A program made the position numbers and the translations under genes. Shown piece after piece: positions 1-64,000 of a DNA stretch of 64,000 nucleotides (positions are counted from its first letter, which is position 1; the number at the start of each line of letters is the position of its first letter). The notes beneath the pieces are model-generated. The model was not told where the DNA came from. It saw nothing but the letters and a program-made list of their open reading frames with translations, and searched no databases. Source of the DNA: Ruegeria sp. YS9 (GTDB taxonomy: Bacteria > Pseudomonadota > Alphaproteobacteria > Rhodobacterales > Rhodobacteraceae); NCBI RefSeq assembly GCF_024628725.1, contig NZ_CP102409.1, positions 2,203,001 to 2,267,000 of the forward strand, read 5' to 3'.

Positions 1-480
1 CTCGGACGTCGCTTCGCAATGCATGTCCACGATGATTGCTTGCGCCTGACCTCCCCTGGGATGGGATTTCAGGATCGGCTCAATGGCTGAGAACGGATCG
101 TCGAACGGACGCTTCATAAAGACCTGACCCAGCACCTGAACCACCAGAACCTTGCGCCCACCCGGCGCCGTGAACAACCGATGACCCCGCCCCGGCGCGC
201 CTTTGGCGAAGTTCACGGGTCGTATGATGCGCTGTTCCTTCTCGATGAATTGCAGCATGTCTTTCTGGTCGAACGCATGATCGCCCAGCGTCAGGCAATC
301 TGCCCCGGCGTCGAGCAAGAGCCTGGCGTGATCTCCGCTCAACCCCATGCCGTTCGACGCGTTTTCGCCATTGACCACAACAAAATCCAGCCGCCATTCG
401 TCGCGCAGGCGCGGCAAATGCTGTTGAACGGCAGCGCGGCCCGCGCGCCCCATGACATCGCCAAGAAACAGAATCCTCAT
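1..480 (-). CDS. YmdB-type metallophosphoesterase (TIGR00282 family), 3' end cut by window edge
   Basis: The gene starts at ATG 480 and runs off the left edge, leaving residues 1-160 of a family that is usually about 265-270 aa. The N-terminus MRILFLGDVMGRAGR, then NGENASNG, a GDHAFDQK block and VDMHCEATSE match the calcineurin-like YmdB/TIGR00282 family, whose studied members are metal-dependent 2',3'-cyclic-nucleotide phosphodiesterases. The metal ligands D8, the N of NGEN, and the D and H of GDH are visible. The C-terminal metal-binding histidines would lie outside the window. It is divergent from the DUF333 gene. The family assignment is firm; the substrate in this organism is not known. 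Confidence 0.9.
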   Translation of the reverse strand, partial: MRILFLGDVMGRAGRAAVQQHLPRLRDEWRLDFVVVNGENASNGMGLSGDHARLLLDAGADCLTLGDHAFDQKDMLQFIEKEQRIIRPVNFAKGAPGRGHRLFTAPGGRKVLVVQVLGQVFMKRPFDDPFSAIEPILKSHPRGGQAQAIIVDMHCEATSE

Positions 481-534
481 GATCCGGGTCGTAGGGGCTG
501 TACAGGGCAATAACAAGGCGGAAGCGTGAAATTA

Positions 535-570
535 ACGGCAGACTTGGGGGTTGAAATCAAATTCTGCCGT
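535..570. promoter_or_regulatory. 8-bp inverted repeat in the divergent ymdB-like/DUF333 gap
   Basis: ACGGCAGA at 535-542 is repeated inverted as TCTGCCGT at 563-570, with a 20-base loop. It lies between the two divergent start codons and could be an operator or a 5'-leader hairpin. There is no other support. Confidence 0.25.
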
Positions 571-613
571 GGCAATGTTTCGATACGTCTTTTGAATACA
601 GAAGGAATTCTTC

Positions 614-841
614 GTGAAGTCGTCAATTGTTCTGACCGGCTGCCTTTTGGCGGTAACTGCTGCCGCGGCCGAAGGCACCAAGACATCCATGCCCAACCCC
701 GCCGCGACCTTCTGCATTGAAAACGACGGGACCTACCAGCTTCGTAAAAACGAAGACGGCAGTGTCTATGGCATCTGCATCCTGAAAGACGGCACCGAGG
801 TGGATGCCTGGGATTTCTTGCGCAGCCACTTCGAGCAATAG
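614..841 (+). CDS. DUF333 domain exported protein
   Basis: This is a 75-aa protein with a short signal peptide (MKSSIVLTGCLLAVTAAAA). It is followed by one complete DUF333 unit: NPAATFC, a GTYQLRKNEDGSVYGIC stretch, LKDGTEVDAWDF and a terminal R. The two conserved cysteines and the NPA...W pattern are intact. The family is common in periplasmic and outer-membrane small proteins, is sometimes called putative hemolysin without evidence, and has no defined activity. The cysteine in the signal (TGCLLA) is not a clear lipobox, so it may be secreted rather than lipidated. It is a monocistronic gene facing the leftward folate gene. Confidence 0.8.
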   Translation: MKSSIVLTGCLLAVTAAAAEGTKTSMPNPAATFCIENDGTYQLRKNEDGSVYGICILKDGTEVDAWDFLRSHFEQ

Positions 842-844
842 CAG

Positions 845-1402
845 CTAGAAGGTCAACACGCGGCTTTCCGTGACAACCATGTCCAGTGGTTGGTCAGTCG
901 GCTCGAGCGGCAGATCCGCAGTCTCTTGCGCGTCAAAAGCAAAGCCAATGGCAAGCGTCGGGCGTTTGGCGCGCAAGCCTTCCAGCGTTCGGTCATAAAA
1001 CCCGCCGCCATACCCCAAGCGGCCACCATTTGCATCGAAGGCGACCAGCGGCACGATCAGGATTTCGGGGTCGAAATAGTCATCCACCTGGGGCACTTTT
1101 GCACCGAACGGGCCATCCTTGAGCACACCGTCCGGCGTCCAGCGAGAGAATTTCAGCGGCTGACCGGCTGCCTGAATGACAGGCACCCCCACCGGGCCAT
1201 AAGCCGATGCCTCGGCCATCGCAGGCACCGGGTCGATCTCGGTCCGGATCGGCATGTAACCTGACAGGGGAACGCCGCGATGACCTGCCAGAACCTCGGA
1301 CAAGCGCCCGGCTGCGCCCGGCAAGCGGGCATCAAACGCGGTCTTGCGGCGGGCAAACGCCGCTTTGCGCGCTGCGGCTTTGATTTCGGTCAGATCGGTC
1401 AC
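845..1402 (-). CDS. 5-formyltetrahydrofolate cyclo-ligase
   Basis: The enzyme converts 5-formyl-THF plus ATP to 5,10-methenyl-THF in the cytoplasmic one-carbon pool. The 185-aa protein has the family hallmark LGYGGGFYDRTL near residue 135 and an N-terminal basic helix (KAAARKAAFARRK). An upstream extension to 1609 is open but lies inside mgtE. I place the start at GTG 1402, where GTG overlaps the mgtE stop (GTGA), the typical layout of a translationally coupled pair. The length fits the family (about 180-200 aa). Confidence 0.9.
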   Translation of the reverse strand: MTDLTEIKAAARKAAFARRKTAFDARLPGAAGRLSEVLAGHRGVPLSGYMPIRTEIDPVPAMAEASAYGPVGVPVIQAAGQPLKFSRWTPDGVLKDGPFGAKVPQVDDYFDPEILIVPLVAFDANGGRLGYGGGFYDRTLEGLRAKRPTLAIGFAFDAQETADLPLEPTDQPLDMVVTESRVLTF

Positions 1403-2793
1403 AGGAGCACCACGCTGGCAAGCCCAAGAAATATGAAGAAACCCATGACATCCGTCGTGGTTGTCACAAAGGTTCCCGATGCCAGCGCCGGGTCGATGCC
1501 CAAGCGGTCCAGCACGACTGGTACTACCGTACCTGCAAAGCCTGCGATGATCATGTTCACGACCAAGGCCGACCCAATCACGACACCCAGCAGCGGGGAA
1601 TCGAACCACAGCATCCCCACGGTCCCCAGCACGATTGCAAAGCAGAGCCCATTCAGCATCCCCACCAGCAGTTCCCGGCGAATAACGCGCAGCACGTTTG
1701 CATTGGTCAGGTCGCGCGTCGCCAACGCGCGCACCGTAACGGTGAGCGACTGTGTTCCAGCATTGCCGCCCATCGACGCGACGATCGGCATCAGGATGGC
1801 CAGCGCGACCAGTTGATCAATCGCCGCCTCGAATTGCGAAATCACCAAAGAGGCACAGATCGCCGTGCACAGGTTCACCGCCAGCCAGGGCAACCTTCGC
1901 CGGCTGGTTGCCGCCACGCTGTCGGACAACGAGCTTTCGTCGCCGACACCGGCAAGACGCAGGATGTCTTCTTCATGCTCTTCATCCAGAACGACCATCG
2001 CGTCATCAATGGTGATGACACCGACCAAACGGCCATCCGCATCCACCACCGGGGCCGAGATCAGGTGATACTGGTTGAAGGCATAAGCCACGTCTTCCTC
2101 ATCCTGATCGACAGGGATGATGTGAAACTCCTCCTCTGCCAGATCAAGCAGCGGCACGTCACGCCGCGCCGCCATCAGCTTGCCCAACGTCACCTGCGCC
2201 ACAGGTTTCAGGCGCGGATCGACCAGAACGACGTGATAGAACTGCTCGGGCAAATCGTCATTGGCGCGCATGAAATCAATGGCTTGGCCAACGGTCCAAT
2301 GCTCGGGCGCCATGACCACTTCACGCTGCATGAGGCGACCCGCCGAGTTCTCGGGGTAGGACAGGGCCTGCTCGGCTGCGATCCGTTCGGAATCCTCCAG
2401 CGCGTCCAGAATGGTTTCCTGCTGCGGTTCCTCAAGGTCTTCAAGCAGGTCAACGACATCGTCGCTTTCCATCTCGCGCACGGCATCGGCCAGAACATCC
2501 GGGTTCAGGACCGAGATCACCTCTTCACGAACCGATTCATCCAGTTCAGACAGGATGTCGCCGTCAAACTCTTTGTCGTACAGGCGAATCAGGCGCGACC
2601 GGTCAAACGGATTGATCTGTTCAAGAAGGTCGGCAATGTCGGCCGAGTGCAGCGGCTCCATCAACTCAACCAGCTTGTCGCGGTCGTCTATATCCACCGC
2701 GTACAGGATTGCCGCTACTGCCTTGGGATCCAACGCATAGGCGTCTTCATCCCGGGGCTGATCGTGTCCGGCTTCGTCTCTGCCTGTCGTCAT
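1399..2793 (-). CDS. mgtE: Magnesium transporter MgtE
   Basis: This is a 464-aa inner-membrane Mg2+ channel/transporter. An acidic N-terminal superhelical domain lies at about residues 25-155, followed by paired CBS domains at about 155-275 that sense cytosolic Mg2+. The C-terminal membrane domain runs from about residue 300 to the end and carries the pore signature GGNAGTQ (342-348). The length and domain order are those of complete MgtE proteins. The downstream folate cyclo-ligase overlaps its stop by four bases, so the two are co-transcribed and probably coupled. Confidence 0.95.
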   Translation of the reverse strand: MTTGRDEAGHDQPRDEDAYALDPKAVAAILYAVDIDDRDKLVELMEPLHSADIADLLEQINPFDRSRLIRLYDKEFDGDILSELDESVREEVISVLNPDVLADAVREMESDDVVDLLEDLEEPQQETILDALEDSERIAAEQALSYPENSAGRLMQREVVMAPEHWTVGQAIDFMRANDDLPEQFYHVVLVDPRLKPVAQVTLGKLMAARRDVPLLDLAEEEFHIIPVDQDEEDVAYAFNQYHLISAPVVDADGRLVGVITIDDAMVVLDEEHEEDILRLAGVGDESSLSDSVAATSRRRLPWLAVNLCTAICASLVISQFEAAIDQLVALAILMPIVASMGGNAGTQSLTVTVRALATRDLTNANVLRVIRRELLVGMLNGLCFAIVLGTVGMLWFDSPLLGVVIGSALVVNMIIAGFAGTVVPVVLDRLGIDPALASGTFVTTTTDVMGFFIFLGLASVVLL

Positions 2794-2929
2794 GCTCTGC
2801 CCCTTTTTTACGATTTGCTCTTAAATAGAAGAAGCAGCTACCGGAAAACAATGACAATGCGCCGATTTACCCACTTCTTTCGTCCGCCTATGCTGGTGTG
2901 CGGTTCCAAACAGGCGGAGAACAGGGAAA

Positions 2930-4216
2930 ATGGCGCAAAAGACGCTTTTGAAAGGGCGTGTTCTGAGTTTCACAGGCTCACCCTTCGACGGAGAGCCGAC
3001 CGAGGCGACCCGGTTGGACGAAGCGGTCGTGATCGAACACGGGCGAATTACCGAGATCGGCACCATCGACGCGCTGAGAAAAGCCCATCCTGACGCAGTC
3101 ACGAAGGATCACGGATCGCGCTTGATCATGGCTGGGTTCGTCGACCCGCATGTGCATTATCCACAGACGGCGATGATCGCCAGCTGGGGCAAGCGGCTAA
3201 TCGACTGGCTGAACACCTACACCTTCCCGGAAGAGATGAAGTTCGGCGATTTCGACTATGCGGCCGAGATCGCCAACCGGTATCTGGACCTGACGACCGC
3301 CCACGGCACCACGACCATGTGCAGTTTTTGCACGATTCACCCTGAAAGCGTGGATGCCTTTTTCACCGCGGCGCAACAGCGTGGGCAGCGTGTGGTCGCC
3401 GGCAAGACCTGCATGGACCGTAACGCGCCCGAAGGTCTGCGCGACACCGCGCAGACGGCTTATGACCAGTCCGCCGCACTGCTTGAGAAATGGCACCGCG
3501 TCGATCGCCTGTCCTATGCGATCACACCACGCTTTTCGCCAACCTCGACCCCGGAACAGCTTGAGGCCATGGGCGCGCTTTGGGCCGAACATCCCCATTG
3601 TCTCATGCAAACCCATCTGAGCGAGCAAACGGATGAAATCGAATGGGTCCGGTCCCTGTTCCCTGATGCAAGGGATTATCTGGACACCTACGAGAAATTT
3701 GGCCTGTTGGGCCAGAACGGCCTGTATGGCCATGTCATCCACCTGGAAGACCGGGAACGGGATCGGCTGCGCGAGGTCGATGCCTCTTTGATTCATTGCC
3801 CCACGTCGAACACGTTCATCGGATCGGGACTGTTTGACATGAACGGGCTGATCCATGATGGCCACCGGATCGGTCTGGCCACGGATACCGGCGGCGGGTC
3901 CAGCTTTTCGATGCTGCGCACCATGGCCGCCGCCTATGAGATCGGCCAATTGCGCGGCCGCCCTCTGCACCCGGCGCAATTGCTGTGGTTGGGCACGGTC
4001 GGATCGGCCCGGAGCCTGCGAATGGACGACTGCATCGGAAACATCACTCCGGGGATGGAGGCGGATCTGGTCGTGATCGACCTCGCCTCGACCCCCGCCA
4101 TCGCCCAGCGCGAGGCCCATGCAGAAGACGTTTGGGAAGCGATCTTCCCGACGATCATGATGGGCGATGATCGGGCCGTGGCAGAGGTCTGGATCGGCGG
4201 GCGGCAGGCGGCTTAA
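2930..4216 (+). CDS. guaD: Guanine deaminase
   Basis: This 428-aa amidohydrolase converts guanine to xanthine and ammonia. The zinc ligands are visible: HVH (H74, H76), THLSEQ (H229), a histidine of GHVIHLED (about 271) and ATDTGGG (D319). The stretch PQTAMIASWGKRLIDWLNTY is typical of guanine deaminases rather than of other cyclic deaminases. The stop codon sits in a TTAA that is also the stop of the converging 8-oxoguanine-deaminase-like gene. The ATG at 2930 follows a GGGAAA-type ribosome site and gives a full-length protein. Confidence 0.92.
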   Translation: MAQKTLLKGRVLSFTGSPFDGEPTEATRLDEAVVIEHGRITEIGTIDALRKAHPDAVTKDHGSRLIMAGFVDPHVHYPQTAMIASWGKRLIDWLNTYTFPEEMKFGDFDYAAEIANRYLDLTTAHGTTTMCSFCTIHPESVDAFFTAAQQRGQRVVAGKTCMDRNAPEGLRDTAQTAYDQSAALLEKWHRVDRLSYAITPRFSPTSTPEQLEAMGALWAEHPHCLMQTHLSEQTDEIEWVRSLFPDARDYLDTYEKFGLLGQNGLYGHVIHLEDRERDRLREVDASLIHCPTSNTFIGSGLFDMNGLIHDGHRIGLATDTGGGSSFSMLRTMAAAYEIGQLRGRPLHPAQLLWLGTVGSARSLRMDDCIGNITPGMEADLVVIDLASTPAIAQREAHAEDVWEAIFPTIMMGDDRAVAEVWIGGRQAA

Positions 4217-5547
4217 GCCTGCAACGCCCGGGCCAGCGTGTTCTGACGCTCGATCACGCGGGGCAGATCAATGGTCGTTATGTGCCCGTCACGTACGATC
4301 TGGCGGCCTTCGACGAACAGGTGTTTCACAGACATCGGCCCCGCCAGAAGCAGAGCCGCCGGATCCCAACTGCCCGCGCTTTCGATGCCGCGGGTATCCC
4401 ACACCGCAATATCGGCACGTTTTCCGGGCATCAGCCGTCCACAATCGGGACGTCCCAACACATCCGCCCCGCCGCGCGTCGCGATCTCAAGCGCTTCGCG
4501 GACCGACATGGCATCCGCACCATTGGCGACCCGCTGCAACAACATGGCCTGGCGCGCCTCAAGCATGAGGTTGCCATTGTCATTGCTGGCCGATCCATCC
4601 GCGCCGAGGCCGACCTTGACACCCGCATCGCGCATCGCCCGCACCGGCGCGATACCCGATCCGAGACGACAATTTGAACAGGGGCAATGGGCCACGCCTG
4701 TTTCCGAGCGCGAGAACAGATCAATCTCGGCCCCGTCCAGCTTGACGCAATGGGCGTGCCAGACATCCGGGCCGGTCCAGCCCAATTCCTCGGCATATTG
4801 CCCCGGGCGGCAGCCGAATTGCGCCTGCGAATAGGCAATATCCTCATCATTCTCGGCCAGATGGGTATGCAGCATTACGCCCTTGTCCCGCGCCAGCAAC
4901 GCCGCATCGCGCATCAGGTCCCGGCTGACGGAAAACGGTGAACACGGGGCAAGGCCAACGCGGCACATCGAACCCTCCGACGGGTCGTGAAACGCATCAA
5001 CAACCCGGATCATGTCGTCCAGAATAGCGGCTTCCTTTTCCACCAGATGGTCCGGCGGTAGGCCCCCGTCGCTCTCGCCGATGCTCATCGCGCCGCGTGT
5101 CGGATGAAACCGCATCCCCAACTCGGATGCGGCAGCGATCGTATCCTCAAGCCGCGCACCGTTGGGATAGAGGTAAAGGTGATCGGAACTGAGCGTGCAC
5201 CCCGACAGCGCCAGTTCCGCCAAACCGATCTGGGCCGAGGTGAACATTTCCTCCGGCCCGAAACGCGACCAGATCGGGTAGAGCGTTTGCAGCCACCCAA
5301 ACAGCAACGCATCCTGTCCGCCCGGCACCGCCCGTGTCAGAGTTTGATAAAGATGGTGGTGGGTATTCACCAGGCCGGGCGTCACCACACAGCCTGAAAC
5401 ATCATGCACCTCACCCTGTGTTTCCAATCCCCGCCCGATCCGGGCAATCTGCCCGTCGCGGACCAGAATATCAGCCTTGGACAATTCCTGCCGGGACTCG
5501 TCCATCGTCAGGATCAGATCAGCATTCTTGAGTAGGGTTTCCGTCAT
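4213..5547 (-). CDS. 8-oxoguanine deaminase (AtzB/TrzN-like amidohydrolase)
   Basis: This is a 444-aa member of the subtype III amidohydrolases. HHH at 63-65 follows GLVNT, and HTHLAENDED, WHAHCVK and GLGADGSASND supply the remaining zinc-site residues. The sequence pattern (LYQTLTRAVPGGQDALLFGW) matches proteins annotated as 8-oxoguanine deaminase, which turn 8-oxoguanine into urate, or as hydroxydechloroatrazine ethylaminohydrolase. I take ATG 5547 as the start; an in-frame ATG at 5562 adds five residues. It is convergent with guaD, so both arms of guanine breakdown sit end to end. Confidence 0.85.
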   Translation of the reverse strand: MTETLLKNADLILTMDESRQELSKADILVRDGQIARIGRGLETQGEVHDVSGCVVTPGLVNTHHHLYQTLTRAVPGGQDALLFGWLQTLYPIWSRFGPEEMFTSAQIGLAELALSGCTLSSDHLYLYPNGARLEDTIAAASELGMRFHPTRGAMSIGESDGGLPPDHLVEKEAAILDDMIRVVDAFHDPSEGSMCRVGLAPCSPFSVSRDLMRDAALLARDKGVMLHTHLAENDEDIAYSQAQFGCRPGQYAEELGWTGPDVWHAHCVKLDGAEIDLFSRSETGVAHCPCSNCRLGSGIAPVRAMRDAGVKVGLGADGSASNDNGNLMLEARQAMLLQRVANGADAMSVREALEIATRGGADVLGRPDCGRLMPGKRADIAVWDTRGIESAGSWDPAALLLAGPMSVKHLFVEGRQIVRDGHITTIDLPRVIERQNTLARALQA

Positions 5548-5661
5548 TTCGCGCTCCTGCATCTGCCCGTCTCATGCAAGAAGTGCGTCGGCCGGTGGAA
5601 AACGGGCGCAAGAACCGGCCATCCCCGGTGTAGTTGCCTTTGATGCGCCGGGCAACAGGAT

Positions 5662-6453
5662 TCAGAATTGGCGGAGTATCTCAAGCGCTGCGGCGTGCAG
5701 GTCAGCGTTGGCCGCAGCCAGGGCCCGACCGCCTTGATGCGCGGGGCCGCCCTGCCAATCAGTCACGACACCGCCAGCCGCCTGAATAACGGCAATCGGC
5801 GCTTGAATATCATAGGAATTCAAGCCCGCCTCGATCACCAAATCCGCCTGCCCGGCAGCCAGAAGCGCATAGGCATAGCAATCCATTCCATAGCGCGTCA
5901 GCTGTACCTGATCGGACACGGCCTGAAACCCTGCGCGGTCCTGCGGGGTTCCAACCTCGGGGAAAGTGGTAAACAAAGTCGCCTGATCCAGCGCCCTGGT
6001 ATCGCGCGTTCGAATTCTTCTGCTGCCCTGCGGACCGGTCATGTGAGCACCGGAAGACGATCCGACAAAGCGCTCTCCGATATACGGCTGATCGATTACA
6101 CCCATAAAAGGCCCGTCCTGATCACTCAGCGCAATCAAAACACCCCAGGTTGGCGTGCCGCTGATAAACCCACGGGTGCCATCGATGGGGTCCAGTACCC
6201 AGGTACGGCCACTGGTGCCCGTATGCGCGCCGAACTCCTCGCCCAGCACACCGTCATCCGGGCACCGCCGCGCCAGAACGTCCCGCATCGCCTGTTCAGC
6301 GGCGCGGTCAGCCACGGTGACCGGGTCGAACCCGTCGGTCAGTTTGTTGGCGGTTTCCAGATTTGTTTGACGAAAAAAGGGGAGTATGGCCTCACGCGCA
6401 GCCTCGGCCATTTCTTCGGCAATTTCGATATCGCTCAGTGTCGTCGGTTGCAT
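5662..6453 (-). CDS. hisN: Histidinol-phosphatase, inositol-monophosphatase family
   Basis: This is a 263-aa Mg2+-dependent phosphatase. The metal-site motifs are GEEFG, VLDPIDGTRGF and YDIQAPIAVIQAAGG, which are the three IMPase signatures. The DGTRGFISGTPTWG stretch is typical of the HisN-type histidinol-phosphatases of alphaproteobacteria rather than of inositol phosphatases. Role: the last-but-one step of histidine synthesis, L-histidinol phosphate to L-histidinol. No other his genes are nearby. Confidence 0.85.
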   Translation of the reverse strand: MQPTTLSDIEIAEEMAEAAREAILPFFRQTNLETANKLTDGFDPVTVADRAAEQAMRDVLARRCPDDGVLGEEFGAHTGTSGRTWVLDPIDGTRGFISGTPTWGVLIALSDQDGPFMGVIDQPYIGERFVGSSSGAHMTGPQGSRRIRTRDTRALDQATLFTTFPEVGTPQDRAGFQAVSDQVQLTRYGMDCYAYALLAAGQADLVIEAGLNSYDIQAPIAVIQAAGGVVTDWQGGPAHQGGRALAAANADLHAAALEILRQF

Positions 6454-6493
6454 GGCCCCGAGGTGCGGGCAATCCGCGACAAAGTCAAGTCAG

Positions 6494-6865
6494 TCAGGCA
6501 ACGTCGCTGAGAACCCGCGCCAGTTCGAACAGGCGGCGACGCTGGTTTTCCGGAATCGCATAGTAAGAGCGCACCAGATCCAGAGCTTCTTTGTCACCCA
6601 TCAGGTCAGCAGGGACGGATTTCTTGTCCGCATCGCTTTTCTGGGCTTCTTCCAGACCTTCGAAGAAAAAGCTGACCGGAACATCCAGCGCCTCGGCGAT
6701 GTCCCACAGGCGGGATGCGCTGATTCGGTTGGCACCGGTCTCATATTTCTGGATTTGCTGAAACTTGATACCAACTTGCTGCGCCAACTGCTGCTGGGTC
6801 ATCCCAATCAGCCAGCGGCGATGCCGAACGCGCTTGCCCACATGGACATCGACGTGATGAGTCAT
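6494..6865 (-). CDS. XRE-family HTH transcriptional regulator
   Basis: This 123-aa protein has an N-terminal helix-turn-helix (about residues 10-66) containing MTQQQLAQQVGIKFQQIQKYE, written here in part: QQLAQQVGIKFQQIQKYE is the recognition region. An acidic linker and a helical C-terminus (ALDLVRSYYAIPENQRR) follow. This small XRE type is strongly conserved in Rhodobacterales and Rhizobiales, where it usually sits alone. A good sigma70-like promoter is found at 6995-7024, leaving a leader of about 120 bases. Targets cannot be inferred from the context. Confidence 0.88.
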   Translation of the reverse strand: MTHHVDVHVGKRVRHRRWLIGMTQQQLAQQVGIKFQQIQKYETGANRISASRLWDIAEALDVPVSFFFEGLEEAQKSDADKKSVPADLMGDKEALDLVRSYYAIPENQRRRLFELARVLSDVA

Positions 6866-7203
6866 TGGTATTCTCCTATACTACACAAACATCTGCACGG
6901 GATTTTGCGACGTCCGATATCGCAGTTTTAGAGAGCTCCCCTTAACCGCTCCCTAATACGGACTGTACCGCCCCCCGTTTACAGCACTGACTGCATATAA
7001 TGCCGGTTTTGAGATTTTTTTCAAGCTGGTTGAGTCGAACACCCCTGACAGGGATTTGTGGTTGTATTACCTCAAGCCTTTACAGAAACGTATTCCTGCA
7101 ACTGAATCCGCCTTCAAAATAGGGCCTTTTTGCGCCCGCGCAGCAAACGGATTGACTTTTCTGGCGGCACACGCGCCTATGTCGCAAATTCTTGAGGAAC
7201 GAT
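6866..7203. other. Intergenic gap of 338 bp
   Basis: This gap separates the XRE regulator (leftward) from the quinone oxidoreductase (rightward). I see the XRE promoter at 6995-7024 and the GAGGA ribosome site before 7204. Open frames here have no start signal or family resemblance, and no RNA gene is evident. Confidence 0.6.
6995..7024 (-). promoter_or_regulatory. Predicted promoter of the XRE regulator
   Basis: Read leftward, TTGAAA (7019-7024) and TTATAT (6995-7000) are separated by 18 bases. Transcription would begin near 6988. Confidence 0.5.
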
Positions 7204-8160
7204 ATGCGGGCCTATTGCATTCCATACGACGGGGCGTCTGCCCAGCTTTGTGACGTGAAAACACCCGAGCCGGGCGAAGGTCAGGTGCGGGTCGCCATAA
7301 AAGCGTGCGGCCTGAACTTCGCCGATCTGCTGATGCAGACGGGCGCGTATCAGGACACGCCACCTGCCCCATTCACTTTGGGCATGGAGATCGCCGGCGT
7401 CGTGGATACAGTCGGTCCCGGCGTTTCGACGCTGAGGCCGGGCGACCGGATCGCGGTCTATTCAGGTCAGGGCGGGTTGGCAGAATACGGCGTGTTCGAC
7501 GCGGACCGTGCGATCGTGCTGCCGGACGGCACCGGCTTCGAAGACGCCGCCGCCATCCAGATCGCATATGCCACCAGTCACATGGCCCTTGAACACAGGG
7601 CACGCCTGCAACCGGGTGAAACCCTTCTGGTCACCGGCGCAGCGGGAGGCGTCGGCCTGACCGCCGTCGAAATCGGCAAACTCATGGGCGCCACGGTCAT
7701 CGCGCAGGCACGCGGCGAGAACAAGCTTGCCGTTGCCCGTGCCGCTGGTGCCGATCATCTGATCGATGCTTCCGAAGACTTGCGGGAACGGGTCAAATCG
7801 CTGGGCGGCGCGGATGTCGTCTATGACGTCATCGGCGGGGATGTGTTCAAGGCCGCTTTCCGCGCGACCAATCCCGAAGGGCGTTTGCTGCCCATCGGAT
7901 TCGCCGGGGGCGACATCCCGCAGATTCCGGCCAATCATCTCCTGGTCAAAAACCTAACCGTGATCGGGGTGTATATCGGCGGTTATCTGAAGTTCCGCCC
8001 CGAAGCTGTGCGCAACAGTTTTGAAACCCTGTTCAAATGGCATTCAGAGGGCAGGATAAAACCGCATATCAGTCACGTCCTGCCACTTGAAGACGTCGCG
8101 CAGGGAATGCAGTTGCTGAAAGAGCGAAAATCGACGGGCAAGATCGTGATCACGCCCTGA
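7204..8160 (+). CDS. NADPH:quinone oxidoreductase family protein (MDR superfamily)
   Basis: This is a 318-aa medium-chain dehydrogenase/reductase without the structural zinc lobe. GroES-like N-terminal features (AGVVDTVGPGVSTLRPGDRIAV) are followed by the nucleotide-binding motif TGAAGGVGLTAVEIGKLMGA (about residues 140-160) and AAGADHLID. The C-terminal block GRIKPHISHVLPLEDVAQGM is typical of QorA-like enzymes that reduce quinones or enones with NADPH. A TTG at 7192 extends the frame, but ATG 7204 follows GAGGA closely and is preferred. Confidence 0.88.
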   Translation: MRAYCIPYDGASAQLCDVKTPEPGEGQVRVAIKACGLNFADLLMQTGAYQDTPPAPFTLGMEIAGVVDTVGPGVSTLRPGDRIAVYSGQGGLAEYGVFDADRAIVLPDGTGFEDAAAIQIAYATSHMALEHRARLQPGETLLVTGAAGGVGLTAVEIGKLMGATVIAQARGENKLAVARAAGADHLIDASEDLRERVKSLGGADVVYDVIGGDVFKAAFRATNPEGRLLPIGFAGGDIPQIPANHLLVKNLTVIGVYIGGYLKFRPEAVRNSFETLFKWHSEGRIKPHISHVLPLEDVAQGMQLLKERKSTGKIVITP

Positions 8161-8166
8161 TCGCGA

Positions 8167-9048
8167 TCACCCAACCACCGCCCGCAACTGCGTACCGCCC
8201 AGCAATCTGAAGTTCTGACGCACCAATTGTGCCAGAGCTTCGACAACCGCATCCCGGCCCGGTTCCCCACCGTATAGATTGATCATATGCGCAGGCAAAT
8301 CCGGCAGAGCCCCACCCGAGTCGATCTGTTCAAGATGTGCGGCCTCGGTTCCGTCCAGCATTGCGTGTACGGCAAGATCGGCACTGACCGTGGCTTCTAT
8401 TGTCCGGTCGTTTTCGGTTTCCACTGACAGTTCCCACGGTACTCCGGCGGCATCCAGTGCCGAAATGACCTGCGGTCTGAACAAGCAGCGCCGTCCAAGC
8501 GCCAGAGGCAAGGGACGTTTGCGCCATGCAGATCCGCCCGGCGCACCGATCCAGCGCAACGGCAGCTCTGCGATGGTCTCTGCGCCATCGGCCGAAGACG
8601 GTTCGGTCGTCAGGATCACATCACATTCGCCCCGCTTGTACATGTCTTTCAATTGCAGTGAATAGGACGACACCAACTGCACCCTGACACGGGGAAAATC
8701 GGCGTTGAACCGTTGCAGGACCCGAGGGATCGCGGGGTAGACGATGTCATGGGGAACGCCCAGAACCACTTCGCCTTCAAAGGCCTGGTCGGTGAGTTTC
8801 GAGATTACCTCGTCATTCAGGGCAATCATGCGGCGCGCGTAGGCCAGCAGCTGCTCACCGGATGCGGTCAGGGCAATTGTTCTGCCGCTTCGGTCCAGCA
8901 ACTCCAGGCCCAGCAGCTCCTCCAGCCGTTTCAGCTGCATGGACACCGCAGACTGCGTCAGGTGCAGAAATCCGGCAGCGCGGGTCACACCGCCCTGATC
9001 CGCCACCGCCACAAAGGATCGCAGGGTTGTAATGTCCAAATTCCGCAT
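8167..9048 (-). CDS. LysR-family transcriptional regulator
   Basis: This 293-aa regulator has an N-terminal winged HTH (LRSFVAVADQGGVTRAAGFL, then QSAVSMQLKRLEELLG) and a periplasmic-binding-protein-like effector domain from about residue 90. The start at 9048 gives MRNLDITTL; an in-frame ATG at 9054 adds two residues. It is divergent from the DUF1127 gene with a 124-bp gap that contains a TATCAAT...ATTGATA inverted repeat. LysR regulators often control the divergent neighbour and themselves. The effector is unknown. Confidence 0.9.
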   Translation of the reverse strand: MRNLDITTLRSFVAVADQGGVTRAAGFLHLTQSAVSMQLKRLEELLGLELLDRSGRTIALTASGEQLLAYARRMIALNDEVISKLTDQAFEGEVVLGVPHDIVYPAIPRVLQRFNADFPRVRVQLVSSYSLQLKDMYKRGECDVILTTEPSSADGAETIAELPLRWIGAPGGSAWRKRPLPLALGRRCLFRPQVISALDAAGVPWELSVETENDRTIEATVSADLAVHAMLDGTEAAHLEQIDSGGALPDLPAHMINLYGGEPGRDAVVEALAQLVRQNFRLLGGTQLRAVVG

Positions 9049-9111
9049 CTTCACGATTCCTTATGCGTTCCATCAAAAATATTCGTTTTCAAAATATGTC
9101 ACACGCACCCA

Positions 9112-9132
9112 TATCAATCAAGGAAATTGATA
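9112..9132. promoter_or_regulatory. Inverted repeat between lysR and DUF1127 gene
   Basis: TATCAAT (9112-9118) and ATTGATA (9126-9132) are perfect 7-bp arms with a 7-bp spacer. They lie 41 bp before the DUF1127 start and 64 bp before the LysR start. The shape fits a LysR recognition site. Confidence 0.45.
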
Positions 9133-9172
9133 ACAGCCAGCAAAACCATCGAGAATACAGAAAGGACAAGTT

Positions 9173-9382
9173 ATGACGCAACTCGCAATCCATAATCCCT
9201 GCAAACCGGCCAAACGTTCTTTGGTGTCCCTGATCTCTCAAGCGTTCGAACTGTCCAGACAGCGGCGAAAGCTGGCACAGCTGGATGCCGCCATGCTGGA
9301 CGATATCGGTCTGACCCGCGAGGAAGCAACCTCAGAAGCAGAACGCTTCTTCTGGGATGCACCTCAATTCTGGAAAAGGTGA
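9173..9382 (+). CDS. DUF1127 (YjiS-like) small protein
   Basis: This 69-aa protein has a basic N-terminal half and the DUF1127 core RRKLAQLDAAMLDDIGLTRE followed by EATSEAERFFWDAP. DUF1127 proteins are small arginine-rich proteins of proteobacteria. Some affect RNA turnover and phosphate or C4 metabolism in Agrobacterium and Rhodobacter, but a general function is not settled. The AAAGGA ribosome site precedes ATG 9173. It may be controlled by the divergent LysR protein. Confidence 0.85.
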   Translation: MTQLAIHNPCKPAKRSLVSLISQAFELSRQRRKLAQLDAAMLDDIGLTREEATSEAERFFWDAPQFWKR

Positions 9383-9566
9383 CTGTGACTCTCATATTTT
9401 TATGGCGATGGGCGACGTCGAGTCGCCTGTTGGCATTTTTGTTGCGTGTTTTAGTCGGTTTTCCCGCGGAATCTCTTGAAACACAGCCCCTTGTTGCCGA
9501 TATTTAGATGGAAAACCGCCCCGCTCTGCCGGGGCGCTCTAACTTGACGACTAGGGAGACCCTTTG

Positions 9567-10346
9567 ATGGCACAATTCGACACGATCCGGACGGCATCCG
9601 GCGCGCGCGCCGCCGAGATTGATCAGGGCCTGCGCGCCCACATGAACAAAGTCTACGGCACAATGTCCGTCGGCATGCTGATCACTGCACTGGCGGCATG
9701 GGCTATTGCCGGTCTGGCAGTAACCAGCGATCCAAGCAACGCGGTCGCACAGATCGGCGCAGATCGCTATCTGACCAGCCTGGGTGGCGCGCTGTTCCTG
9801 TCGCCGCTGAAATGGGTGGTCATGTTTGCGCCGCTGGCCTTTATCCTATTTGGCTGGGGTGCCCTGATGCGCCGCGGCTCAGCCGCGACAGTTCAGCTTG
9901 GCTTCTTCGTCTTTGCCGCGGTGATGGGCATCTCGATGAGCTCGATCTTCATGATCTTCACGCCCTACTCGATTACCCAGACCTTCCTGGTGACGGCAAT
10001 CGCCTTTGCTGGCCTCAGCCTTTATGGCTATACCACAAAGCGAAACCTCAGCGGAATGGGCACCTTCTTCATGATGGGTGTGATTGGTCTGCTGGTTGCA
10101 ATGATCATCAACCTGTTTCTGCAATCCGGCGTGATGATGCTGGCCATCTCGGCGATTGGCATCCTGATCTTTGCCGGTCTGACCGCGTTCTACACGCAGG
10201 ACATCAAGAACACATACGTCGCCCATGCTGCGCATGGCGATCAGGAATGGCTGGACAAAGCGGCCTTTGACGGCGCGCTGAGCCTGTACATCTCGTTCCT
10301 GAACATGTTCCAGTTCCTGCTGATGTTCATGGGCCAGCAGGAATAG
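9567..10346 (+). CDS. Bax inhibitor-1/YccA family membrane protein
   Basis: This 259-aa protein has about seven hydrophobic segments starting near residue 30 (MSVGMLITALAAWAIAGLAV). The late signature FAGLTAFYTQDIK and the C-terminal ALSLYISFLNMFQFLLMFMG are typical of the BI-1/YccA/YbhL family, some of which conduct Ca2+ or guard FtsH. ATG 9567 lies after AGGGAG; a TTG three bases upstream was not used. A strong terminator follows. Confidence 0.92.
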   Translation: MAQFDTIRTASGARAAEIDQGLRAHMNKVYGTMSVGMLITALAAWAIAGLAVTSDPSNAVAQIGADRYLTSLGGALFLSPLKWVVMFAPLAFILFGWGALMRRGSAATVQLGFFVFAAVMGISMSSIFMIFTPYSITQTFLVTAIAFAGLSLYGYTTKRNLSGMGTFFMMGVIGLLVAMIINLFLQSGVMMLAISAIGILIFAGLTAFYTQDIKNTYVAHAAHGDQEWLDKAAFDGALSLYISFLNMFQFLLMFMGQQE

Positions 10347-10372
10347 CCCTTGTTGACACCTGAATTGGTTTG

Positions 10373-10401
10373 GGGCCGGTCATTGACCGGCCCTTTTCTT
10401 T
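10373..10401 (+). terminator. Rho-independent terminator after the BI-1 gene
   Basis: GGGCCGGTC (10373-10381), a three-base loop and GACCGGCCC (10385-10393) are followed by TTTTCTTT. Confidence 0.85.
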
Positions 10402-10431
10402 GCGCGCCGGACTTCTTTTGCCCGGAAATGA

Positions 10432-10459
10432 AAAGCCCCGCCTGACAAGGCGGGGCTTT
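10432..10459. terminator. Bidirectional terminator between converging genes
   Basis: AAAGCCCCGCC (10432-10442) pairs with GGCGGGGCTTT (10449-10459). An A-run on one side and a T-run on the other let it serve the leftward lipoprotein gene as well. Confidence 0.8.
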
Positions 10460-10482
10460 CTGTTTCCGAAGCGTTTATGTGT

Positions 10483-10989
10483 TCAGCTACAGTTCAGCGG
10501 AATGGCAAAGCCCGAGCTCTTCTCGGATGTTCCCTTGCGGAAAACACCGCCAGCCGGCAGACAGCCGGTGAAACGCTCTGTTTCTTCCGCAAAGCCCACA
10601 CCGATCGAATTGTCGACTTTCACACTGTTGGAATGCGTGCGCAGCACACCAAACAAAGTGCCGTTCACACTGACGGTGCTGAGGAACAGGTTCGTGTCGC
10701 TCCCTTGCAATTGCACCGCAGTGTCCGGCGTCTGGCCGCCGTTGTCGATTGCAACCGATGCGACCTTGGAAGGATCCACCTCATCACTCAAAAGCGTGAC
10801 TGTCCGCAGTTCCGCCAGTTCTGCCGGAACGTTGGTCGCATCTGGCAAAAAGGCTACGGCTCCGGGTACGTCCGAAATCGTGCGTGGTTCGCCATCGATT
10901 CCAGTAAACCCGACACCTTCGCGGTTAAACGGGTCTTCACAGGCCGCTAGGGTTAGAACGGCAATTGTGGATAACAAGATTTTTTTCAT
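10483..10989 (-). CDS. Lipoprotein of unknown function
   Basis: This 168-aa protein begins with a lipoprotein signal MKKILLSTIAVLTLAAC, giving a lipidated cysteine at residue 17. The mature part is acidic and Thr/Val-rich, without a family I recognise. C-terminal features are GVGFAEETERFTGC and FAIPLNC, with two further cysteines that could form a disulfide. The frame is open further upstream to 11115, but the signal peptide fixes the start at ATG 10989. It is probably an envelope protein; no function is proposed. Confidence 0.75.
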   Translation of the reverse strand: MKKILLSTIAVLTLAACEDPFNREGVGFTGIDGEPRTISDVPGAVAFLPDATNVPAELAELRTVTLLSDEVDPSKVASVAIDNGGQTPDTAVQLQGSDTNLFLSTVSVNGTLFGVLRTHSNSVKVDNSIGVGFAEETERFTGCLPAGGVFRKGTSEKSSGFAIPLNCS

Positions 10990-11141
10990 GGCGGTCAACA
11001 TTTTGTGGCGGTTTGCTGAAGCGTACTTGCAGGTTCCCACAAAAAGCAAGCCGCAGGGGATGCGATTGTCCCAAACGCTGATGCGCCACTGCAACGGACT
11101 GCCCAGGCCTGCCACCCGCCGAAATCAGGAAACCGGAACTG

Positions 11142-11172
11142 AAAAAGGGCTCTGTGCACCAGAGCCCTTTTT
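11142..11172. terminator. Bidirectional terminator downstream of rpmG
   Basis: AAAAAGGGCTCTG (11142-11154) and CAGAGCCCTTTTT (11160-11172) pair perfectly over 13 bp around a five-base loop, with U-runs in both directions. Confidence 0.88.
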
Positions 11173-11197
11173 CGGAATTTCCAAATGGAATGGCAGA

Positions 11198-11365
11198 TTA
11201 CTTGATCTTGCCTTCCTTGTACTCGACATGCTTGCGAACGACCGGGTCGTATTTACGAATGGTCATTTTCTCGGTCATGGTGCGCGCGTTCTTCTTGGTC
11301 ACGTAGAAGTGGCCCGTGCCCGCGGTCGAGTTCAGACGGATCTTGATTGTCGTCGGCTTCGCCAT
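11198..11365 (-). CDS. rpmG: 50S ribosomal protein L33
   Basis: This 55-aa protein starts [18 protein letters not shown] and contains [15 protein letters not shown] and [14 protein letters not shown], the L33 family sequence. It lacks the CxxC pairs of the zinc-binding L33 form, so it is the zinc-independent type usual in alphaproteobacteria. The frame is open upstream, but ATG 11365 is preceded by AGGAG and gives the standard length. Confidence 0.97.
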
Positions 11366-11424
11366 GGTTATCTCCTGCGTCCGAAAAGGCAGGGGCCTTT
11401 CGGTTGAATTCCTATGAGCGTGCG

Positions 11425-11452
11425 CTTTTACGCGCTGCACCGGCCATGTCAA
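11425..11452 (-). promoter_or_regulatory. Predicted promoter of rpmG
   Basis: Leftward TTGACA (11447-11452) and TAAAAG (11425-11430) are separated by 16 bases, about 60 bp before the start codon. The -35 box is a perfect consensus. Confidence 0.6.
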
Positions 11453-11492
11453 GGCCAATCGGATGATACCGGCTCAGGAATCTGGTGCAGGT

Positions 11493-12200
11493 TCACCCGG
11501 GCAGGGTTGGCGCACCCATATAGGTGTGAATCTGGTCTCTTTCCGCGTCCGAAAGACCCAACGCGGTGGACAACTGCCGCAGATAGGACGCCTCGCGCGC
11601 GTTGTCCAGACGGATCGCAGCCAGGGATGTCGCATAGATCTGCGTCTTGAGCGGCGCACCAGAATCAGCCGCCAATCCCATGACGTCAATCGGTGCGTTC
11701 AGCTGCTCTTGCACGAATGCGCGCTCTTCCTCGCTGACGTCATCGCCCAATTCACCCAGAATGATTTCCTTTTCCTGCTCATCCAGTTCGCCATCCGCCT
11801 TGGCAGCTTGGATCATCGCCCGAAGCATCAGCTTCGCCTGCTCTTCCATCGCCGCACCCGCAGGCGTGCCGCCGAACACGGTTTCCATCATGTCACCCGT
11901 GTGTTGATTGGCCGTCTTGGCCGCCCCCTGCATGGCATTCAACAATCCACCCAATCCGGCAGCCCCGGCTGTGCTGCCGCCGATGCCCATCTTGCTCATC
12001 ATGTCCTGCAAGCCTGACGCGCCACCGGGCAGACCAAACTGTTCTGCCATTTTGCCCAGCTGATCCGCGCCGAAACCACCGCCGGCGCCTTGCATCTTGT
12101 CTTGCAGCCCAGCCATGCCGCCCATCTTCTGGTATTTTTCCATGCCCTTGGCCGCAGCAAAACCAATGGCAACGGACGCCAGCGTTTTCATAAAGCTCAT
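11493..12200 (-). CDS. DUF533/TerB-like domain protein
   Basis: This 235-aa protein has an N-terminal hydrophobic anchor (TLASVAIGFAAAKG), then a low-complexity Gly/Met/Gln-rich region to about residue 110. A C-terminal helical domain of the DUF533/TerB type follows, with the acidic pair ADGELDEQEKEII that resembles the TerB metal site. Similar proteins are annotated as inner-membrane proteins of unknown role (YebE type). ATG 12200 has GGGAGG seven bases upstream; a TTG two codons earlier is less likely. Confidence 0.82.
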   Translation of the reverse strand: MSFMKTLASVAIGFAAAKGMEKYQKMGGMAGLQDKMQGAGGGFGADQLGKMAEQFGLPGGASGLQDMMSKMGIGGSTAGAAGLGGLLNAMQGAAKTANQHTGDMMETVFGGTPAGAAMEEQAKLMLRAMIQAAKADGELDEQEKEIILGELGDDVSEEERAFVQEQLNAPIDVMGLAADSGAPLKTQIYATSLAAIRLDNAREASYLRQLSTALGLSDAERDQIHTYMGAPTLPG

Positions 12201-12340
12201 AATCAACCTCCCATATCTTCAAATTGGTTCCAAAAGCCTAACAGCCGAATGCAATCCCGAATACTGCGCTCAACCCCAGCGCGACTGACGTGCACCATAA
12301 CACCTGAAGAAGGCGTGTTATCCGGCATCATGTTTGTGCA

Positions 12341-12358
12341 TATCACGAATTCGTGATA
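12341..12358. promoter_or_regulatory. Perfect 18-bp palindrome in the DUF533/DUF1326 divergent gap
   Basis: TATCACGAATTCGTGATA is self-complementary over all 18 bases. It sits 141 bp before the DUF533 start and 110 bp before the DUF1326 start, as expected for a dimeric repressor or activator site. No regulator gene is adjacent. Confidence 0.55.
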
Positions 12359-12467
12359 AGTTCGCCCATCCAAGAAGCCGAATTCAGGCTCGAAGGCCGA
12401 GGCAGCGTGAATGGGGGCAACCTGCAACGAGCAGAGTTGTTCCACGCGACTTTTCTTGGGGGCTATC

Positions 12468-13103
12468 ATGACAGAATGGGCTATTCAGGCCGAAGAACTG
12501 GCCAATTGCAATTGCAATTTCGGTTGCCCGTGTCAGTTCAGCGTACTTCCGTCTCATGGAAACTGCGAGGCGGTTGTCGTTTTCGACATTCAAAGCGGTC
12601 ACTACGGTGACATTGATCTGGGCGGGCTTCGGGCGGCAGGGGTCTATCATTGGCCGGGACCAATTCATGAAGGCAACGGTCAGATGCAGCTGATCATTGA
12701 TGAAAGCGCAAAGGCTGACCAGCGGGCCGCGTTGCAAGCGATCATGACCGGTCAGGACACGGATGAAATGGCTACGTTCTGGTATGTCTTCAGCGCCATG
12801 GCGCCTTTGAAACATGAAACGCTGTTTGTTCCGATCGAGCTGGATTGGAACCGCGAAGAGCGCAGCGGATACGCCAAGGTTGCCGGGGTTTTCGATGTCG
12901 TGGTCAATCCGATCCCTCATATCGTCTCGGGCGCACCTCACCGCGCGTCGATACAATTGCCGAATGGCTTTGAATACCGCCATGCCGAGGCGGCATCGGG
13001 CAGTGCGACGACAACAGGCGGTCAGATCAGCCTGACCTTTGACGCGACGCACGCTCATCTGGCGCATCTGAACATCTCGGGCCATGGCGTCTTGGGCGCT
13101 TAG
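12468..13103 (+). CDS. DUF1326 domain protein, Cys-rich N-terminus
   Basis: This 211-aa protein has the N-terminal cluster NCNCNFGCPCQF (C14, C16, C20, C22), the DUF1326 hallmark, and probably binds a metal or forms disulfides. It has no signal peptide. The start at ATG 12468 places the cluster at its usual distance from the N-terminus. It is followed 13 bp later by a DUF2182 membrane protein; the two families commonly occur as neighbours, which suggests that they act together. Function is unknown. Confidence 0.85.
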   Translation: MTEWAIQAEELANCNCNFGCPCQFSVLPSHGNCEAVVVFDIQSGHYGDIDLGGLRAAGVYHWPGPIHEGNGQMQLIIDESAKADQRAALQAIMTGQDTDEMATFWYVFSAMAPLKHETLFVPIELDWNREERSGYAKVAGVFDVVVNPIPHIVSGAPHRASIQLPNGFEYRHAEAASGSATTTGGQISLTFDATHAHLAHLNISGHGVLGA

Positions 13104-13116
13104 GCAGAGAACCCCC

Positions 13117-13959
13117 ATGGCCAAACAGAACGCATCGCCCCGGGGCCGGACGGTTGAGCGGTTGCTGAGACAGGACAACGCGATTGTTCTGGGAAGCGTC
13201 CTTCTGATCATCCTCGGTGCAACCTGGTACACGATAGCCGGCGTCGGGATGAACATGTCCGCGGTCGAGATGACCCGGATGGCCGGCCCGGTCGGAGACC
13301 CCATGCAAATGGGCCCGGCAGCAGCGTGGAGCGCAAGCTATGCTTTGCTGATCTTTCTGATGTGGTGGGTCATGATGATCGCCATGATGACCCCGAGCGC
13401 TGCGCCTGCCGTTCTTCTGTTCATCGCGGTCAAGCGGACAGGGCCCGAAAAGCATCGGACGGTTGCGTTCAGCCTGTGGTTTTTATCCGGCTATCTGGTG
13501 GTCTGGGGGGCGCTCAGCCTGATTGCAACCGCATTGCAATGGGGGTTGGAACATGTCGGGCTGTCCGACGGGCGGATGATGACGATCAGCTCGGGCGTCT
13601 TCGCAGGAAGTATTCTGCTGGCGGCTGGCGCCTATCAGTTTTCAGGTTTGAAAAACGCATGCCTGCGCCACTGTCAAAGCCCCGCACGTTTCCTGGCCGA
13701 TCACAACCGGCCCGGAACATTCGGTGCATTCCGAACCGGTATCCTGCACGGCACGTATTGTCTGGGATGCTGCTGGGCACTGATGTTGCTGCTGTTCGTC
13801 GGTGGGATCATGAATCTCTACTGGATTGTCGGAATTGCCGCCTATGTCGCGCTGGAAAAACTCCTGCCCGGGGCCCGGTGGCTTGTGCCGGTGACAGGTT
13901 CTGCGCTGATCGGCGCTGGCCTTTGGTTCATCACGGCGCCGTTGTTTTCTGGCACCTGA
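13117..13959 (+). CDS. DUF2182 integral membrane protein, predicted metal-binding
   Basis: This 280-aa protein has about seven membrane segments. The family signature blocks are MWWVMMIAMMTPSAAP, LKNACLRHCQSP and GTYCLGCCWALMLLLFVGG. The Met-rich helix and the two cysteine/histidine clusters at membrane borders point to metal handling (copper or iron), which is inference. ATG 13117 is chosen because it leaves a short basic N-terminus; the upstream frame overlaps DUF1326. It forms an operon with DUF1326. Confidence 0.85.
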   Translation: MAKQNASPRGRTVERLLRQDNAIVLGSVLLIILGATWYTIAGVGMNMSAVEMTRMAGPVGDPMQMGPAAAWSASYALLIFLMWWVMMIAMMTPSAAPAVLLFIAVKRTGPEKHRTVAFSLWFLSGYLVVWGALSLIATALQWGLEHVGLSDGRMMTISSGVFAGSILLAAGAYQFSGLKNACLRHCQSPARFLADHNRPGTFGAFRTGILHGTYCLGCCWALMLLLFVGGIMNLYWIVGIAAYVALEKLLPGARWLVPVTGSALIGAGLWFITAPLFSGT

Positions 13960-14026
13960 TTTTCGACGGCCCCGGGGTCGGCTGACTTGAAGACCCAAAA
14001 ACGATTTGATGTAACAGGAGGTATCC

Positions 14027-14359
14027 ATGCCCATTTTCATTACTTACGCATCTTACTCGCAAGCCGGTGTCAAAGGCATGTTGCAAAAGCCCGAGAACCG
14101 CACCGGTCCGGTGAAGGCTCTGCTGGAAAAAGTAGGTGGCAGGTTGCTGTCCTTCTACATGACAACCGGCAGCAACGACGTGGTCGTGATCAGCGAAGCC
14201 CCTGATGGCACAGACGCCGTGGCCGTTGGCATGGCCGTCGCCGCATCGGGTGCAGTGACGAACATTGAAACCGTTCGCGCCTGGACCGCGGACGAGTTCA
14301 CGTCGATAACCGAAAAGGCGGCGGCGCTGACCGGCTCCTACACGCCGCCCGGAGGATAG
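14027..14359 (+). CDS. GYD domain-containing protein
   Basis: This 110-aa ferredoxin-fold alpha/beta barrel type protein contains MPIFITYASYSQAGVKGM, GGRLLSFYMTTGSNDVVV and AVTNIETVRAW, in the order found in GYD (PF08734) proteins. Function is unknown. It lies 67 bp after DUF2182 with its own AGGAGG ribosome site. Its stop almost abuts the 3' end of the opposing RNase P RNA. Confidence 0.82.
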   Translation: MPIFITYASYSQAGVKGMLQKPENRTGPVKALLEKVGGRLLSFYMTTGSNDVVVISEAPDGTDAVAVGMAVAASGAVTNIETVRAWTADEFTSITEKAAALTGSYTPPGG

Positions 14360-14365
14360 GAGGAT

Positions 14366-14768
14366 ACGCGCGGAGGACCTGTAAGCCGGATCTTGTTCCG
14401 GGGTTGCCCCCTTCGATGACCATTCCTCTAGGCCGTGCATTGCTGCATGGCTCAAGCTGCCAACCCGGTCCCTCTCGGCCAAGACGCGCTTAGCGGCGGT
14501 ATCGGCTTGCGCCGACCGGCCCGCGCGGGGACCCTATTTGGCATTGCTCCCGGTGGGGCTTGCCGTGCCGCCGCTGTTGCCAGCGGCGCGGTGGGCTCTT
14601 ACCCCACCGTTTCACCCTTACCCTTGACCGAAGTCGCAGGCGGTCTGATTTCTGTGGCGCTTTCCGTCGGGTTACCCCGCCCGGGCGTTACCCGGCACCG
14701 TTGTCTTGTGGAGTCCGGACTTTCCTCTCGGGCCTTGCGACCCCAGCGGCCATCCGGCCCTCCGCGCT
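14366..14768 (-). ncRNA. rnpB: RNase P RNA component
   Basis: Read leftward, the 5' part contains GAGGAAAGTCCGGACTCCAC, the universal core of bacterial RNase P RNA. The 3' part contains ACAAGATCCGGCTTACAGG. Helix P1 is visible as CGCGGAGGGCC (14756-14766) pairing with GGTCCTCCGCG (14369-14379) with one G-U pair, and this fixes the ends to within a few bases. The length of about 400 nt is that of A-type ribozymes, which process tRNA 5' ends. Short open frames over this region are spurious. Confidence 0.96.
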
Positions 14769-14811
14769 TGGGCTGGGTAGGCTCTGCGCCCGGCATCGTC
14801 AAGAGTGGAAA

Positions 14812-14881
14812 GGGGTTAAGGGGCCAGCCCCTTCTTGGCCTGCGGCCAATTCAACCCCGGGATATTTTCGGCCAGATGAAG
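14812..14881. repeat. Roseobacter-type intergenic repeat, copy A
   Basis: Two tandem hairpins (GGGGC-CA-GCCCC at 14820-14831 and TTGGCC-TGC-GGCCAA at 14835-14849) lead into CCCCGGGATATTTTCGGCCAGATGAAG, split here as CCCCGGGATATTTTC and GGCCAGATGAAG (14855-14881). A second copy with one base difference in the core is at 48699-48744. The repeat lies between the ampD stop and the 5' end of rnpB. Confidence 0.75.
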
Positions 14882-14887
14882 TGCGGA

Positions 14888-15565
14888 TCAGGAGTGCCGG
14901 ATCAACGGGGCGAGGTCGGCTTGCTGCAATGGCCCCCTGCCCCATGGGCGGTATCGAAGACGGACGGCATGCAACAGAGTTTCATTGTCTACATCAGCGC
15001 TGAAACCGGCGGCTTGAGCCAGATTTCGGAACTGGCCCTCTGATGCAGTTGGCAGACCAGCGGCATTTCCGCGGGGCGCGGCCAGCAAATTGCGCTCGAG
15101 CCGCGACCAGTCAAATCGCGGACCGGGGTCAAATTTGCGCCCGGGCGCCATGTCCGAATGGCCGATAACACCGTTTGGCAAGATGGCCCAACGGTGCATT
15201 ATCTGGCGCAACAGCTGTTCCAGCCGGTGCATCTGGGGTTCCGGGAACGCATGCTTGCCGGTGTTGTCCAACTCGATGCCAATGGAACGAGAGTTGATGT
15301 CGGTCTGACCGTGCCATTCTCCGGCACCCGCATGCCAAGCGCGGTGCTCTTCACGCACCATCTGCCACAGCGTGCCATCATTGCCGATCAGGTAGTGGGC
15401 CGAGACCTCGGCCTTTGGGTCGCACAGACGATCCAGAGCCGCCTGCGCGCTGTCCATCGCCGTGTAGTGGATCACGATCAAAGACGGCGTCAGACCACCC
15501 CGGCGTTCGCCGAAATTTGGCGACGGATGCCAGATCGGGCTCAGGGCGTCAGTTGCTGACGGCAC
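14888..15565 (-). CDS. ampD: N-acetylmuramoyl-L-alanine amidase, AmpD type
   Basis: This 225-aa Amidase_2 enzyme cleaves 1,6-anhydro-MurNAc peptides in peptidoglycan recycling. The zinc ligands are the histidine in VIHYTAMDS, the histidine in GHSDMAPGRKFDPG and the acid in the same block; SIGIELDN is also present. The start is uncertain. GTG 15565 leaves 11 residues before IWHPSPNFG, as is usual, and overlaps the end of the upstream lipoprotein gene. ATG 15598 and 15610 are alternatives. There is no signal peptide, so it is cytoplasmic. Confidence 0.85.
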   Translation of the reverse strand: MPSATDALSPIWHPSPNFGERRGGLTPSLIVIHYTAMDSAQAALDRLCDPKAEVSAHYLIGNDGTLWQMVREEHRAWHAGAGEWHGQTDINSRSIGIELDNTGKHAFPEPQMHRLEQLLRQIMHRWAILPNGVIGHSDMAPGRKFDPGPRFDWSRLERNLLAAPRGNAAGLPTASEGQFRNLAQAAGFSADVDNETLLHAVRLRYRPWGRGPLQQADLAPLIRHS

Positions 15566-16253
15566 TGCGGAACGGGCTTGGGTCCCAGCCACATGCATAG
15601 CCGTCACCATCCGGGTCCAGACCTTTGCGATCACGCTGGGGGCCGCCATTGGACAGAAACTCGATCTGAGCCTGATCGGGGGATGGGAATTGCGCGCAGT
15701 TCCTCTGAGCCTTGGCCTGAAGGTTGAAGCCCGAGCGGCTGTAGAGTTGGGTGCCGACGGGATTGGACGTGCTCAACGCGTATTGCACGATGTTTGTCTG
15801 GCCGCTCGCCGTACGCTCGGGCACTGCCGTAGGGGCCACGATTTCGTAGGTCTGGCGGTTCTGCTCGATCCGGGCGGCGTCGGATTCGATGCTGCGGCGT
15901 TCGGACACGGCAGAAAAATCCTGTTCATCCGAAATCGCACCAGTGTTCGCCACCGGAACCGCCGTAGCAGCGGCTGGGTCTTGGCCAGATGTGCTGGCCA
16001 ATGCCGCCGCGGCCTGGTTGGCGATATCCGCGTTTTCACCCGTCGCAACAGTCGCCGCAACCGGGGCGCCCAGCGGTTGTTGTGACACATCGACCGGAGC
16101 CAGCAGAGGGTTGCCGACCGCACCCTGACCTGCCAGTTGAGATTCTCGCTGCGCCTGGTATTCAGGCGTGTTGAAACCTGTGCTGGTCAGCGGCGCGACA
16201 TCTGTGCATGCAGCTGCCAGTGCAAGAGCGGGCACCAAAAGCAAAACGCGCAT
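15549..16253 (-). CDS. Excalibur calcium-binding domain lipoprotein
   Basis: This 234-aa protein has a lipobox signal MRVLLLVPALALAAAC (Cys16). A long Ala/Gln/Val-rich low-complexity region (about residues 30-135) follows. The C-terminal Excalibur domain carries NCAQFPSPDQAQIEFL, then DPDGDGYACGWDP, an EF-hand-like calcium loop. It is fourth in the leftward order gatC-gatA-this-ampD and overlaps ampD by 17 bases if the GTG start of ampD is right. It is probably an envelope-anchored protein. The calcium role is from the family, not shown here. Confidence 0.85.
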   Translation of the reverse strand: MRVLLLVPALALAAACTDVAPLTSTGFNTPEYQAQRESQLAGQGAVGNPLLAPVDVSQQPLGAPVAATVATGENADIANQAAAALASTSGQDPAAATAVPVANTGAISDEQDFSAVSERRSIESDAARIEQNRQTYEIVAPTAVPERTASGQTNIVQYALSTSNPVGTQLYSRSGFNLQAKAQRNCAQFPSPDQAQIEFLSNGGPQRDRKGLDPDGDGYACGWDPSPFRSAVSN

Positions 16254-16291
16254 TGTTTGGCTCCGTGTCTAGTGCTTCAGTTGCCCGAGGC

Positions 16292-17779
16292 TTACCACCA
16301 TTTCCCGGGCTTGGCCACAAAACCGGCCGCATTTTCCAGCGCATAGGCGGTGTTGAGCAGATCGCCTTCTTCCCAAGGACGCCCGATCAGTTGCAATCCC
16401 AGCGGAAGGCCTTGTGTGTCCAGCCCTGCGGGGACCGAGATACCGGGCAAACCGGCCAGGTTCACAGTCACTGTAAAGACGTCGTTCAAATACATTTGAA
16501 CTGGATCTGCTTCGGTCATTTCGCCCAGACCGAAGGCTGCCGATGGGGTTGCCGGGGTCAGGATGGCGTCGACCCCGGCCGCGAACACGTCTTCGAAGTC
16601 TTTCTTGATCAGCGTGCGCACCTTGCGGGCACGGTTGTAATAGGCGTCGTAGAAACCAGCCGACAGAACATAGGTACCGACCATGACCCGGCGCTGCACT
16701 TCGTGACCAAAGCCCTCGGCGCGGGTCTTTTCATACATCTCGGTGATGCCATCCCCCTGCGCCAACTGCGCACGATGCCCATAGCGGACACCGTCATAGC
16801 GGGCGAGGTTCGAAGACGCCTCGGCCGGGGCGATCACATAGTAGGCAGGCAGCGCATACTTGGTGTGCGGCAGCGAGATATCGACGATCTCGGCCCCCGC
16901 ATCCTTCAGCATCGCGGCACCGTCGGCCCAGAGCTTTTCGATCTCGGCGGGCATGCCGTCCATGCGGTATTCCTTGGGGATACCGATCTTCTTGCCCTTG
17001 ATGTCTCCGGTCAGCATCGCTTCGAAATTCGGGACGGCCAGGTCCGCACTGGTCGAATCCTTGGCGTCATGACCGCACATGGTTTCCAGCATGATCGCGG
17101 CGTCGCGGACATTCTTGGTCATCGGCCCGGCCTGATCCAGCGAGGATGCAAAGGCAACAATGCCCCAACGAGAGCAGCGACCATAAGTCGGCTTGATGCC
17201 GGTGATGCCGACAAAAGCCGCGGGCTGGCGGATGGAACCGCCGGTATCGGTGCCCGTTGCCGCAAGGCACAGATCGGCAGCAACGGCCGCCGCCGACCCG
17301 CCGGACGAGCCACCCGGCGTCAGCTGCGTATCATCGTTGCCACGACGCCAAGGGCTGACGGCATTGCCATAGACCGATGTTTCGTTGGACGACCCCATGG
17401 CGAATTCGTCCATGTTCAGCTTGCCCAGCATAACGGCACCTGCGTCAGCCAGTTGCTGTGAAACAGTGGATTCGTATTCCGGCTTGAATCCTTCAAGAAT
17501 GCCCGACGCGGCTTGCGACGGCACGCCCTTGGTGCAGAACAGGTCCTTGATGCCGATCGGCAGGCCACACATTGACGGAGCGTCGCCACCTTTGATCCGT
17601 TCATCCGCCGCCTTGGCGCGTTCCATCGCGATCTCAGGCGTCTTGTGGACGAATGCGTTCAGCGCATCTGCTTCATCAATGGCTTTCAGGCAGGCGTCTG
17701 TCAGCTCAACAGAAGTGACGTCGCCGGCTCGCAATGCGTCGCGGGCCTCGGCCAGGCCCATTTTGTTCAGATCGCTCAT
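16292..17779 (-). CDS. gatA: Glutamyl-tRNA(Gln) amidotransferase subunit A
   Basis: This 495-aa amidase-signature enzyme releases ammonia from glutamine for conversion of Glu-tRNA(Gln) to Gln-tRNA(Gln) in the GatCAB complex. The catalytic triad is visible: K78 in IGIKDLF, S158 in GGSSGGS and S182 in DTGGSIRQ. The length matches the family. It follows gatC with a three-base gap. gatB is not in this window; in many alphaproteobacteria it is elsewhere. Confidence 0.97.
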
Positions 17780-17782
17780 GTC

Positions 17783-18070
17783 TTACTCCACCACTTTGGG
17801 GACTGCGAAGAACCCTTCGCGGGCGTCGGGGGCGTTGGCCAGAATCTTGTCCTGCTGATTGCCATCGGTGACTTCGTCCTGACGACGCTTGAGGCGCATG
17901 GGTGTGACCGAGACCATCGGCTCGACACCTTCCACATCCACTTCGTTCAGCTGTTCGATGAACCCCAGGATGGTGTTGAACTCGGATGCCAGCGCCGGCA
18001 GCGCGTCATCCTCGACCTTGATCCGGGCCAGTTTGGCCACTTTGGCGGCGGTGCTTTGGTCAATCGACAT
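17783..18070 (-). CDS. gatC: Glutamyl-tRNA(Gln) amidotransferase subunit C
   Basis: This 95-aa protein begins MSIDQSTAAKVAKLARIKVE and contains FNTILGFIEQLNEVDVEGVEP and a C-terminal DANAREGFFAVPKVVE-like end (NAPDAREGFFAVPKVVE), the GatC family pattern. GatC is a belt that stabilises GatA against GatB. It is the first gene of the leftward gatC-gatA-lipoprotein-ampD operon. Confidence 0.95.
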   Translation of the reverse strand: MSIDQSTAAKVAKLARIKVEDDALPALASEFNTILGFIEQLNEVDVEGVEPMVSVTPMRLKRRQDEVTDGNQQDKILANAPDAREGFFAVPKVVE

Positions 18071-18236
18071 CGGCTTCCCTCATCTACGTTAGGGGGCGTT
18101 TACCCGTCTGTAGCGACAGTCGCAAGACCGGGGTGCCATGGGCAGGTGCGAGTTTGGAATTCCCTCCACTTCTGCGGCCATTCAAAACTGAATGGCCGGT
18201 ATGCAAAAAAGTAAACCGAATAGTTCATTATCAATC

Positions 18237-18266
18237 TTGAAAACTGAACTGTACTGTTCATTTTAT
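18237..18266 (+). promoter_or_regulatory. Predicted promoter with embedded operator
   Basis: TTGAAA (18237-18242) and TTTTAT (18261-18266) are 18 bases apart. The spacer is filled by the near-palindrome TGAACTGTACTGTTCA (18245-18260, 14 of 16 positions symmetric), and an extra AGTTCATTAT half-site lies just upstream. A bound repressor would cover the promoter. Confidence 0.5.
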
Positions 18267-18298
18267 TTATGCGACATAACGCAAACCGGAGAAAAAAC

Positions 18299-18457
18299 AT
18301 GAAACCCCTGATAACAGCCGCAGTCTTGTCCGCCACGATTTTGGCCGCACCGGCCATGGCTTTGGGTATCGACACAAGCAACCTGACACGCACGTTGACC
18401 TTCCCGTCCCCTATCGCGGAACCGGTCACACAGGATCAGGTTAAACCTGCCAAGTAA
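18299..18457 (+). CDS. Small secreted protein, 52 aa, unknown
   Basis: ATG 18299 follows CGGAGAAAA. The protein is a signal peptide (MKPLITAAVLSATILAAPAMA) plus about 31 mature residues, LGIDTSNLTRTLTFPSP and IAEPVTQDQVKPAK. It is flanked by a promoter with a palindrome and by a strong terminator, so it forms its own transcription unit. I do not recognise a family. It is likely periplasmic. A real gene is favoured by the clean signal peptide, ribosome site and terminator. Confidence 0.65.
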   Translation: MKPLITAAVLSATILAAPAMALGIDTSNLTRTLTFPSPIAEPVTQDQVKPAK

Positions 18458-18468
18458 AGCGCAGGTCC

Positions 18469-18508
18469 CGGCCGGGTCAGATATCCCCTCTCTGACCCGG
18501 CCGTTTTT
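18469..18508 (+). terminator. Rho-independent terminator of the small secreted protein gene
   Basis: CGGCCGGGTCAGA (18469-18481) pairs with TCTGACCCGGCCG (18491-18503), a 13-bp perfect stem followed by TTTTT. Confidence 0.9.
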
Positions 18509-18613
18509 CATTTTCGAGGATGCACATCCCAGGGCAAGCCGTTAGCATGACGTCGAATACAGAACAGAACTGCGCCGAGGTTTCGTAGTTCAGGCAAGCC
18601 AGTGGAGCAGATG

Positions 18614-19177
18614 ATGAGCGCGCAAAAACAAGCGGTTCTGGACGCAATCGACGCAGCCAATGCAAATGACCCCAACCAAGACGATGGCCGCCCTGCGGCA
18701 CTGCTGTATGGCGAACGCATGAGTGCCGAGTTGGACCGCCTGTTTCCGGACGCTTCTGACGCCCTTCAGATCGCCGCGCGCGGGCAGCATGTGGAACGTT
18801 GGAGACTTGCCCGCAGTGAATATCCCGAAGGCCGGGCTGGATACCTGTCATGGCGCAAGGCGCAGGGCGAACACCATGCCGACGTGGTCATGGGGTTGAT
18901 GACCCGTGAAGGTTATAACGCGGAACAGGTCGAGGCCGCAGGGCGCATGTTGCGAAAAAAGGGCATCAAGCGCGACGCAGAGGTGCAGGCGCTGGAAGAC
19001 GTGATCTGCTTTGTATTCCTGAAATGGTATTTCCAGCCCTTTGCCGCGAAACACTCGGCCGAGAAAATCCAGAGCATCGTTGAAAAAACGGCTCGCAAGA
19101 TGTCGCCCGAAGGCCGCGCTCGGGTGTTGAGCGAATTTGATCTGCCCGATCATCTGGCGGCAGCCTTTCAGAACTAG
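18614..19177 (+). CDS. DUF4202 domain-containing protein
   Basis: This 187-aa soluble helical protein has the family blocks AIDAANANDPNQDDG, ALLYGERMSAELDRL, QHVERWRLARSEYPEGRAGY, EVQALEDVICFVFLKWYF and EKTARKMSPEGRARVL. The conserved HxxRW, HAD-like H and LED residues suggest an HD-type or metal-binding helical fold, but no activity is known. ATG 18614 is used; GTG 18602 and ATG 18611 are in-frame alternatives close to the GGAG. Confidence 0.85.
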   Translation: MSAQKQAVLDAIDAANANDPNQDDGRPAALLYGERMSAELDRLFPDASDALQIAARGQHVERWRLARSEYPEGRAGYLSWRKAQGEHHADVVMGLMTREGYNAEQVEAAGRMLRKKGIKRDAEVQALEDVICFVFLKWYFQPFAAKHSAEKIQSIVEKTARKMSPEGRARVLSEFDLPDHLAAAFQN

Positions 19178-19248
19178 GATCGGACCAGGGCGGTTTCGTT
19201 GACCTCCTTGTCACGAAGCTCGGAGGACACACGCGATCCCTCCGCGCC

Positions 19249-19920
19249 TCAAGACGCCGGGCCTTTGCCAAAACGGCCCCTGACAAGAGCCGCGCGATAC
19301 ACTTCGATCATCCAACCCAGCATGATGGCATTCAGGATATGCCACATGAAATGCGTCCCCATCGGCCATTGCCTGCAAATTGGCAGATCGACCGCCCGGA
19401 AAGTGATCGATAGAATCAGGATCAGAGCCCCAAGCGTCATCCCTCTGGCCAAGTTCGGATCATTGCCCCGCAGCAGGAACGCGTAGATCAGGATCAACAA
19501 AGGGACCGGCGCATAAGCCGCCGACCCACCAATCCCCGGCACAAGCTGGAACAGGGGCGCGACGGCCGCCGCATAGGGAAGAAACAGAAGCGTACCGCAG
19601 ATCGCCAATCCAGACGACATGCGACAGATGTCGCGGTTCACCGCATATATATAGACCAATATGAACAGCAGGATCGGCACCACATCCGCCAAGGCCGCCC
19701 AAACCCGGGCATGGGTGTGAAACAGATAGCTTCCGATCCCGATCATGGCCAAAATCACGACCAGACCCTTGGCAAACGGCATGTCCTGATCGCGCACGCG
19801 CCGCCACATGATCCATGCGGCTATCAGAAAAGCAGCGTTCGTGATCGCATTGATCGGCTCGGCCCAATAGTCCGGCAACACGCGTTCACAATAGCCATCA
19901 ATTTCTCGAATCCAGTCCAT
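19249..19920 (-). CDS. Ceramidase-like (CREST superfamily) membrane hydrolase
   Basis: This 223-aa protein has about seven transmembrane helices. Family signals are IGIGSYLFHTHARVWAALAD (S, H and D positions of the CREST metal site) and the late CRQWPMGTHFMWHILNAIM, which supplies two more histidines. In eukaryotic alkaline ceramidases these bind zinc and cleave ceramide amides. In bacteria the substrate could be a sphingolipid or another acyl-amide lipid. It is divergent from UPF0173 hydrolase with a 60-bp gap. Confidence 0.82.
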   Translation of the reverse strand: MDWIREIDGYCERVLPDYWAEPINAITNAAFLIAAWIMWRRVRDQDMPFAKGLVVILAMIGIGSYLFHTHARVWAALADVVPILLFILVYIYAVNRDICRMSSGLAICGTLLFLPYAAAVAPLFQLVPGIGGSAAYAPVPLLILIYAFLLRGNDPNLARGMTLGALILILSITFRAVDLPICRQWPMGTHFMWHILNAIMLGWMIEVYRAALVRGRFGKGPAS

Positions 19921-19980
19921 GGAATTTTACATAGCCGATGCTAGGCTGCTGCCAAGAGACCTTATGGGAGGAAAACCGGA

Positions 19981-20673
19981 ATGAACATTATCTGGCTGGG
20001 CCATGGCAGTTTTCGCATTGAAACGCAGGGGCAGGTTCTGTTGATCGACCCGTGGCTGACCGGCAACCCGGTCTTGCCGGAAGATCATCATGATGCAGCG
20101 CTGGATGGTGCGAGTCATATCCTTCTGACCCACACGCATTTCGACCATGTGGTTGACATTCTGCCGCTGGCCAAACACCTGAAAATCCCCGTTGTCGGAC
20201 AGTATGACCTGATGGGATACTGGAGCGAAGCGGAAGGCATCGAGACCATCGGTTTCAACAAAGGCGGCACCGTCGATCTGAACGGCGTCAAGGTGACAAT
20301 GGTTCCGGCCTCTCACAGTTCGACTTTTTCAACACCAGATGGTCTGCGCACCGGCGGCAGCGAGGTCGGCTTCATGATCGCGGCCGAGGGGCGTATGCTC
20401 TATGTTTCGGGCGATACCGACATCATGGCGGACATGGATTGGATGGGGGATTACTACAAGCCCGATATCGGCATCCTTTCAGCCGGCGGGCATTTCACCA
20501 TGGATATGAAAGCCGCCGCCTATGCCGCGAAACGGTACTTCGACTTCAAGACGGTCATCCCATGCCACTACAGGACGTTCCCCATTCTGGAACAATCCGC
20601 ACGGGCATTGATCGACGGATTGCCGGGGGTCGATGTGATCGAACCTGAGGTCATGAAAGCCATCACCGTCTGA
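19981..20673 (+). CDS. UPF0173 metal-dependent hydrolase (metallo-beta-lactamase fold)
   Basis: This 230-aa protein has the MBL-fold zinc motif THTHFDHVVD, LLIDPWLTGNP, VSGDTDIMAD and a final PCHYRTFPIL. It matches the compact UPF0173 family (YtkL type). No substrate is established for this family. The ATG follows GGGAGGAAA. It is a stand-alone gene between the divergent ceramidase-like gene and the converging tadA gene. Confidence 0.88.
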   Translation: MNIIWLGHGSFRIETQGQVLLIDPWLTGNPVLPEDHHDAALDGASHILLTHTHFDHVVDILPLAKHLKIPVVGQYDLMGYWSEAEGIETIGFNKGGTVDLNGVKVTMVPASHSSTFSTPDGLRTGGSEVGFMIAAEGRMLYVSGDTDIMADMDWMGDYYKPDIGILSAGGHFTMDMKAAAYAAKRYFDFKTVIPCHYRTFPILEQSARALIDGLPGVDVIEPEVMKAITV

Positions 20674-20688
20674 CGACAGCGCAGCGCG

Positions 20689-21153
20689 TCAACCCGGCGC
20701 GTCTTTGCGGCGCGCTTCGAAGAAGGCCTTCAAAAGCGCGGCGGCCTCTTCGCCTGCAATCCCGTCATAGACCTCGGGCACGTGATGCGCCTGTGCATGT
20801 GAAAACACGCGCGCGCCATGCGCCACGCCCCCGGATTTGGGGTCTGCCGCACCGTAATAGATCCGCCGGATACGCGCGGCGGCCAAGGCTGCGGCGCACA
20901 TCGCGCAAGGCTCCAGCGTGACGTAGAGATCATGATCCGGCAGCCGTTCAGAGCCCGCCTGCGCACAGGCTGCTCGCAAGGCCATGATTTCCGCATGGGC
21001 CGTGGGATCATTCAACTCGCGCGTCCGGTTTCCGGCCGCGGCCACGACCGTTCCGTCCGGACCAACGACAACAGCCCCCACGGGCACCTCCCCCCTGTCG
21101 GCAGCCGCTCGCGCCTCGGACAGGGCCTGTTGCATATGCGATTTGAACACCAT
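20689..21153 (-). CDS. tadA: tRNA-specific adenosine-34 deaminase
   Basis: This 154-aa enzyme deaminates A34 of tRNA-Arg(ACG) to inosine. The zinc and catalytic site is complete: HAEIMAL (H53, E55) and LEPCAMCAAAL (C83, C86). VPVGAVVV and YGAADPKSGG are typical of TadA. The frame is open upstream to 21393, but that part is antisense to the pseudouridine synthase gene. ATG 21153 gives the usual length. It is divergent from the rluB-like gene with a 61-bp gap. Confidence 0.93.
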   Translation of the reverse strand: MVFKSHMQQALSEARAAADRGEVPVGAVVVGPDGTVVAAAGNRTRELNDPTAHAEIMALRAACAQAGSERLPDHDLYVTLEPCAMCAAALAAARIRRIYYGAADPKSGGVAHGARVFSHAQAHHVPEVYDGIAGEEAAALLKAFFEARRKDAPG

Positions 21154-21214
21154 GCCCCTGACTGCATCAGAAACCCGCCTTTCGCAAGCGCGCGGGATGC
21201 GGTATGGCCCTGAC

Positions 21215-22030
21215 ATGAACAAGACCCCACCCCCCGGCGATCGGATCGCCAAAGTCCTGGCCCGCGCTGGCGTAGCGTCGCGGCGCGAGGCGGAACGCAT
21301 GATCGATGCAGGCCGCGTGGCAGTGAATGGCAAGACCATCGACAGCCCAGCCCTGAACGTGACGGCGAAAGACAAGATCGCAGTCGACGGCAAGCCGGTC
21401 TCGGAACCGGAACCGTCGCGTCTCTGGCTGTATCACAAGCCCGCCGGGTTGGTGACGACGACCAGCGACGAAAAAGGACGAGAGACAATTTTCGACAAGC
21501 TGCCCGACGACATGCCACGGGTGATGAGCGTCGGTCGGCTGGACCTGAATTCCGAAGGATTGCTGCTGTTGACCAACGATGGCGGCATCAAGCGCAAGCT
21601 GGAACTGCCCTCGACCGGCTGGTTGCGGAAGTACCGCGTACGGGTGAACGGTCGCCCGAAGGACGAAGATTTCGAACCGCTGCGCAAGGGGCTGGTAATC
21701 GAGGGAGAACGGTTCCAGCCAATGACCGTCTCATTGGATCGCCAGCAGGGCGCAAATGCCTGGCTGACGATCGGTTTGCGCGAAGGCAAGAACCGCGAAA
21801 TCCGCCGCGCGATGGAAGATATCGGTTTTACAGTGAACCGTCTGTTGCGCGTGTCCTACGGCCCCTTCCAGCTTGGGACGTTGAAACAGGGCGAGGTCGA
21901 AGAAGTCCGTCGCCGGGTCATGCGCGACCAGCTGGGTCTGGACGCCGAGGACAAACCCGACAACGCGCCCAAACGCCCGTCACGGCCACAAAGAAAACGG
22001 CCTCGGATCGGCAAGAATCCCCGCAAGTGA
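21215..22030 (+). CDS. 23S rRNA pseudouridine synthase, RluB/RsuA family
   Basis: This 271-aa protein has an N-terminal S4 RNA-binding domain (RIAKVLARAGVASRREAERM, residues about 9-55). The catalytic domain follows, with VGRLDLNSEGLLLLTND (catalytic Asp near residue 109) and EGKNREIRRAMEDIG. A basic tail follows (PKRPSRPQRKRPRIGKNPRK). It is most like RluB, which modifies the peptidyl-transferase region of 23S rRNA. ATG 21215 is chosen because the S4 domain begins directly after it. Confidence 0.9.
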   Translation: MNKTPPPGDRIAKVLARAGVASRREAERMIDAGRVAVNGKTIDSPALNVTAKDKIAVDGKPVSEPEPSRLWLYHKPAGLVTTTSDEKGRETIFDKLPDDMPRVMSVGRLDLNSEGLLLLTNDGGIKRKLELPSTGWLRKYRVRVNGRPKDEDFEPLRKGLVIEGERFQPMTVSLDRQQGANAWLTIGLREGKNREIRRAMEDIGFTVNRLLRVSYGPFQLGTLKQGEVEEVRRRVMRDQLGLDAEDKPDNAPKRPSRPQRKRPRIGKNPRK

Positions 22031-22112
22031 TGCGGGTTCGGCAACCTTCCCCCTAGCGCTAAGCCCGCGTATCCCCTAAATTTTCAGTGAAAGCTGCTAT
22101 TTGGGGGGCGTG

Positions 22113-22202
22113 ATGTCCGGAAGCGGAGTGCAAAAACTGGCCTACGCTGTGCTGTTGGTGCTGTTGTTTGGCGTCTGCACTGGTTTGCTCGGAGGTCTTT
22201 AA
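22113..22202 (+). CDS. Tiny membrane ORF, 29 aa, at head of the TelA operon
   Basis: ATG 22113 stands seven bases after a GGGGGG ribosome site. It encodes MSGSGVQKLAYAVLL followed by VLLFGVCTGLLGGL, a single hydrophobic helix with one cysteine. The last codons contain the GGAGGT ribosome site of the next gene, whose ATG is four bases after this stop. That arrangement suggests a translated leader or a small membrane subunit coupled to the XpaC-like gene. No family is recognised. Confidence 0.45.
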   Translation: MSGSGVQKLAYAVLLVLLFGVCTGLLGGL

Positions 22203-22205
22203 GCC

Positions 22206-23120
22206 ATGGCAAAGCGGTTCGGCGGCAAATACAGCCCACAGGGAGATGAATCGGAAAACGCCCCACTGCCGAGGGGTCAGTTTGACGGCGCACGGGTCGA
22301 GCCCGCTGGCGCACGTGCGAATATTCTGTTTCTACCCGCCATTCCTTTGGTGTTTCTGTCCCTGAACGACGGCGCGATTGGTATGACACTGGGGCTGGTC
22401 GCCGCTGGTTTTCTGACGGCGGCCGCATTCTTGCTGCGAGAAGGTCTGAGAGCTGAGGCCGCGTACAATGCCCGCAAAACCGCCCGACGCCCTGCTTTTC
22501 CGCGGAAGATATTTGCCAGTGTTCTCACCGGCCTTGGTGCTGGCCTTGCGTCTTACAGGTCCGAGTTTCTGGACGCTGAAGCGGCAGCGCAGGTTAGTCT
22601 GTTGGCCCCCGTGCTGTTTGGTGTTGCAGCGACCGTTCTGCATTCTGTCTCATTCGGGCTTGATCCGATGAAGAACAAGGGCATGGAGGGAGTCGACACC
22701 TTTCAGCAAGACCGCGTGGCGCGCGTGGTCGATGATGCCGAGAAACACTTGTCGGAAATGACGGATGCCATAAAACGCGCGGGCGATCGACGTATCGAAG
22801 CCCGGGTCGAGCGATTTCAGGACACCGCACGTGACCTGTTCCGCACGGTCGAGGAAGACCCACGCGATCTGGCTGGTGCCAGAAAATACCTGACCGTTTA
22901 TCTACAGGGCGCGCGTGATGCGACTGTCAAATTTGCCGATATCTACGCGCGCACCCGCGACGCGCAGGCACTGGCCGACTATTCCGCCCTGCTGGACGAT
23001 CTGGAACAGAATTTTGCCGCGCGTACGCGGAAAATGTTATTGGATGACCGCAGTGATCTGACGGTCGAAATCGACGTGCTGCGTGAAAGATTGCAGCGCG
23101 AAGGCGTCCGGCTGGACTGA
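22206..23120 (+). CDS. XpaC-like (5-bromo-4-chloroindolyl phosphate hydrolysis family) membrane protein
   Basis: This 304-aa protein has a polar N-terminus, hydrophobic hairpins at about residues 39-77 and 100-150, and then a long charged helical domain (about 160-304). The latter contains FQQDRVARVVDDAEKHLSEM and ARKYLTVYLQGARDAT, matching the XpaC family PF10112. XpaC was named for a Bacillus phenotype and its biochemical role is not settled. It is regularly found beside TelA. It is co-oriented with telA with a 29-bp gap, and its GGAGGT site lies inside the preceding mini-ORF. Confidence 0.83.
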   Translation: MAKRFGGKYSPQGDESENAPLPRGQFDGARVEPAGARANILFLPAIPLVFLSLNDGAIGMTLGLVAAGFLTAAAFLLREGLRAEAAYNARKTARRPAFPRKIFASVLTGLGAGLASYRSEFLDAEAAAQVSLLAPVLFGVAATVLHSVSFGLDPMKNKGMEGVDTFQQDRVARVVDDAEKHLSEMTDAIKRAGDRRIEARVERFQDTARDLFRTVEEDPRDLAGARKYLTVYLQGARDATVKFADIYARTRDAQALADYSALLDDLEQNFAARTRKMLLDDRSDLTVEIDVLRERLQREGVRLD

Positions 23121-23149
23121 CCGGCCATATTTGAGCGAGGAACATCCCC

Positions 23150-24340
23150 ATGTCCGATGAGATCAAGAAAAAGGCGGTACAGGCCGAAACTCTGGTACAG
23201 GAAGTCACCGCAGTTGCCCTGCCCGAACCACAGGCCGAGGTCGTGTCGCTGGAGGAAGCCGACGAACCCGTCAGCGCCGAAATCCGCAAGCGGATGAATG
23301 AAATCGACATGGACAACACCAATTCGATCGTCGCGTTCGGCTCGTCCGCGCAGGCCGAGTTGCAGGAGATCAGCCAGGCCATGCTTGCGGATGTGCGCAA
23401 CAAGGATGTCGGCCCGGCCGGTGACAGCCTGCGCAACATCGTAACCACGATACGCGGGTTCTCGGTCAGTGAACTAGACGTGCGCCGCGAGCGCAGCTGG
23501 TGGGAAAAACTGTTGGGCAGGGCTGCACCATTTGCGAAATTCACCGCCCAGTACGAAGAGGTTCAGGACCAGATAGACCGCATAACCGACGATCTACTGG
23601 GGCATGAGCATACGCTGCTCAAGGATATCAAGTCTTTGGACCTGCTGTATGAAAAGACCTTGGATTTCTATGATGAACTGGCGTTGTACATCGCTGCGGG
23701 CGAAGAGAAGCTGACCGAGCTGGACAGCCACGACATCCCTGAAAAGGAGGCCGAAGTTCAGGCCGCTCCGGAAGACCAGCAAGTGATGAAGGCGCAGGAA
23801 CTGCGTGACATGCGCGCGGCGCGGGACGACCTTGAACGCCGGGTTCATGACCTGAAACTGACACGACAGGTCACGATGCAGTCCCTGCCGTCGATCCGCT
23901 TGGTTCAGGAAAACGACAAATCGCTGGTCACCAAGATCAACTCGACACTGGTGAACACCGTCCCGCTTTGGGAAACGCAACTGGCCCAGGCGGTTACGAT
24001 CCAGCGCAGCGCCGAAGCCGCCGCCGCGGTGCGGGATGCCAATGACCTGACCAACGAGCTTTTGACCTCGAACGCAGCCAACCTGCGTGAATCGAACAAG
24101 ATGATCCGCGAAGAAATGGAGCGCGGTGTGTTCGACATCGAAGCAGTCAAGCAGGCCAATGCCGACCTGATTGGCACCATCAACGAAAGCCTTGCGATTG
24201 CGGACGAAGGCAAGGCCAAACGCGCCGCAGCCGAAGCCGAGTTGCAGAAGATGGAAAAGGAACTGCGCGACACTTTGGCGTCTGCCAAGGCACGGCGCGA
24301 CGGAACTGGCGACACTGCCGGTACGGCGGTACCCGGTTAA
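23150..24340 (+). CDS. telA: Toxic anion resistance protein, TelA family
   Basis: This 396-aa cytosolic, mostly coiled-coil protein of PF05816 contains GDSLRNIVTTIRGF, ERSWWEKLLGRAAPFAKF, ALYIAAGEEKL, LPSIRLVQENDKSLVTKINS and TVPLWETQLAQAV, all recognisable TelA blocks. Family members confer tellurite or antimicrobial resistance in some bacteria. The mechanism is unknown but probably concerns the membrane. It is second or third gene of the seven-gene rightward operon. The gene name reflects the family, not proven tellurite resistance. Confidence 0.92.
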   Translation: MSDEIKKKAVQAETLVQEVTAVALPEPQAEVVSLEEADEPVSAEIRKRMNEIDMDNTNSIVAFGSSAQAELQEISQAMLADVRNKDVGPAGDSLRNIVTTIRGFSVSELDVRRERSWWEKLLGRAAPFAKFTAQYEEVQDQIDRITDDLLGHEHTLLKDIKSLDLLYEKTLDFYDELALYIAAGEEKLTELDSHDIPEKEAEVQAAPEDQQVMKAQELRDMRAARDDLERRVHDLKLTRQVTMQSLPSIRLVQENDKSLVTKINSTLVNTVPLWETQLAQAVTIQRSAEAAAAVRDANDLTNELLTSNAANLRESNKMIREEMERGVFDIEAVKQANADLIGTINESLAIADEGKAKRAAAEAELQKMEKELRDTLASAKARRDGTGDTAGTAVPG

Positions 24341-24353
24341 GGGCGGGATCGGC

Positions 24354-25310
24354 GTGCGGGCCTTCGGTTACTTGAAAGGAACCTTGGGGATGGTATCGCT
24401 CTTGGCCTTGGCCAATTGCGACGAGACCCTGACGTCATCCGTTGTTCCACAACCTCGCCCGACACCCGCACCCGAGGCAGCCAATGCTTATGTGCCGCCA
24501 TCTGCCGCAAGTCAGGATCTGGCGCGCTTTTATCGACGGGTTGAACGGGACCTGCTGGTGCGGGGGCTTTTACGCACCGATGGGGGCGGCCCCGACACCC
24601 CCTATGATGCCGACGATCTGGCGCGGAATTTCGAAGCGATCGCGTTCTACAGCGAATATCCGACGCAAAGCGTCGCGGCTGGCTCGCGTCAGACGGACGG
24701 GCAACTCAGCCGATGGTCCGGCTCTGTCCGGATACAGACCGAGTTCGGCCCCTCCGTGCTTCCTTCTGCACGGCAGCAAGATGCAGATCAGGTTCGGTCC
24801 TTTGCCACCCGTCTGGCCAGATTGACCGATCATCCGGTTTCCGTCGTCTCCCGCAACGCCAATTTCCATGTCTTTTTTGCAGGCAAGGATGACAGCGCCT
24901 ATGTCGTATCCCGCCTGAAACAGCTGATCCCGAATATCAGTCAGGATTCGCTGAACCTGGTGGCCAATCCACGCGCCAATTTCGACTGTCTGGTGTTTGC
25001 GTCGGCTACGACCTCATCACCACACAGATACGTACGTGCCGTTTCCCTTATCCGGGCCGAATTGACGGATCTGGGCCGCCAAAGCTGCATTCACGAAGAA
25101 ATTGCTCAGGGTCTTGGCCTGTCCAATGACAGCCCGGCAGCGCGACCTTCGATTTTCAACGATGATGACGAATTTGCCCTGCTGACCAGTCACGACGAAA
25201 AGCTGCTGACGATGTTGTATGATCCGCGATTGCAGCCCGGCATAGACGTTGATGAAGCACGACCCATTGTACGAATAATCGCACATGAATTGATGGGGCA
25301 GCCGCTCTGA
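24354..25310 (+). CDS. DUF2927 protein with degenerate zincin-like motif
   Basis: This 318-aa protein starts at GTG 24354, 13 bp after the telA stop with GGGCGGG upstream (ATG 24390 is an alternative). A hydrophobic stretch TLGMVSLLALANC near residue 13 looks like an export signal or lipobox, although Asn before Cys is unusual. A Pro-rich linker follows. The C-terminal DUF2927 domain includes SVVSRNANFHVFFA, VSLIRAELTDLGRQSC, HEEIAQGLGLSNDSPAARPS and MLYDPRLQPGID. HEExxQGLGL resembles an HExxH protease site with the second His replaced by Gln. Confidence 0.85.
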   Translation: MRAFGYLKGTLGMVSLLALANCDETLTSSVVPQPRPTPAPEAANAYVPPSAASQDLARFYRRVERDLLVRGLLRTDGGGPDTPYDADDLARNFEAIAFYSEYPTQSVAAGSRQTDGQLSRWSGSVRIQTEFGPSVLPSARQQDADQVRSFATRLARLTDHPVSVVSRNANFHVFFAGKDDSAYVVSRLKQLIPNISQDSLNLVANPRANFDCLVFASATTSSPHRYVRAVSLIRAELTDLGRQSCIHEEIAQGLGLSNDSPAARPSIFNDDDEFALLTSHDEKLLTMLYDPRLQPGIDVDEARPIVRIIAHELMGQPL

Positions 25311-25332
25311 CCCCGATGACAGGAGAACCCAG

Positions 25333-26481
25333 ATGGGAATTTTCGATTTTCTGACCGGAGAATTCATTGATGTCATTCATTGGGTGGACGACACCCGTGA
25401 CACGATGGTCTGGCGGTTCGAACGCGAAGGCCACGAGATCAAGTATGGCGCCAAGCTGACCGTGCGCGAAGGTCAGGCGGCGGTATTCGTACACGAAGGC
25501 CAACTGGCGGATGTGTTTACGCCGGGCCTTTATATGCTCGAAACCAACAACATGCCGATCATGACGACGCTGCAACATTGGGATCACGGGTTCCAGTCGC
25601 CCTTCAAGTCCGAGATCTATTTCGTCAACACCACCCGGTTCAACGACCTGAAATGGGGCACCAAGAACCCGATCATGCTGCGCGACCCGGAATTCGGCCC
25701 GACCCGGATCCGCGCCTATGGCACTTATACGGTACGTGTGAAAGACCCGGCCAAGTTCCTGATCGAGATCGTGGGCACCGATGGTGAATTCACCATGGAC
25801 GAGATCAGCTTTCAGATCCGCAACATCATCGTGCAGGAATTCAGCCGGGTCATTGCAGGCTCGGGCATTCCGGTTCTGGACATGGCCGCCAACACCGCCG
25901 ATCTGGGCAAGCTGATCGCGGCCGAGGTCTCACCCGTGCTGGACGGATACGGGCTGGAGATGCCTGAATTCTACATCGAGAACATCTCGCTGCCGCCGGC
26001 GGTCGAGGCAGCGCTGGACAAGCGCACCTCGATGGGGCTAGCGGGGGATCTGGGCAAGTTTACGCAGTATTCCGCAGCCGAGGCGATGACGGCGGCCGCC
26101 AGCAACCCAAACGGCGGTGGCGGCATGGGCGCTGGCCTTGGTATGGGAATGGGCATGGCGATGGCGAACCAGATGTCGAACATGGCAGCGGGTCGGCCGT
26201 CAGGCCCGTGGGGCGCGCCCGCGCCCGCTGCCCCGCAACCGTCTGCGCATGTCGCCCCGCCGCCCCCGCCGCCGGTCGAGCATGTGTGGCACATCGCGGT
26301 GGACGGACAGACCAGCGGCCCGTTCTCGAAGGCCAAGATGGGCCGCATGGCCAGCGACGGCGAGATCACGCGCGACACCTACGTGTGGACGCCCGGTCAG
26401 GACGGCTGGAAGAAGGCGGGCGAGGTGCAGGAACTGGCGCAACTGTTCACCATTCTGCCGCCGCCCCCGCCCGGCGCATGA
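25333..26481 (+). CDS. SPFH-domain protein with C-terminal GYF_2 domain
   Basis: This 382-aa protein has a stomatin/flotillin-type SPFH domain at about residues 25-235 (VREGQAAVFVHEGQLADVF, RAYGTYTVRVKDPAKFL). It is of the COG4260 virion-core-like type. A Gly/Met-rich linker (GMGAGLGMGMGMAMANQM) and a Pro-rich linker follow. A GYF_2 domain lies at about 317-373 (VDGQTSGPFSKAKMGRM, YVWTPGQDGWKKAGEV), and the protein ends PPPPPGA. There is no clear transmembrane helix, so association with membrane is probably peripheral. GYF domains bind Pro-rich peptides, so self-association through its own linker is possible. Confidence 0.88.
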   Translation: MGIFDFLTGEFIDVIHWVDDTRDTMVWRFEREGHEIKYGAKLTVREGQAAVFVHEGQLADVFTPGLYMLETNNMPIMTTLQHWDHGFQSPFKSEIYFVNTTRFNDLKWGTKNPIMLRDPEFGPTRIRAYGTYTVRVKDPAKFLIEIVGTDGEFTMDEISFQIRNIIVQEFSRVIAGSGIPVLDMAANTADLGKLIAAEVSPVLDGYGLEMPEFYIENISLPPAVEAALDKRTSMGLAGDLGKFTQYSAAEAMTAAASNPNGGGGMGAGLGMGMGMAMANQMSNMAAGRPSGPWGAPAPAAPQPSAHVAPPPPPPVEHVWHIAVDGQTSGPFSKAKMGRMASDGEITRDTYVWTPGQDGWKKAGEVQELAQLFTILPPPPPGA

Positions 26482-26490
26482 GGGCACCGC

Positions 26491-26808
26491 ATGGCCGGCC
26501 TTGGAAAACGCTCGAAAAAGGGCAGGCGCAAGACGCGTCCCGACCCGCATTTCGTCTGCCCTTGCTGCGACTATGTCACCCTTTCGGAACGCGGAAAGTA
26601 CCTGATCTGCCCGATCTGTTTCTGGGAGGACGAGGACATCCATTATGACACGAACCCACGCGAGCCCTCGGCGGCCAATCACGGCCTGACGCTGGCCGAG
26701 GGGCGAAAAAATTTCAGGACGATCGGGGCCTGCGAAGCCGAAATGCTGCCGCATGTCCTGCCCGAGGAAGACCGCGCGGACTATCTCTACTTCCCTCTCA
26801 AGGACTGA
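26491..26808 (+). CDS. CPCC-type cysteine-rich protein
   Basis: This 105-aa protein has a basic N-terminus followed by FVCPCCDYVTL and YLICPICFWEDE, two CxxC knuckles forming one zinc-ribbon-like unit (CPCC family, PF14206). The C-terminal PSAANHGLTLAEGRKNF is typical of the same family. Function is unknown. It begins nine bases after the SPFH gene and ends seven bases before the next zinc-ribbon gene, so it belongs to the operon. Confidence 0.85.
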   Translation: MAGLGKRSKKGRRKTRPDPHFVCPCCDYVTLSERGKYLICPICFWEDEDIHYDTNPREPSAANHGLTLAEGRKNFRTIGACEAEMLPHVLPEEDRADYLYFPLKD

Positions 26809-26815
26809 GCGCCTC

Positions 26816-27931
26816 ATGACTCATGCCCCTGCCCCATCACCTGATTTTGCGGAACACCGTTTTCCGTGTGACCAGTGCGGCGCGGACTATCGGTTCGACC
26901 CGAAATCCGGCACGCTGACCTGCGATCACTGCGGCCATTCCGAACCGATCGGGGCTGGCCCCTGGGGCGGCGCCAGCCTGCGCGAGTTGGATTTCGACGC
27001 GGCCATCGCCGACCGCTTGCCCGACAGTGAAATCGAAGAGACACGGGTTCTGTCCTGCCCGAACTGTGCGGCGCAGGTTGAATTCGACCCCAACACCCAT
27101 GCTGCGGAATGCCCGTTCTGCGCCACTCCGGTCGTGACGGACACCGGGGTGAACCGGCATATCAAACCGAAGGGTGTTCTGCCTTTTGCTCTGGATGAAC
27201 GCTCGGCCCACAGGGCGATGAGCGATTGGCTGGGGCGGCTGTGGTTCGCGCCGAACGGGCTCAAGGACTATGCCCGCAAGGGCCGCAGGATGCAGGGCAT
27301 CTATGTGCCCTACTGGACCTTTGATGCCGACACGAAATCGGCCTATCGCGGAGAGCGCGGCACGGTCTACTATGAAACCCGCACCGTCATGCGGGATGGC
27401 AAACGGGTGCAACAACAGGTGCCCAAGGTCCGCTGGACGCCCAAGTCCGGCCGGGTGGCCCGGTTCTTTGACGACGTGCTGGTTTTGGCTTCAAGGTCTC
27501 TGCCCAAGGCTTACACGGATGCTCTGGAGCCTTGGGATCTCCCGGCTCTGGAACCCTACCAGCCAGAATACCTCGCCGGTTTTCGGGCCGAGGCCTATAC
27601 GGTTGAACTGAAAGAGGGATATGCCGAGGCCCGCGCACATATGGCCCGCGTGATCGAGCGTGATGTACGTTTTGATATTGGGGGCGACAGGCAACGTATC
27701 CATGCGGTGGACACTGATGTGCGCGATGTCACGTTGAAACATATCCTGCTGCCGGTCTGGTTGGCGGCCTATAAGTATCGCGGCCAGACCTATCGTTTCG
27801 TGGTGAACGGCCGGACCGGTCGGGTTCAGGGAGAGCGCCCCTGGTCGGCAATAAAGATCACGATCGCCGTTGTACTTGGCCTGCTGGTTGCCGCAGGTGT
27901 CGGATATTTGATGGCAACAGGACAGCAATAA
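26816..27931 (+). CDS. Zinc-ribbon membrane-anchored protein
   Basis: This 371-aa protein has two N-terminal zinc ribbons (FPCDQCGADYRF...CDHCGHSE and LSCPNCAAQVEF...CPFCATPVV). A beta-rich middle domain follows (GIYVPYWTFDADTKSAYRGE, KHILLPVWLAAYKYRGQTY). The C-terminal transmembrane helix is TIAVVLGLLVAAGVGYLMA. Similar proteins are sometimes called primosomal-N'-like or TFIIB-type zinc finger proteins, but no helicase motifs are present. ATG 26816 is used because the first ribbon begins near residue 18. It is the last gene of the TelA/SPFH operon. Confidence 0.85.
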   Translation: MTHAPAPSPDFAEHRFPCDQCGADYRFDPKSGTLTCDHCGHSEPIGAGPWGGASLRELDFDAAIADRLPDSEIEETRVLSCPNCAAQVEFDPNTHAAECPFCATPVVTDTGVNRHIKPKGVLPFALDERSAHRAMSDWLGRLWFAPNGLKDYARKGRRMQGIYVPYWTFDADTKSAYRGERGTVYYETRTVMRDGKRVQQQVPKVRWTPKSGRVARFFDDVLVLASRSLPKAYTDALEPWDLPALEPYQPEYLAGFRAEAYTVELKEGYAEARAHMARVIERDVRFDIGGDRQRIHAVDTDVRDVTLKHILLPVWLAAYKYRGQTYRFVVNGRTGRVQGERPWSAIKITIAVVLGLLVAAGVGYLMATGQQ

Positions 27932-27996
27932 CAGCCTCTTGTACAATTTACACCGCAGCGTCATCCTCAGGCCTGCAACGTTGAGAAGAGGTCCAC

Positions 27997-28665
27997 GTGT
28001 CGATTGCCGAATTGAATGCCTTGCTGGACAAACGTCATTCCTGCCGCGCCTTTCTTCCGGACCCGGTACCGCAAGACCAGATCGCGCAGATCGTGACCAG
28101 CGCGTCCCGGGTGCCAAGCTGGTGCAACGCGCAACCTTGGCAACTGGTCATCACCAGCGGAGACGAAACCGACAGGTTCCGCGACGCGATGTCAAACGAG
28201 GCGGAAAACGGCACGACGGCCCCGGATCTTCCATTTCCCACGTCTTACTCCGGCGAGTATCAAGACCGCCGCCGGACGTGCGGCTGGGCACTCTACAGCG
28301 CGGTTGGCGTAGAACGGGGGGACCGCGAAGGGTCGGCGCAGCAAATGATGCAGAACTTTGCCCTGTTTGGCGCACCACATTGTGCCATCATCTCAAGCCC
28401 GGCAGAGCTTGGACCTTATGGTGCAATGGATTGCGGCGGCTTTGTCACGGCTTTCGCGCTCGCCGCTCAGGCTTTGGGCGTGGCAACCATCCCACAAGCG
28501 GCATTGGCCGCATACAGCCCTTTTTTGCATCAGTATTTTCAGATCCCCGATGATCGTTTGATCCTGTGCGCAATTTCCTTTGGCTATTCGGATACGGATC
28601 ATCCTGCAAACAGCTTCCGCACGGAACGTGCGGCATTGGGTGACTTTGTGGACTGGCGCGGCTAA
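27997..28665 (+). CDS. Nitroreductase family protein
   Basis: This 222-aa FMN-dependent flavoprotein has RHSCRAFLPDPVPQDQI (FMN phosphate-binding R), SRVPSWCNAQPWQLVI and the C-terminal ALGVATIPQAALAAY and LCAISFGYSD, which are nitroreductase motifs. It starts at GTG 27997 after AGAAGAGG. It reduces quinones, nitroaromatics or enones with NAD(P)H; the physiological substrate is unknown. It is 65 bp after the zinc-ribbon gene and could be read through from that operon, but has its own ribosome site. Confidence 0.87.
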   Translation: MSIAELNALLDKRHSCRAFLPDPVPQDQIAQIVTSASRVPSWCNAQPWQLVITSGDETDRFRDAMSNEAENGTTAPDLPFPTSYSGEYQDRRRTCGWALYSAVGVERGDREGSAQQMMQNFALFGAPHCAIISSPAELGPYGAMDCGGFVTAFALAAQALGVATIPQAALAAYSPFLHQYFQIPDDRLILCAISFGYSDTDHPANSFRTERAALGDFVDWRG

Positions 28666-28707
28666 ACCGTCGCTCAGGCAGGCTCAACATCTCGGGGGAG
28701 GAACCAA

Positions 28708-29145
28708 GTGCGCGCATTGCTGCAAAGAGTGACACAGGCCAAAGTGTCGGTCGGAAGCACCGTCATCGGCACAACCGGCCCTGGGCTCATGATTCTGGTC
28801 TGCGCCATGCAGGGCGACAGCAAGGCACAGGCAGAAAAACTGGCCGAGAAAACTGCAAAACTGCGGATTTTCAAGGACGACGCCGGCAAGATGAACCGCT
28901 CGCTTCTGGATGTTGAAGGCTCTGCTCTGGTGGTCAGCCAGTTCACACTGGCGGCGGACACCTCCAGCGGCAATCGCCCCGGATTTTCAAACGCGGCCCC
29001 GCCCAAGCTGGGAGAGCAGTTGTACAAGGTCTTCGCCGAGCACCTTGCCGCGCAGGGCGTCGCGGTGGAGACCGGACAGTTCGGCGCAGACATGGCGGTA
29101 GAACTTGTAAATGACGGGCCGGTCACGATCTGGGTGGAGAATTGA
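28708..29145 (+). CDS. dtd: D-aminoacyl-tRNA deacylase
   Basis: This 145-aa enzyme removes D-amino acids (and glycine from mischarged tRNA-Ala). [16 protein letters not shown], the catalytic [17 protein letters not shown] block and the closing [11 protein letters not shown] (GP dipeptide) are the family signatures. It starts with GTG 28708 after GGGGGAGG. Its TGA overlaps the ATG of the glycerate kinase gene, indicating coupling. Confidence 0.95.
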
Positions 29146-30248
29146 TGGATATTGAGAAGCAAGCCGTCACGTTGTGGCAGGTCGGTGTTGAGGCCGTCGG
29201 CGGGTACGAGGCCACCCTGGCCGCCTTGCCTGATGTCCCGAAACCCGACCGTATTCTGGCCGTGGGCAAACCCGCCGCAGCCATGGCGCGGGCTGCGCTG
29301 GAACATTTCGGCGCCATCCCAACGCTTGTGGTCACCAAAGACGACCATGGTCGCGACCTGCCGGGCGGGGTCGAGGTGATCGAAGCGTCGCACCCCGTTC
29401 CGGACGACCGCAGTCTTGCGGGCGGGCGGGCGCTGCGCCTCGCCATGGAACAGATGGGGCCCGGATCACATGTGCTGCTGCTGGTCTCGGGCGGCGCGTC
29501 ATCCCTGGCCGAGGACCTGCTTCCCGGAACATCGCTTGATGACCTCGGGGCGTTGAACCGCGAACTGCTGTCGAAAGGGCTGGATATCCGCGCGATGAAT
29601 GCCCAGCGTCGCAAGCTGTCGCGTATCAAGGGCGGCGGTCTGCTGTCCCATTTCGCCGGAGACCGCGCCACTGTTCTGGCGATCTCGGACGTGCCCGGAG
29701 ACGATCTGAACGTCATCGGCTCGGGAATCGGAGCATTGCCCGACAACCATTCCTTTGCGGCCACCACCCGGATCGTTGCTTCGAACGCGCATGCACGCAA
29801 TGCCGCTGCCAAAGCAGCGGAAAAAATGGGGCTGAGGGTTTTGACCAATGATGAGGCCCTGCACGACGACTATTTGAAAGTCGCGGCGCGTCTTGGGCCC
29901 ATGCTGCGAGGAATGGAAAAGGGCGTGATGATCTTTGGCGGAGAACCGACCGTGGTTTTGCCTGATCACCCGGGGCGTGGCGGCAGAAATCAGGCCCTTG
30001 CGCTTGCCTTGGCCAAAGAGATTTCAGGCCAGACGGATCTTGCGGTGGTCGTGGGCGGCACCGACGGCACGGACGGTCCGACAAATGCGGCGGGTGGAAT
30101 CATAACAGGCGCAACCTGGGGTGATGGCGCAGATCTTGCACTTCTAAAAGCCGACAGCGGGTCTTTCCTGGAAAAAGCCAATGCTTTGCTGACAACAGGG
30201 CCAACCGGCACCAATGTCATGGACCTGGTTGTCGCGATACGTGGATGA
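29145..30248 (+). CDS. Glycerate 2-kinase (MOFRL/DUF4147 family)
   Basis: This 367-aa protein has RILAVGKPAAAMARAALEHF, SHPVPDDRSLAGG, LLVSGGASSL, PGRGGRNQALALALA and GGTDGTDGPTNAAGG, the glycerate kinase class II motifs. The older name is hydroxypyruvate reductase TtuD. It phosphorylates D-glycerate to 2-phosphoglycerate, linking photorespiration-like and serine-cycle metabolism to glycolysis. It is slightly shorter than the usual 400-420 aa. ATG 29145 overlaps the dtd stop. Confidence 0.88.
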   Translation: MDIEKQAVTLWQVGVEAVGGYEATLAALPDVPKPDRILAVGKPAAAMARAALEHFGAIPTLVVTKDDHGRDLPGGVEVIEASHPVPDDRSLAGGRALRLAMEQMGPGSHVLLLVSGGASSLAEDLLPGTSLDDLGALNRELLSKGLDIRAMNAQRRKLSRIKGGGLLSHFAGDRATVLAISDVPGDDLNVIGSGIGALPDNHSFAATTRIVASNAHARNAAAKAAEKMGLRVLTNDEALHDDYLKVAARLGPMLRGMEKGVMIFGGEPTVVLPDHPGRGGRNQALALALAKEISGQTDLAVVVGGTDGTDGPTNAAGGIITGATWGDGADLALLKADSGSFLEKANALLTTGPTGTNVMDLVVAIRG

Positions 30249-30420
30249 TTTGACGCTTATCATGCTGCTTTGGCCCGCAATCGACCGGAAACTACCCGGA
30301 AATGCAGAATGCACCTGAACACCCACTCAGCAATTGCCGCACACCGGACAAGAAAGAGAGGGCTTCGGCCTTCGGTATTTAAGAGAAATAACCTTGCCCG
30401 GTCCGCGGAAATAAGCCAAC

Positions 30421-30438
30421 GTTGACTCATGCGTCAAC
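30421..30438. promoter_or_regulatory. 18-bp near-palindrome upstream of the dpp operon
   Basis: GTTGACTCATGCGTCAAC is symmetric at 16 of 18 positions and lies 49 bp before the substrate-binding protein start. The GT-N-AC layout resembles GntR-family sites. A small hairpin AGCCCC-CCAA-GGGGCT (30443-30458) follows it in the presumed leader. Confidence 0.45.
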
Positions 30439-30486
30439 AAAAAGCCCCCCAAGGGGCTGGAACCACTCAATAGGGAGAACACTCAT

Positions 30487-32073
30487 ATGAACGAACAAAT
30501 CACGTATATGGCCGGTCAGGTCACAGCCGGGAAGATGACTCGCCGCGAATTCATGGGGAAAGCTGCGGCTCTGGGCGTTTCGGCTGCCGTGGCCAGCACG
30601 ATGTTCGCGGACGCAGCACGCGCGGCAGGCCCGAAAAAGGGCGGTGACCTGAAATTTGGCCTTCAGGGTGGCGAATCCACGAACTCGCTGGATCCCGCGA
30701 CCTATGCCAGCTCGGTTCCGTTCCAGAACGGCAAGCAATTCGGCGACCAGCTTGTAGAAGTTGCCCCCGATGGGTCCATCGAACCGCGCCTGGCGGAAAG
30801 CGTCGAAGGCAGCGCGGACGCCAAGGTCTGGACCTTCAAACTGCGTCAGGGTGTCGAATTCCACAACGGCAAGACCATGACCAGCGAGGACGTGCTGAAG
30901 ACCATGCAGCGCCACTCGAACGAAGACTCCAAGTCTGGTGCTCTGGGCATCATGAAGGGCATCGAGTCAATGAAAGCCGACGGCGACAACTTCCAGGTTA
31001 CGCTGTCCGAGCCGAACGCGGACCTTCCGTATCTGATGGCCGACTACCACCTGATCATTCAGCCCGATGGCGGCATGGACAATCCAGGGGCAGGTATCGG
31101 AACCGGACCGTACAAGGTGGAAGTGGACGAACCCGGTGTGCGCCACTTGTTCACAAAGTACGAGAACCACTGGAACTCTGATTTCGGCAACTTCGACAGT
31201 GTTGAAGTCGTGGTTATCAATGACGCGACCGCGCGTACCGCTGCACTGCAATCGGGTCAGGTCCACGCCATCAACCGTGTTGAACCAAAGGTCGCGGACC
31301 TGCTGGGGCGCGCACCCAATCTGACCGTGCATTCGACCGCTGGCCGTGGCCACTATGTCTTTATCATGCACTGCGATACCGCACCGTTCGACAACAACGA
31401 ACTGCGCACGGCCCTGAAATATGCCATCAATCGTACCGAACTCGTAGACAAGGTTCTGCGCGGCTATGGCTCGATCGGGAATGACATGCCGATCAACGCA
31501 GCCTATCCTCTGTTTGATGAGACCATCGAACAGCGCGAGTTCAGCGTGGAAAAAGCCGCCGAGCACTACAAGAAGTCCGGTCATGACGGTTCGCCGATTA
31601 TCCTTCGTGTTGCAGACGGTGCCTTCCCGGGTGCCGTGGATGCCGCAGCCCTGTTCCAACAGACAGCGACCCAGGCCGGAATCCCGCTGGAAATCAAGCG
31701 CGAGCCGAATGATGGCTACTGGTCCGAGGTTTGGAACGTGCAGCCCTTCTGTGCCTCTTACTGGGGCGGTCGTCCGGTGCAGGACCAGATGTATTCGACC
31801 GCGTATCTGTCGACGGCGGACTGGAATGACACACGGTTCAAAGTTCAGGCATTTGACGACCTGCTGTTCGCGGCTCGTGCAGAACTGGATGCCGAAAAAC
31901 GCAAGAAGATCTACAGCCAGATGGGCCGCATGGTCCGCGATGAAGGCGGCCTGATCTGCCCGATGTTCAATGATTTTGTCGAAGGTGTCAGCAACCAGCT
32001 GGATGGTTGGGAAAGCGACCCGACGCAGGAGATGATGAACGGCAACATGTCCCGCAAAATGTGGTTCGTCTGA
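30487..32073 (+). CDS. Peptide/oligopeptide ABC transporter substrate-binding protein
   Basis: This 528-aa SBP_bac_5 family protein has a Tat-type signal (TRREFMGKAAALGVSAAVAS, cleaved after about residue 40). The mature part contains LRQGVEFHNGKTMTSEDVL and LKYAINRTELVDKVLRGYGS, the DppA/OppA pattern. It captures peptides, or other solutes such as opines or nickel chelates, in the periplasm for the downstream permeases. The AGGGAG ribosome site is clear. It is first gene of the four-gene operon. Confidence 0.92.
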   Translation: MNEQITYMAGQVTAGKMTRREFMGKAAALGVSAAVASTMFADAARAAGPKKGGDLKFGLQGGESTNSLDPATYASSVPFQNGKQFGDQLVEVAPDGSIEPRLAESVEGSADAKVWTFKLRQGVEFHNGKTMTSEDVLKTMQRHSNEDSKSGALGIMKGIESMKADGDNFQVTLSEPNADLPYLMADYHLIIQPDGGMDNPGAGIGTGPYKVEVDEPGVRHLFTKYENHWNSDFGNFDSVEVVVINDATARTAALQSGQVHAINRVEPKVADLLGRAPNLTVHSTAGRGHYVFIMHCDTAPFDNNELRTALKYAINRTELVDKVLRGYGSIGNDMPINAAYPLFDETIEQREFSVEKAAEHYKKSGHDGSPIILRVADGAFPGAVDAAALFQQTATQAGIPLEIKREPNDGYWSEVWNVQPFCASYWGGRPVQDQMYSTAYLSTADWNDTRFKVQAFDDLLFAARAELDAEKRKKIYSQMGRMVRDEGGLICPMFNDFVEGVSNQLDGWESDPTQEMMNGNMSRKMWFV

Positions 32074-32088
32074 TACGGGCATCGGATA

Positions 32089-33045
32089 ATGCATCCTATC
32101 ATAAAACTGGTTTCCCAGCGCCTCGCGCTGGGAATTCTATTGCTGTTCGGCGCTTCGGCCTTGATTTTTGGCCTGACCGAAGCTCTTCCCGGAGACGCCG
32201 CGCAAGCCGTCCTGGGGCAGTCCGCAACCCCCGAGGCCTTGGCCAACCTTCGCGAAGAAATGGGCCTGGATCGCCCGGCCCTGACCCGTTATTTTGAATG
32301 GCTGGGCGGCATCGTTCAGGGCGACCTTGGCCAATCGCTGACCAACAAGCTTGATATTGCCGAGAGCATCGGAAAACGCCTCGGGAACACGTTGTTCCTG
32401 GCTTGTGTTGCGGCAATCGTATCCGTCCCGCTTGCGATTTTCCTTGGGCTACTGGCCGTCCGGTACCGCAATCGCTGGCCCGACAAACTGATTTCCGCCG
32501 TCACGCTGACAACGGTTTCTATCCCCGAGTTCCTGATCGGCTACGTCGTGATCTACTACATCTCGGTCAAACTGGGATGGTTTTCCTCGCTTGCGATGAT
32601 CAACGACTCGATGTCGTTCTGGCAAAAGCTGAACGCGATTGCGCTGCCTGCCTTCGTTCTGACATTGGTGGTCCTGGCGCAGATGATGCGGATGACCCGC
32701 GCTGCAATTCTGAACCTCATGCAATCAGCCTATATCGAAACGGCCGAACTCAAGGGCCTGAGCACGTTTCAGGTCATCGCGCGGCATGCCTTTCCCAACG
32801 CAATCTCACCCATCGTGAACGTTGTCATGCTGAACCTCGCCTACCTCGTTGTTGGCGTCGTCGTGGTCGAAGTCGTGTTCGTCTATCCCGGCATGGGGCA
32901 GTACCTTGTGGACGCCGTGACCAAACGTGACGTGCCGGTCGTTCTGGCCTGCGGCGTGGTGTTCGCGGCTGTCTACATCGGCCTGAACATGGTCGCGGAT
33001 ATCGTCTCAATCCTTGCAAACCCAAGACTGAGGCATCCGAAATGA
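32089..33045 (+). CDS. Peptide ABC transporter permease, DppB type
   Basis: This 318-aa inner-membrane permease has six predicted helices. It contains the N-terminal GASALIFGLTEALPGDAAQAVLG and the ATPase-docking EAA loop IETAELKGLSTFQVIARHAF, and ends with the DppB-like YPGMGQYLVDAVTKRDVPVV. It is 15 bp after the binding protein and overlaps the next permease by four bases (ATGA). It pairs with the DppC-type permease. Confidence 0.92.
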   Translation: MHPIIKLVSQRLALGILLLFGASALIFGLTEALPGDAAQAVLGQSATPEALANLREEMGLDRPALTRYFEWLGGIVQGDLGQSLTNKLDIAESIGKRLGNTLFLACVAAIVSVPLAIFLGLLAVRYRNRWPDKLISAVTLTTVSIPEFLIGYVVIYYISVKLGWFSSLAMINDSMSFWQKLNAIALPAFVLTLVVLAQMMRMTRAAILNLMQSAYIETAELKGLSTFQVIARHAFPNAISPIVNVVMLNLAYLVVGVVVVEVVFVYPGMGQYLVDAVTKRDVPVVLACGVVFAAVYIGLNMVADIVSILANPRLRHPK

Positions 33046-33857
33046 AGAACATTCCTATTTCGGCTCTGATTGGCCTCATGTTCACCGGCGCCTATTTCTT
33101 CGTGGCAATCGCAGCCCCGTTGATCGCGCCTTACGGGATGGCGGAAGTGGTCGGCGATGTATGGGAACCGGCCAGCGCCGAGCACCTGCTGGGCACCGAC
33201 AACATCGGCCGTGACCTGCTGACCCGCATGATCTATGGCGGGCGCACGACGATCTTCATTGCCGCCGCCGCGACATTGCTCAGCTTCTTGACCGGTACAT
33301 CGCTTGGTCTTCTGGCCGCCGTTCTGGGCGGTTGGGCGGATCAGGCGCTCAGCCGGACGGTCGATCTGATCATGTCCATCCCTACGCTGATCCTTGCGCT
33401 GGTCATTCTGGCCATCGTTCCGGTCACCGTTCCGATCCTGATCCTTGTCATGGGTCTTCTGGATGCGACACGCCCCTATCGCCTGTCGCGGTCCGTCGCC
33501 GTGGACATCAACGTGATGGATTATGTCGAAGCCGCGAAACTGCGTGGTGAGGGGCGGACCTGGATCATCTTCCGGGAAATCCTGCCGAACGCATTGTCAC
33601 CGCTGGTGGCCGAGTTCGGCCTGCGGTTCATTTTCATGGTGCTGTTTATCTCTACCCTGTCCTTCCTGGGTCTCGGCGTTCAACCGCCGCTGGCCGACTG
33701 GGGTGGCATCGTGAAGGAAAACAAGGACGGCATCGTCTATGGCATTGGCGCGGCCCTGTACCCCGCCGTGGCCATCGCGACGCTCGCAATCTCGGTCAAC
33801 CTTGTGGCTGACTGGATCCTGAACCGAACCACATCGCTGAAAGGAGGTCGGGGATGA
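33042..33857 (+). CDS. Peptide ABC transporter permease, DppC type
   Basis: This 271-aa protein has about six helices, HLLGTDNIGRDLLTRMIYGGR (the DppC hallmark; 20 of its residues are LLGTDNIGRDLLTRMIYGGR) and an EAA loop YVEAAKLRGEGRTWIIFREI. It forms the channel heterodimer with the DppB-type subunit. Start and stop overlap the neighbouring genes by four bases each, so the operon is tightly coupled. Confidence 0.92.
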   Translation: MKNIPISALIGLMFTGAYFFVAIAAPLIAPYGMAEVVGDVWEPASAEHLLGTDNIGRDLLTRMIYGGRTTIFIAAAATLLSFLTGTSLGLLAAVLGGWADQALSRTVDLIMSIPTLILALVILAIVPVTVPILILVMGLLDATRPYRLSRSVAVDINVMDYVEAAKLRGEGRTWIIFREILPNALSPLVAEFGLRFIFMVLFISTLSFLGLGVQPPLADWGGIVKENKDGIVYGIGAALYPAVAIATLAISVNLVADWILNRTTSLKGGRG

Positions 33858-35491
33858 GTGATACCCTTCTCAAGGTCCGTGACCTCAAGATCGGCGCGAC
33901 CGTTTACCCACCGGGTGAGAAACCCCATGACATCGAAATCGTGCACGGGGTCAGCTTTGACCTGGAGCGCGGCAAGGTACTGGGTCTGATCGGTGAATCC
34001 GGCGCAGGGAAATCCACCATCGGTCTTGCCTCGATGGCCTATGGCCGGGGTGGCGTCGAAATCACCGGCGGCGAGGTCTGGGTCAACGGGCGCGACATCC
34101 TGAAATCATCGCATAGCGATATTCGGAATCTGCGCGGGGGCGAGGTTGCCTATGTCTCGCAATCCGCGGCCGCGTCGTTCAACCCGGCCAAGAGGATCAT
34201 GGATCAGGTTGTCGAAGCGGCTGTCGAGCACAAGAAGTTTTCTCGCAAAGAAGCTGAAGGCCGCGCGCGTGAGCTGTTCGCAAAGCTGGGCTTGCCTGAC
34301 CCTGACAACATCGGCAGCCGCTATCCGCACCAGGTCTCGGGCGGTCAGTTGCAGCGTTGCATGACTGCGCTGGCACTGTGTCCTGAACCCGATCTGGTGG
34401 TGTTCGACGAACCCACCACGGCGCTGGATGTGACCACCCAGATCGATGTTCTGATGGCAATCAAGGATGCCATACGCGATACCGGCGTTGCTGCTTTGTA
34501 CATCACGCATGATCTGGCGGTCGTTGCGCAGGTCAGCGACGATATCATGGTTTTGCGGATGGGTGACACAGTCGAATACGGCAGCACCGACCAGATCATC
34601 AACAACCCGCAGGAAGAATACACGCAGGCTTTGGTCTCGGTGCGTTCGATCGAGCACGAAGAAAAGCAGCCCACACCGGAACCGCTGCTTACCGTTGACG
34701 GGATCACCGCGCGCTACAAGGGGCTGAACTTCGACGTGCTGCACAACGTCAATGTCGAGCTTCATCCGGGGCAGACGCTGGCGGTCGTGGGCGAATCCGG
34801 CTCGGGCAAATCCACGCTGGCCCGGGTGATCACCGGCCTGTTGCCGCCGCGCGATGGCGAGATCCGTTTTGCCGGTCGCACGCTGTCGCCGGACCTTGCG
34901 GGGCGGTCTCGCGAGGATCTGCGCGAGTTGCAGATGATCTATCAGATGGCAGACGTGGCAATGAACCCACGCCAGACCGTCGGCACCATCATCGGCCGCC
35001 CGTTGGAGTTCTATTTCAACATGCGCGGCGCTGAGAAGCGCAAACGGATCATCGAGTTGTTGGATGAGATCGAGCTGGGCGAAAAATTCATCGACCGCTA
35101 TCCTGCGGAACTGTCCGGAGGTCAGAAACAGCGTGTCTGTATCGCCCGGTCACTGGCAGCCAAGCCCAAGTTGATCATCTGTGACGAGGTCACTTCGGCA
35201 CTGGATCCGCTGGTGGCGGACGGCATCCTCAAGCTGCTGCTGGACCTGCAAAAGATCGAGGATGTGGCCTATCTGTTCATCACCCACGATCTGGCGACGG
35301 TCCGCGCGATCAGCGACAGCATCGCGGTGATGTATCAGGGTCGCGTGGCCCGTTACGGCTCGAAGAGTCAGGTGCTGAGCCCGCCCTTCGACGATTATAC
35401 CGACCTGCTGCTCAGTTCGGTGCCTGAAATGCATCTGGGCTGGCTGGAAGAGGTCGTCGCCCATCGCAAGATGGAAAGCGCCGGCAACTGA
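33854..35491 (+). CDS. Peptide ABC transporter ATPase, fused DppD-DppF
   Basis: This 545-aa protein carries two ABC domains. Domain 1 has Walker A GESGAGKST (47-55), signature VSGGQLQR and Walker B LVVFDEPTTALD. Domain 2 has Walker A GESGSGKST (about 310), signature LSGGQKQR and IICDEVTSALD. One polypeptide thus supplies both nucleotide-binding sites that DppD and DppF usually provide separately. The second Walker B has Val instead of Pro after the catalytic Glu. A terminator follows at 35522. Confidence 0.93.
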   Translation: MSDTLLKVRDLKIGATVYPPGEKPHDIEIVHGVSFDLERGKVLGLIGESGAGKSTIGLASMAYGRGGVEITGGEVWVNGRDILKSSHSDIRNLRGGEVAYVSQSAAASFNPAKRIMDQVVEAAVEHKKFSRKEAEGRARELFAKLGLPDPDNIGSRYPHQVSGGQLQRCMTALALCPEPDLVVFDEPTTALDVTTQIDVLMAIKDAIRDTGVAALYITHDLAVVAQVSDDIMVLRMGDTVEYGSTDQIINNPQEEYTQALVSVRSIEHEEKQPTPEPLLTVDGITARYKGLNFDVLHNVNVELHPGQTLAVVGESGSGKSTLARVITGLLPPRDGEIRFAGRTLSPDLAGRSREDLRELQMIYQMADVAMNPRQTVGTIIGRPLEFYFNMRGAEKRKRIIELLDEIELGEKFIDRYPAELSGGQKQRVCIARSLAAKPKLIICDEVTSALDPLVADGILKLLLDLQKIEDVAYLFITHDLATVRAISDSIAVMYQGRVARYGSKSQVLSPPFDDYTDLLLSSVPEMHLGWLEEVVAHRKMESAGN

Positions 35492-35521
35492 TCCGGTTCG
35501 TGACATTTCGATGAAGGTTTG

Positions 35522-35560
35522 AATCCCGGCACCTTGTTTGAAGACAGGTGTCGGGATTTT
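35522..35560 (+). terminator. Terminator of the peptide transporter operon
   Basis: AATCCCGGCACCT (35522-35534) pairs with AGGTGTCGGGATT (35546-35558) with one G-U pair. The T-run is short (TTTTG). Confidence 0.7.
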
Positions 35561-35644
35561 GCTATTGGGGGCGCAAAGTGGCAGCCGATGGGCGTCGAAT
35601 CTCTTAGGGTCGCCGGAACGCAATGTCTCTCAAAGGGCCTCGAC

Positions 35645-36481
35645 ATGGACCGCAAGCTTCTCCTCATCATTCTGGACGGTGTCCCCTATCGCAATTTTCG
35701 CCGCCTGTTCGGCAATCTCGAAGGCTGGGTCGACAGTGGTGAAGCACGGCTTTGGAAACTGCGTGCCGTGCTGCCTTCGACATCGGCCAGTTGCTATGCG
35801 TCGATCCACACGGGCGTGACACCGCAAGAACATGGCTGCACCGGGAATGGAAACGTCTTCCGGCTGAGCCACAAGGACGTGTTCAGTCAGGTGCGTGAAG
35901 CCGGTGGTGTGACCGGGGCGGTGACACACAGCTATTGGTCGCAGTTCTTCAACCGTCACCCCTTCGACTACGTCCGCGACATCGAATACGACGAGCCCGA
36001 AAGCGCGACGATCAACCATGGCCGTTTTCACAGCATGACGGGCTATGGCAAAGCCAACCAGATGACGCCATCCGATGTCGATCTGTATGCCACTCTGACC
36101 AACCTGTGCCTGCGTTTCGGGCTGGACTATGGCATTCTGCACACCTGCACGCTGGATAGTATGGGCCACCGTTTTTTCCACGATTGTGAAGAAATGGATC
36201 ACGCCTGCTTTGTTGCCGACGAAATGCTTGCGCCTTTCATCCCCCGCTGGCGCCAGTTGGGATATGAAGTGATCGTCACCGCGGATCATGGCCAAGACGA
36301 GCGCGGCCACCACGGTGGGCGCGGCCCGCTGCAACAGGAAACGGCGCTGTACTATTTCGGTGACGCAGAAGGGCCAGACGCCGAGACCGTCATAAGCCAG
36401 TTGCAATTGGCCCCGACCATCCTGAGCCGAATGGGTGCCCCCATCGCAGAGACAATGAAGGCGGAACCGTTTCTGCGGTAA
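35645..36481 (+). CDS. Alkaline-phosphatase-superfamily nucleotide pyrophosphatase/phosphodiesterase
   Basis: This 278-aa cytoplasmic protein has metal-site motifs LLIILDGVPYRNF (Asp), the nucleophile region PSTSASCYASIHTG (Ser or Thr), LDSMGHRFFHD and TADHGQDERGHHGG (Asp-His pairs). These match the phosphodiesterase branch of the alkaline phosphatase superfamily. Bases 35519-35644 are in frame but contain the upstream terminator, so ATG 35645 is the start. There is no signal peptide. The substrate is unknown. Confidence 0.85.
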   Translation: MDRKLLLIILDGVPYRNFRRLFGNLEGWVDSGEARLWKLRAVLPSTSASCYASIHTGVTPQEHGCTGNGNVFRLSHKDVFSQVREAGGVTGAVTHSYWSQFFNRHPFDYVRDIEYDEPESATINHGRFHSMTGYGKANQMTPSDVDLYATLTNLCLRFGLDYGILHTCTLDSMGHRFFHDCEEMDHACFVADEMLAPFIPRWRQLGYEVIVTADHGQDERGHHGGRGPLQQETALYYFGDAEGPDAETVISQLQLAPTILSRMGAPIAETMKAEPFLR

Positions 36482-36504
36482 TGGTCATGCGGCTTCGGGG
36501 CCGC

Positions 36505-37308
36505 TTATGCGGCCTTCGCCGCCACCACTGTCGCAAATACCTGGTATCCGTAAAGCGACCCGTTTCGAGCACGTCTTTCGTGCTCGGCCACAAGCCCCGC
36601 TGCCAGTTCTTTTCCGATATCACCTCGCTCGTACATTTGCTTGGTGGTCAGGTCGACCCAAGGCAACATCTGCTCGGGTGTCGAGACAACTCTGCTTTGC
36701 ACGTCAAAGTGTTTCACGGATAGTCCGGCATCGGAAATCATTGACCTGAGTTTTGCGACGACAAAAGGATCGGTTACAAACTCGCGGACGAACTCTTTTG
36801 CGCAGATATCCAGTGGATCATTCGGAAAAGAGCTGAACGTCGCTTTGGAAAAATCAGCGTCACACACAATCAACAGACCATCAGGCTTCAGCACTCTGAA
36901 AGCCTCGGCAATCAGAGATTCGGGATCTTCCACATGCGTGAGCACCGTGTGCATGATAACCGCATCGACGGTTTCATCTTCCAAAGGCAGCGCGGCACCG
37001 TCCGCCACTTTAAACGTCAGGTTCGAATACTCTTTGGCCCGATCGTTGGCTTCCGAGACAAACCCTTTCGAAGGTTCGAAACCTATGACGTTCGCCGGGT
37101 GGCAGTGTGATGCGATACGACGTGTGACGGCGCCTGCACCGGCCCCAACCTCAACAACCGTTGATGCATCCGTGACGTTCAGATGACCCAGATAGGCGGC
37201 AACGATCCGTTCCATGGTCGGGTCCGCTTGCCGTTGGTCCATTGAATCCGCAAACAACTTGATGAATTCAGGCCCGGCGGCATCAACGTTCTGGAAGGGG
37301 TCGGTCAT
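36505..37308 (-). CDS. Class I SAM-dependent methyltransferase
   Basis: This 267-aa protein has motif I VVEVGAGAGAVTRRIAS (about residues 48-64), an acidic motif II VIGFEPSKGF, DAVIMHTVLTHVEDPESLIAEA (motif IV region, given in part) and AFRVLKPDGLLIV. It belongs to the Methyltransf_11/25 group, whose members act on quinones, lipids or small molecules. ATG 37308 precedes MTDPFQNV; an upstream in-frame ATG at 37398 lacks support. It is 99 bp downstream of the alpha/beta hydrolase gene on the same strand. Confidence 0.85.
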   Translation of the reverse strand: MTDPFQNVDAAGPEFIKLFADSMDQRQADPTMERIVAAYLGHLNVTDASTVVEVGAGAGAVTRRIASHCHPANVIGFEPSKGFVSEANDRAKEYSNLTFKVADGAALPLEDETVDAVIMHTVLTHVEDPESLIAEAFRVLKPDGLLIVCDADFSKATFSSFPNDPLDICAKEFVREFVTDPFVVAKLRSMISDAGLSVKHFDVQSRVVSTPEQMLPWVDLTTKQMYERGDIGKELAAGLVAEHERRARNGSLYGYQVFATVVAAKAA

Positions 37309-37407
37309 AAGGTAATATCTCCTCGGAGAATTTGAGTGAGCGTACCACAGCCAGCCGCTTTTCGGCATACAGGCCCCAAAAAGGACCAGAGCCTTCAAAT
37401 CACTGCA

Positions 37408-38331
37408 TCAGTCGTAGGACCAGATCCCCTGCCCCAGCGCTTCTATCGCAACCGAAATACGTTCAAAACTGTCAGCCGCACGTTTCACCGAGGTTCTCGC
37501 GCGCAGATACCCGTGCACAAGACCGAATTCATTGATCCAGTGGGCCTGCCCGCCCGCCGCATTGATCCGACTGCAATAAACCTGCCCGTCGTCACGCAGC
37601 GGATCGCAATCAGCCGTTACAACCACGGTCGGCGGCAGGTTTGAAAAGTCACTGTCCTGCAACGGCGCATAGGTCGGATCGCCCTGGGGCGGATCGCCCG
37701 CGCATCGGACGGTTTCATAAAACTTGATTTCATCCAACGTCAGCAAGGGGGCCTGGGCATGTTCCTGGTAGGACCCCCGGGTGCGGTCCCCACCGAGGCC
37801 CGGATAGATCAGCACCTGCCCCAGGATTCCGTCCAAACGCCCGCGCGCGTAGTGGGATACCGCAGCAGCCAGATTTCCACCGGCGCTGTCACCGGCCAAA
37901 ATCAATGGGTCTCCGAATTTGGTTGCGGCCCAGTTCGCTGCCGCCCAACAGTCATCAAACTGTGCCGGGTGCACATGTTCAGGACACAGCCGGTAATCGA
38001 CGGCGACGACCCGGTACCCGGTTTGGGCGCATAATTCAGCGCAAACATCGTCGTGACTTTCCAGACCACCAACAACGAAACCGCCACCATGAAAATAGAT
38101 GACGGTTCGGGTTGGTTGCCCGGCAGAGTAAATTCGAACCGGAACACCATCAGCGGTCCGGTCTTCTGTTTCCACCCCAGCCGGGCGTGGTTGGCGAAAG
38201 TCCTGACACATGGTGTCATAGACACGGCGCTGATCCTCGATCGACAGATCGACCGCGTCATCGGGATAGCTTTCTGCCGTGCGACGTATGAACGCCCAGG
38301 TTTCTTCGTCGATCAGGCGTTCATAGTCCAT
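37408..38331 (-). CDS. Alpha/beta hydrolase (hormone-sensitive-lipase type)
   Basis: This 307-aa esterase/lipase of family IV has the oxyanion-hole motif HGGGFVVGG and the nucleophile elbow GDSAGGN. It also has an acid in CDPLRDDG and the catalytic His in LVHGYL. It has no signal peptide. It follows the acyl-CoA synthetase gene after 12 bp on the same strand, so the two are probably co-expressed and may act on related acyl compounds. Confidence 0.9.
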   Translation of the reverse strand: MDYERLIDEETWAFIRRTAESYPDDAVDLSIEDQRRVYDTMCQDFRQPRPAGVETEDRTADGVPVRIYSAGQPTRTVIYFHGGGFVVGGLESHDDVCAELCAQTGYRVVAVDYRLCPEHVHPAQFDDCWAAANWAATKFGDPLILAGDSAGGNLAAAVSHYARGRLDGILGQVLIYPGLGGDRTRGSYQEHAQAPLLTLDEIKFYETVRCAGDPPQGDPTYAPLQDSDFSNLPPTVVVTADCDPLRDDGQVYCSRINAAGGQAHWINEFGLVHGYLRARTSVKRAADSFERISVAIEALGQGIWSYD

Positions 38332-38343
38332 TGTCCCTCCGGC

Positions 38344-40233
38344 TTATTCAGACCACTCCCATGGCCGGGTGTATACCCCCAGCACTTTTGCAACATCGTC
38401 TTCCGAAGATCCGTTCGCGTCAAGCTGCGCGACAAGGCCGCGCTTCTTGTCATCGATGACAGAAACAACCCGCGCCGCCAATCCTGCATCCTCAAGGGCG
38501 CCGTTGTAGATACGAGTGATGGCCTGTTTCCGAAGATCAGGCTTGAACACCTTGCCAACCGCCGTTTTGGGCAGCTCATCCAGAATGGTCATGTGCTTTG
38601 GCTGCGCCGCGCGTTCATGCACGTGAATCTTGCAGTAATCCATCAGTTCTTTTTCTGTGACCGACGCGCCCTCGACCAGTTCGACAAAGGCGCAGGGAAC
38701 TTCACCGGAATGTGCGTCCGGCTGGCCGATGGCACCGGCAAAAGCAACGGCGTCATGGCCCAGCAAAGCCTCTTCGATCTCGGCAGGGTCGATGTTGTGA
38801 CCGCCACGAATGATCAGGTCCTTCGCGCGACCGGTGATCCACAGATACCCATCTTCGTCGAAGCGCCCCAGATCGCCCGTGCGCAGGTACTTGTCAAAGT
38901 GATACAGGTTAACGTTCTTGTCGGCCTCGGTATAGGTATTGCCCGCATAGACACCCGGGTTCGAGATGCAGATCTCACCGATTTGATCAGTGTCGCACTC
39001 GGTCGGTCCATCTGGCCCATCCTGCAAGATCTTGACGTCTGTATAGGGGAAGGGAATACCGATGGATCCGATCTTTTTCTCACCATCTACCGGGTTGCAC
39101 GAGACCAGACACGTGGCCTCTGTCAGACCATACCCTTCGACAATGGTGACGCCGGTTGCTTCTTCAAACCGGCGGAACAGCTCCACCGGCAACGGGGCCG
39201 AACCCGAGAAGGCCGTTTTTACGCTTGAGATATCGGCATCGACCGGGCGCTGCATCTTGGCTGAAATCGCAGTTGGCACGGTGATGATGAAGCTCACCTT
39301 CCAACGCTCGATCAGCTTCCAGAAATTGTCGAACACCCCGTCGCCGCGATATCCCTGTGGCGTCGGGAAAACCACATGGGCACCGGAGGATACGGCCGCC
39401 ATCACAATCACATGCACCGCGAAAACGTGGAACATGGGCAGCGGGCACATGATGACGTCGTTTTCGTCAAACAGAAGCGTGCTTCCCAACCAGCCGTTGT
39501 AGATCAGGCCGGAATACTTGTGCTGCGCCACCTTCGGCATACCCGTGGTACCGCCGGTATGAAAATAACAGGCGACACGATCTTCTTTGCTGTCTTCAAA
39601 CGTCAGCGTCGTCGGCTGCTTGGCCAGTTCCGTGTGGAAGTTCTTGTAATCCGCATGGGCCAGCTTTTCCTTGTCGCCCATCTTGGGGCGCAGGAACGGC
39701 ACCAGCCATGATTTGGGTGGGGTCAGATACCGGTTCAGATCAATTTCCAGAATGGTATTGACCTTGGGTGCGTGGCGCACCGCCTCTTCGACCTTCTGCG
39801 CGACATCTGTTTTCGGGAAGGATTTCAGCGTCACCACGACCTTGGCGCCGGTCTCGCGTAGGATCGCTGCGATCTGTTCCGGTTCAAGCAGGGGGTTGAT
39901 CGGGTTCACGATCCCCGCAACCGCGCCGCCCATCATCGTGACCAGTGTCTCGTTGCAGTTGGGCAGCACATAGGCGACCACGTCTTTTTCACCCACACCC
40001 AGCGAGCGGAACAGGTTCGCCGCCTGATTGACCTGGCCCAGAAGTTGCGACCAGGTCAGCGTTTCGGCCTTGTCCTTCGGGCCCGAGAACAGTTGGAAGC
40101 TCATGGCTTTGTGGTTGGGGAACTTCCCTGCGGTGCGCGACAAAAGCTGATGGAAGGTGACGGGCAAATCCCGATCCTCCCACGGCATTTCCTGTTCCAT
40201 GCGCTTCTTGTCTTCCAAACCCACAAAGGCCAT
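38344..40233 (-). CDS. Acyl-CoA synthetase (AMP-forming)
   Basis: This 629-aa ANL-superfamily enzyme has the P-loop YFHTGGTTGMPKVAQ near residue 220, GYGLTEATCLVSCNP, TGDLGRFDEDGYLWITGR and a C-terminal PKTAVGKVFKPDLR with the catalytic Lys. It activates a carboxylate with ATP and CoA and is longer than typical 540-aa members because of an extended N-terminal region. The fatty-acyl type is favoured but the substrate is not determined. It is first gene of the leftward pair with the hydrolase. Confidence 0.92.
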   Translation of the reverse strand: MAFVGLEDKKRMEQEMPWEDRDLPVTFHQLLSRTAGKFPNHKAMSFQLFSGPKDKAETLTWSQLLGQVNQAANLFRSLGVGEKDVVAYVLPNCNETLVTMMGGAVAGIVNPINPLLEPEQIAAILRETGAKVVVTLKSFPKTDVAQKVEEAVRHAPKVNTILEIDLNRYLTPPKSWLVPFLRPKMGDKEKLAHADYKNFHTELAKQPTTLTFEDSKEDRVACYFHTGGTTGMPKVAQHKYSGLIYNGWLGSTLLFDENDVIMCPLPMFHVFAVHVIVMAAVSSGAHVVFPTPQGYRGDGVFDNFWKLIERWKVSFIITVPTAISAKMQRPVDADISSVKTAFSGSAPLPVELFRRFEEATGVTIVEGYGLTEATCLVSCNPVDGEKKIGSIGIPFPYTDVKILQDGPDGPTECDTDQIGEICISNPGVYAGNTYTEADKNVNLYHFDKYLRTGDLGRFDEDGYLWITGRAKDLIIRGGHNIDPAEIEEALLGHDAVAFAGAIGQPDAHSGEVPCAFVELVEGASVTEKELMDYCKIHVHERAAQPKHMTILDELPKTAVGKVFKPDLRKQAITRIYNGALEDAGLAARVVSVIDDKKRGLVAQLDANGSSEDDVAKVLGVYTRPWEWSE

Positions 40234-40393
40234 GTGGTTCCTCCCGTATTATTCTCCCGCGTTTTGCGCGGGCTTGTTATGCGCAACCAAGATGGAAGCA
40301 AAACGAACCTCGCGCAAGCGAGGCCTTAGCCTTCAAAGGGAGTAAAATGTAGAATGACGCTACGGCGAATGTGCAAGTGCCGGAGCGTCACTC

Positions 40394-42214
40394 TTATTCT
40401 GCGGCGACACCATCGGTGAACTGCAACCGTGCAAGGCGTGCATACAGCCCGTCCTGAGACACCAGATCCTCGTGGCGGCCTTGTGCCACGATGCGGCCTT
40501 CCTCCAGCACAACGATGCGGTCGGCTTTCTTTACGGTTGCCAATCTGTGCGCGACGATCAGGGTCGTGCGCCCGGCACGCATCTTGTCCACCGCGCCCTG
40601 CACTGCGCGTTCACTTTCCGCATCCAGCGCCGAAGTCGCCTCGTCCAGCAGCAGAACCGGCGCGTCGCGCAGGATTGCACGGGCAATGGCAATACGCTGC
40701 TTCTGCCCGCCGGACAGCATGACACCGCGTTCGCCGACAAAGCTGTCATATCCTTGGGGCAAGGCCGCGATAAAGTCATGCGCGGCAGCGGCCCGGGCGG
40801 CGGCCTCGACTTCTGCATCCGAGGCGTCCAGACGGCCAAAGCGGATGTTTTCCCGAGCGGATGCAGCAAAGATCACAGGGTCCTGGGGCACCAAAGCCAT
40901 GTGGCGGCGAAAGTCTGACCGGTCGAGGTCGCGCAGATCAAGACCGTCCAGCGTCACGCGGCCCGAGTTTGGATCATAGAAGCGCTGGATCAGTTGAATC
41001 ACGGTTGTTTTTCCCGCCCCCGATGGCCCGACGAATGCGACCGTCTCGCCGGGTTTCACCAAAAGCGAGAGATGATCCAGTGCAATCGTATCGGGGCGCG
41101 CCGGATAGCGGAAGCTGACGTCTTCAAACCGGATTTCGCCCTGAACGTCTTTGGGCAGCGCTTTGGGATTGGCGGGGTCAGTGACAGTATCTTCTGCATG
41201 AAGCAGCTCGACCAGACGTTCGGTGGCACCTGCGGCGCGCTGAAGTTCGCTCCAGATTTCGGACAGGGCCGCGACCGAGCCCGCCATGATGATCGAATAG
41301 ATGACGAACTGGATCAGAACGCCTTCGGTCATCACGCCATTTCGCACGTCGTTGGCACCCATCCACAGAACACCAACGATACCCGAGAAAACCAGGAAGA
41401 TCACGATCACCGTCAGAACCGCGCGGGTCTGTATGCGGCGCAGCGACACGCGGTAGGATGTCTCGATCATCTCACTGAACTGCTGGCGGCTGGCCTGTTC
41501 ATGAGAAAAAGCCTGAACGGTCTGCACCGCGCTCAATGCCTCACCGGCGTTGCCGGACGAGGCCGCGATCCAGTCCTGATTCTCGCGGCTGATCACGCGC
41601 AGGCGGCGGCCAAGTACGAGGATAGGCACGATGACCACCGGGATCAGCAACAATACCAGCCCGGTCAGCTTGGCGGATGTCAGCAGCATCAGAACCAGCC
41701 CGCCGACGAACAACAGTATGTTTCTCAGGGCAATGGACACTGACGAGCCGAGGACCGATTGGATCAGCGTCGTATCGGTGGTGATCCGGCTTAGCACCTC
41801 TCCGGTCATGATGCGTTCGTAGAATTCCGGGCTCATGCCGATGACCCGATCAAACACCGCCTTGCGGATATCGGCCACCACCCGTTCGCCCAGACGGGTC
41901 ACAAGCGCGTATCTGATACCGGTGCCCACGGCCAGAACAGCGGCAATGCCGAGCGCGGCCAGAAAATACCAATCCAGAAGCTCTCCATCCTGAATGCGGA
42001 AATTGTCGACGACGCGCCGTACTGCCAGTGGCAACGTCAGGGTCATGCTCGCCGTCAGAATCAACGCCAGCGTCGCGCCGATCATCAGGAACTTGTAGGG
42101 TTTCATGAACGGCCAAAGCGAGGCCAGAACCCCAATCTTCTTTGAACGCGCGCGTTCCTCGGAGGCTCCGGGCGCGGCGGTATGCGTTGGCTTGCTGGCG
42201 GCTTGTCTTGCCAT
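40394..42214 (-). CDS. ABC exporter, fused permease-ATPase (MsbA/LmrA-like)
   Basis: This 606-aa half-transporter has six helices in residues about 30-320 (FLMIGATLALILTASMTLTL onward). The ATPase domain has Walker A GPSGAGKTT near residue 400, signature LSGGQKQR and Walker B VLLLDEATSALD. The arrangement is that of homodimeric lipid or multidrug exporters. It has its own leader of about 130 bp. No dedicated substrate gene is adjacent. Confidence 0.93.
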   Translation of the reverse strand: MARQAASKPTHTAAPGASEERARSKKIGVLASLWPFMKPYKFLMIGATLALILTASMTLTLPLAVRRVVDNFRIQDGELLDWYFLAALGIAAVLAVGTGIRYALVTRLGERVVADIRKAVFDRVIGMSPEFYERIMTGEVLSRITTDTTLIQSVLGSSVSIALRNILLFVGGLVLMLLTSAKLTGLVLLLIPVVIVPILVLGRRLRVISRENQDWIAASSGNAGEALSAVQTVQAFSHEQASRQQFSEMIETSYRVSLRRIQTRAVLTVIVIFLVFSGIVGVLWMGANDVRNGVMTEGVLIQFVIYSIIMAGSVAALSEIWSELQRAAGATERLVELLHAEDTVTDPANPKALPKDVQGEIRFEDVSFRYPARPDTIALDHLSLLVKPGETVAFVGPSGAGKTTVIQLIQRFYDPNSGRVTLDGLDLRDLDRSDFRRHMALVPQDPVIFAASARENIRFGRLDASDAEVEAAARAAAAHDFIAALPQGYDSFVGERGVMLSGGQKQRIAIARAILRDAPVLLLDEATSALDAESERAVQGAVDKMRAGRTTLIVAHRLATVKKADRIVVLEEGRIVAQGRHEDLVSQDGLYARLARLQFTDGVAAE

Positions 42215-42343
42215 GTCTGGCCCTTGTGTCCTGATCGGTACTGAGTGACCGCTTTCTTGGAGGTACAGTCAAGTATGGTCAAGCATCACAACCACAATCG
42301 GCAGGTCGAAAGGGCCATTTGACGCAGAATTTCAGGGAAGGAG

Positions 42344-42417
42344 TGGAGCGGGTAGACGGAATCGAACCGACATAGCCTGCTTGGAAGGCAGGGGCTTTAC
42401 CATTAAGCTATACCCGC
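42344..42417 (-). tRNA. tRNA-Gly, anticodon TCC
   Basis: Read leftward, the acceptor GCGGGTA (42411-42417) pairs with TACCCGC (42348-42354). The anticodon arm CCTGC-CTTCCAA-GCAGG gives anticodon TCC, and the T arm contains GGTTCGATTCC. The discriminator T and an encoded CCA (42344-42346) complete a 74-nt cloverleaf. It reads GGA and GGG glycine codons. Confidence 0.97.
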
Positions 42418-42521
42418 AAATGGTCTGCGCTGGTTAAGTCATGCTTTCGGGATCGTCAAGCCGGAAGTGGCAAATTTAGTGGCGCTATTTTTCCGATACT
42501 GCCCGGCCCGACACCGGCCCG

Positions 42522-43394
42522 TCAGTCCTGATTGCGAAATATCCGGGTCGAGGAAAAGAACCGCTCCAGTTCTTCGATCCGTTCCTTGCTTTCTTCCCAT
42601 CGTGCCTCCTGCACTTCTGCAATCAGCGTTTCCGAGATCAACTGCAATGCAATGGTCGAATCCCAACTGGATGGTGCCTCGACCAATGCGTGGAAAGAAT
42701 AATTGGCGGTCTTTCCGATCGGTGACCCCCATTGATCCGTAAACAGCACAACGGTGACGCCCCGGCCCGAGGCAACCTGTGCCAGCTTCTCCAGATGCGC
42801 CTCGTAACGGCGGATGTCGAAAATCACCAGAACGGATGATTCATCCATATCCAGCAGGTATTGCGGCCAGACATTCGCCGAATTGCCCAGCATCGTCACA
42901 TTGGGCCGGATGATCTGCATGTGATTGAACAGGTAATCCGCGTTTGACCGGGTGATGCGGCCGCCAACGACGTAAAGATGGCGCTCTGTCTCGGCCAAAA
43001 GATGCGCAACGGTATCGAACATCTCTTTGTCCAGACGTTCCAGCGTGTGGCGCATGTTGGTCCATACCGCTTGCGCAAAGCGCGTTGTCGGATGTTCCGC
43101 CTCATCATCCACAACCCAGGCGTCCCGTTTCGAGATCGGCTTTTTTATCTGCGCCGCAACCTCTTCGCGCAGCGCATCCTGCAAGTCGGGGAACCCGTCA
43201 AACCCAAGCTTGCGCGCCATGCGAATGACGGTCGGGGTCGAAACCTGCGCCGCGGCGGCCAGCTTGGTGATCGATTGCAAACCGGCCATCGGATAATCCT
43301 GCAACAGGACCGAGGCCAACTGACGTTCAGACCGTGTCAGATCGTCCAGTTCATCCTGAATCCGCTGTTTGACAAGTTTGGCAACGGTGGCCAT
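42522..43394 (-). CDS. MurR/RpiR-family transcriptional regulator
   Basis: This 290-aa protein has an N-terminal HTH_6 domain (residues about 5-78, with AAAAQVSTPTVIRMARKLGF) and a SIS domain (about 125-250, with GNSANVWPQYLLDM and VLVIFDIRRYEAH). SIS domains usually bind phosphosugars or related effectors. ATG 43394 is taken; ATG 43400 adds two residues. It is divergent from the amidohydrolase/TRAP operon. The gap carries a perfect 11-bp inverted repeat, so it is the likely local regulator. Confidence 0.92.
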   Translation of the reverse strand: MATVAKLVKQRIQDELDDLTRSERQLASVLLQDYPMAGLQSITKLAAAAQVSTPTVIRMARKLGFDGFPDLQDALREEVAAQIKKPISKRDAWVVDDEAEHPTTRFAQAVWTNMRHTLERLDKEMFDTVAHLLAETERHLYVVGGRITRSNADYLFNHMQIIRPNVTMLGNSANVWPQYLLDMDESSVLVIFDIRRYEAHLEKLAQVASGRGVTVVLFTDQWGSPIGKTANYSFHALVEAPSSWDSTIALQLISETLIAEVQEARWEESKERIEELERFFSSTRIFRNQD

Positions 43395-43413
43395 TAGCAC
43401 TCTCGTTTCTTAA

Positions 43414-43490
43414 ATTTGTTACAGGATATGTTTGTTTGTAACTTTGTCTACAGAAATTTTCTTGACAGGTAAGAACTTGCTGTAACAAAT
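43414..43490. promoter_or_regulatory. Inverted-repeat operator pair and promoter between rpiR and the catabolic operon
   Basis: ATTTGTTACAG (43414-43424) is repeated inverted as CTGTAACAAAT (43480-43490), a perfect 11-bp match across 55 bases. TTGACA at 43462-43467 is a consensus -35 box. The -10 region, near 43484-43490, falls on the second half-site. Two sites flanking a promoter suit loop-forming repression by the divergent RpiR protein. Confidence 0.6.
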
Positions 43491-44283
43491 GCTACTTATG
43501 CTTCACGAGACCGAGTCATCATTGCTTCAGCCGGCAGAGGCTCCGGCTGCCTGTGTGCTAAATGCGCACGGTCGTGCACCTGCTGTTCTGATCTGCGAAC
43601 ATGCAAGCCGGTTTATTCCTGAGGCTCTTGACGGATTAGGTCTGGATGAGGCAGCCGCATCCTCTCATGCCGCGTGGGACATCGGCGCGTTGGATCTGTC
43701 AGTGGAACTGATGGGCGCACTGGATGCGCCGCTGGTCCATTCGCGCGTCAGCCGCCTTGTCTATGATTGCAACCGCCCGCCCGATCGTGAAGACGCCACG
43801 CCGCAGGTCAGCGAAGTGTTTTCCGTTCCCGGAAATATGAACCTGACAGGCGCTCAACGTGCACAAAGGGTGCGCGATGTGTATGAACCGTTCAAACAGC
43901 TGGTTTCGACGACTTTGGATGCACGACCGGAACCACCAGTTGTTTTCACAATCCACAGCTTCACGCCCGTCTATAAGGGGCACCCCCGAACGGTTGAGCT
44001 GGGCATTCTTCATGACGAAGACGACCGCGCCGCACAACTGATGCTGCGGCACGCAGATGGCTCGGGGTTGCGCGTGGCATTGAACGAGCCCTACTCGGCC
44101 ACGGATGGCGTCACACACACGTTGCGCGAACACGCGGTCAGGCGCGGGCTTCCGAATGTGATGATCGAAGTCCGGAATGATCTGATCGACTCGCCAGAAG
44201 GTGTAAACCGCGTTGCAGGATTGCTGACGCCAATTCTGCAATCGGTCATCACCGCGTTTTCGCACGCCGAGGCGAAACCATGA
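43489..44283 (+). CDS. N-formylglutamate amidohydrolase family protein
   Basis: This 264-aa protein has the FGase signatures LICEHASRFIPEAL, WDIGALDLSVELM, SRLVYDCNRPPD, VVFTIHSFTPVYKG and VMIEVRNDLIDSPEGV. The His and Glu residues expected for the zinc site are present. HutG-type relatives hydrolyse N-formylglutamate, but no hut genes are here. The genes beside it (glutamylating ligase, TRAP transporter) suggest another N-acyl or gamma-glutamyl amide. Start: ATG 43489 or 43498; neither has a clear ribosome site, and a nearly leaderless mRNA is possible. Confidence 0.87.
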   Translation: MLLMLHETESSLLQPAEAPAACVLNAHGRAPAVLICEHASRFIPEALDGLGLDEAAASSHAAWDIGALDLSVELMGALDAPLVHSRVSRLVYDCNRPPDREDATPQVSEVFSVPGNMNLTGAQRAQRVRDVYEPFKQLVSTTLDARPEPPVVFTIHSFTPVYKGHPRTVELGILHDEDDRAAQLMLRHADGSGLRVALNEPYSATDGVTHTLREHAVRRGLPNVMIEVRNDLIDSPEGVNRVAGLLTPILQSVITAFSHAEAKP

Positions 44284-44299
44284 GAGCAGAGGTATCGGG

Positions 44300-44818
44300 A
44301 TGAAATTCATGCGGGGATATGTAGCGGTCATTGACCGCACGAACCGCTGGATCGGACGCTTCGTCATGTACGGCATCTTCGTCATGATGGGCATCCTGCT
44401 CTGGTCCTCGATTTCGAAAACCTTCTTCCTGCCGTCGTTATGGACACTGGAAATGGCCCAGTTCGCAATGGTCGCCTATTACATTCTGGGCGGCCCTTAT
44501 TCGATCCAGATGGGGTCCAACGTCCGCATGGACCTGCTGTATGGCGAATGGTCCGACCGTCGTCGGGCATGGACGGATGCGATCACCGTCTTTTTCCTGA
44601 TCATCTATCTGGGCGTGATGATCTATGGCGGCTACGACTCGCTGAGCTATTCGCTGCAATATGGTGAACGCAGCCCGACCGCGTGGCGTCCCTATCTGTG
44701 GCCAATCAAGGTCATCATGGTCGTGGGTCTGTTCCTGATGCTGCTTCAGGCCATCTCGGAACTCTTCAAAGATATTTTGCGCCTCAAGGGCGATGACATC
44801 CCGCGCGAGGTGATCTGA
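44300..44818 (+). CDS. TRAP transporter small permease (DctQ type)
   Basis: This 172-aa protein has four membrane helices. The family region contains LWTLEMAQFAMVAYYILGGP and a final helix VIMVVGLFLMLLQAISELF. It joins the large permease in a sodium-driven TRAP importer. Its TGA overlaps the ATG of the large permease (TGATG), indicating coupling. It starts 16 bp after the amidohydrolase gene. Confidence 0.92.
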   Translation: MKFMRGYVAVIDRTNRWIGRFVMYGIFVMMGILLWSSISKTFFLPSLWTLEMAQFAMVAYYILGGPYSIQMGSNVRMDLLYGEWSDRRRAWTDAITVFFLIIYLGVMIYGGYDSLSYSLQYGERSPTAWRPYLWPIKVIMVVGLFLMLLQAISELFKDILRLKGDDIPREVI

Positions 44819-46143
44819 TGTCTTACGAACTGATCGCCATCCTGATGTTTTCGACCATGATGCTGATGCTGCTGACCGGACAGCGCGTATTCGGCGCGAT
44901 TGGTTTTGTTGCCGTGATGGCCGCCCTGTTCCTGTGGGGGGATCGTGGCGGATATGACATCGGCTTTTCAGCTGCCATGAAGCTGATGAAATGGTACCCG
45001 CTGCTGACGCTGCCGATGTTCATTTTCATGGGTTACGTACTGGCCGAGTCCAAAATCGCAGACGATCTGTACAAGATGTTCCACGTTTGGATGGGCGGCC
45101 TGAACGGCGGTCTCGCGATTGGCACGATTGGTCTCATGGTACTGATTTCGGCCATGAACGGGTTGAGTGTCGCAGGCATGGCCATTGGCGCGACCATTGC
45201 GCTGCCTGAGCTGCTGAAACGTGGCTATGACAAGAAGATGGTGACCGGGGTGATACAAGCCGGATCATCACTGGGCATCCTCGTGCCACCCTCCGTCGTG
45301 CTGGTTCTTTACGCGATGATCGCGCGCCAGCCGGTTGGGCAGCTGTGGCTTGCCGGGCTGCTTCCCGGACTGATGATGGCCGCAATGTTCATCCTGTATA
45401 TCGTGATCCGCTGCCGCATCAACCCGGCCCTGGGGCCTGCTCTGTCAGCAGCGGAACGCGACGTATCAATGGCAGAAAAAATGCGCCTGCTGCGCGCGGG
45501 CCTTCTGCCTTTGGGTATTTTCGCCGCGATGATGGTGCCCTTCGTCAACGGCTGGACCTCACTGGTCGAAAGCTCGGCCATCGGTGCCTTGACCGCGTTC
45601 GCCGCAGCCATCCTCAAGGGACGCATGACACGTGAGGTTTTCGAGACGTCTGTGCGGTCAACGCTGGGCATCACCTGTATGTTCATGTGGATCATCCTGG
45701 CTGCGCTTGCCTTTGGCGCTGTATTCGACGGGTTGGGTGCCGTTCGGGCAATCGAGAACCTGTTTACCGAACGTCTGGGCCTGAACCCGTGGGTGATCCT
45801 GATCTTGATGCAGCTCAGCTTTATTCTGATGGGCACGTTTCTGGACGACACGGCCATGCTGGTGATCGTCGCGCCTTTGTACGTGCCACTCGTGGGGGCA
45901 ATGGGATTCGACCTGATCTGGTATGGGGTTCTGTACACGATCACGACCCAGATCGCCTATATGACACCGCCCTTCGGTTACAACCTGTTCCTGATGCGTG
46001 CGATGGCGCCGCCAGAGATTTCGCTGCGCGACATCTACGGGTCAATCCTGCCCTTCGTGATGGTGATGACGCTGGCGCTGGCGATCATCATGACATTCCC
46101 GCAGATCGCGCTGTGGCTGCCTGAATACATCTACAACAAATGA
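44818..46143 (+). CDS. TRAP transporter large permease (DctM type)
   Basis: This 441-aa protein has about 12 helices. Typical blocks are LPMFIFMGYVLAESKIADDLY, GMAIGATIALPELLKRGYDK, AGSSLGILVPPSVVLVLYAM and GTFLDDTAMLVIVAPLYVPL. It is the ion-coupled translocation subunit. The binding-protein gene follows after 67 bp rather than preceding the permeases. Confidence 0.94.
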   Translation: MSYELIAILMFSTMMLMLLTGQRVFGAIGFVAVMAALFLWGDRGGYDIGFSAAMKLMKWYPLLTLPMFIFMGYVLAESKIADDLYKMFHVWMGGLNGGLAIGTIGLMVLISAMNGLSVAGMAIGATIALPELLKRGYDKKMVTGVIQAGSSLGILVPPSVVLVLYAMIARQPVGQLWLAGLLPGLMMAAMFILYIVIRCRINPALGPALSAAERDVSMAEKMRLLRAGLLPLGIFAAMMVPFVNGWTSLVESSAIGALTAFAAAILKGRMTREVFETSVRSTLGITCMFMWIILAALAFGAVFDGLGAVRAIENLFTERLGLNPWVILILMQLSFILMGTFLDDTAMLVIVAPLYVPLVGAMGFDLIWYGVLYTITTQIAYMTPPFGYNLFLMRAMAPPEISLRDIYGSILPFVMVMTLALAIIMTFPQIALWLPEYIYNK

Positions 46144-46210
46144 TCCCGGATCAAACCGGGGCTTCGCGGGCAATCCCCGCACAATCGAAACTGACCAACG
46201 GAGAGAGAGA

Positions 46211-47242
46211 ATGACGAACAGACGTACATTTCTGAAAGGTGCTGCGGCCGCTCCCGCCGCTGCTCTGGCGACGCCTGCACTGGCGCAATCGACCATCAGA
46301 TGGCGGATGCAGACCTATGCCGGCCCGGCGTTGGCCGAACACGTGATCGACCCGGCCATCAAGATGTTCAACACGATCGCCGGCGACCGGATGCAGATCG
46401 AGCTGTTCTATGCCGACCAGCTGGTTCCCACGGGCGAGCTGTTCCGCGCCATGCAGCGCGGCACGATTGATGCCGTTCAGTCGGATGATGACTCGATGGC
46501 GTCACCCACCGAGGTCACCGTGTTCGGCGGCTATTTCCCCTTTGCCTCGCGCTATTCGCTGGACGTGCCGGTTCTGTTCAACCAGTACGGGCTGAACGAG
46601 ATCTGGGACGAGGAATACTCGAAAGTCGGTGTGAAACACATCTCGGCCGGTGCCTGGGATCCGTGCCACTTTGCAACGAAGGACCCGATCAACAGCCTGG
46701 CGGACCTTCAGGGCAAACGTGTGTTTACCTTCCCGACCGCGGGCCGCTTCCTGTCTCAGTTCGGCGTTGTGCCGGTCACCCTGCCCTGGGAAGACATCGA
46801 AGTCGCGGTTCAAACCGGCGAGCTGGACGGCATCGCGTGGTCCGGCATCACCGAAGACTACACTGTCGGCTGGGCGGATGTGACCAATTACTTCCTGACC
46901 AACAACATCTCGGGCGCCTGGGCCGGTTCGTTCTTTGCCAACATGGATCGCTGGAACGAGCTGCCCAAAGATTTGCAGACCCTGTTCCGCGTTTGCACCG
47001 ATCAGTCACACTATTATCGTCAGTGGTGGTACTGGGGCGGCGAAGCCAGCCTGCGCGTCAACGGAGACAAGATGCAGCTGACGTCGATCCCGGACGAAGA
47101 ATGGGCAACCGTCGAAGCCGCGGCCGTTGCCTTCTGGGACGAGATCGCAGCCGAATCTGAAACCAAGGCGAAGGTTGTTGAAATCTTCAAACAGTACAAC
47201 GCCGACATGCTCAAGGCTGGACGGCCGTACCGCTACGGCTAA
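46211..47242 (+). CDS. TRAP transporter substrate-binding protein (DctP type)
   Basis: This 343-aa periplasmic protein has a twin-arginine-like signal (NRRTFLKGAAAAPAAALA, cleavage after about residue 25). LFYADQLVPTGELFRAMQRG and LQGKRVFTFPTAGRFLSQFG are typical DctP regions, with an Arg in the ligand pocket region that usually binds a carboxylate. GELDGIAWSGITEDYTVGW is the later pocket segment. It delivers the solute to the DctQM pair upstream. The substrate is unknown, but a carboxylate group is likely. Confidence 0.92.
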   Translation: MTNRRTFLKGAAAAPAAALATPALAQSTIRWRMQTYAGPALAEHVIDPAIKMFNTIAGDRMQIELFYADQLVPTGELFRAMQRGTIDAVQSDDDSMASPTEVTVFGGYFPFASRYSLDVPVLFNQYGLNEIWDEEYSKVGVKHISAGAWDPCHFATKDPINSLADLQGKRVFTFPTAGRFLSQFGVVPVTLPWEDIEVAVQTGELDGIAWSGITEDYTVGWADVTNYFLTNNISGAWAGSFFANMDRWNELPKDLQTLFRVCTDQSHYYRQWWYWGGEASLRVNGDKMQLTSIPDEEWATVEAAAVAFWDEIAAESETKAKVVEIFKQYNADMLKAGRPYRYG

Positions 47243-47255
47243 GAATTGGCCAGGC

Positions 47256-47281
47256 GACCCGCCCCTTGCATGGGGCGGGTC
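47256..47281 (+). terminator. GC-rich hairpin after the TRAP binding protein gene
   Basis: GACCCGCCCC (47256-47265) and GGGGCGGGTC (47272-47281) pair perfectly around TTGCAT. No T-run follows, so it may act as an mRNA-stability or partial-termination element that sets the level of the binding protein against the downstream enzymes. Confidence 0.5.
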
Positions 47282-47331
47282 AAACAGGACGAATGGCCGA
47301 TGATGGATTTCGGCAAAGACAAAGGTGGCAC

Positions 47332-48684
47332 ATGCTCACGTTCGAACATCTGAAAACGCAGGTATCCGAAGGTTCGGTTGATACGGTTTTGGTCTGCATG
47401 GTGGACATGCAGGGCCGGTTGATGGGCAAACGCTTTCACGCGGGCCATTTCGTGGCAGGCGCATGGGAAGAGACCCATTGCTGCAACTACCTGCTGGCCA
47501 CCGATCTGGAGATGGCAACACCTGATGGCTATGCCTCGACCAGTTGGGAACGGGGCTATGGCGATTATGTCATGAAACCGGACCTCAGCACCCTGCGCCC
47601 GGTGCCGTGGCTTGAGGGCACGGCGATGGTGATGTGTGATGTGCTGGATCATCACACCCATGAGGAAGTGCCGCACGCGCCGCGTTCAATCCTGAAAAAG
47701 CAGGTCAACCGTTTGAAAGCCATGGGCTATGACGCCATGACGGCGACCGAGCTTGAGTTTTTCCTGTTCGAGAAAAGCTTTGACCAGATCCGCAAGGAAG
47801 GGTTCCGCGATCTGGAGCCGATCTCGGGCTATAACGAAGACTATCACATCCTTCAGACCACCAAGGAAGAACATGTGATGCGCCCGATCCGCAACCATCT
47901 GTGGGATGCGGGTATTCCGGTTGAGAACTCCAAAGGTGAGGCCGAGACCGGACAGGAAGAGCTTAACATCAAATACGCACCCGCGATGGAAACAGCCGAG
48001 TATCACTCGATCGCCAAGAACGCTGTGAAAGAGATCGCATGGCAACATGGTCATGCGGCGACCTTCCTGCCGAAATGGCATCACGATAAGGTGGGCAGTT
48101 CGTCCCATGTGCACCAGTCACTGTGGGCGGATGGACAGCCTGCCTTCTATGACGCTGGGGATGATTTGGGCATGTCGGCGCTGATGAAAAGCTATATGGC
48201 CGGTTTGCTGAAATATGCCCCTGATTATACCTATTTCATGGCGCCCTACATCAACAGTTACAAACGCTTCATGAAAGGTACCTTCGCGCCAACGCGGATC
48301 ATCTGGTCCGTGGACAACCGCACTGCCGGGTTCCGCCTGTGCGGTGACGGCACCAAGGCCGTACGTGTCGAGTGCCGGATTCCGGGCTCAGATATGAACC
48401 CCTATCTGGCGATGGCCGGCATGCTGGCGGCAGGGATCGCGGGCATCGAGGAAGGGCTGGATCTGCAACCGCCGACCAAGGGCGACGTTTATCAGGGTGA
48501 GACTGCCATGATCCCGGGCAACCTTCGTGCGGCGCGGGATGCGCTGCATGGTTCGGTCATGTTGCGGGCGGCCATGGGAGATGACGTCGTCGACCACTAT
48601 ACCCGTGCCGCGGAGGTCGAGATCGAGGAATTCGAACGCGTGGTCACGGATTGGGAAATCGCCCGCGGGTTCGAGCGGGCGTGA
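47332..48684 (+). CDS. Glutamine-synthetase-like ligase (gamma-glutamylamide synthetase type)
   Basis: This 450-aa member of the GlnA superfamily resembles the PuuA/GlnT side rather than true GlnA. It has ATELEFFLFEKSFDQI, ETGQEELNIKYAPAMETAE, TFLPKWHHDKVGSSSHVHQS and NRTAGFRLCGDGTKAVRVEC. The family joins glutamate to ammonia or amines using ATP. It lacks the C-terminal adenylylation loop of GlnA. ATG 47332 follows AAAGGTGG. Its context with aldehyde and alcohol dehydrogenases suggests gamma-glutamylation of an amine during breakdown. Confidence 0.88.
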   Translation: MLTFEHLKTQVSEGSVDTVLVCMVDMQGRLMGKRFHAGHFVAGAWEETHCCNYLLATDLEMATPDGYASTSWERGYGDYVMKPDLSTLRPVPWLEGTAMVMCDVLDHHTHEEVPHAPRSILKKQVNRLKAMGYDAMTATELEFFLFEKSFDQIRKEGFRDLEPISGYNEDYHILQTTKEEHVMRPIRNHLWDAGIPVENSKGEAETGQEELNIKYAPAMETAEYHSIAKNAVKEIAWQHGHAATFLPKWHHDKVGSSSHVHQSLWADGQPAFYDAGDDLGMSALMKSYMAGLLKYAPDYTYFMAPYINSYKRFMKGTFAPTRIIWSVDNRTAGFRLCGDGTKAVRVECRIPGSDMNPYLAMAGMLAAGIAGIEEGLDLQPPTKGDVYQGETAMIPGNLRAARDALHGSVMLRAAMGDDVVDHYTRAAEVEIEEFERVVTDWEIARGFERA

Positions 48685-48698
48685 AGTCGGGTCGTGCT

Positions 48699-48744
48699 GG
48701 GGGCTCTGCCCCCAGACCCCCGGGATATTTTTGGCCAGATGAAG
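48699..48744. repeat. Roseobacter-type intergenic repeat, copy B, with hairpin
   Basis: GGGGGC-TCT-GCCCCC (48699-48713) forms a hairpin just after the ligase gene. CCCCCGGGATATTTTTGG and CCAGATGAAG follow (core 48717-48744). The core matches copy A at 14855-14881 apart from one base. Confidence 0.75.
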
Positions 48745-48778
48745 CAGGGTTCCTGTTTCTTTCGGAAATGGAGTAAAA

Positions 48779-50161
48779 ATGGGGCAGATATTGAAATGTG
48801 TCTCGCCGATCGACGGATCGGTTTTTGCCGAACGTGAAGTGTTGTCGCGAGAGGCCGCTTTCGGGGCCGCGGCCCGCGCTCGGGCTGCTCAGGCGGACTG
48901 GGCGGCCCGTCCGTTGCAGGAGCGGATTGATCTTGTGATGGCTGGCGTGGCCGCCGTTGGCGCCATGAACGATGAGATCGTGCCCGAACTGGCCCATATG
49001 ATGGGTCGCCCGGTGCGTTATGGTGGTGAATTCGGTGGGTTCAACGAACGCGCAAGCCACATGGCGAAGATTGCAGAGACGTCTCTGGCAGATATCGCCG
49101 TGGGCGAGGATGCGACGTTTAAGCGTTATATCAAGCGCATCCCGCATGGGGTGGTCTTTGTGGTGGCACCCTGGAACTATCCTTACATGACGGCGATCAA
49201 CACGGTCGCACCGGCGCTTATCGCGGGCAACACGGTCGTCCTGAAACACGCGACACAGACCTTGCTGGTGGGCGAGCGCATGGCAAAGGCGTTCCATTCG
49301 GCAGGAGTGCCCGAGGACGTGTTCCAGAATGTGTTCCTGAGCCATGACGTGACCAACGATCTGATCGCGGGCAATGCCTTTGATTTCGTGAACTTCACCG
49401 GATCAGTCGGCGGCGGTCAGGCGATGGAACGTGCCGCGGCCGGCACGTTTACCGGCGTCGGCACTGAACTGGGGGGCAAGGACCCCGGCTATGTCATGGA
49501 CGACGCCGATCTGGATGCGGCGGTCGAGACGCTGATCGACGGGGCCATGTTCAACTCGGGCCAGTGCTGTTGCGGGATCGAGCGGATCTATGTCCACGAA
49601 AGCCTCTATGACGACTTTGTCACCAAGGCAGTGGGCATCGTGCAGGGCTACAAGCTGGGCAACCCGCTGGACGCCGAGACAACGATTGGCCCGATGGCCA
49701 ATGTGCGGTTTGCCGATGAGGTGCGAGCCCAGATCGCCGAGGCGGTTGCATCCGGCGCGGTCGCGCATATCGACACCTTCGCAGAAGACGATGGCGGCGC
49801 GTATCTGACACCGCAAATCCTGACCAATGTCACCCATGACATGCGCGTGATGCGGGACGAAAGCTTTGGGCCAGTGGTGGGCATCATGAAAGTGTCATCC
49901 GACGAAGAGGCCATCGCATTGATGAATGACAGTGAGTTTGGCCTGACTGCCAGCCTGTGGACCCGCGATGTGGATCGTGCGGTGCGGGTGGGTGACCGGA
50001 TTGAAACGGGCACTGTGTTCATGAACCGCGCCGACTATCTGGACCCTGGCCTGTGCTGGACGGGCTGCAAGAATACCGGGCGTGGCGGCGGTCTGTCCGT
50101 GATTGGATATCACAACCTGACACGTCCCAAATCCTACCACCTCAAAAAGGTAACGGGCTAA
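48779..50161 (+). CDS. NAD(P)-dependent aldehyde dehydrogenase
   Basis: This 460-aa enzyme has the cofactor region VAPWNYPYMTAINTVAPALI, NFTGSVGGGQAMERAA, the catalytic Glu in GTELGGKDPGYV and the catalytic Cys in FNSGQCCCGIERIYVHE. It is close to the family's usual 460-500 aa. It would oxidise an aldehyde to the acid, probably the product of the iron-containing alcohol dehydrogenase encoded next. A strong terminator separates the two genes. Confidence 0.92.
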   Translation: MGQILKCVSPIDGSVFAEREVLSREAAFGAAARARAAQADWAARPLQERIDLVMAGVAAVGAMNDEIVPELAHMMGRPVRYGGEFGGFNERASHMAKIAETSLADIAVGEDATFKRYIKRIPHGVVFVVAPWNYPYMTAINTVAPALIAGNTVVLKHATQTLLVGERMAKAFHSAGVPEDVFQNVFLSHDVTNDLIAGNAFDFVNFTGSVGGGQAMERAAAGTFTGVGTELGGKDPGYVMDDADLDAAVETLIDGAMFNSGQCCCGIERIYVHESLYDDFVTKAVGIVQGYKLGNPLDAETTIGPMANVRFADEVRAQIAEAVASGAVAHIDTFAEDDGGAYLTPQILTNVTHDMRVMRDESFGPVVGIMKVSSDEEAIALMNDSEFGLTASLWTRDVDRAVRVGDRIETGTVFMNRADYLDPGLCWTGCKNTGRGGGLSVIGYHNLTRPKSYHLKKVTG

Positions 50162-50168
50162 GGACGAC

Positions 50169-50212
50169 GGCCTGCTTCGGACCCACCCCCTCGCCGAAGC
50201 AGGCCTTTTTTT
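50169..50212 (+). terminator. Rho-independent terminator after aldehyde dehydrogenase gene
   Basis: GGCCTGCTTCGG (50169-50180) pairs with CCGAAGCAGGCC (50194-50205), 12 bp, followed by seven T. The next gene begins 17 bases later, so either partial read-through or a promoter inside the upstream gene must feed it. Confidence 0.88.
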
Positions 50213-50228
50213 GCAAAGGAAACCTGAC

Positions 50229-51374
50229 ATGACACTTGTTGGAAACTGGTCCTATCCGACCGCCATCAAATTCGGAGCCGGGCGCATCAGGGAATTGCCC
50301 GAAGCCTGCGCCGCCGCCGGAATGAAGAAACCCTTGCTGGTCACGGACAAGGGGCTGGCCGATCTGCCCATCACCAGCGCGACACTGGATATCATGGAGG
50401 CCGCCGGTTTGGGCCGCGGGGTGTTCAGCGATGTGGACCCCAACCCGAATGAGAAGAACCTGGAAGCCGGCGTTGCGGCCTATAACGCAGGTGGCCATGA
50501 TGGGGTGATCGCCTTTGGCGGCGGCTCGGGGCTGGATCTGGGCAAGATGGTCGCCTTCATGGCCGGTCAGACGCGCCCGGTTTGGGATTTCGAGGATATC
50601 GGCGACTGGTGGACGCGAGCCGACGCCGACGTTATCGCGCCAATCATTGCCGTTCCGACCACCGCAGGGACAGGATCGGAAGTGGGCCGCGCGAGCGTCA
50701 TCACCAATTCCGAGACCCATGCCAAGAAGATCATATTTCATCCCAAGGTTCTGCCGACCGTGGTGATTTGCGACCCGGATCTGACCGTCGGAATGCCCAG
50801 GTTCATCACGGCAGGAACAGGCCTGGACGCCTTTGCGCATTGCGTCGAAGCCTTCTCGAGCCCGCATTATCACCCGATGAGCCAGGGCATCGCGCTGGAA
50901 GGGATGCGGCTGGTGAAGGAGTACTTGCCGCGCGCTTATGCTGACGGCACCGATATCGAGGCCCGCGCCCAAATGATGAGCGCCGCTGCCATGGGTGCAA
51001 CGGCTTTCCAGAAGGGTCTTGGCGCGATCCATGCGTTGAGCCACCCAATTGGTGCAGTATTCAACACCCATCACGGCACCACGAACGCGGTCTGCATGCC
51101 CGCTGTGCTGGACTTCAACGCCCCCGCCATTGCAGACCGGTTCCAGCAAGCCGCGGCATATCTGGGCATCGACGGCGGCTTCGATGGTTTCCGCGCCTTC
51201 GTGCAGGATTTCAACGACAGCCTTGGCATCCCCCGCACTCTGTCCGACCTAGGTGTGACCGAGGCTTCAATCCCAGAGCTTGTCGACGGCGCGATCATCG
51301 ATCCTTCATGCGGTGGAAATCCGATTGAGTTGACGAAAGACAACCTGACTCAGCTGTTCAAAGCAGCGCTGTAA
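50229..51374 (+). CDS. Iron-containing alcohol dehydrogenase
   Basis: This 381-aa group III ADH has FGGGSGLDLGKMVA (NAD-binding), PTTAGTGSEVGRASVI, GLDAFAHCVEAFSSPHYHP and GAIHALSHPIGAVFNTHHGT, which supply the Asp and three His ligands of the metal. It oxidises an alcohol to an aldehyde, fitting with the aldehyde dehydrogenase upstream. ATG 50229 is used rather than an earlier ATG within the terminator tail. The ribosome site is AAAGGAAA. Confidence 0.92.
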   Translation: MTLVGNWSYPTAIKFGAGRIRELPEACAAAGMKKPLLVTDKGLADLPITSATLDIMEAAGLGRGVFSDVDPNPNEKNLEAGVAAYNAGGHDGVIAFGGGSGLDLGKMVAFMAGQTRPVWDFEDIGDWWTRADADVIAPIIAVPTTAGTGSEVGRASVITNSETHAKKIIFHPKVLPTVVICDPDLTVGMPRFITAGTGLDAFAHCVEAFSSPHYHPMSQGIALEGMRLVKEYLPRAYADGTDIEARAQMMSAAAMGATAFQKGLGAIHALSHPIGAVFNTHHGTTNAVCMPAVLDFNAPAIADRFQQAAAYLGIDGGFDGFRAFVQDFNDSLGIPRTLSDLGVTEASIPELVDGAIIDPSCGGNPIELTKDNLTQLFKAAL

Positions 51375-51381
51375 GAAACCA

Positions 51382-51410
51382 AAGGGCCCGGCGAAACTTG
51401 CCGGGCCCTT
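51382..51410. terminator. Bidirectional terminator between converging genes
   Basis: AAGGGCCCGGC (51382-51392) pairs with GCCGGGCCCTT (51400-51410). It ends the catabolic island on the right and serves the leftward HlyD gene. Confidence 0.8.
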
Positions 51411-51434
51411 CGCGTTCGGATTGCCAAGATCAGA

Positions 51435-52667
51435 TCAATGCCCGGTCAAAACCAGAGTGTTCACCGGCATCAGGATCAAACGCAGGCGCAGACCCGCTGC
51501 ATGCACCACGCCGATCGTGTCGACCACGTGCAGGAAGGCCGCCTCCCAAAAGCCCAGATCTTCGTGCTCCAACCGCTCGTGATTGTCTGTGTAGACATTG
51601 GCCAGACAATTGCTGCCCGGTGGAATGTCATCGGCCATACCTTTGTACAGCGGCTCCATATAAACCAGAATCGAGCCCGGATTATTGTTGGTCTGCACAT
51701 CCCGCAATTCATCCGATGGACGGATCTGGCCGGAAGGAATGACATCCTGCACCTCGACCACCACGGTGGGGATCACGGTGAATGGCTTGGTCATGCAGCC
51801 CAATTCGCCAATCATGCCCGGCTTGATCACCTGGGCAGACAGCTGGCTGAAAGCGGCCTGAAAGCGGTCATGTCCGGTGTGCGATGGCACTAGAACACCA
51901 GCAGGGCGCAACAGCGGGCTTACGTAATCACCGACCTGAAGGCCGAACTGTTCGACCCGCCCCGTGACGCCCGCTATGATTACGGTTTTGTCCAATTCGG
52001 TCTGCGCAGCATCCAGTTGCGCAATGGCACTTGCCAGCTGCGCGGGGATCAGTTCTTCAATCTGCTGCTCAACCGCAGCACGTTTGGATTCCGCTGCAAG
52101 AACCTGGGCCTCTCGCTGGGCAACAAGGTTTTCCAGCCTCTCAATCTCGGCCAGCCTTACCGCGCTTGACCCCTCATCTCGCAGGGTTGTGTTGCGCTCA
52201 AGATCCTCCAGAGACTGGGCAAGCGCTGCCTTGGCACCTGCAATTCCAGCTTCGGCCTCGGCCAAATCGGTTTCCGCAACCTTAAGTGAGGCCTGCACCT
52301 GTGCAATCTGCGCATTTGCCGCCTGAACCTGTGCAGTCTGGCTGAAGTCCTCGATCCGGAAAATCGGTTGCCCAGCGGTTACCAGTTCGTTGTTCTTGAC
52401 GAAAACCTCGGAAACACGGCCACCCAATTGCGGCAGAATGGTCACTGTTCGGAAATAGGATGCCGCGGTTTTACTGGCCGGATGAAAATAGAACAGCGTG
52501 GTGATCACGGTCAGCGCCAGAATGGCACAGGTGGTCAAACCCCAACGCAATTCGTACCACATGGTAAACAAGGTAATCTCGTGACCGATCCGCTTACCCT
52601 GAACGAACCGGCGGAACAGATAGTCGGGCAGCACAGTTACCAGGGCGCAGAGCATGGTCTCGATCAT
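51435..52667 (-). CDS. HlyD-family membrane-fusion (periplasmic adaptor) protein
   Basis: This 410-aa protein has an N-terminal helix (TTCAILALTVITTLFYF, about residues 46-62), a biotinyl-lipoyl half-motif ILPQLGGRVSEVFVKNNELV, a long coiled-coil hairpin (about 110-215) and the returning half VTGRVEQFGLQVGDYV. It would bridge an inner-membrane transporter to the outer membrane, but no transporter or TolC gene is adjacent. It overlaps its small upstream partner by four bases. The pairing resembles E. coli yiaW-yiaV and yibI-yibH. Confidence 0.88.
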   Translation of the reverse strand: MIETMLCALVTVLPDYLFRRFVQGKRIGHEITLFTMWYELRWGLTTCAILALTVITTLFYFHPASKTAASYFRTVTILPQLGGRVSEVFVKNNELVTAGQPIFRIEDFSQTAQVQAANAQIAQVQASLKVAETDLAEAEAGIAGAKAALAQSLEDLERNTTLRDEGSSAVRLAEIERLENLVAQREAQVLAAESKRAAVEQQIEELIPAQLASAIAQLDAAQTELDKTVIIAGVTGRVEQFGLQVGDYVSPLLRPAGVLVPSHTGHDRFQAAFSQLSAQVIKPGMIGELGCMTKPFTVIPTVVVEVQDVIPSGQIRPSDELRDVQTNNNPGSILVYMEPLYKGMADDIPPGSNCLANVYTDNHERLEHEDLGFWEAAFLHVVDTIGVVHAAGLRLRLILMPVNTLVLTGH

Positions 52668-53092
52668 GTGGTGTGCTCCTGCGTATCGCTGGCTTCGGAC
52701 TCCGGCGATGCCGGTACCGTTGTTTCAGGCACTGTCTGCGGAACAGGAGACGGACCAAGAGAACGAATGGCATCGGCAATATTTCTAAGCGGGGTGGCAA
52801 AATCCGGAAACTGGAACCCCGCGACCAGAATGGCGGCAATCCAGAAAAGCCCATTATGTGTGAACAGTGCCAGCAGCGCCAGAATACCCACCAATTGGAA
52901 TTGCGGGTGATTGTTTTCGTGGGCCATTTTTTCAGGAACCGAATGAAGTGTCAGGTATCCGACACCGATCAACACCACCAGAACGACGAAAAAAACGACC
53001 ATGGCGGAGAAAAGGTAATCGCTTCCGTCAGCTGCGACAACGTATCCGGGAATATGCCCCGTGGCCATTGGATGAAGGTCTGCTGCGGTCAC
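52664..53092 (-). CDS. Small membrane protein, DUF3302-like (YiaW/YibI type)
   Basis: This 142-aa protein has two helices (about residues 27-48 and 67-92) around a conserved-looking VPEKMAHENNHPQFQ segment. That segment, and the later LFTHNGLFWIAAILV, resemble the DUF3302 pattern (His-X-Val/Ile-Pro, NHP, H--W). The C-terminus is a Pro/Glu/Thr-rich cytosolic tail. Its ATGA overlap with the HlyD gene shows coupled expression. The family call is by eye and moderate. Confidence 0.6.
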   Translation of the reverse strand: MTAADLHPMATGHIPGYVVAADGSDYLFSAMVVFFVVLVVLIGVGYLTLHSVPEKMAHENNHPQFQLVGILALLALFTHNGLFWIAAILVAGFQFPDFATPLRNIADAIRSLGPSPVPQTVPETTVPASPESEASDTQEHTT

Positions 53093-53130
53093 CTTACCCT
53101 CCTGTTTATTTTGATACTTCTTTGACCGGG

Positions 53131-53159
53131 TTGAAGCACGATTTCAAGGCTGCTTATAG
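53131..53159 (+). promoter_or_regulatory. Predicted promoter of the FAD oxidoreductase operon
   Basis: TTGAAG (53131-53136) and TTATAG (53154-53159) are 17 bases apart. The start of transcription would be near 53166, about 40 bp before the leader ORF. Confidence 0.55.
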
Positions 53160-53204
53160 TCTGAAAACCCAAACGCGTGGCGAATAAGGAGCATTAGGGT
53201 CAGC

Positions 53205-53258
53205 ATGGAGTTCAAGAAACCCATTGCATATCCGTTTCGAACGGATCGCAAGTCATGA
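53205..53258 (+). CDS. Candidate 17-aa leader peptide ORF
   Basis: ATG 53205 encodes MEFKKPIAYPFRTDRKS, and its TGA overlaps the ATG of the FAD oxidoreductase gene (ATGA). The larger gene has no ribosome site of its own in ACGGATCGCAAGTC, so its translation probably depends on ribosomes finishing this ORF. AAGGAG and AGGG lie upstream of 53205. The ORF is too short for a family call. Confidence 0.4.
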   Translation: MEFKKPIAYPFRTDRKS

Positions 53259-54328
53259 TTGATTTCCTAGTCATCGGCGGCGGAATCGCCGGGCTGAGCG
53301 CCGGTGCGCGCCTGTCGCAACACGGAACTGTGGTGGTTCTCGAAGCCGAAGACGCCCTGGGCTATCACGCATCGGGCCGGTCGGCGGCGTTGTTCGAAAA
53401 AAGCTATGGGCCTCCCTCGGTCGTCGCCCTGAACAAAGCGGGGGCTGCCTTTCTTCATACGCAGAATGGCGGTTACCTGACACCGCGCGGATTGATGCTG
53501 GTCGGAGCAATTGTCCAGCCCGACGTTTTCGAAGCCGATCGCGCCGATCTGAACGTGGTGAAGATACCGATGGATCAGGCGATATCGCGAGTTCCGATCC
53601 TGAACCCGGACAAGGTCGGGTTTGCAGCCATCAGCGAAGCGGCCTTTGACATCGATACAGATCGCCTGTTGCAGGATTTCGCCCGGACCATCCGGCAAAA
53701 CGGAGGAACGGTTTCGACGAAAAGCAAAGTCACCGGCATTCGAAAAGAAAAGCACTGGGTGGTCGAGGCCAATGAGATCTTTGAAGCCCGCATTCTGGTC
53801 AACGCAGCCGGTGCCTGGGTGGATGAGGTTGCGCAGCTTGCAGGGCTGCCCGGTATCGGCATCATACCCCGTCGTCGGTCAATGGCGCGTCTGCCCGCCC
53901 CCGGAGGGCATGACGTTTCTGTCTGGCCGATGATGCTGGGCGCTGGCGAAACATGGTACGCCAAACCGGATGCGGGCAAGCTTCTGGTCTCACCCTCCGA
54001 AGCCGATCCGGTTCCGCCGCAGGATGCCTATGCAGATGATATGGTGCTGGCAGAGGGGCTGGCGCGGTATGAAGAGCTGATGACCGAACCTGTCACAAGG
54101 GTGGAAACGAATTGGGCAGGTTTGCGCAGTTTTGCCCCGGATGGGACCTTGGTGCTTGGGCGCGACCCGCTGGACCCTTCGTTTGTCTGGTGTGGCGGTC
54201 AGGGCGGGTATGGCTTTCAAACCTCACCAGCGGCCTCGCAACTGTTGAGCGATCTTGTTGTTGGAAACACGCCAGAGTTGGAACCTGACATAGTAGGCAT
54301 GTTGACCCCTGACAGGCTGAAACGATGA
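53255..54328 (+). CDS. FAD-dependent oxidoreductase (DAO family, glycine/D-amino-acid oxidase type)
   Basis: This 357-aa protein starts with the dinucleotide-binding fold FLVIGGGIAGLSAGARLSQ (residues 3-21) and has YHASGRSAALFEKSYGP after it, a C-terminal LRSFAPDGTLVLGRDP and GGQGGYGFQTSPAAS. It most resembles D-amino-acid or D-2-hydroxy-acid type flavin dehydrogenases. It is translationally coupled to a leader ORF upstream and to DUF938 downstream (four-base overlap). The substrate is unknown. Confidence 0.88.
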   Translation: MIDFLVIGGGIAGLSAGARLSQHGTVVVLEAEDALGYHASGRSAALFEKSYGPPSVVALNKAGAAFLHTQNGGYLTPRGLMLVGAIVQPDVFEADRADLNVVKIPMDQAISRVPILNPDKVGFAAISEAAFDIDTDRLLQDFARTIRQNGGTVSTKSKVTGIRKEKHWVVEANEIFEARILVNAAGAWVDEVAQLAGLPGIGIIPRRRSMARLPAPGGHDVSVWPMMLGAGETWYAKPDAGKLLVSPSEADPVPPQDAYADDMVLAEGLARYEELMTEPVTRVETNWAGLRSFAPDGTLVLGRDPLDPSFVWCGGQGGYGFQTSPAASQLLSDLVVGNTPELEPDIVGMLTPDRLKR

Positions 54329-54978
54329 TCAAACGCAGCCTCCCCTCTTCTGCAAGCGTCGCCAATGCGTCTGAAGATGGCAAGCTGGTGGCCCCGGCAG
54401 CATCCCGGAACACGGACGCCCTGTGTGCACTGCTGCAAGTATGGGGCCCGTCCCGGGGCCAGGCATTGGAAATCGCAAGCGGAACTGGTCAGCATGTCAG
54501 GACCTTCGCCGAAGCGCTGCCCGGGCTGACGTGGCAGCCTTCGGAAGTTGACCCAGAGCGGCGCGTGAGTATCGACGCCTATACCCGAAACCTGCCAAAT
54601 GTCACGCCGGTCGCAGAACTGGATGCAACGATATCAGGCTGGCACAGGCGGTTTGACGGCCAGGATCTGATCGTTTTGATAAACTTGATTCACTTGATCA
54701 GTTGGCAGGAAACCAGAACCCTCGTTTCGGAAGTCGCCCAATCCCTGTCACCAAAGGGGCGGTTCATCTTGTACGGCCCGTTCAAACGCTCGGGCCTACT
54801 CACCAGTGACGGGGATGTTCGCTTTCATGAGGCTTTGTTTCAACAAGACCCCGAAATCGGTTACAAAAACGACGAGGACATTCTGGACCTGTTCAAAAAC
54901 GTTGGCCTGCACGCGTTGGCACCGGTCGAAATGCCTGCCAACAATCTTGCATTCATTGCCGAGCGCCCTGACGTCTGA
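54325..54978 (+). CDS. DUF938 (class I SAM-dependent methyltransferase-like) protein
   Basis: This 217-aa protein has PAASRNTDALCALLQVWGP, LEIASGTGQHVRTFAEALP (motif I), WQPSEVDPERR and INLIHLISWQET, which are DUF938 blocks. NLIHLISWQ and RFILYGPFKRSG are especially typical. A methyl-transfer role is presumed from the fold. It overlaps the FAD oxidoreductase gene by four bases. Confidence 0.88.
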   Translation: MIKRSLPSSASVANASEDGKLVAPAASRNTDALCALLQVWGPSRGQALEIASGTGQHVRTFAEALPGLTWQPSEVDPERRVSIDAYTRNLPNVTPVAELDATISGWHRRFDGQDLIVLINLIHLISWQETRTLVSEVAQSLSPKGRFILYGPFKRSGLLTSDGDVRFHEALFQQDPEIGYKNDEDILDLFKNVGLHALAPVEMPANNLAFIAERPDV

Positions 54979-55003
54979 TCGAGATCAAAGTCAAACAGCT
55001 GCA

Positions 55004-55041
55004 CCCCTCTTCATATTCCAGTTGAAAAATATGAAGAAGGG
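55004..55041 (+). promoter_or_regulatory. Leader hairpin covering the ribosome site of the CMD gene
   Basis: CCCCTCTTCATATT (55004-55017) pairs with AATATGAAGAAGGG (55028-55041) with one mismatch in 14. The 3' arm contains the AAGAAGGG ribosome site, nine bases before ATG 55051. The inner CTTCATATT/AATATGAAG is a perfect 9-bp repeat and could also be a DNA operator. Confidence 0.5.
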
Positions 55042-55050
55042 CACTCAGCA

Positions 55051-55386
55051 ATGGCATGGCAAGAAAAACTCTCGGCGACACGAAAGAGTTTGCGAAATCT
55101 GAACGGATCCATCCCCGATACCACGCGCGCATTCGGAGCGCTTGGCAAAGCCGTCAAAGAGGGCGGGACGCTCGACTACAAGACGAAGGAACTCATTGCG
55201 TTGGGCATGTCGATCAGCCTGCGCTGCGAACCCTGCATCACCCTGCATACCGAAGCTTTGATCAAGGCCGGTGCGACACGGGAAGAAGTGTCCGACGTGT
55301 TGGCCATGGCGATCCAGATGGGCGGTGGCCCAGCCATGATGTACGCGGCCAAGGCGCTGGAATGCTTCGACGAACTCTCAGCATGA
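55051..55386 (+). CDS. Carboxymuconolactone decarboxylase/AhpD-like protein
   Basis: This 111-aa all-helical protein has the redox motif C59-E-P-C62 followed by ITLH66TEALIKAG, as in AhpD-type peroxidase partners. It also has TKELIALGMSISLRC and VLAMAIQMGGGPAMMYA. The CxxCxxxH motif indicates disulfide-based peroxide or alkylhydroperoxide reduction rather than true lactone decarboxylation. It forms a separate short unit with a leader hairpin and a terminator at 55395. Confidence 0.88.
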   Translation: MAWQEKLSATRKSLRNLNGSIPDTTRAFGALGKAVKEGGTLDYKTKELIALGMSISLRCEPCITLHTEALIKAGATREEVSDVLAMAIQMGGGPAMMYAAKALECFDELSA

Positions 55387-55394
55387 CAAAAAGA

Positions 55395-55422
55395 AAAGGC
55401 CCCGAAGGTTTCCGGGGCCTTT
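55395..55422. terminator. Bidirectional terminator between CMD and the FAD-GcvT gene
   Basis: AAAGGCCCCG (55395-55404) pairs with CGGGGCCTTT (55413-55422), loop of eight. It serves both converging genes. Confidence 0.82.
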
Positions 55423-55428
55423 CTTCGA

Positions 55429-57936
55429 TCAACCGTCCTTGCGGATGGTTTCGTTTTTCGGGTCGTAGGGGCTGTCGCAGGTCACGACCGCATCCCACAG
55501 CTTGTCCTGCATCTTGACCTTCAGTTTTGTGCCTTCGACTGCCAGTTCGGGCTTTACATAACCCATGCCGATGGACTTCTCGAAGGCCACGGAATACCCG
55601 CCCGAGGTCAATCGACCAACACGCTCGCCTTCCGGTGTGTACAGTGCCTCGCGGCCCCATGGGTCGGCATCCTCCGGGCCGTCGATCAGCAGGGTACAGC
55701 ATTTCACGCGCACGCCGGTCTCTTCCAGCTTGGCCTTGCCGTAGAAGTCTTTCGACAAGTCGACAAAGCGCGGCAGGTCGGCTTCCAGCGGGGTGGCGTC
55801 GCGGCCCAGTTCGGTGCCGAAGGCGCGATAGGATTTCTCCTGCCGCAGCCAGTTCTGGGCGCGGGCACCGACCAGTTTCATGCCGTGCTTCTCACCGGCT
55901 TTTTCAAGCAGGTCGAACAGGTAGTTCTGCATCTCGATCGGGTGGTGCAACTCCCAGCCCAGTTCGCCGGTATAGGCCACGCGGATCGCGTTGACCGGGC
56001 ACATGCCCAGTTCGATCTGACGGGCCGACAGCCACGGGAAGCGCTTGTTGGACAGCGCGGTTTCAGGCTCGGCGTCCTTGATGACCTCTTTCAGAACGTC
56101 GCGCGATTTCGGCCCGGCGATGGCAAAGACGCCCCATTGGGTGGTCACGTCCTGGATTTCGATGTAACCGAACTCGTCCATCTTGTCCTCGGCCGCCTTG
56201 CGCAGGTAATCGGCGTCGTACTCCGTCCAGGCTCCGGCAGAGACGAGGTAATAGTTGTTCTCGCCATTGCGGACGATGGTGTATTCGGTACGGGTGGTGC
56301 CGTGCGAGGTCAGCGCATAGGTCAGGTTGATGCGACCGACCTTGGGCAGCTTGTTGCAGGTGAACCAATCCAGGAACTGGGTGGCACCTGGGCCTTTGAC
56401 GACATGCTTGGTGAAGGCCGATGCGTCGATCAGGCCAACGCCTTCGCGGATCGCCTTGGCTTCTTCGACGGCATATTGCCACCAGCCGCCACGACGGAAC
56501 GACCGGCTTTCCTTGTCGAAGTTCTCGGGCGCATTGACAGGGCCGAAATAGTTCGGACGTTCCCAGCCGTTGACCCAGCCGAATTGTGCACCACGTGCTT
56601 TCTGACGGTCGTATGCCGGAACGGTCCGCAGCGGGCGGCAGGCTTCACGCTCTTCGTCGGGGTGGTGCAGGATGTAGACGTGCTCATAGCACTCTTCGTT
56701 CTTGCGCGCCGCGAACTCGGTGGTCATCCAATTGCTGGAATAGCGTTTGGGGTCCAGCGAGGCCATATCGATCTCGGCTTCGCCATCGACCATCATCTGC
56801 GCCAGATAATAGCCGGTGCCGCCTGCTGCGGTAATGCCAAAGCTGAAACCTTCGGCCAGCCACATATTGCGCAGGCCCGGCGCAGGCCCAACCAGCGGGT
56901 TGCCGTCAGGCGTATAACAGATCGGGCCGTTGAAATCGTCTTTCAGGCCGGATTCAGCACAGGACGGCACACGCTCGGCCATGGCCATGTACTGATCCGC
57001 AATCCGGTCCAGATCCAGCGGGAACAGATCCGCGCGGAAGCTGTCCGGCACACCGTGTTCAAACCGTGCGGGGGCGCCATGCTCATAGATGCCCAGAATC
57101 CAGCCGCCGCGTTCTTCACGGGCGTAGGATTCATTGTCCGCGTCGCGCACGACGGGGTGTTCGGGGTTGCCCGCTTCACGCCATTTGACCAACTCTGGGT
57201 CTTTGTCCATGACGATGAACGTATGCTCGACCGGGATCGCCGGCATCTTGATGCCCAGCATCTTGGCGGTGCGCTGTGCGTGGTTGCCCGATGCAGTGAC
57301 GACATGTTCGGCAGTGATCACAACCTTTTCGTCGCTTTCGACAAGATTGCCGCCTTTTTCCACCATCTTGGTGCAAGTGACTTCCCAATGGGTTCCGTTC
57401 CAGTGGAAGGCATCCGCCTGCATCTTGCGCACGATCTCGACACCACGCTGACGGGCCCCCTTGGCCATCGCCTGCGTCACGTCCGCCGGGTTAATGTAGC
57501 CGTCCTCGGTGTGGTAGATCGCGCCTTTCAGATCCGATGTCTCGATCAGCGGCCAACGCTCCTTGATCTGCTCGGGCGTCAGCCACTCATAGGCAACATC
57601 GCAGGTTTCGGCGGTGGACGCGTAGAGCATGTACTCGTCCATGCGCTCCTGCGTCTGTGCCATGCGCAGGTTGCCGACGACGGCAAAACCCGCATTCAGT
57701 CCGGTTTCTTCTTCCAGCGTCTTGTAGAAATCGACCGAATACTTGTGGATGTGAGTTGTCGCATAGGACATGTTGAACAATGGCAGCAGACCAGCCGCGT
57801 GCCACGTGGACCCGGACGTCAACTCGTCCCGTTCGATCAACATCACATCATCCCAGCCCGCTTTGGCCAGATGATAGGCAATCGAGGTCCCAACGGCGCC
57901 GCCGCCAACGACCAGTGCTTTGACTTGGGTTTTCAT
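55429..57936 (-). CDS. FAD-dependent dehydrogenase with GcvT domain (dimethylglycine/sarcosine dehydrogenase type)
   Basis: This 835-aa protein has an N-terminal DAO domain with LVVGGGAVGTSIAYHLAKAG (residues 8-27) and GSTWHAAGLLP, whose His in relatives carries covalent FAD. FAO_M, GcvT (about 430-720) and GcvT_C domains follow. The architecture oxidises N-methyl groups of dimethylglycine or sarcosine and passes formaldehyde to tetrahydrofolate. ATG 57936 is set by the FAD fold; the extension to 58002 is not needed. The exact methylated substrate is uncertain. Confidence 0.9.
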   Translation of the reverse strand: MKTQVKALVVGGGAVGTSIAYHLAKAGWDDVMLIERDELTSGSTWHAAGLLPLFNMSYATTHIHKYSVDFYKTLEEETGLNAGFAVVGNLRMAQTQERMDEYMLYASTAETCDVAYEWLTPEQIKERWPLIETSDLKGAIYHTEDGYINPADVTQAMAKGARQRGVEIVRKMQADAFHWNGTHWEVTCTKMVEKGGNLVESDEKVVITAEHVVTASGNHAQRTAKMLGIKMPAIPVEHTFIVMDKDPELVKWREAGNPEHPVVRDADNESYAREERGGWILGIYEHGAPARFEHGVPDSFRADLFPLDLDRIADQYMAMAERVPSCAESGLKDDFNGPICYTPDGNPLVGPAPGLRNMWLAEGFSFGITAAGGTGYYLAQMMVDGEAEIDMASLDPKRYSSNWMTTEFAARKNEECYEHVYILHHPDEEREACRPLRTVPAYDRQKARGAQFGWVNGWERPNYFGPVNAPENFDKESRSFRRGGWWQYAVEEAKAIREGVGLIDASAFTKHVVKGPGATQFLDWFTCNKLPKVGRINLTYALTSHGTTRTEYTIVRNGENNYYLVSAGAWTEYDADYLRKAAEDKMDEFGYIEIQDVTTQWGVFAIAGPKSRDVLKEVIKDAEPETALSNKRFPWLSARQIELGMCPVNAIRVAYTGELGWELHHPIEMQNYLFDLLEKAGEKHGMKLVGARAQNWLRQEKSYRAFGTELGRDATPLEADLPRFVDLSKDFYGKAKLEETGVRVKCCTLLIDGPEDADPWGREALYTPEGERVGRLTSGGYSVAFEKSIGMGYVKPELAVEGTKLKVKMQDKLWDAVVTCDSPYDPKNETIRKDG

Positions 57937-58078
57937 AACCGGGCGTCTCCCCTTGAAATCAGTTGACACCATATGGCGCACTTGAAGGGGATCGCGCGAC
58001 ATTCATCCGACCAGTGATATGAAAAAAACGACCCGATCATCGAATGCGGGCCGCAGATCGGTCATGAAACCCGTGATC

Positions 58079-58357
58079 TCAACCGCTGGAGCGACAGCGC
58101 TTGCTTGTCCCGATCGTGGTGCAGACGAGTTTCTTAGTCTCCTCTGCCGGTGTCTTCGCCGCAGGTTCCTCTGGCTGTACAGGTTGAGCCTTTGCATCAA
58201 GCCGACTGTCCGAAATCCCGACACGCGCGGATACCGAGGCAACATAACCTTTGAGGCCCAGCCCGGTCTCGGATGCCTTGGCCTGCTGATAATAATCCAG
58301 CCCAGCAACGACAACTCCACAGACTGCTGCAAACCCTGCCAGATATTTTGCGCTCAT
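58079..58357 (-). CDS. Small hypothetical membrane/exported protein, 92 aa
   Basis: The protein begins MSAKYLAGFAAVCGVVVAGLD, one hydrophobic segment, followed by a charged region, a Pro/Glu-rich linker (PVQPEEPAAKTPAEETKK) and a tail LVCTTIGTSKRCRSSG with two cysteines. No family is recognised. The hydrophobic segment may be an uncleaved anchor with the tail in the periplasm, where the cysteines could pair. ATG 58357 is preferred to ATG 58366. It stands alone between two leftward genes. Confidence 0.65.
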   Translation of the reverse strand: MSAKYLAGFAAVCGVVVAGLDYYQQAKASETGLGLKGYVASVSARVGISDSRLDAKAQPVQPEEPAAKTPAEETKKLVCTTIGTSKRCRSSG

Positions 58358-58443
58358 GTCGACCACCTGTTCTCAATCGAGGATGTGAAACCAGAACATG
58401 TGGACGATTTGAAGGCGCAATGCGGGCCAGAACGCGAAAACCG

Positions 58444-59853
58444 CTAGGATTGGCCCGCCAAAACCTTGCCGGGATTCATGATATTTTCGGGGTCCAGAGC
58501 GGCCTTGATCGCCGCCATATACTGCGTGGCAACGCCCAGTTCCTTGATGAGGTAAGGCATTTTGCCCTGACCGATTCCGTGTTCACCTGTACAGGTGCCT
58601 TCCATTGAAATTGCCAGATCATTCAACCAGCCGACAAACTCTTCGGCTTTGGCAACTTCTTCGGTATTTTCCATGTCGATCAATAGAAGCGAGTGGAAGT
58701 TCCCATCCCCCACATGCCCGACCATTGGCGCGAGCAAACCAAGATCGGATGCCTTCTGTTGGGTGCTGGTCACACATTCCGCCAGACGCGAGATCGGCAC
58801 GCAGACATCCGTTGAAATACCGCGCGCGCTGGGGCGCAGTTGCAGGCACGCCCAATACATATCATGGCGCGCCTGCCAAAGCTTGTTCCGTTCTTCGGTG
58901 GTCGAGGTCGCAGCAAAATCCGTGCCGCCGAACTCCTCGGCGATCTGACCAAAGGTTTCAGCCTGTTCCGCTGCACCGCTTTCAGAGCCATGGAATTCAA
59001 GCAGCAACAATGGCGTTTCCGGCAGGCATAGCCCGGAATAGGCGTTTGCCGCCTGAACCGACATTTCATCCAGCAACTCTATTCGGGCGACCGGAATGCC
59101 ATACTGAATGGTCATCATCACAGCCCGACACGCTGCATCGACCGATGGAAAAGAACACCTGGCCGAGCTGATCGCTTCGGGGATACCCTGCAACCGCAGA
59201 GTCAGCTCGGTGATGATCCCCAACGTACCTTCCGCCCCAATCAGAAGGCGTGCCAGATCATACCCGGCCGATGATTTCTTGGCCCTGTGACCGGTACGGA
59301 TGATCTGGCCGTCCGGCATGACCGCCTCGAGGCTGAGAACGTTGTCCCGCATCGTTCCGTATCGCACCGCATTGGTGCCTGACGCGCGGGTCGCGGCCAT
59401 ACCGCCCAGCGAGGCATTCGCCCCCGGGTCAATCGGAAAGAACAACCCCTGATCCCGCAAATGGGTGTTCAGCGCCTCTCGCGTGACGCCGGGCTGCACG
59501 ACGCAATCCAGATCTTCGGCGTGGACAGCCAGCACCTTGTCCATCTGCATCAGATCGACCGAGATCCCCCCCGCTGGCGCATTCACATGCCCTTCCAGCG
59601 ACGTTCCAGTGCCGAATGGGATCACCGGCACCCTGTGCGCGGCACAGGTTTTGACGATTTCCGAAACCTCCTGCGATGTATGCGGGAAAACCACAGCATC
59701 CGGGCTCTGGTTTTCGATCCAGGTCGTGGTGTGCCCGTGCTGTTCCCGGATTGCGGCACCCGTTTGCAGCCTGTCGCCAAAGCGTTGTTTCAGAACGCCT
59801 ATGGCGGTTTCGATACCTGTTTCATTCCGAGGCAAAGCGGTCGCCTGCACCAT
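58444..59853 (-). CDS. FAD-linked oxidase, D-lactate/glycolate dehydrogenase type
   Basis: This 469-aa protein of the vanillyl-alcohol-oxidase fold has FAD-binding PVIPFGTGTSLEGHVNAPAG and DPGANASLGGMAATRASGTN, and the C-terminal signature GTCTGEHGIGQGKM. It oxidises a D-2-hydroxy acid, probably D-lactate, donating electrons to cytochrome or quinone. ATG 59853 lies six bases after GGGAGG; the ATG at 59859 abuts that site and is unlikely. Confidence 0.9.
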   Translation of the reverse strand: MVQATALPRNETGIETAIGVLKQRFGDRLQTGAAIREQHGHTTTWIENQSPDAVVFPHTSQEVSEIVKTCAAHRVPVIPFGTGTSLEGHVNAPAGGISVDLMQMDKVLAVHAEDLDCVVQPGVTREALNTHLRDQGLFFPIDPGANASLGGMAATRASGTNAVRYGTMRDNVLSLEAVMPDGQIIRTGHRAKKSSAGYDLARLLIGAEGTLGIITELTLRLQGIPEAISSARCSFPSVDAACRAVMMTIQYGIPVARIELLDEMSVQAANAYSGLCLPETPLLLLEFHGSESGAAEQAETFGQIAEEFGGTDFAATSTTEERNKLWQARHDMYWACLQLRPSARGISTDVCVPISRLAECVTSTQQKASDLGLLAPMVGHVGDGNFHSLLLIDMENTEEVAKAEEFVGWLNDLAISMEGTCTGEHGIGQGKMPYLIKELGVATQYMAAIKAALDPENIMNPGKVLAGQS

Positions 59854-59946
59854 CGTCATCCTCCCTTGCCGCAGCACATCGCGGGCCTTTCAGTCTATGA
59901 CTAATTGGCCCACCAAGTGCGGGCAATCCCCACAAATACCGAGGGT

Positions 59947-61734
59947 CTATTCGCCCAGCGCGATACCTTCGCGACGGGGGTCAGCGCCACCGCTCAGCCC
60001 TTCGCCGATTTCGATGGCGTGAAGGCCAGATGTCAGGTCACGCGGGTTTACCTCGAACCCAAACTGAGTCAGCCCGTCGGAAAAGCCTTCGGCAGAGGTC
60101 CCGGCCTCGACATCATACGTCCCGAAACGATTGACGAGATGCGGCAGCGACACGGCTTGTTGCACATCCATGCCCCAGTCGGCCCAGGCGATGATCGATT
60201 TGGCCACATAGCCGATGATCCGACTGCCGCCCGGAGAACCAATGGCCAAAACCGGTGTGCCATCCTGCATCACGATGGTTGGGCTCATGGAGGAACGCGG
60301 GCGTTTTCCGGGCTCCAGCCGGTTGGCGATCGGCACGCCGTTACTGTGGGTCTTGAACGAAAAATCCGTCATTTCGTTGTTCAGAAGGAACCCGTTTGTC
60401 ATCAGGCGTGAACCAAAGCCGTTCTCGATGGTCGTGGTCATCGACAGCACGTTGCCATAGCCGTCGACGATCGAGATATGCGAGGTCGAAGGCAATTCCA
60501 GCGACACGTCATCCGCCCAGTTCAGCGCGTGATCGAATTCTGGTTGCCCCGGTCCGACCTCTGCCAGCGCGCCTTCAGTGTTCAGCAATTCAGCACGTTG
60601 CGACAGGTAGGCCGGATCAACCAGCCCCTTGGTCGGCATCGGTACGAAATCGCTGTCGGCCATGTAGCGGCCCCGGTCCGCAAAGGCGAGGCGCGAAGCG
60701 TCTCCGATCAGCCGCCAAGCCTCGGCGCTTTCCGGCCCCATGGCCGCCAGATCATGGCTGTTCAGCATCCCCAGAATTTGCCCCACGGTCAGTGCACCCG
60801 ACGACGGCGGGCCCATGCCGCAGACTTCATAGGCGCGGTATTCTGCGCAAACCGGCTCGCGCTCGATCACCTGATACAGCGCAAGATCCGCACCGGACAG
60901 AACACCGGGATTGCCCGAAGCGTTGCGAACCGTGCGCACGATATCCGCGGCAATCTCACCGCCGTAGAATCCGGCCGCCCCGTCACTGGCCAGCACACGC
61001 AATGTTTCGGCATAAGCCGGGTTCATCAGGCGCTGCCCCTGTTGCAGCGGTGCGCCCCCCGGCAGAAAATACGCGGCCGTTTCCGGAAAGCGCGACAAAC
61101 GCTCGGCATCTTTTTCGACAAGGCTGGCCAGACGCGGGGACACCAGAAAGCCTTCATCCGCCAACCTTATTCCATCGGCAAACAAACCAGGCCACGAGGA
61201 ACGCCCCCAGCGGCGATGCGCCTCTTCCAGCAAGGCAGGTGTGCCCGGCGTCCCCACAGACAGCCCACCGACGACCGCATCGAAGAATTTCAGCGGTTCA
61301 CCATTTTCGTCCTGAAACAAGGTCGGCGTGGCCGCCAGCGGCGCCGTTTCACGCCCGTCCAGAGTTGTGATCTGACCGGTCGCTGCATCGTACCAGACCA
61401 GAAACGCACCGCCGCCCAAGCCCGAGGATTGAGGCTCGACCAGGCCCAGCACGACCTGCACCGCAACCATGGCGTCTGCGGCAGACCCACCTGCGCGCAA
61501 TACTCTGGCGCCGGCTTCCACCGCCAGCGGGTTGGCCGCGGCGACCATCCAGTTCTGGGACGTGACCGGAACGCCATCCAGCTTGGCCTCGAGCGCCGCG
61601 ATGACCTCGTCGGTCATGGCCTGTACCTGCCCTTCCGTGGCCGTTTCCGGCGCAACGGCATCGGCCGCTTCCTGAGCGAACCCCGGAGCTGCAAAACAAA
61701 ATGCAGTAAGCAGTAGAACTGAAACACGTCTCAT
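59947..61734 (-). CDS. ggt: Gamma-glutamyltransferase
   Basis: This 595-aa exported enzyme has a signal peptide (MRRVSVLLLTAFCFAAPGFA). The large-subunit signature is VQVVLGLVEPQSSGLGGGAF. Self-cleavage would occur before the Thr of STSHISIVDGYGNVLSMT, which becomes the N-terminal nucleophile of the small subunit. The later NEMTDFSF and GKRPRSSMSPTIV bind the glutamyl group. It hydrolyses or transfers gamma-glutamyl groups of glutathione and related amides in the periplasm. The upstream frame to 61821 lacks a signal. Confidence 0.93.
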   Translation of the reverse strand: MRRVSVLLLTAFCFAAPGFAQEAADAVAPETATEGQVQAMTDEVIAALEAKLDGVPVTSQNWMVAAANPLAVEAGARVLRAGGSAADAMVAVQVVLGLVEPQSSGLGGGAFLVWYDAATGQITTLDGRETAPLAATPTLFQDENGEPLKFFDAVVGGLSVGTPGTPALLEEAHRRWGRSSWPGLFADGIRLADEGFLVSPRLASLVEKDAERLSRFPETAAYFLPGGAPLQQGQRLMNPAYAETLRVLASDGAAGFYGGEIAADIVRTVRNASGNPGVLSGADLALYQVIEREPVCAEYRAYEVCGMGPPSSGALTVGQILGMLNSHDLAAMGPESAEAWRLIGDASRLAFADRGRYMADSDFVPMPTKGLVDPAYLSQRAELLNTEGALAEVGPGQPEFDHALNWADDVSLELPSTSHISIVDGYGNVLSMTTTIENGFGSRLMTNGFLLNNEMTDFSFKTHSNGVPIANRLEPGKRPRSSMSPTIVMQDGTPVLAIGSPGGSRIIGYVAKSIIAWADWGMDVQQAVSLPHLVNRFGTYDVEAGTSAEGFSDGLTQFGFEVNPRDLTSGLHAIEIGEGLSGGADPRREGIALGE

Positions 61735-61844
61735 CTGATCAAATCCTCCAATACATCCCTGATTTTCAAAACCGCGCGCCGAACACGCTGTGAACAAGTC
61801 CAAGCTGCACGCCATCAACACATGGCGGACGTCCGCAGCACGCG

Positions 61845-62234
61845 TTAAGCCTTTGCGTCGTCTACCAATCGATCCCGATCATAACGGGTCATACCGCGGA
61901 ACTCGGGCAACCACGCTTCACGCCGGGAGACCCAGCTTTCATATGTTGGCGTCAACTGGTCTGGCGCATCAAGGCACCCAAGATGCACTTCAACTTCAGC
62001 TCCGCTGCGCGCAAAGACCGGAGAGCCGCAGCCCGGGCAGAAGAACCTGTCAGCATAACCGCGCGCTTCGCCGGAAACCTCAATTCTGTCATCCGGGAAA
62101 ACGGCCGCTGCATAGAACAAAGCGCCATGATGCTTGCGGCAGTCCAGACAGTGACAGATTCCGACCCGCAGAGGACGACCCGAAGCCCTGATGCGCAGAT
62201 TTCCACAACGGCACCCTCCTTCATAGACGTCCAT
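61845..62234 (-). CDS. GFA family protein (glutathione-dependent formaldehyde-activating-like)
   Basis: This 129-aa zinc protein has GGCRCGNLRI, ICHCLDCRKHHGALFYAAAV and FFCPGCGSPVFARS, the full set of cysteines of the Mss4-like GFA fold. The family name comes from a protein once thought to speed formaldehyde-glutathione adduct formation; the general function is uncertain. It is 20 bp downstream of the hydroxyacid dehydrogenase gene on the same strand. Confidence 0.88.
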   Translation of the reverse strand: MDVYEGGCRCGNLRIRASGRPLRVGICHCLDCRKHHGALFYAAAVFPDDRIEVSGEARGYADRFFCPGCGSPVFARSGAEVEVHLGCLDAPDQLTPTYESWVSRREAWLPEFRGMTRYDRDRLVDDAKA

Positions 62235-62254
62235 TCCTGCTCCTTTCCAGAGCG

Positions 62255-63241
62255 CTACAGCATCGCCGGCACGACCTGATCCGGCGGGCGGTGGCCGTCT
62301 TCGAAAGTCTTGATGTTGATGATGACCTTCTCGCCCATCTCCACCCGGCCCTCCAGCGTTGCCGATCCCATATGAGGCAACAAAACCACATTGGGCAGCT
62401 GCCGCAGACGCGGGTTCACGTCAGTGCCCTTTTCGTAGACATCCAGCCCCGCCCCCGCAATTTCACCTGCGCGGATCATCCGGGTCAGGGCGTTTTCATC
62501 CACGACTTCGCCACGTGACGTATTTACGATCACTGCCGAGGGTTTCATCAGTTTCAGACGACGTGCGTTCATCAGATGGAAGGTCGACGGCGTTGAAGGG
62601 CAATTGACCGAGATCACATCCATCCGCGCGACCATCTGATCCAGGCTTTCCCAATAGGTTGCCTCCAGCTCCTGCTCGGTCTCGGGGTGCAGCCTGCGGC
62701 GGTTGTGATAGTGGACCTGCATTCCAAACGCTTTCGCACGCCGCGCCACCGCCTGCCCGATCCGGCCCATGCCCAGAATGCCCAGACGACGACCTCCGAT
62801 ACGACCTCCCAGAAACGCGGTGGGCGCCCAGCCGGACCAATCTCCCTGCTGCATCACGCTCAGACCTTCGGGAATGCGTCTGGTAACGGCCAGGATCAGG
62901 GCCATCGTCATGTCGGCGGTGTCATCGGTCAGCACCCCCGGCGTGTTCGACACCAGAATTCCACGCTGACGCGCGGTGGACACGTCGATATTGTCGACAC
63001 CGGCACCGTAATTGGCAATGAGTTTCAGCCGTTCGCCCGCCTGGCCCAGCAGACCGCCATCAATCGCATCAGTTACCGTAGGCACCAGCACATCGGCGTC
63101 TTGCACTGCGGCCACCAGTTCCTCGCGCGTCATCGGAGTGTCATCTTCGCGCAAGCGCACATCAAACAACTCGCTCAAACGTGTTTCGACCGCTTCGGGC
63201 AACCGTCGCGTAACGACAACACTCAAACGTTCTCTTGGCAC
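62255..63241 (-). CDS. D-2-hydroxyacid dehydrogenase (glyoxylate/hydroxypyruvate reductase type)
   Basis: This 328-aa protein has the NAD-binding LGILGMGRIGQAVARRAKAF, catalytic Arg in NTSRGEVVDE, Glu in GLDVYEKGTDVNP and His in LLPHMGSATLEG. It reduces glyoxylate or hydroxypyruvate, or oxidises D-glycerate, with NAD(P)H. The frame is open to 63364, but GTG 63241 stands just after GGGAGGGCCGAG and gives the standard length. It is divergent from the SH3 protein gene. Confidence 0.9.
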   Translation of the reverse strand: MPRERLSVVVTRRLPEAVETRLSELFDVRLREDDTPMTREELVAAVQDADVLVPTVTDAIDGGLLGQAGERLKLIANYGAGVDNIDVSTARQRGILVSNTPGVLTDDTADMTMALILAVTRRIPEGLSVMQQGDWSGWAPTAFLGGRIGGRRLGILGMGRIGQAVARRAKAFGMQVHYHNRRRLHPETEQELEATYWESLDQMVARMDVISVNCPSTPSTFHLMNARRLKLMKPSAVIVNTSRGEVVDENALTRMIRAGEIAGAGLDVYEKGTDVNPRLRQLPNVVLLPHMGSATLEGRVEMGEKVIINIKTFEDGHRPPDQVVPAML

Positions 63242-63379
63242 CTCGGCCCTCCCACTGCTTTGCAAACGGACGCGCGCCATGGCATCGTGGCGCAGGAAAA
63301 GGCGGGGCACAAGAACCCCTTTGGCATTGAGTCCACCTTTTTTCGGAACCGGATCAACAGGCATAAGAGCAGGCAGTCA

Positions 63380-63901
63380 GTGAGTGGTATTCGACCGGTA
63401 AATCGCCGTTGTCTGGCGACACTATCCGTATTTCTGATCATGTTCGGCGCATGGGCTGCGTTTGCCGACGTGAAACGTGGACCGGTCACCAACCTCCCCC
63501 TGCCCCGTTATGTCTCGATGAAAGCGGCCGAAGGCAACGTAAGACGCGGACCTTCTTTGACGCATCGAATCGACTGGGTGTTCAAACGGCGCGGAATGCC
63601 GCTTCAGGTCACTGCCGAATACGGCAACTGGCGACGGGTTCAGGACCGCGACGGCGCTGGAGGCTGGGTTCACTACGCCCTGTTGTCGGGTGTTCGGACA
63701 GTGCTGGTTGAAGCCGAAATGTTGCCTGTCTATGCCCGACCCGATCCGACCTCGCCCGTGAATGCGCATTTCGAATCCGGGGTCGTGGCCCGACTGGGAA
63801 CCTGTTCGCTGGACTGGTGCCAAATCTCTGCCGGCGGATATCGAGGCTGGACATTGAAATCGAACCTTTGGGGCGTCGACCCGTCCGAGGTTCGCGAATA
63901 G
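63380..63901 (+). CDS. Exported bacterial-SH3-domain protein (PF06347)
   Basis: This 173-aa protein starts at GTG 63380 and has a signal peptide ending about AWAAFA at residue 29. Two tandem SH3-like repeats follow: SMKAAEGNVRRGPSLTHRID with GGWVHYALLSG, and EAEMLPVYARPDPTSPV with YRGWTLKSNLWGV. The family occurs in the alphaproteobacterial periplasm and may bind cell-wall peptides. The frame is open far upstream (to 62687), but that part is antisense to the dehydrogenase gene. Confidence 0.82.
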   Translation: MSGIRPVNRRCLATLSVFLIMFGAWAAFADVKRGPVTNLPLPRYVSMKAAEGNVRRGPSLTHRIDWVFKRRGMPLQVTAEYGNWRRVQDRDGAGGWVHYALLSGVRTVLVEAEMLPVYARPDPTSPVNAHFESGVVARLGTCSLDWCQISAGGYRGWTLKSNLWGVDPSEVRE

Positions 63902-63923
63902 ACACAGGGCCGACCTTCCCCCG

Positions 63924-63988
63924 CGTTTTGGACCCGCGACAAGGTGTTTGAGTTTCCCGCCGATATGCTGTGAAACTCGACCAAAACG
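63924..63988 (+). promoter_or_regulatory. Nested inverted repeats in the leader of the last gene
   Basis: Outer arms CGTTTTGG (63924-63931) and CCAAAACG (63981-63988) enclose inner arms GAGTTTC (63950-63956) and GAAACTC (63972-63978). The outer 3' arm ends at the first base of the GGAGG ribosome site. Confidence 0.4.
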
Positions 63989-63997
63989 GAGGCTATC

Positions 63998-64000
63998 ATG
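63998..64000 (+). CDS. Start codon of a gene continuing past the window
   Basis: ATG 63998 follows GGAGG (63988-63992) by five bases at the very end of the window. Only the start codon is visible, so nothing can be said about the product. Confidence 0.5.

Follow-up and report, generated by a model that had tools for sequence, protein, structure and literature searches.

What do seven closely packed genes of Ruegeria sp. YS9 do, and do they belong together? They occupy positions 22113-27931 of the window, i.e. the whole 64,000-nt stretch of contig NZ_CP102409.1 that was analysed. An earlier note on this DNA had described seven co-oriented ORFs with gaps of 3-29 nt and had named their domains; a check of coordinates and strands confirms the layout (gaps, in order, of 3, 29, 13, 22, 9 and 7 nt), and Pfam matches agree with the names.

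22113..22202, + strand: single-helix microprotein ORF of 29 aa, MSGSGVQKLAYAVLLVLLFGVCTGLLGGL (recurrence of an xpaC-abutting ORF; hydropathy)
22206..23120, + strand: XpaC (PF10112, 1.2e-29; hydropathy)
23150..24340, + strand: TelA, soluble, with long helices (PF05816, 3e-108; structure model)
24354..25310, + strand: DUF2927 lipoprotein, predicted pseudo-metzincin, the GTG start being our choice (PF11150, 1.3e-55; model; motif; lipobox)
25333..26481, + strand: SPFH protein (Band_7_1, YdjI-like) with C-terminal GYF_2 (PF13421, 1.1e-101; PF14237, 3e-22)
26491..26808, + strand: CPCC protein, accessory insert (PF14206, 2.4e-24)
26816..27931, + strand: double zinc ribbon protein (ZnR), YdjG-like, with one C-terminal membrane helix (cysteines; hydropathy; Enterococcus match)

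The block is two membrane-stress modules, each known separately in Bacillus, that are joined in Rhodobacterales, with the addition of an MMP-shaped lipoprotein whose zinc-binding residues are altered and of a previously overlooked membrane peptide of 29 residues. Scans for promoters (1 site; shuffle mean 2.0) and terminators (5 sites; shuffle mean 5.6) were uninformative.

The genes are conserved as a unit, as the earlier note had supposed. Of 80 named loci, 73 show the full order xpaC-telA-DUF2927-SPFH-ZnR; the survey took the best 80 out of at least 579 candidates and is therefore weighted toward close relatives. Contig ends truncate five of the seven incomplete loci in this set. DUF2927 lies within 5 kb of SPFH in 93 of the 98 genomes with a strong SPFH, four of the others having no listed DUF2927 and one (G048) carrying it on another contig. 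Because of these two counts, the gene order is more than chance. TelA, DUF2927 and SPFH occur together in 29 of loci L003-L032 (the exception, L025, shows no SPFH over the 3.7 kb examined), and all five core genes in 19 of 21 wide Rhodobacterales regions (L033-L052 and L084), where L037 has no XpaC match and L051 no ZnR match. G081 and G011 contain DUF2927 and no strong SPFH. Accessory genes are inserted at the operon junctions in some loci; the block is near-universal among the Rhodobacterales genomes examined.

Co-occurrence beyond close relatives, which had also been expected, holds for xpaC-telA-SPFH-ZnR, a set of adjacent genes that four further families of Alphaproteobacteria have without DUF2927, but not for DUF2927, which was observed at the position between telA and SPFH in Rhodobacterales alone. 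Full-strength SPFH is present in 7 of 142 genomes of the class, and in 6 of the 7 it adjoins TelA, XpaC and ZnR. The literature searched contained no description of the gene set as one system, in line with the earlier note; the TelA-XpaC and SPFH-ZnR pairs have been described separately.

CPCC was tried as a core member and rejected. It is no adaptor of the core but an accessory insert, found in one of the 80 loci (L103; loci chosen as the best from at least 579 candidates), and phmmer at 1e-10 gave no CPCC match in loci L033-L102.

The SPFH-ZnR half resembles the pspA-ydjG-ydjH-ydjI operon of B. subtilis, in which, according to passages of PMC8581546 and PMC11237479, a soluble SPFH protein and a double-zinc-ribbon membrane protein share one operon. 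Passages of PMC8581546 report that PspA foci depend on YdjI, and that both YdjI and PspA need YdjG and YdjH to localise to the membrane. The Ruegeria SPFH protein carries the Band_7_1 domain of the YdjGHI-PspA module (PF13421) and shows no hydrophobic segment by hydropathy. At the C-terminus, where the SPFH protein of that module has a zinc ribbon, it carries instead a GYF_2 domain flanked by proline runs, the nearest solved GYF being 7z3c of Myxococcus AglX (5.3e-6). PDB sequence searches with TelA, SPFH, DUF2927 and ZnR found no entry related over a whole protein; the GYF domain alone gave a clear match. The ZnR protein has the YdjG-type arrangement of two zinc ribbons, a middle domain and one membrane helix (hydrophobic segment at 342-370). 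A single zinc-ribbon match exceeds its cut-off (PF11781, 4.4e-7); the two ribbons together have 8 cysteines, every one of them invariant across 7 homologues. Its full-length likeness to the Bacillota SPFH-ZnR-TPM operon runs via the Enterococcus ZnR (147.9 bits over nearly the whole length) rather than B. subtilis YdjG. Unlike pspA-ydjGHI, the Ruegeria operon is without PspA or TPM and has XpaC, TelA, DUF2927 and the microprotein: PF04012 (PspA) matches neither the operon ORFs nor any other part of the genome, and PF04536 (TPM, YdjH), at a threshold of 0.1, matches no ORF of the operon and neither flank. A band-7 protein as membrane-complex partner is also a feature of PSP-associated band-7 operons, as passages of PMC11237479 describe; the main text of that survey names neither TelA nor XpaC.

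The earlier interpretation is supported in so far as SPFH and the zinc-ribbon membrane protein occur as a pair in other phyla too. SPFH or ZnR matches were followed up in nine regions on plasmids. A clear ZnR neighbour is found in those of Paracoccus, Vibrio, Comamonas, Tsukamurella and Enterococcus, the last being no independent test of the pairing because it was reached by the ZnR query. Burkholderia and Bacteroides give weak ZnR scores (21 and 12 bits), and no ZnR neighbour was found in the Butyrivibrio (by profile) and Novosphingobium (by annotation only) regions. The Vibrio pair adjoins opposite-strand TIR and TRAFs-binding genes.

The other half is the adjacent PF10112 and PF05816 genes, an XpaC-TelA pair. 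XpaC has N-terminal hydrophobic segments (residues 35-78 and 126-152, about 3-4 helices) followed by a C-terminal PF10112 domain. Hydropathy gives no hydrophobic segment in TelA, whose model (pLDDT 76.4, pTM 0.65) predicts helices at 127-205, 208-284 and 288-381. TelA was also considered as a relative of the PspA/ESCRT-III family. Foldseek with this moderate-confidence model against the PDB found nothing beyond weak similarity to proteins with long helices (E 0.026 at best), which was set aside, and hhalign of TelA (51 sequences) with PspA (18 sequences) gave a probability of 2%; as the TelA alignment is shallow (83% mean identity), this missing match counts for little. XpaC and TelA lie within 3 kb of each other in all nine Alphaproteobacteria genomes with XpaC over the cut-off. 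XpaC and TelA family genes are likewise neighbours in B. subtilis xpaC-yaaN and Listeria lmo1966-lmo1967 (passages of PMC3498285 and PMC12791056), but those are two-gene operons, whereas the Ruegeria pair is joined to SPFH and ZnR. Passages of PMC3498285 place both xpaC-yaaN and pspA-ydjGHI within the sigma-W regulon. Relatives of both operon halves are envelope-stress genes in the relevant passages of PMC3498285 and PMC8581546, which agrees with the envelope-stress context suggested before. The fixed linkage of TelA and XpaC to an SPFH-zinc-ribbon platform leads to the hypothesis that they are membrane-platform partners.

TelA owes its name to tellurite, and one might therefore take the operon chiefly for a tellurite (toxic-oxyanion) resistance system, with TelA-XpaC as the active part and SPFH, ZnR and DUF2927 as supporting membrane proteins. 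A telA of R. sphaeroides, not necessarily of this operon, is listed among chromosomal determinants in a passage of PMC6955997 (citing O'Gara 1997), and work in several bacteria has linked TelA and XpaC with tellurite and with antimicrobials that act on the cell envelope, the mechanism being termed unknown or unproven in passages of PMC12791056 and PMC7864038. Disruption of Listeria lmo1967 (TelA) raised susceptibility to tellurite 2-fold, which favours this reading, but to nisin 4-fold, the greater effect (passage of PMC12791056, citing Collins 2010). The operon shares the TelA family with Ter/TelA-type stress clusters such as that of Lactococcus plasmid pFI430 (TelA, YceG, TerD), but YceG, TerD and TerC-type genes are missing from its ORFs, and the ORFs together with two flanking genes include no TerC/TerD-type or oxyanion-reducing gene. 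Since near-universal presence also better suits a general role, we regard this reading as unlikely.

For the lipoprotein, the structure model (pLDDT 92.3, pTM 0.91) matches MMP folds (MMP7, MMP12, karilysin), i.e. a metzincin-type fold. In comparison with metzincins of the matrix metalloprotease type, EExxQxxG replaces the catalytic HExxHxxG histidines. The motif EExxQxxGxxND is conserved in 107 of 119 DUF2927 ORFs, a count to which one genus contributes several loci and some genomes contribute twice; intact HExxHxxG is present in 6 distant members and absent from the operon protein. Its residues in the modelled protein include E204, E205, Q208 and N214. The degenerate HExxH of the earlier note was thus right in spirit, and its exported protein proves to be a lipoprotein (lipobox in 64 of 71 loci). 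By fold and motif, the protein is probably a pseudo-metzincin, likely without zinc or cleavage. This reading offers an initial structural hypothesis for a large family, the operon protein alone having at least 4198 homologues at E 1e-3, on which no papers were found in the literature searched.

DUF2927 could also be a separate quality-control or assembly factor that binds unfolded periplasmic proteins and is merely co-expressed, the operon being a loose grouping of envelope genes. The genome has a second DUF2927 gene, away from the operon and flanked by a GNAT/AAA pair on one side and a VWA gene on the other, and because this gene lies apart, the domain can function independently of TelA and SPFH. 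In other families the core lacks DUF2927, and the junctions admit accessory genes. Against such independence stand the position between telA and SPFH, kept in 73 of the 80 loci (best 80 of at least 579), and the adjacency to SPFH in 93 of 98 genomes, so that we consider a merely co-expressed DUF2927 improbable.

The 29-aa tiny ORF is genuine, by position and controls. A hydrophobic single-helix ORF of 23-30 residues abuts xpaC in 90 of 98 loci, as against 0 of 69 ahead of SPFH and 14 of 4,000 random starts, which upholds the tiny membrane ORF of the earlier note. In 89 of these 90 loci its stop falls at -4 to +5 nt from where xpaC starts; the search spanned -40 to +20 nt and the control a narrower -5 to +6 nt, inside which these 89 lie. 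The hydropathy peak of the Ruegeria peptide is 2.36. Eight loci had no tiny ORF in the main scan; L138 and L168 yielded one in another scan, and three of the eight (L074-L076) are outside Rhodobacterales. In L073, also outside the order, a tiny ORF lies 17 nt away and may be due to chance. Since substitution values over 324 pairs are near saturation (mean pS 0.52, pN 0.33; off-frame controls in the favourable direction), the case was built on position and controls. We know of no annotated family for this microprotein, a new candidate regulator in a size class that gene callers often miss.

We consider it rather probable that the operon encodes a housekeeping, PspA-independent envelope-maintenance complex of Rhodobacterales, in which a YdjG-YdjI-like platform is partnered with XpaC-TelA. 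The basis is gene-order conservation, domains, hydropathy, the fold and motif of DUF2927, ZnR homology and PspA absence; no experiments on the operon were found in the literature searched. The double zinc-ribbon protein, anchored in the inner membrane via its C-terminal helix, would recruit the soluble SPFH protein, which would oligomerise on the membrane and whose GYF_2 domain may bind proline-rich segments, either its own flanks or those of a partner. XpaC, probably together with the microprotein, would bring TelA to the platform site. On the outer face, DUF2927 might bind some peptide or protein, without cutting it, in the cleft that was once its active site, and so report envelope damage. 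The output would be tolerance of membrane-active antimicrobials and toxic oxyanions.

Some observations speak against the envelope-maintenance complex. TelA has no SPFH nearby in 6 of the 12 class genomes with TelA over the cut-off, and because this is half of them, TelA can act without the platform; in L161 and L173, SPFH-ZnR occurs without the remaining operon genes within about 9 kb. The operon has no TPM gene, and since 37 of 101 genomes of the order carry PspA over the cut-off elsewhere, the unit is not a simple PspA replacement. In the hhalign comparison, moreover, TelA showed no detectable homology to PspA.

More tentatively, the operon could be a PspA-independent membrane-repair machine, with TelA, docked by XpaC and the microprotein, as the oligomeric effector of the SPFH-zinc-ribbon platform and the catalytically dead MMP-like lipoprotein as a periplasmic sensor that would bind unfolded or antimicrobial peptides where its active site used to be. 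An anti-phage or bacteriocin defence system, phage being among the threats named before, is very improbable: PSP-type relatives do respond to membrane insults, phage proteins among them, and the Vibrio pair beside TIR and TRAFs-binding genes would fit, but no PADLOC family matches at 1e-3 (single weak match, E 0.016), and the unit, unlike a patchy defence island, is near-universal and syntenic in the order, with an RluB-like neighbour kept in 60 of the 80 loci (best 80 of at least 579).

All seven co-oriented ORFs claimed in the earlier note were found; they lie on the + strand and are separated by 3-29 nt, and the note's domain names agree with Pfam: XpaC, TelA, DUF2927, Band_7_1 plus GYF_2 (the SPFH protein), CPCC and zinc ribbon (ZnR). 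In the window, the block lies between genes for an RluB-like pseudouridine synthase upstream and a nitroreductase downstream.

22113-27931, + strand: the block, with microprotein, xpaC, telA, DUF2927, SPFH, CPCC and ZnR genes
22113-22202, + strand: 29-aa microprotein ORF with a single helix
26816-27931, + strand: ZnR, a double zinc ribbon membrane protein

Public records name this ZnR and its homologues TFIIB-type zinc finger, RPC12/RpoP or primosomal protein N'/PriA helicase, which are likely misnamings.

Among 101 Rhodobacterales genomes, DUF2927 is present in 100 and full-strength SPFH in 98, and the two lie no more than 5 kb apart in 93 of these 98. In the SPFH-seeded survey of named loci (the best 80 of at least 579, all either Rhodobacterales or entries whose title says no more than Alphaproteobacteria), xpaC-telA-DUF2927-SPFH-ZnR is intact in 73 loci; five incomplete loci are truncated by contig ends, and L161 and L173 retain SPFH-ZnR alone nearby. 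The RluB-like gene is nearby in 60 of these best 80 and the nitroreductase in 41, and the closest named locus is that of Ruegeria (Silicibacter) lacuscaerulensis, with 97% identical SPFH. Many close DUF2927 homologues also carry Ruegeria names, and on both grounds the host is probably a Ruegeria.

The proposed membership of CPCC in the core did not survive, as it is present in only one of the best 80 of at least 579 loci. In 21 of the same 80, SPFH and ZnR are separated by a gene for a cytochrome b561-like membrane protein, and GNAT, lactate permease and DUF6338 genes are inserted in related loci. Therefore, the junctions tolerate accessory genes, CPCC among them. The cytochrome b561-like gene occupies the position that CPCC has in the window, also in, e.g., L038, L042, L045, L046, L048 and L050. 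The tiny membrane ORF fared better: an ORF of 23-30 aa with one hydrophobic helix adjoins xpaC in 90 of 98 loci, and for 89 of the 90 the distance between its stop and the start of xpaC is -4 to +5 nt. Like searches ahead of SPFH (0/69) and at random start codons (14/4,000) served as controls.

In a sample of 142 alphaproteobacterial genomes, mostly one per family, TelA, XpaC and DUF2927 exceed the cut-off in 12, 9 and 17 genomes, respectively. SPFH reaches at least 240 bits in seven, and adjoins TelA, XpaC and ZnR in six, i.e. two Rhodobacteraceae and four genomes from other families; in the seventh, G112, TelA is far from SPFH. Since the four other-family genomes have no DUF2927 between TelA and SPFH, the more widespread core seems to be XpaC-TelA-SPFH-ZnR, to which the Rhodobacterales lineage seems to have added DUF2927. 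TelA exceeds the cut-off in 45 of 299 genomes of the phylum sample, and the regions fetched mostly have TelA without SPFH. Genome G427, from a different class of the phylum, has at L087 a divergent SPFH-like protein after XpaC-TelA, with GYF_2 and a sub-threshold Band_7_1 match.

Among solved structures, the SPFH C-terminus is most closely related to the Myxococcus AglX GYF domain (7z3c; E = 5.3e-6 with the window SPFH and 9.3e-10 with the SPFH alignment). Because proline runs flank GYF_2 on both sides in the window SPFH, it is possible that SPFH self-associates via GYF-proline contacts.

SPFH followed by a ZnR homologue also occurs on plasmids of Vibrio (357 bits), Comamonas (306) and Tsukamurella (258), and on a Paracoccus megaplasmid with telA and DUF2927 also present in order. 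Next to the Vibrio coralliilyticus plasmid pair (L184), the opposite strand carries TIR-domain and TRAFs-binding genes; another SPFH context, on a Novosphingobium sp. ES2-1 plasmid (L210), continues with DUF4178, DUF350 and polyamine aminopropyltransferase genes. Enterococcus gallinarum has the order SPFH-ZnR-TPM, with SPFH and TPM verified by Pfam and ZnR matched by our family profile at 147.9 bits over nearly its full length. PMC11237479 describes the same components in B. subtilis: band-7 with zinc ribbon, YdjG (two ZnRs, an NTF2-like domain and TM) and YdjH (TPM). In that organism, PspA foci are reported to depend on YdjI, and membrane recruitment of YdjI and PspA on YdjG and YdjH (PMC8581546); among its sigma-W operons, xpaC-yaaN is listed as core and pspA-ydjGHI as secondary (PMC3498285). 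Two units separate in Bacillus are therefore, as judged from sequence, joined here in one putative operon without PspA. PF04012 (PspA) has no match in this genome and exceeds the cut-off in 37 of the 101 Rhodobacterales genomes. No TelA-PspA homology is detectable, so any replacement of PspA would be functional only.

Envelope maintenance is the probable role of the block, and a narrow oxyanion role seems unlikely. The direct functional data all concern relatives: telA of R. sphaeroides is reported as a tellurite determinant (PMC6955997), and disruption of Listeria lmo1967 raised susceptibility to nisin 4-fold and to tellurite 2-fold (PMC12791056). Further reports bearing on these families concern a Lactococcus resistance mutant with an XpaC-like gene mutated along with others, its role being called uncertain (PMC7864038), an E. 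faecium liaX-region mutant with 7-fold higher xpaC transcript (PMC10269926), and TelA expression by Paracoccus in plastic biofilm (PMC11962581).

Consistent with the earlier claim of novelty, literature searches for DUF2927, toxic anion resistance with SPFH, and TelA with XpaC, covering few subscription papers, found no description of the gene set as one system, and within this scope no publication on DUF2927 or on 'toxic anion resistance' together with SPFH. Anantharaman, Iyer and Aravind reportedly cover TelA and XpaC in their 2012 survey of Ter systems.

The same genome has a second DUF2927 gene (L072; C1, about 1,782,600-1,786,700; 455-469 aa; motif EExxQxxGxxND), preceded by AAA (MoxR-like) ATPase and GNAT genes and followed by a VWA/CoxE gene; many relatives have a similar long copy, among the rows listed in the Rhodobacterales search. 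Distant members (L062, L064, L065, L066, L068 and L071) retain HExxHxxG with an additional His, in many cases at position 12 (most read HExxHxxGxxxH), and by this motif may possibly be active metallopeptidases inside the same Pfam family.
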